From positions 1 to 10,700 of the forward strand of contig JALZWD010000420.1 in the NCBI GenBank assembly GCA_023300365.1: a DNA stretch of 10,700 nucleotides, written 5' to 3'. The notes below the pieces were generated by a model. That model saw only the letters and a program-made list of their open reading frames with translations. It searched no databases and was not told where the DNA came from. Made by a program: the position numbers and the translations under genes. Shown in pieces: positions 1 through 10,700 of the stretch; position 1 is the first letter of the stretch; every line of letters starts with the position of its first letter. Source of the stretch: Flavimaricola sp. (GTDB lineage Bacteria; Pseudomonadota; Alphaproteobacteria; Rhodobacterales; Rhodobacteraceae).

Positions 1-1868
1 GTGTTGCCATCAAGATCAAGCAAAACGTCGCCGTTTACCTCGCTATAAGAAACCTCCGAGCGGGCCATGTTCTTTAGTATTATCCGGTCCAGACCGATCT
101 CAAAGTCGCGCACGACATCGTCGCCAGCACCCGCCGCCCTGAACACAAACGTATCGCGGCCCAAACCACCCAACAGCATGTCATCGCCGCGGCCACCAAC
201 AAGCTTGTCAGCACCAGCACCACCTTGCAGATCATCGTCACCCCGACGTCCCAAAAGACGGTCATTGCCGGTATCCCCAAAGATGAAATCAGCACCATGG
301 TCGCCTCTTAGTAGGTCGCGGCCCTCCGTCCCGATCATACGGTCCTGCGCGGCAAACACATCCACCTGCAAGGCCTCAATGTCGGTGTTGCGAAGGATAA
401 CATCGGAAAGGTTGGTATCCCAAAGGGCCACCACATCCGCATCACTAAAACCATCACGCCCCTCGCTCCACAGCGCATCGCCGTCGCGCAATGCGGTGAA
501 TTGGTCGATCATAATCAACGAAAACAACTCGCCCAAAAGCGCGCCGTCCATGGCATCCTCGGCCAAGCCGCCAACCCATGCATCGATATAATCAACAGTG
601 CCGTACACCGCCTCAAGACGGCCAGCGAGGTCTGTATCGGATGTGACATCGGCAAATGTCGCGGCCCGCTCAAGGCCCACGGCCTCGCGCAGATCATTGT
701 AACTCGCCACACCCAAATCGCGCCCACGCTGAATGTTGAGAGCGGCAAGGTCAAATCCGCCAGCACCCGGTGGGCCAAACAAAAAGCTGCGCACGTCTTC
801 GACAACCATCGTATCAACCGCCTGAGCGGTTTGCGTCGCCGCACCCCGAAACAGATCGCCAATCATATCACCATCCGACAACAACTGTGGCTGAAAGAAT
901 GCGTCCCTAAGCGCAAGGGGATCCGCCTGGTTACCGTTTTCGTCAACCAATTGCAGATTGCTGGACAAAAGCGTGTGGCCAAGCCGGTAAACGGCCGTTG
1001 AAAACTCAACCGAAATGCCGGGATTTACGCTTGCGTCATAGCCGGTGTAGGCGTCGAATTGATCCTCGCCCACAAGGATCGGCAGGAATTCATTAAAGGT
1101 AATGGCCTGCACAATCGCCTCTACTTGGGCGCGGGCTTGGGTATAAAGCGCGTCGCTTGAGAGGCGCGGGTTGTCGTTGGCCAGCTCATCTACGATGCGG
1201 TTGTGTTCGCGGGTAAAGATCGTGTGCATCGACGACAGCGCGACGTTTTCCGCGGCACGCACATCCCCCGTAAGGAGGCTGCCTTCATCGCTTAAGACCA
1301 ATTGATTGTCGGCGGTCATCACAATCTTGCCGCCCTCGCCGCGCAGCGCCTGTGCGGTTGCGGTGTCTGATCCGTAAATCATCGATGCATCGATGAATGC
1401 AGTGATCTCGTTAACATAGGCGCCGTTGTGTTCGTCAACACGTGTGAACGGGATTTCAACGGTTCCGGTGCCAAACGGATCAAAGAATGCGTCGCCCGTT
1501 GGCACAGCGATATTGGCGGTTTCGCCCGTGCCTGCTTCGGTCAGGGAAAGGTCGTGGTCAAGAAACTGCCCCCAAATCCATAGAAAGTCTGACGCACCAG
1601 CCGAATTGACGGTGTCTTCGGTCTGTTGTGCGACGGCATTGGAAACCTCACGTGCATTGGGAAGGTGGTCATCCGCAATATCGCCGTTTTCATCGCGGGC
1701 GTCGGGCGCAAGCCGAAGCAGCTCCGCTTGCGACGCGCCCCAGTTTTGGTTTGCGTCGTTGTTGCCCGTGCCATCAATCGTTCTTGGATCAACAAGGTCA
1801 GGGCCATCGCTGTGGTCGCGACGATCCAAGTCTCGCTTTTGCGGCCCGGTTCTTACTTGGTTTGTCAT
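1..1868 (-). CDS. Secreted animal-type haem peroxidase with RTX repeats (3' end outside window)
   Basis: The reverse frame stays open from the ATG at 1868 to the window edge (about 622 codons), so the gene is cut only by the window. Seen: residues 101-105 Q-F-L-D-H carry the distal His105; R204-A-A-E207 matches the distal Arg/Glu motif of myeloperoxidase-type enzymes; MHTIFTREHNRI lies at 214-225; YRLGHTLL carries the likely proximal His298; LNIQRGRD is at 377-384. Residues 523-576 hold glycine/aspartate nonapeptides, followed by a tail typical of RTX proteins (DTFVF, then a VVRDFEIGLDRI stretch). Known: the peroxidase-cyclooxygenase superfamily oxidises halides or organic substrates with H2O2. 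RTX proteins leave the cell by type I secretion and fold on binding Ca2+. There is no N-terminal signal peptide, which fits that route. The ATG at 1868 is the only in-frame ATG near the start of homology; its Shine-Dalgarno is weak. Only a few tens of residues are probably missing. The substrate cannot be told from sequence. No type I exporter gene is in the window. Confidence 0.93.
   Translation of the reverse strand, partial: MTNQVRTGPQKRDLDRRDHSDGPDLVDPRTIDGTGNNDANQNWGASQAELLRLAPDARDENGDIADDHLPNAREVSNAVAQQTEDTVNSAGASDFLWIWGQFLDHDLSLTEAGTGETANIAVPTGDAFFDPFGTGTVEIPFTRVDEHNGAYVNEITAFIDASMIYGSDTATAQALRGEGGKIVMTADNQLVLSDEGSLLTGDVRAAENVALSSMHTIFTREHNRIVDELANDNPRLSSDALYTQARAQVEAIVQAITFNEFLPILVGEDQFDAYTGYDASVNPGISVEFSTAVYRLGHTLLSSNLQLVDENGNQADPLALRDAFFQPQLLSDGDMIGDLFRGAATQTAQAVDTMVVEDVRSFLFGPPGAGGFDLAALNIQRGRDLGVASYNDLREAVGLERAATFADVTSDTDLAGRLEAVYGTVDYIDAWVGGLAEDAMDGALLGELFSLIMIDQFTALRDGDALWSEGRDGFSDADVVALWDTNLSDVILRNTDIEALQVDVFAAQDRMIGTEGRDLLRGDHGADFIFGDTGNDRLLGRRGDDDLQGGAGADKLVGGRGDDMLLGGLGRDTFVFRAAGAGDDVVRDFEIGLDRIILKNMARSEVSYSEVNGDVLLDLDGN
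141..302 (-). repeat. RTX nonapeptide repeat block of the peroxidase
   Basis: This DNA encodes residues 523-576. Near-repeats of the GGxGxDxUx type are visible: GDTGNDRLL, GRRGDDDLQ, GGAGADKLV, GGRGDDMLL and GGLGRDTFV, with a degenerate HGADFIF unit before them. In known RTX proteins such repeats form a parallel beta-roll that binds Ca2+ outside the cell. The array is short (about five to six units) and is followed by the usual C-terminal secretion-signal region. Confidence 0.88.
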
Positions 1869-2132
1869 ATTTCTTACCCACTGGTTAAACGTTATCACGG
1901 TTTCGTTACCGGATTTGATTTTCGCGGAGTAGGGTGAATTCGTGCAGAAATGGATTGTTTTTAATATTGAAACAGTACGCGGCTCAAAAGTAGGTTTGTT
2001 AAGCACGTTACACACCAAAAAAGCGGTGATTTTGGGCAACACGAACAGGTACCGGCCAGTGCCAAGCCGGGCGAAAATCGCATTTGGCCGCGCCCCTTTC
2101 CTTTCGCCGCATCCCGTGAAACCAATTCGGGC
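1869..2132. other. Divergent intergenic region between peroxidase and MFS genes
   Basis: This 264-base stretch separates two divergent genes and should hold both promoters. It is more AT-rich than its flanks, especially around 1955-1975 and 1995-2040. A GC-rich hairpin (CCGGC at 2052-2056, GCCGG at 2066-2070, 9-base loop) sits in the presumed leader of the transporter gene. I could not assign -35/-10 boxes with confidence. A 64-codon open frame at 1942-2136 has no recognisable protein features and I do not call it. Confidence 0.5.
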
Positions 2133-3353
2133 ATGAATATCTTTCGCTTTGTCTCTGAAAACCGGGCGTTTCTCGCGGCGGGGTTTTTGTTGGCCTTTAC
2201 CTCGTCATACGGACAGACCTATTTCATCTCGCTTTTCGCGGGCGAAATCATGATGACGTTTGCCCTAAGTGATGGGCAATGGGGCGCGATTTACACCGTC
2301 GGCACAACGCTGTCGGCACTGGTGATGCTTGGGGTCGGCGGCCTGACGGATCGGTTTCGCGTGCGCGCGATTGCGCCTGTGGTGATTGGTGGGCTGGCTG
2401 TGTCGTGTTTGGCAATGGCCGCCCTGCCCGGCCCTGCGCTGCTTGTTGGTGTGGTCTTTGCGTTGCGGTTCTTTGGCCAAGGCATGCTAAGCCACCTTGC
2501 GGTGGTGGCGATGGCGCGGTGGTTTGTGGCCACGCGCGGCACGGCCTTGTCGGTGTCGGCAATGGGCTACGGCGTGGGCCAAGCGGTTTTGCCTTTGGTT
2601 TTTGTGGGCCTTATCGGCGTGGTTTATTGGCAATGGTTGTGGGTGTTGGCCGCACTCTTGGTATTGGCGACACTGCCGTTTGTGGCCATGCTTTTGCGGC
2701 TTGAGCGCACACCCCAAAGCATGGCCGAGGACGCACAGGCCGCCGGGATGCACGGGCGGCATTGGACGCGCGGGGAAATGCTGCGGCATCCGTTGTTTTG
2801 GTTCATGGTGCCGCTCTTGTTTGGACCACCTGCATGGGGGACGGCCCTGTTTTTTCAGCAGGTGCATTTAACGGATGTTAAGGGGTGGGACTTGGCGGCC
2901 TATGTGGCGCTTAATCCGGTATTGGTGGTCATGGCAACGATGGCGACATTCGCCAGCGGGTGGGCGATCGATCGTTGGGGCACGGGACGGATTATTCCGT
3001 TTTATCTGTTGCCCTATGCCGCGGCATTCACGGTAATGGCCGGGGCCGAGACCCTATGGGGCGGGGCGCTTGCCTTGATGATCTTTGGGCTTGGCGCAGG
3101 CATGCAAGCCACCGTGCCGGGCGCGTTTTGGGCGGAATATTACGGCACGCGGCATGTGGGCGCGATCAAGGCGGCGTCGGTGGCGATCATGGTCTTTGGA
3201 TCGGCGGTTGGGCCGGGTGTGACGGGATGGTTGATCGACCGGGGCTTGGATTTCCCCGATCAGATGGGGATGATTGTGGTGTATTATCTGATGGCCGCCG
3301 TGTGTGCGGGTGTCGGGATATGGCGGGCCGGGCCGCTAGCGCGTGCGGCGTAG
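2133..3353 (+). CDS. Major facilitator superfamily (MFS) transporter
   Basis: A 406-residue, very hydrophobic protein with roughly a dozen predicted membrane segments, the normal size for an MFS carrier. MFS motif A is seen in the loop after helix 2 (GGLTDRF, residues 69-75), and its half-repeat partner in the second domain (GWAIDRWGTGRI, about 276-287). A charged linker at about 190-220 separates the two six-helix halves. The stretch FWAEYYGTRHVGAIKA (332-347) resembles the monocarboxylate/oxalate-formate type subgroup, so a small organic anion is a possible substrate; this is inference. The ATG at 2133 begins the family-like N-terminus, although no strong Shine-Dalgarno is present. Its last 18 bases overlap the 3' end of the convergent smr gene. 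The neighbouring peroxidase gene is divergent, so the two could share regulation, but nothing shows a functional link. Confidence 0.88.
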   Translation: MNIFRFVSENRAFLAAGFLLAFTSSYGQTYFISLFAGEIMMTFALSDGQWGAIYTVGTTLSALVMLGVGGLTDRFRVRAIAPVVIGGLAVSCLAMAALPGPALLVGVVFALRFFGQGMLSHLAVVAMARWFVATRGTALSVSAMGYGVGQAVLPLVFVGLIGVVYWQWLWVLAALLVLATLPFVAMLLRLERTPQSMAEDAQAAGMHGRHWTRGEMLRHPLFWFMVPLLFGPPAWGTALFFQQVHLTDVKGWDLAAYVALNPVLVVMATMATFASGWAIDRWGTGRIIPFYLLPYAAAFTVMAGAETLWGGALALMIFGLGAGMQATVPGAFWAEYYGTRHVGAIKAASVAIMVFGSAVGPGVTGWLIDRGLDFPDQMGMIVVYYLMAAVCAGVGIWRAGPLARAA

Positions 3354-3926
3354 ATACACATAATAGGCCCCGTCACCGCCATGGCGAATATTGGCCGGGG
3401 TAATTTGCAGCACCAGATGATTAAGCGGTGGCAGACGGAGCCATTGGGGCACGTTGTGGCGCAATATGCCGTGCCGCACGGGCATCGGCGCATCATAATC
3501 CTTGGCGCGGCCTTTTCCGGTGATAACCAACACAAGGCGCGATCCTGCGGCATGCTCGGAAAGGATAAAGCTACGCAACGCGGGGTGGGCCTCGGCAACG
3601 GTCATACCGTGCAGGTCAATCCGTGCCTCGGGCTTCATCTTGCCGCGTTTCATTTTACCGTGGGCTTTGGCGTCCATTTGTACCGGGCTGGCCCTAAGGC
3701 TAGCGGCGAGTGCGGGGAGTAGGTCGTTGTCGCGGCGGTGATCCACCTTACTGCCCAATTTAAACGCCGGAATCCGGGGATTGCTGCGCACGGGATTGGG
3801 CGCTTTGGCTGTGGGCACGGCGTCGTCGATAATGGGTGCAGGCGCGTCATCTATCGGCGTTGCGGCGCGCGTGACATGATCCCACAAAGCCCGTTCTTCG
3901 GGCGACAAATTGCGAGGCTTGCGCAT
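3336..3926 (-). CDS. Smr-domain protein (putative nuclease)
   Basis: A 196-residue protein. Residues about 1-95 are polar, proline/alanine-rich and look unstructured, with a basic patch at 87-98. The C-terminal half is an Smr (small MutS-related) domain: DLHGMT at 104-109, TGKGR at 136-140 and GAYYVYLRR at 186-194. Known: Smr domains, also found at the C-terminus of MutS2, have nicking or RNA endonuclease activity; the role of stand-alone alphaproteobacterial members is unclear. I chose the ATG at 3926 because it lies four bases after the mltA stop (3931-3933) and gives a family-like N-terminus; a start 63 bases upstream would run into mltA and add atypical residues. It is the last gene of the timA-mltA-smr cluster and its stop overlaps the end of the convergent MFS gene. 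Confidence 0.9.
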   Translation of the reverse strand: MRKPRNLSPEERALWDHVTRAATPIDDAPAPIIDDAVPTAKAPNPVRSNPRIPAFKLGSKVDHRRDNDLLPALAASLRASPVQMDAKAHGKMKRGKMKPEARIDLHGMTVAEAHPALRSFILSEHAAGSRLVLVITGKGRAKDYDAPMPVRHGILRHNVPQWLRLPPLNHLVLQITPANIRHGGDGAYYVYLRRTR

Positions 3927-3930
3927 GGGT

Positions 3931-4980
3931 CTACTCGGCCCGCGCAATGGTATCGGGCAACATCTCATAGGCCAACTGAATGGGCACAAGCGCGATCATA
4001 CGCCCCGGATCGCTGATTTCGCCCGCGGCAAGGCCCGCATCGACCCCGGTGCCAAAAAAGATATCGGCACGCTGCGCCCCCTTAATCGCCGAGCCAGTGT
4101 CTTGGGCGATCATCAACCGGTTAAGCGGCGCACGCCCATCTTTTTCGATCCAAACCGGCATGCCAAGGGTATAATGCGCAGGGTCCACGGCGATGGATTG
4201 CATCGTGGTCACCGAACGGTTCATCGCCCCAAGAGGACCACGGTCCGCCGGCACCTCGGAAACCTCGCGGAAAAACACATACGAGCGGTTGGTCCACAAA
4301 AGCTCTTGGGCCTGATCAGGATTATCGGCAACCCATTGGCGAATACGCGGAGCCGATGCTTGGTGACGAGAGAACGCGCCCCGCCGCACAAGGGCCATGC
4401 CAATCGACGAATATTCATGGCGGTTGGCCGCCCCATAGCCCACACGGATCATCCGGTCATTGGGCAAACGGATACGGCCCGAACCCTGAACCTGCAGAAA
4501 GAACAAATCCACCGGATCGGACAAATACGCAATCTCAAGACCCCGGTCCGCCAAGGCACCTTCGTCAATTTCACGCCGCGTAAGCCATGGGCCCGACCGC
4601 GGCAAATCATCAGGGACGGCATAAAGCGGGTATTGATAATCACCCCAGCGATACCGCGAACCGGGCAACTCGGGTTCAAAATATCCCGTAAACAACATCG
4701 GATCGGCATCTTCGATCAACACAGGCTTAAACAGGGTTTCGAAAAAGTCGCGCGCCGCGGCAGGGCTGGTTTTGGCAAGGGCGCAGATGGCATCCCATTC
4801 GGGATCGCGCAGGTCCCCGCAGGTGCTTGCGAATGTTTCCAAAGCGGCCGCGTGGTCATCCTCGGCCCAGCCGCGAAGATCCGCAAAATCAAGCAGTGTG
4901 ACCGTGCGTTCAGCCATAGCAAAAACAGGCGCAATCGTCGGCAGCAGCGCAAGCGCCACTGCCGCAAAAAAGGGTTTCAT
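3931..4980 (-). CDS. mltA: MltA-type membrane-bound lytic murein transglycosylase A
   Basis: A 349-residue protein of usual family length. It cleaves the MurNAc-GlcNAc bond in peptidoglycan to give 1,6-anhydro ends (known for MltA). Residues 1-22 look like a signal peptide ending in A-x-A. There is no lipobox cysteine, so unlike the E. coli lipoprotein it is probably soluble in the periplasm. The MltA domain shows FTGYFEPELPGS (97-108) and FFLQVQGSGRI (160-170). The 3D domain shows IAQDTGSAIKG (291-301) and RADIFFGTG (304-312); Asp294 and Asp306 match conserved family aspartates, one of which is the catalytic acid. The start overlaps the timA stop as ATGA (4977-4980), supporting this ATG and translational coupling. 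smr follows four bases after the stop. Likely part of envelope maintenance together with timA. Confidence 0.95.
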   Translation of the reverse strand: MKPFFAAVALALLPTIAPVFAMAERTVTLLDFADLRGWAEDDHAAALETFASTCGDLRDPEWDAICALAKTSPAAARDFFETLFKPVLIEDADPMLFTGYFEPELPGSRYRWGDYQYPLYAVPDDLPRSGPWLTRREIDEGALADRGLEIAYLSDPVDLFFLQVQGSGRIRLPNDRMIRVGYGAANRHEYSSIGMALVRRGAFSRHQASAPRIRQWVADNPDQAQELLWTNRSYVFFREVSEVPADRGPLGAMNRSVTTMQSIAVDPAHYTLGMPVWIEKDGRAPLNRLMIAQDTGSAIKGAQRADIFFGTGVDAGLAAGEISDPGRMIALVPIQLAYEMLPDTIARAE

Positions 4981-5642
4981 TCACCTGTCGCAACAAGGAT
5001 CCAATTGGGATCATCGGTGCCCATCTTGCGCTCAAATGTCCAAACATCGCGCTGGCTTTTGACTGTATCGGGGCTGCCTTCGATGATCTCCCCGGCGCGG
5101 TCGCGCACCACGGATGTCATCTCTCCGGTAAACCGCACGGTGATTTCGGCATCGCTGTTTGCCGTATCAAATGCCGCGTCGCGCAATGTCATTTCGCGAA
5201 TACCAATAAATTCGGCCTCGATGGTCAGGCCCTTATCGGCGCGGTCCTCGACCACACCGGCCATCGCTTCATAAACCTCATCTGAGATAAACGGGCGCAC
5301 CTCGGCAAGATCGCCTTTTTCAAACGCCATTAAGATCATCTCATAGGCCCCGCGCGCGCCGCCCAGAAAATCGCCAACGCCAAACGACGGATCGGCACCC
5401 TTCATCTTGGCCAAGGCTTCGGCGGCCTCGCTGCCTTCATCAACATGATCGACAATATCGGGATCAGGTCCGCCCTCAATCACTTCGAAATCAGCGCGGC
5501 GGCTTGAGTGGCCTTCAACCGGGCGCGGTGCTGTGGGCTTTTCAAAGCCTTCGCGCGTGCCAAGCACACTGCGCAAGCGCACAATCAGGAAAATGGCGAT
5601 ACCTGCCAAAACCAAAAGCTGAAGAACCGGACTACTTTGCAT
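4977..5642 (-). CDS. timA: Tim44-like domain protein TimA
   Basis: A 221-residue protein with one membrane segment at about residues 8-23 (LQLLVLAGIAIFLIVR), a polar linker at about 25-85, and a Tim44-like C-terminal domain (about 90-221) with DFLGGARGAYEMILMAFEKG and the closing WTFERKMGTDDPNWILVATGE region. The domain is the bacterial relative of the matrix domain of mitochondrial Tim44. TimA in Caulobacter is reported as an inner-membrane protein (from memory); its exact job is unsettled. The ATG at 5642 places the anchor at the N-terminus as in relatives. It is the first gene of the cluster with mltA and smr, with a 4-base ATGA overlap into mltA, and is divergent from fxsA, as in many alphaproteobacteria. 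Confidence 0.92.
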   Translation of the reverse strand: MQSSPVLQLLVLAGIAIFLIVRLRSVLGTREGFEKPTAPRPVEGHSSRRADFEVIEGGPDPDIVDHVDEGSEAAEALAKMKGADPSFGVGDFLGGARGAYEMILMAFEKGDLAEVRPFISDEVYEAMAGVVEDRADKGLTIEAEFIGIREMTLRDAAFDTANSDAEITVRFTGEMTSVVRDRAGEIIEGSPDTVKSQRDVWTFERKMGTDDPNWILVATGE

Positions 5643-5659
5643 ATCTGCCTCACATACGG

Positions 5660-5677
5660 GGCCATGGTATTATGGCC
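5660..5677. promoter_or_regulatory. Perfect inverted repeat in timA/fxsA divergent promoter region
   Basis: The half-sites GGCCAT (5660-5665) and ATGGCC (5672-5677) flank a 6-base AT-rich spacer. The element lies 17 bases upstream of the timA start and within the 114-base gap shared with fxsA. The spacer plus edges also contain a TATTAT/TAATAC core that could serve as a -10 box. A dimeric repressor site or simply chance are both possible; no family could be assigned. Confidence 0.4.
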
Positions 5678-5743
5678 AACAAACCTTATGTAGGGTGGAG
5701 GGGGCGTCGAGTCCACTGGTGCCCCGTTCAAGAATTTGCACAT

Positions 5744-5750
5744 AAAGGAG
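5744..5750 (+). promoter_or_regulatory. Ribosome binding site deciding the fxsA start
   Basis: AAAGGAG lies six bases before the ATG at 5757. This favours that ATG over an in-frame TTG at 5736, which would add seven residues and place the Shine-Dalgarno inside the coding region. Confidence 0.85.
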
Positions 5751-5756
5751 CAGACC

Positions 5757-6275
5757 ATGTGGCTGTTGGTCGCGTTTATCGCCGTTCCCTTGATTGAGAT
5801 CGCCCTGTTTATTCAGGTTGGCGGGTTTATTGGTCTTTGGCCGACACTGCTGATTGTGGTTCTGACGGCGATTACCGGAACGATTTTGGTGCGCAGCCAA
5901 GGGGCGCGGACCATGGCAAATATTCGTGCGTCTTTCTCGGACATGACCGACCCCTCCGAGCCATTGGCCCATGGTGCGATGATCCTGTTTTCGGGCGCGA
6001 TGCTTTTGACGCCGGGCTTTTTTACCGATGCGTTTGGTCTGGTGCTGCTTATTCCGGGCGTGCGGTCTTGGGTGTTTAAACAGGCCAAGTCGCGGGTGAA
6101 TATCCAAAGCTTTGCGATGGGTGGCCAAACTGGCGGACCAGGTGGTCAGCGCCCCCACCAAGACACCGGCGCCGCGCGACGACCAGACGACACAGTGATT
6201 GACGGCGAGTTTGAGGACGTAAGCGCACAAGACAAGCAAGCCACGCATCAACCATCAGGCTGGACACGGCATTGA
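5757..6275 (+). CDS. fxsA: FxsA family membrane protein
   Basis: A 172-residue protein. The N-terminal part has the FxsA (cytoplasmic-membrane) fold signature: a first membrane segment WLLVAFIAVPLIEIALFIQV, a second at about 25-43 (GLWPTLLIVVLTAITGTIL), then VRSQG, and a third hydrophobic region around LFSGAMLLTPGFFTDAFGLVLLIPGVR. The C-terminal tail is polar, rich in Gly and Gln, and ends near DDTVIDGEFEDV, an acidic motif common in the family. In E. coli, FxsA eases exclusion of phage T7 by the F plasmid when overproduced; its cellular role is unknown. Start set by the strong Shine-Dalgarno at 5744-5750. It is divergent from timA and 132 bases upstream of secB on the same strand, with no terminator seen between them, so read-through into secB is likely. 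Confidence 0.93.
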   Translation: MWLLVAFIAVPLIEIALFIQVGGFIGLWPTLLIVVLTAITGTILVRSQGARTMANIRASFSDMTDPSEPLAHGAMILFSGAMLLTPGFFTDAFGLVLLIPGVRSWVFKQAKSRVNIQSFAMGGQTGGPGGQRPHQDTGAARRPDDTVIDGEFEDVSAQDKQATHQPSGWTRH

Positions 6276-6325
6276 ATTTTGCGACCTTTGCGCCGCTCAC
6301 TTATTGATGAAGGTGACTTCTTGTT

Positions 6326-6345
6326 TAACAGTTATCGTAACAGTT
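6326..6345 (+). repeat. Tandem 8-base direct repeat upstream of secB
   Basis: TAACAGTT occurs twice (6326-6333 and 6338-6345), separated by ATCG, a 12-base period. It lies 62 bases before the secB ATG, in the 132-base fxsA-secB gap. TTGTTT (6321-6326) just before it could be a -35 box. The repeat could be an activator or response-regulator site in a secB promoter; this is inference from position only. Confidence 0.4.
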
Positions 6346-6394
6346 GAGGCCCCTGCCCCAGCCTGATACACGCAGCCGCGATAGTTCATTTTAC

Positions 6395-6399
6395 CGGAG
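6395..6399 (+). promoter_or_regulatory. secB ribosome binding site
   Basis: CGGAG lies eight bases before the ATG at 6408 and supports that start. Confidence 0.7.
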
Positions 6400-6407
6400 C
6401 ATTCCAA

Positions 6408-6929
6408 ATGGCCGACGAAGACAAACCACAAAACGGTGCAGCCCCTGCCCCGCTTGATCCATCCCAGATCAAACAGCGTGTTCTTGCGCAATATATCCGC
6501 GACATGTCGTTCGAAAATCTGTTGGCGCAAAAGGGCCATCAAGGCGACCTTCAGCCCGAGATTGCCGTTCAGGTAAACCTTGATGCACGCAAGCGGCCCA
6601 CCGAGGGGCAGTTTGAGGTGATTACCAAGCTGAACATTACCTCCAAGGCCAAAGGCGACGCCGAGAAGGTGTTGTTCGTAATGGAAGTGGAATACGCGGG
6701 TGTATTCGAGCTTTCGGGCATCCCCGAAGAGCAGATGCACCCTTATTTGCTGATCGAATGCCCACGCATGACATTCCCGTTCCTGCGCCGCATCGTTTCA
6801 GACGTCACACGCGACGGTGGCTTCCCGCCGCTGAACCTTGAGACAATCGATTTCATGGCGCTCTACCGCAGCGAATTGGCCCGCCGGGTCGAAGCGCAAA
6901 AAGCGGCGACACCAGCGCCAAGCGCGTAA
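6408..6929 (+). CDS. secB: Protein-export chaperone SecB
   Basis: A 173-residue protein, the usual SecB length in alphaproteobacteria. SecB is a cytosolic homotetramer that holds precursor proteins unfolded and hands them to SecA. Seen: QYIRDMSFEN (28-37), the beta-strand EIAVQVNLDAR (51-61), EVEYAGVFEL (93-102), ECPRMTFPFLRRIVSDVTRDGG (117-138) and FPPLNLETIDFMALY (139-153), which is the conserved SecA-contacting C-terminal region. The first ~20 residues are a Pro/Ala-rich variable tail. The start is supported by a Shine-Dalgarno at 6395-6399. It lies downstream of fxsA on the same strand, possibly with its own promoter in the gap, and is followed by a strong terminator. Confidence 0.97.
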   Translation: MADEDKPQNGAAPAPLDPSQIKQRVLAQYIRDMSFENLLAQKGHQGDLQPEIAVQVNLDARKRPTEGQFEVITKLNITSKAKGDAEKVLFVMEVEYAGVFELSGIPEEQMHPYLLIECPRMTFPFLRRIVSDVTRDGGFPPLNLETIDFMALYRSELARRVEAQKAATPAPSA

Positions 6930-6951
6930 CACCACCAAGACATCAGAGATT

Positions 6952-6985
6952 GGGGCCGTGTCCAAAGGGATGCGGCCCCTTTTTT
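6952..6985 (+). terminator. Rho-independent terminator after secB
   Basis: A perfect 7-bp stem, GGGGCCG (6952-6958) with CGGCCCC (6973-6979), a 14-base loop and six T residues (6980-6985). It starts 23 bases after the secB stop and should end the fxsA-secB transcript. Confidence 0.9.
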
Positions 6986-7117
6986 ATGGGCGAACGCCAG
7001 ACGATGCGCGGCAATTCGGGAACATTTTCGTCAAAATACGGCCACACCATCCACATTTAGTTTGGCCATACTGCGCGATGACCTAGCCTTGAGACAGATC
7101 ACTTGGACCGCAGTAGC

Positions 7118-7687
7118 ATGACCAGATCCCTTTACGCCTTCGCCTTTGCTGGCATTTTCATCATCGGCCTAACGCTCTGGGCGTGGGGCCAGCCGCTCAT
7201 TTGTACCTGCGGCGAAGTTCGCTTTTGGGTTGGGTCGATCTTTGATAGCGGCAATTCCCAACATATCGCGGACTGGTACACCCTCAGCCACATCCTGCAC
7301 GGAGTGCTTGTCGCGATGGTTGGGCGTCTGGTGTTTCCGCGTGTTGGATTTAATGTGCTGTTTGCTATCGCGATCACATCAGGAATTTTCTGGGAGGTGA
7401 TCGAGCACACCAACTGGGTGCTCGATGCCTTTCGCGCGACGACGGTGAACCAAGGCTATACTGGCGACAGCGTTCTTAACGCGGTGGCCGATTACGTCTG
7501 GATGCTCGGTGGGTTTTTTGCGGCCTATGCGATGCGAATTGGTTGGGTCATCGTGTCGGTTCTGACGCTTGAGCTCACCGCCGCATTGGTCGGGCGCGAT
7601 AGCCTAGCACTGAGCACCTTGATGTTGGTCTATCCAATTGAGGCCGTGGGTGCGTGGCAACAAGAGATCAATCCCAACGCGGGCTAA
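7118..7687 (+). CDS. DUF2585 (UPF0314) integral membrane protein
   Basis: A 189-residue membrane protein of unknown function with about five hydrophobic segments. It matches the DUF2585/UPF0314 family as I remember it: a first helix followed by GQPLICTCGEV (24-34), NSQHIADWYTLSHILHG (46-62), FWEVIEHTNW (91-100), GYTGDSVLNAVADY (113-126) and RDSLALSTLMLVYPIEA (160-176). The conserved Cys, His, Glu and Asp clustered at membrane edges hint at a metal site or enzymatic role, which is inference. Start: the ATG at 7118 gives a family-like N-terminus; an in-frame TTG at 7103 would add five residues; neither has a clear Shine-Dalgarno. A secB terminator lies upstream, so it probably has its own promoter in 6986-7117, where I could not identify one with confidence. 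Its stop overlaps the stop of the convergent dnaQ by four bases. Confidence 0.88.
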   Translation: MTRSLYAFAFAGIFIIGLTLWAWGQPLICTCGEVRFWVGSIFDSGNSQHIADWYTLSHILHGVLVAMVGRLVFPRVGFNVLFAIAITSGIFWEVIEHTNWVLDAFRATTVNQGYTGDSVLNAVADYVWMLGGFFAAYAMRIGWVIVSVLTLELTAALVGRDSLALSTLMLVYPIEAVGAWQQEINPNAG

Positions 7688-8376
7688 AGCTTTTTCCACA
7701 AGGGATCATCCCCCAGCGTATCGATAAACGCCGCATGCGCCGCTTGTTCTTGCGGCGTCACACGGGGCGGCAAAGCCACATCACGCGGACGGGCGCGCCA
7801 TTCGCCGCCGTCACCGTCGCCTGCGGATTTTTTCGGACCGTCATTGGCCAAAACAAGATCCGGTTGGCGGCCACCAATCAGCTCAAGATACACCTCGGCC
7901 AGAATTTCACTATCAAGCAGCGCGCCGTGCAATGTGCGCGAGGAATTGTCGATGCCAAAACGGCGACACAGCGCATCCAAAGACGCAGGCGATCCAGGAA
8001 AGCGTTTGCGGGCGATGGCAAGGGTATCAAGCGCCTGATCCATCGGCAAAAGCGGGCGATTAACCCAACCCAGCTCGGCATTAAGGAACTTCATGTCAAA
8101 GGCGGCGTTGTGGATCACCAGCTTGGCATCACCAACAAAATCAACAAACGCTTGAGCAATATCTTTGAACAACGGTTTGTCGCGCAGAAAATCATCCCCA
8201 AGCCCATGCACTTCAAACGCGCCTTGGGGCATTGCACGTTGGGGGTTGATGTATTGATGATAGGTACGCCCGGTTGGCACATGGCCAATCAACTCAACCG
8301 CACCGATCTCAACGATCCGGTCGCCCTCTTCGGGCTCAAACCCGGTGGTTTCTGTATCAAGAACGATTTCACGCAT
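7684..8376 (-). CDS. dnaQ: DNA polymerase III epsilon subunit (3'-5' proofreading exonuclease)
   Basis: A 230-residue DEDDh exonuclease of the usual length for replicative epsilon. Catalytic residues are visible: Asp7 and Glu9 in LDTETTG (Exo I), Asp94 in HNAAFDMKFL (Exo II), His150 and Asp155 in HGALLDSEIL (Exo III). A flexible Gly/Asp-rich linker at about 180-195 leads to the C-terminal tail ending HAAFIDTLGDDPLWKKL, the region that binds the polymerase alpha subunit. It removes misincorporated bases during replication. It is the last gene of the maf-aroE-coaE-dnaQ operon; its start lies inside the end of coaE (8-base overlap), which suggests translational coupling, as its own Shine-Dalgarno is weak. 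The 3' end overlaps the DUF2585 gene by four bases with no terminator seen. Confidence 0.97.
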   Translation of the reverse strand: MREIVLDTETTGFEPEEGDRIVEIGAVELIGHVPTGRTYHQYINPQRAMPQGAFEVHGLGDDFLRDKPLFKDIAQAFVDFVGDAKLVIHNAAFDMKFLNAELGWVNRPLLPMDQALDTLAIARKRFPGSPASLDALCRRFGIDNSSRTLHGALLDSEILAEVYLELIGGRQPDLVLANDGPKKSAGDGDGGEWRARPRDVALPPRVTPQEQAAHAAFIDTLGDDPLWKKL

Positions 8377-8962
8377 CAGACAGGCTTTCGCGAATTTCGG
8401 TAAGGATGTGATGCACCTGTTCGCGGGCGTGGTCCAGTGTATCGGTCACGATAAGGTAATCGGCGCGCGCGCGTTTGTCGGCATCGGGGGTTTGCCGCTC
8501 AAGGATCACCTCAAAATCCGCCACACTCATTTCCCCACGATCCAAAACCCGTTGCCGTTGCGTGGCGGCATCGACACTGACCACGGCGATCGCATCACAT
8601 TGCGCCTCGGCGCCGGTTTCAAACAACAGCGGGATATCAAGGATGACGATTTGGCCCGCGTTATCCGCGACAAACTTTTGACGGTCGGCCGCGACAAGTG
8701 GGTGAACCATGCTTTGGATGCGGTCAAGAACGCTGGGGTCTTGGCGGATCAGGGCGCGAAGCTTGTCGCGCGAAACCGCGTTGTCCTCGATGGCTTGTGG
8801 GAAATGTTCGGCGATGGCCGCCACCGCCCCACCACCGGAGCCATAAAGCCGGTGCACAACCGCGTCGGCATCCCAAACCGGACATCCGGCATCCGCAAAC
8901 ATTTGGGCGGTGGTGGATTTTCCCATGCCAATAGAACCAGTAAGCCCAAGGCGGAATGTCAT
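8369..8962 (-). CDS. coaE: Dephospho-CoA kinase
   Basis: A 197-residue P-loop kinase that makes the last step of CoA synthesis, phosphorylating the 3'-hydroxyl of dephospho-CoA with ATP. Seen: Walker A GSIGMGKST (9-17), the DADAVVHRLY substrate-side motif (31-40), HP at 87-88, DIPLLFE (109-115), and the lid/adenine region RQTPDADKRARADYLI (156-171). Length is normal. The ATG at 8962 overlaps the aroE stop as ATGA (8959-8962), and its own end overlaps dnaQ by eight bases, so it is embedded in a coupled operon. Nothing unusual is seen in the catalytic residues. Confidence 0.97.
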   Translation of the reverse strand: MTFRLGLTGSIGMGKSTTAQMFADAGCPVWDADAVVHRLYGSGGGAVAAIAEHFPQAIEDNAVSRDKLRALIRQDPSVLDRIQSMVHPLVAADRQKFVADNAGQIVILDIPLLFETGAEAQCDAIAVVSVDAATQRQRVLDRGEMSVADFEVILERQTPDADKRARADYLIVTDTLDHAREQVHHILTEIRESLSDA

Positions 8963-9792
8963 CCCAAAATCGCCGCGCGGGTCTCATCGTCAACATCGGG
9001 GCGCTTGCCAAACCAACGCTCAAAACACGGCACCGCTTGATGCAAAAGCATACCAAGCCCATCAACGGTAATACAGCCCGCGGCATCGGCCTGTTGCAAC
9101 AGCGTGGTGCGCAACGGTGTATAGACAAGATCAGTAACAACCGTACCACGCCGCAATCCATCCAGCGGCACGCGGAATTCGGCGGCACCCGTCATCCCAA
9201 GCGAGGTTGTGTTAATCACCGTGGCCGCATCCTCAAGAACATTGCCCGCCTGAACCCAATCGACAACGCGGACCTTTGATCCAAACTCGGTCTTGAGGGC
9301 CTCGGCCTTGGGGCGGGTACGGTTAGACAAAAGAACCTCGGTGGCGCCCGCCTCGATCAAGGATGAAATCACCGCGCGCGCGGCACCACCCGCACCAAGC
9401 ACGGCACACGGGCCATTCGAGGCCTGCCAACCGGGAGCAGATTGCCGCAAACTCGCGGTAAACCCATAGCCATCGGTGTTGTCGGCATAGACAGAGCCGT
9501 CATCACGAAAAATCAACGTATTGGCGGCCCCAATCAAAATGGCCCGGTCGCTTACTTGATCGGCAAGCTCAATCGCCGCGACCTTGTGCGGGATTGTCAC
9601 ATTGGCCCCCACAAACCCCATCTTGGGCAAGGTCTTGACCACCTGCGCCAAATTCGCGTCCGTGACATGCAACGGCACATAGTCCCCGCGCAAACCGTAA
9701 CGGCGCAACCAATACCGGTGCAAACGAGGCGATTTTGAATGCACAACAGAGGTGCCAATAACGCCAGCAAGGGGGATATAGTCCATACTCAT
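8959..9792 (-). CDS. aroE: Shikimate dehydrogenase (NADP+)
   Basis: A 277-residue enzyme that reduces 3-dehydroshikimate to shikimate in aromatic amino acid synthesis. The N-terminal substrate domain shows HSKSP (18-22), NVTIPHK with the catalytic Lys70 (64-70), and NTDGYGF with Asp107 (105-111). The NADP-binding domain shows the glycine loop GAGGAARA (133-140) and SNRTR (156-160), whose arginine is typical for NADP phosphate binding. A NTTSLGM motif and VTDLVYTPLRT follow, then GLGMLLHQA near the C-terminus. Start: the ATG at 9792 overlaps the maf stop as ATGA (9789-9792); another ATG two codons later is possible but breaks that pattern. Second gene of the operon. Confidence 0.97.
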   Translation of the reverse strand: MSMDYIPLAGVIGTSVVHSKSPRLHRYWLRRYGLRGDYVPLHVTDANLAQVVKTLPKMGFVGANVTIPHKVAAIELADQVSDRAILIGAANTLIFRDDGSVYADNTDGYGFTASLRQSAPGWQASNGPCAVLGAGGAARAVISSLIEAGATEVLLSNRTRPKAEALKTEFGSKVRVVDWVQAGNVLEDAATVINTTSLGMTGAAEFRVPLDGLRRGTVVTDLVYTPLRTTLLQQADAAGCITVDGLGMLLHQAVPCFERWFGKRPDVDDETRAAILG

Positions 9793-10388
9793 AACGCCAG
9801 TGTCCCGCGCTGGGCGAGATATGACAAGAGGGGGACAAGCGGCATCCCTTGGATTGTGAAATGATCCCCGATGATTTGCGCAAACAGACGCACGCCCTCT
9901 TCCTCTATTTTATAACCACCGACAGAATATTGGATCGAACCCCAATTGCGGGCCACATAGTCGGCGATGAAATCCGAGCTGAGGCTATGCATAACAAGAG
10001 TGGCGGTGCTGAGGTGGCGCCAGATTGGGCGCCCCTCAAGGGAAATAACCGCCGCAGAATGGAGTTTGTGAGGGCCACCGGACAATGCGGCAAGCTGATC
10101 TTCGGCCTCTTGGGGAGATTTGGGCTTACTTAGAAGGGTGCCGTTATGATCCAAAACCTGATCGGACCCGATAACAAGGGCCTCAGGGTCACGCATGCTT
10201 ATCTTAAGGGACTTAAGCTCAGCGAGCTTATCGGCGACATCACGCGCCGGGGCGCCCTCGGCCAAAAGCCCCTGTTTGATCATATCTTCGTCGATCCTCG
10301 CAGGCGTTGTGGTATGATCAACGCAGGCATTTTGCAGCATCTGAGACCTTATCTGTGAGGTTGAGGCAAGAATCACTTGGCCGGACAT
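9789..10388 (-). CDS. maf: Maf-family nucleoside triphosphate pyrophosphatase
   Basis: A 199-residue Maf protein, which hydrolyses non-canonical or modified NTPs to monophosphates and so cleans the nucleotide pool. Seen: the N-terminal substrate loop LASTSQIR (7-14), IGSDQVL with catalytic Asp76 (73-79), SKPKSPQEA (87-95), the GGYKIEEEG stretch (157-165), and IIGDHFTIQGMPLVPLL near the C-terminus. Sequence style is closer to the YceF-type (7-methyl-GTP) subgroup than to the YhdE dTTP/UTP type, by eye only. The ATG at 10388 has an AAAGG Shine-Dalgarno nine bases upstream (10398-10402, minus strand). It is the first gene of the maf-aroE-coaE-dnaQ operon, transcribed away from the origin-like region; a DnaA-like box overlaps its start codon. 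Confidence 0.95.
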   Translation of the reverse strand: MSGQVILASTSQIRSQMLQNACVDHTTTPARIDEDMIKQGLLAEGAPARDVADKLAELKSLKISMRDPEALVIGSDQVLDHNGTLLSKPKSPQEAEDQLAALSGGPHKLHSAAVISLEGRPIWRHLSTATLVMHSLSSDFIADYVARNWGSIQYSVGGYKIEEEGVRLFAQIIGDHFTIQGMPLVPLLSYLAQRGTLAL

Positions 10389-10396
10389 GTGGACAA
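10388..10396 (-). promoter_or_regulatory. DnaA-like box overlapping the maf start codon
   Basis: On the minus strand TTGTCCACA differs from the TTATNCACA consensus at one position (G for A at position 3). Its last base is the A of the maf ATG. If real, it could take part in origin function or let DnaA affect expression of the maf operon. Confidence 0.45.
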
Positions 10397-10450
10397 ACCT
10401 TTGGGTAACTGAGGGTACATTCGGCAGGATAGTTTTGTGGGCATTTTTAA

Positions 10451-10468
10451 TTCACCAAGATCGGTGAA
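10451..10468. repeat. Inverted repeat TTCACC-N6-GGTGAA
   Basis: Perfect 6-base half-sites at 10451-10456 and 10463-10468 around AAGATC, about 65 bases upstream of the maf start. It looks like a dimeric protein-binding site, either for maf-operon control or as part of the origin; the binding factor is unknown. Confidence 0.4.
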
Positions 10469-10502
10469 CAACCCAATAATACTTTGGTCGGTTCTGCACA
10501 TG

Positions 10503-10525
10503 TTATCCCTTGGGGAGAAGGATAA
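10503..10525. repeat. Inverted pair of TTATCC cores
   Basis: TTATCC (10503-10508) and GGATAA (10520-10525) form a perfect inverted repeat around an 11-base purine-rich spacer. TTATCC is the first part of the DnaA box TTATCCACA, but both copies diverge in the last three bases, so they would be weak DnaA sites at best. Confidence 0.4.
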
Positions 10526-10538
10526 AACCGCGCTGTGG

Positions 10539-10551
10539 ACGACTCTGTCGT
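10539..10551. repeat. Small hairpin containing a GANTC site
   Basis: ACGAC (10539-10543) and GTCGT (10547-10551) pair around a 3-base loop. The element contains GACTC (10541-10545), a GANTC site that CcrM methylates in alphaproteobacteria, and overlaps a two-mismatch DnaA-like site (10534-10542, minus strand). Confidence 0.35.
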
Positions 10552-10597
10552 ACAAAGACCTGTCAATGTTTGTTTTTCCGAAATGTGGCAAGATTGT

Positions 10598-10640
10598 GGT
10601 TTTTTTTTGGAAATAAAAACAACGCGTTGGTAAAAAAACC
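10598..10640. repeat. T-tract/A-tract inverted repeat in the AT-rich segment
   Basis: GGTTTTTTT (10598-10606) pairs perfectly with AAAAAAACC (10632-10640) across 25 bases. The interior includes a run of As and the 10-base palindrome CAACGCGTTG (10620-10629). It ends three bases before the perfect DnaA box at 10644. Such an AT-rich stretch beside a DnaA box is what a DNA-unwinding element looks like. Confidence 0.45.
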
Positions 10641-10643
10641 GAG

Positions 10644-10652
10644 TTATACACA
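10644..10652 (+). promoter_or_regulatory. Perfect DnaA box (TTATACACA)
   Basis: Exact match to the TTATNCACA consensus. I did not notice another exact match in this window, though the search was by eye. It flanks the AT-rich segment 10561-10640. Confidence 0.6.
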
Positions 10653-10700
10653 CACCCTTAGAGGCTGGTTTCTTCAGAGGATAAGTCTGCGGAGAAGTCG

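Follow-up and report, generated by a model that had tools for sequence, protein, structure and literature searches.

Gene order at the right end of the contig

The window, meaning the whole stretch of 10,700 bp that was analysed, is an entire contig (C420) of a parent genome assembled in 444 contigs (2.19 Mb, 66% complete); the closest named matches of this genome point to Rhodobacteraceae. The right end of the window is occupied by an intergenic gap of 312 bp, the right-hand neighbour of which lies beyond the contig end. On the left, the gap is bordered by a leftward run of genes led by maf, followed further left by secB, fxsA, a Tim44-domain protein and mltA; the Pfam assignments confirmed the maf, aroE, coaE, dnaQ-type exonuclease and secB neighbourhood described in the original prediction, which had proposed the gap upstream of maf as a candidate oriC.

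10389..10700, no strand: candidate chromosomal oriC, intergenic; the contig ends inside the gap or near its end
9789..10388, minus strand: maf (PF02545), leading the leftward run maf-aroE-coaE-dnaQ
8959..9792, minus strand: aroE (PF08501, PF18317)
8369..8962, minus strand: coaE (PF01121)
7684..8376, minus strand: dnaQ-type exonuclease (PF00929)

Two mechanical ORFs of 92 and 83 amino acids, the latter open-ended, overlap the gap. No RNA family was matched in 10300-10700 up to an E value of 1, and the promoter scan of the gap returned 1 site for 0.5 expected, promoters and terminators being not above chance. Consensus sites for CtrA and IHF are absent from the window gap. In the organism's own 66% complete assembly, the search for hemJ, run without a positive control, gave no match, and that for rho found no orthologue, with three weak matches of 26-28% identity. 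Since the window is a complete contig of a fragmentary genome, the question of oriC was decided through relatives. At the opposite end of the window, a long ORF (3-2042, minus strand) runs off the contig; by eye it is heme peroxidase-like, with terminal glycine-aspartate-rich repeats.

DnaA boxes and AT-rich block in the window

The gap was scanned for DnaA boxes with the consensus TTWTNCACA, and registers are given as positions relative to maf.

10388..10396, minus strand: DnaA box TTGTCCACA, 1 mismatch, register -8, overlapping the maf start codon
10400..10408, minus strand: degenerate DnaA box TTACCCAAA, 2 mismatches, register -20
10436..10444, minus strand: very degenerate DnaA box ATGCCCACA, 3 mismatches, register -56
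10492..10500, plus strand: DnaA box TTCTGCACA, 1 mismatch
10503..10511, plus strand: very degenerate DnaA box TTATCCCTT, 3 mismatches, register -122
10534..10542, minus strand: degenerate DnaA box TCGTCCACA, 2 mismatches, register -154
10644..10652, plus strand: perfect DnaA box TTATACACA, bordering the AT-rich block
10676..10684, minus strand: degenerate DnaA box TTATCCTCT, 2 mismatches, register -295
10493..10556, minus strand: 64-bp conserved core (profile match) with the -154 box and a TTATCC...GGATAA pair
10599..10648, no strand: AT-rich block with A/T-tracts (72% AT), candidate DNA unwinding element

The perfect box abuts the AT-rich block, as had been claimed from the letters, and the partial boxes and short inverted repeats (e.g. 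10596-10608/10611-10623) were likewise recovered. The number of boxes was compared with chance by shuffling 2000 times the 312 bp gap together with 12 nt of maf. One perfect box was found for 0.08 expected (P 0.077), which alone is not significant, and three boxes with at most one mismatch for 1.15 expected (P 0.10). These two values are what speaks for the boxes and A-tracts having arisen by chance in an AT-rich gap; against this, 21 boxes with at most two mismatches were counted for 8.7 expected (P 0.0005), and the register agreement with relatives reported below was scored without the window. We consider a chance origin extremely improbable. The perfect box by itself is weak evidence; the box array is not. 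The majority of the window boxes at the family register places carry 2 or 3 mismatches, and the whole window exhibited no enrichment of boxes at one mismatch or fewer (10 found for 14.5 expected).

In a nearest-neighbour stacking calculation, which is not a melting assay, no other 50-bp segment of the contig is as unstable as 10599-10648, by a slim difference (-1.222 versus -1.226 and -1.227 elsewhere), and the 80-bp and 100-bp stability minima of the contig also fall in the region of this block. Across 51 hemJ-flanked gaps of relatives, average AT content peaked at 77% and 70% in the pair of bins that cover 211-240 bp upstream of maf, all other bins staying below 60%; the AT block of the window overlaps the place of this peak. 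In 51/77 relatives, the sequence most similar to the 64-bp core was located 164-169 bp upstream of maf, and the core was the top match in the sampled DNA of three genomes (G005, G015 and G011) and not above background in G036, with a profile trained on the gaps of the same relatives and on the window.

The gap upstream of maf in relatives

The maf gene was sought in 61 genomes including the organism's own (57 matched) and in a named genome collection (56 loci). L001 and L002, which are the window itself, and L031, from another family, were left out of the counts, and L030 and L087 were dropped for want of a usable maf start, leaving 82 relatives. With gap lengths estimated from tblastn ends, hemJ (UPF0093) is divergent from maf in 51 of these at 249-375 bp (49/51 at 295-350) and rho in 25 at 429-550 bp, with neither gene found within 560 bp of maf in the remaining 6. 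Beyond the gap, Pfam assigned mnmE, mnmG, rsmG, parA and parB in L046. The original prediction had named hemE, rho, mnmE/mnmG or parAB as the genes to look for on this side: hemJ or rho is found there in relatives, and mnmE, mnmG, parA and parB follow in L046, while hemE was not among the genes identified between parB and maf at this one locus. The rho-hemJ-maf-aroE arrangement of Rhodobacteraceae was also seen on a contig labelled as a Planctomycetota MAG (L033), which, judging by this arrangement, is probably misbinned.

Register counts were made on the 76 relatives with hemJ or rho within 560 bp (L003, L024, L028, L029, L073 and L086 were not kept). These 76 include some genomes twice; 72 remain after removal of near-identical gaps, a set used for the start-codon box count, and the register, core and CtrA-site counts use all 76 or 77, duplicates included. 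The preferred registers, picked by inspecting the same relatives, lie at about -320, -295, -283, -190, -154, -122, -56, -20 and -8 from maf, and each is occupied by just 9 to 42 of the 76 relatives when up to one mismatch and a shift of up to 6 bp are allowed. At the maf start codon, the -8 box has at most one mismatch in 35 of the 72 non-redundant relatives, 17 of them perfect. With the window excluded from training, its register score was 17.3; none of 500 control segments drawn from this contig, mostly coding and of higher G+C, exceeded -16.3, and none of 62 slid registers exceeded -4.9. The -320 register, before which the contig ends, was omitted from this scoring. A second scoring retaining all nine registers gave 11.5 for the window, a value reached by none of 1000 composition-preserving shuffles (mean -49.3). 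In the gap of the same-genus relative G001 (L005), just 2 boxes depart from the consensus by no more than one base, similar to the degenerate set of the window.

Among the 47 of 56 named loci with a length of at least 15 kb, boxes with at most one mismatch reached a density of 12.9 per kb immediately upstream of maf (326 bp) versus 1.01 per kb in the remainder of the loci. In 40 of these loci the gap alone ranked first among 400-bp box clusters; it shared first place in 1 and was outranked in 6, among them L086, labelled Azospirillaceae. On a larger scale, the maf gap ranked first among the box clusters of G005 and G036 (160 kb scanned in each) and of G011 (240 kb), and in G015 it came third by box score, after a cluster inside the secB coding sequence (L200, C1 around 1178051) and another at 1148751. 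The 600 bp preceding maf contain no box in L029 and L028 and a single one in each of L024 and L086.

In L024 and L028, another gene occupies the region directly upstream of maf. This is a COG1806-type (Kinase-PPPase) gene, at 590-1495 (plus strand, PF03618) in L024 and at 2084-2983 (minus strand, judged from its translation) in L028, and the boxes and the AT peak are found in the gap between hemJ and this gene. In Caulobacter, maf-aroE presumably follow COG1806, and the presence of the COG1806-type gene before maf is probably an ancestral state shared with Caulobacter. Together with the COG1806 gene that flanks the Caulobacter oriC, L024 and L028 suggest that the clade of the window lost this gene, the origin now touching maf.

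On the hemJ/rho side of maf, at a distance of 3.1-6.4 kb, 48/56 named loci have at least two parS-like sites (within two mismatches), 2/56 have a single site and 6/56 none; five of these last six loci extend only a short way in this direction, and the sixth is L086. Four genomes (G005, G015, G036 and G011) also have such pairs of parS close to maf, and sampling of five genomes at even spacing (100 samples of 20 kb) gave no pair. The window, which lies nearly whole on the side of the gap opposite hemJ/rho, showed no parS within 3 mismatches.

GC skew was read in five sampled relatives, and overall two agree with an origin at maf, one is offset by 108-168 kb and two are unhelpful; for G036, G011 and G035 it was read on the maf-bearing contig of multi-contig, possibly unclosed assemblies. 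When a half-and-half skew step was fitted, placing its origin at maf was among the equally best solutions in three genomes: G005 (range of ties 3.40-3.54 Mb and 0, maf at 3.478), G015 (1.10-1.30 Mb, maf at 1.181) and G011 (2.88-3.02 Mb, maf at 2.913). The best step lies elsewhere in G036 and G035, where maf ranks 48/190 and 42/208, respectively. The distance between maf and the local cumulative minimum was 1.9 kb for G005, 17.9 kb for G015 and 79 kb for G036, where the minimum stood at the distal limit of the stretch that was read. Samples of G005 at 0.01-0.37 Mb, just past maf, still exhibited a slightly negative skew. The fine minimum of G011 lies 168 kb from maf, with a near-equal dip at 108 kb. 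This offset of the skew minimum from the maf box cluster (C3 2.74-2.91 Mb, L255-L269) possibly results from a rearrangement near the origin.

A probable chromosomal origin adjoining maf

We conclude, with a probability of about 0.92, that 10389-10700 is the chromosomal oriC of this Rhodobacteraceae species, an ordinary one placed like the known origins of the family. This assignment is based on the box array, its register agreement with relatives, the AT block, the gene context with the parS sites of relatives and the skew in some relatives, and it bears out the central claim of the original prediction, with the divergent flanks of the gap adding to its support. Boxes of mostly low affinity, arrayed on either side of the AT-rich block 10599-10648, would be occupied by DnaA, which would melt this block and allow the helicase to be loaded. 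The leftward fork would then run through maf-aroE-coaE-dnaQ, and the rightward fork would pass the presumed neighbour of the gap, hemJ or rho, towards parS and parAB.

The gap might instead be a divergent promoter region (maf against hemJ or rho), regulated by DnaA or carrying spare DnaA sites, with the origin elsewhere nearby. In favour of this, a promoter is expected there, since the gap of relatives lies between divergent genes, and the resolution of the skew is some kb at best. The promoter scan (see above) is neutral towards this reading. The conserved AT block flanked by boxes on each side, the first place of the gap among box clusters over 160-240 kb in three relatives and the parS sites nearby argue against it, and we regard it as improbable. 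DnaA-like plasmids occur in Rhodobacterales, which could make the gap the origin of such a plasmid; the flanking genes are housekeeping genes whose order is kept across the family, and a plasmid origin appears extremely unlikely.

An oriC adjoining maf is stated to be conserved in Rhodobacteraceae, with citation of DoriC, in the report on Ketogulonicigenium vulgare (PMC4793288). A maf-adjacent oriC is therefore already known for the family, and the window adds a further member of this kind. Its gap is like the K. vulgare oriC in position, immediately upstream of maf, and differs in belonging to another species and in its degenerate boxes. PMC6699656 used Ori-Finder to assign oriC in 101 Rhodobacteraceae strains, relying on the minimum of the skew, a local low in GC and the proximity of parAB. 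The portions of PMC6699656, PMC6315104, PMC4793288, PMC1914354, PMC6650430 and PMC7901474 covered by our literature search contain Ori-Finder predictions and imaging, and no marker-frequency map of a Rhodobacteraceae chromosome was found in them.

The oriC of Caulobacter crescentus, according to PMC1914354, consists of 404 bp between hemE and COG1806, and a table of that paper gives it as AT-richer than the genome (43.6% versus 32.8%). The window resembles it by a gap of similar size, AT-rich and with DnaA boxes, and relatives L024 and L028 resemble it by the COG1806-type gene kept near the gap. In contrast to Caulobacter, hemJ or rho, not hemE, stands on the other side of the gap in relatives. 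There is no support here for CtrA control as in Caulobacter: the TTAA-N7-TTAA site occurs nowhere in the window gap and in only 5/77 gaps, the window included. For Hyphomonas neptunium, PMC6650430 describes, by marker frequency, an ori region with parAB and parS a few kb off and with hemE as landmark. In relatives of the window, parAB and parS likewise lie within a few kb of the proposed origin; here the origin is deduced, unlike the marker-frequency assignment and the hemE landmark described there.

The box at the start codon of maf might let DnaA gate the maf-aroE-coaE-dnaQ run, so that the proofreading subunit and nucleotide clean-up would be timed with initiation, an idea that we hold to be rather unlikely. 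If true, the oriC of Rhodobacteraceae would extend into a coding start. Through this box, a modest link of initiation to dnaQ expression could be tested. Knowing the likely origin gives a fragmentary genome of the Rhodobacteraceae its orientation and map zero, and the family-wide box register may aid the recognition of oriC on short contigs.
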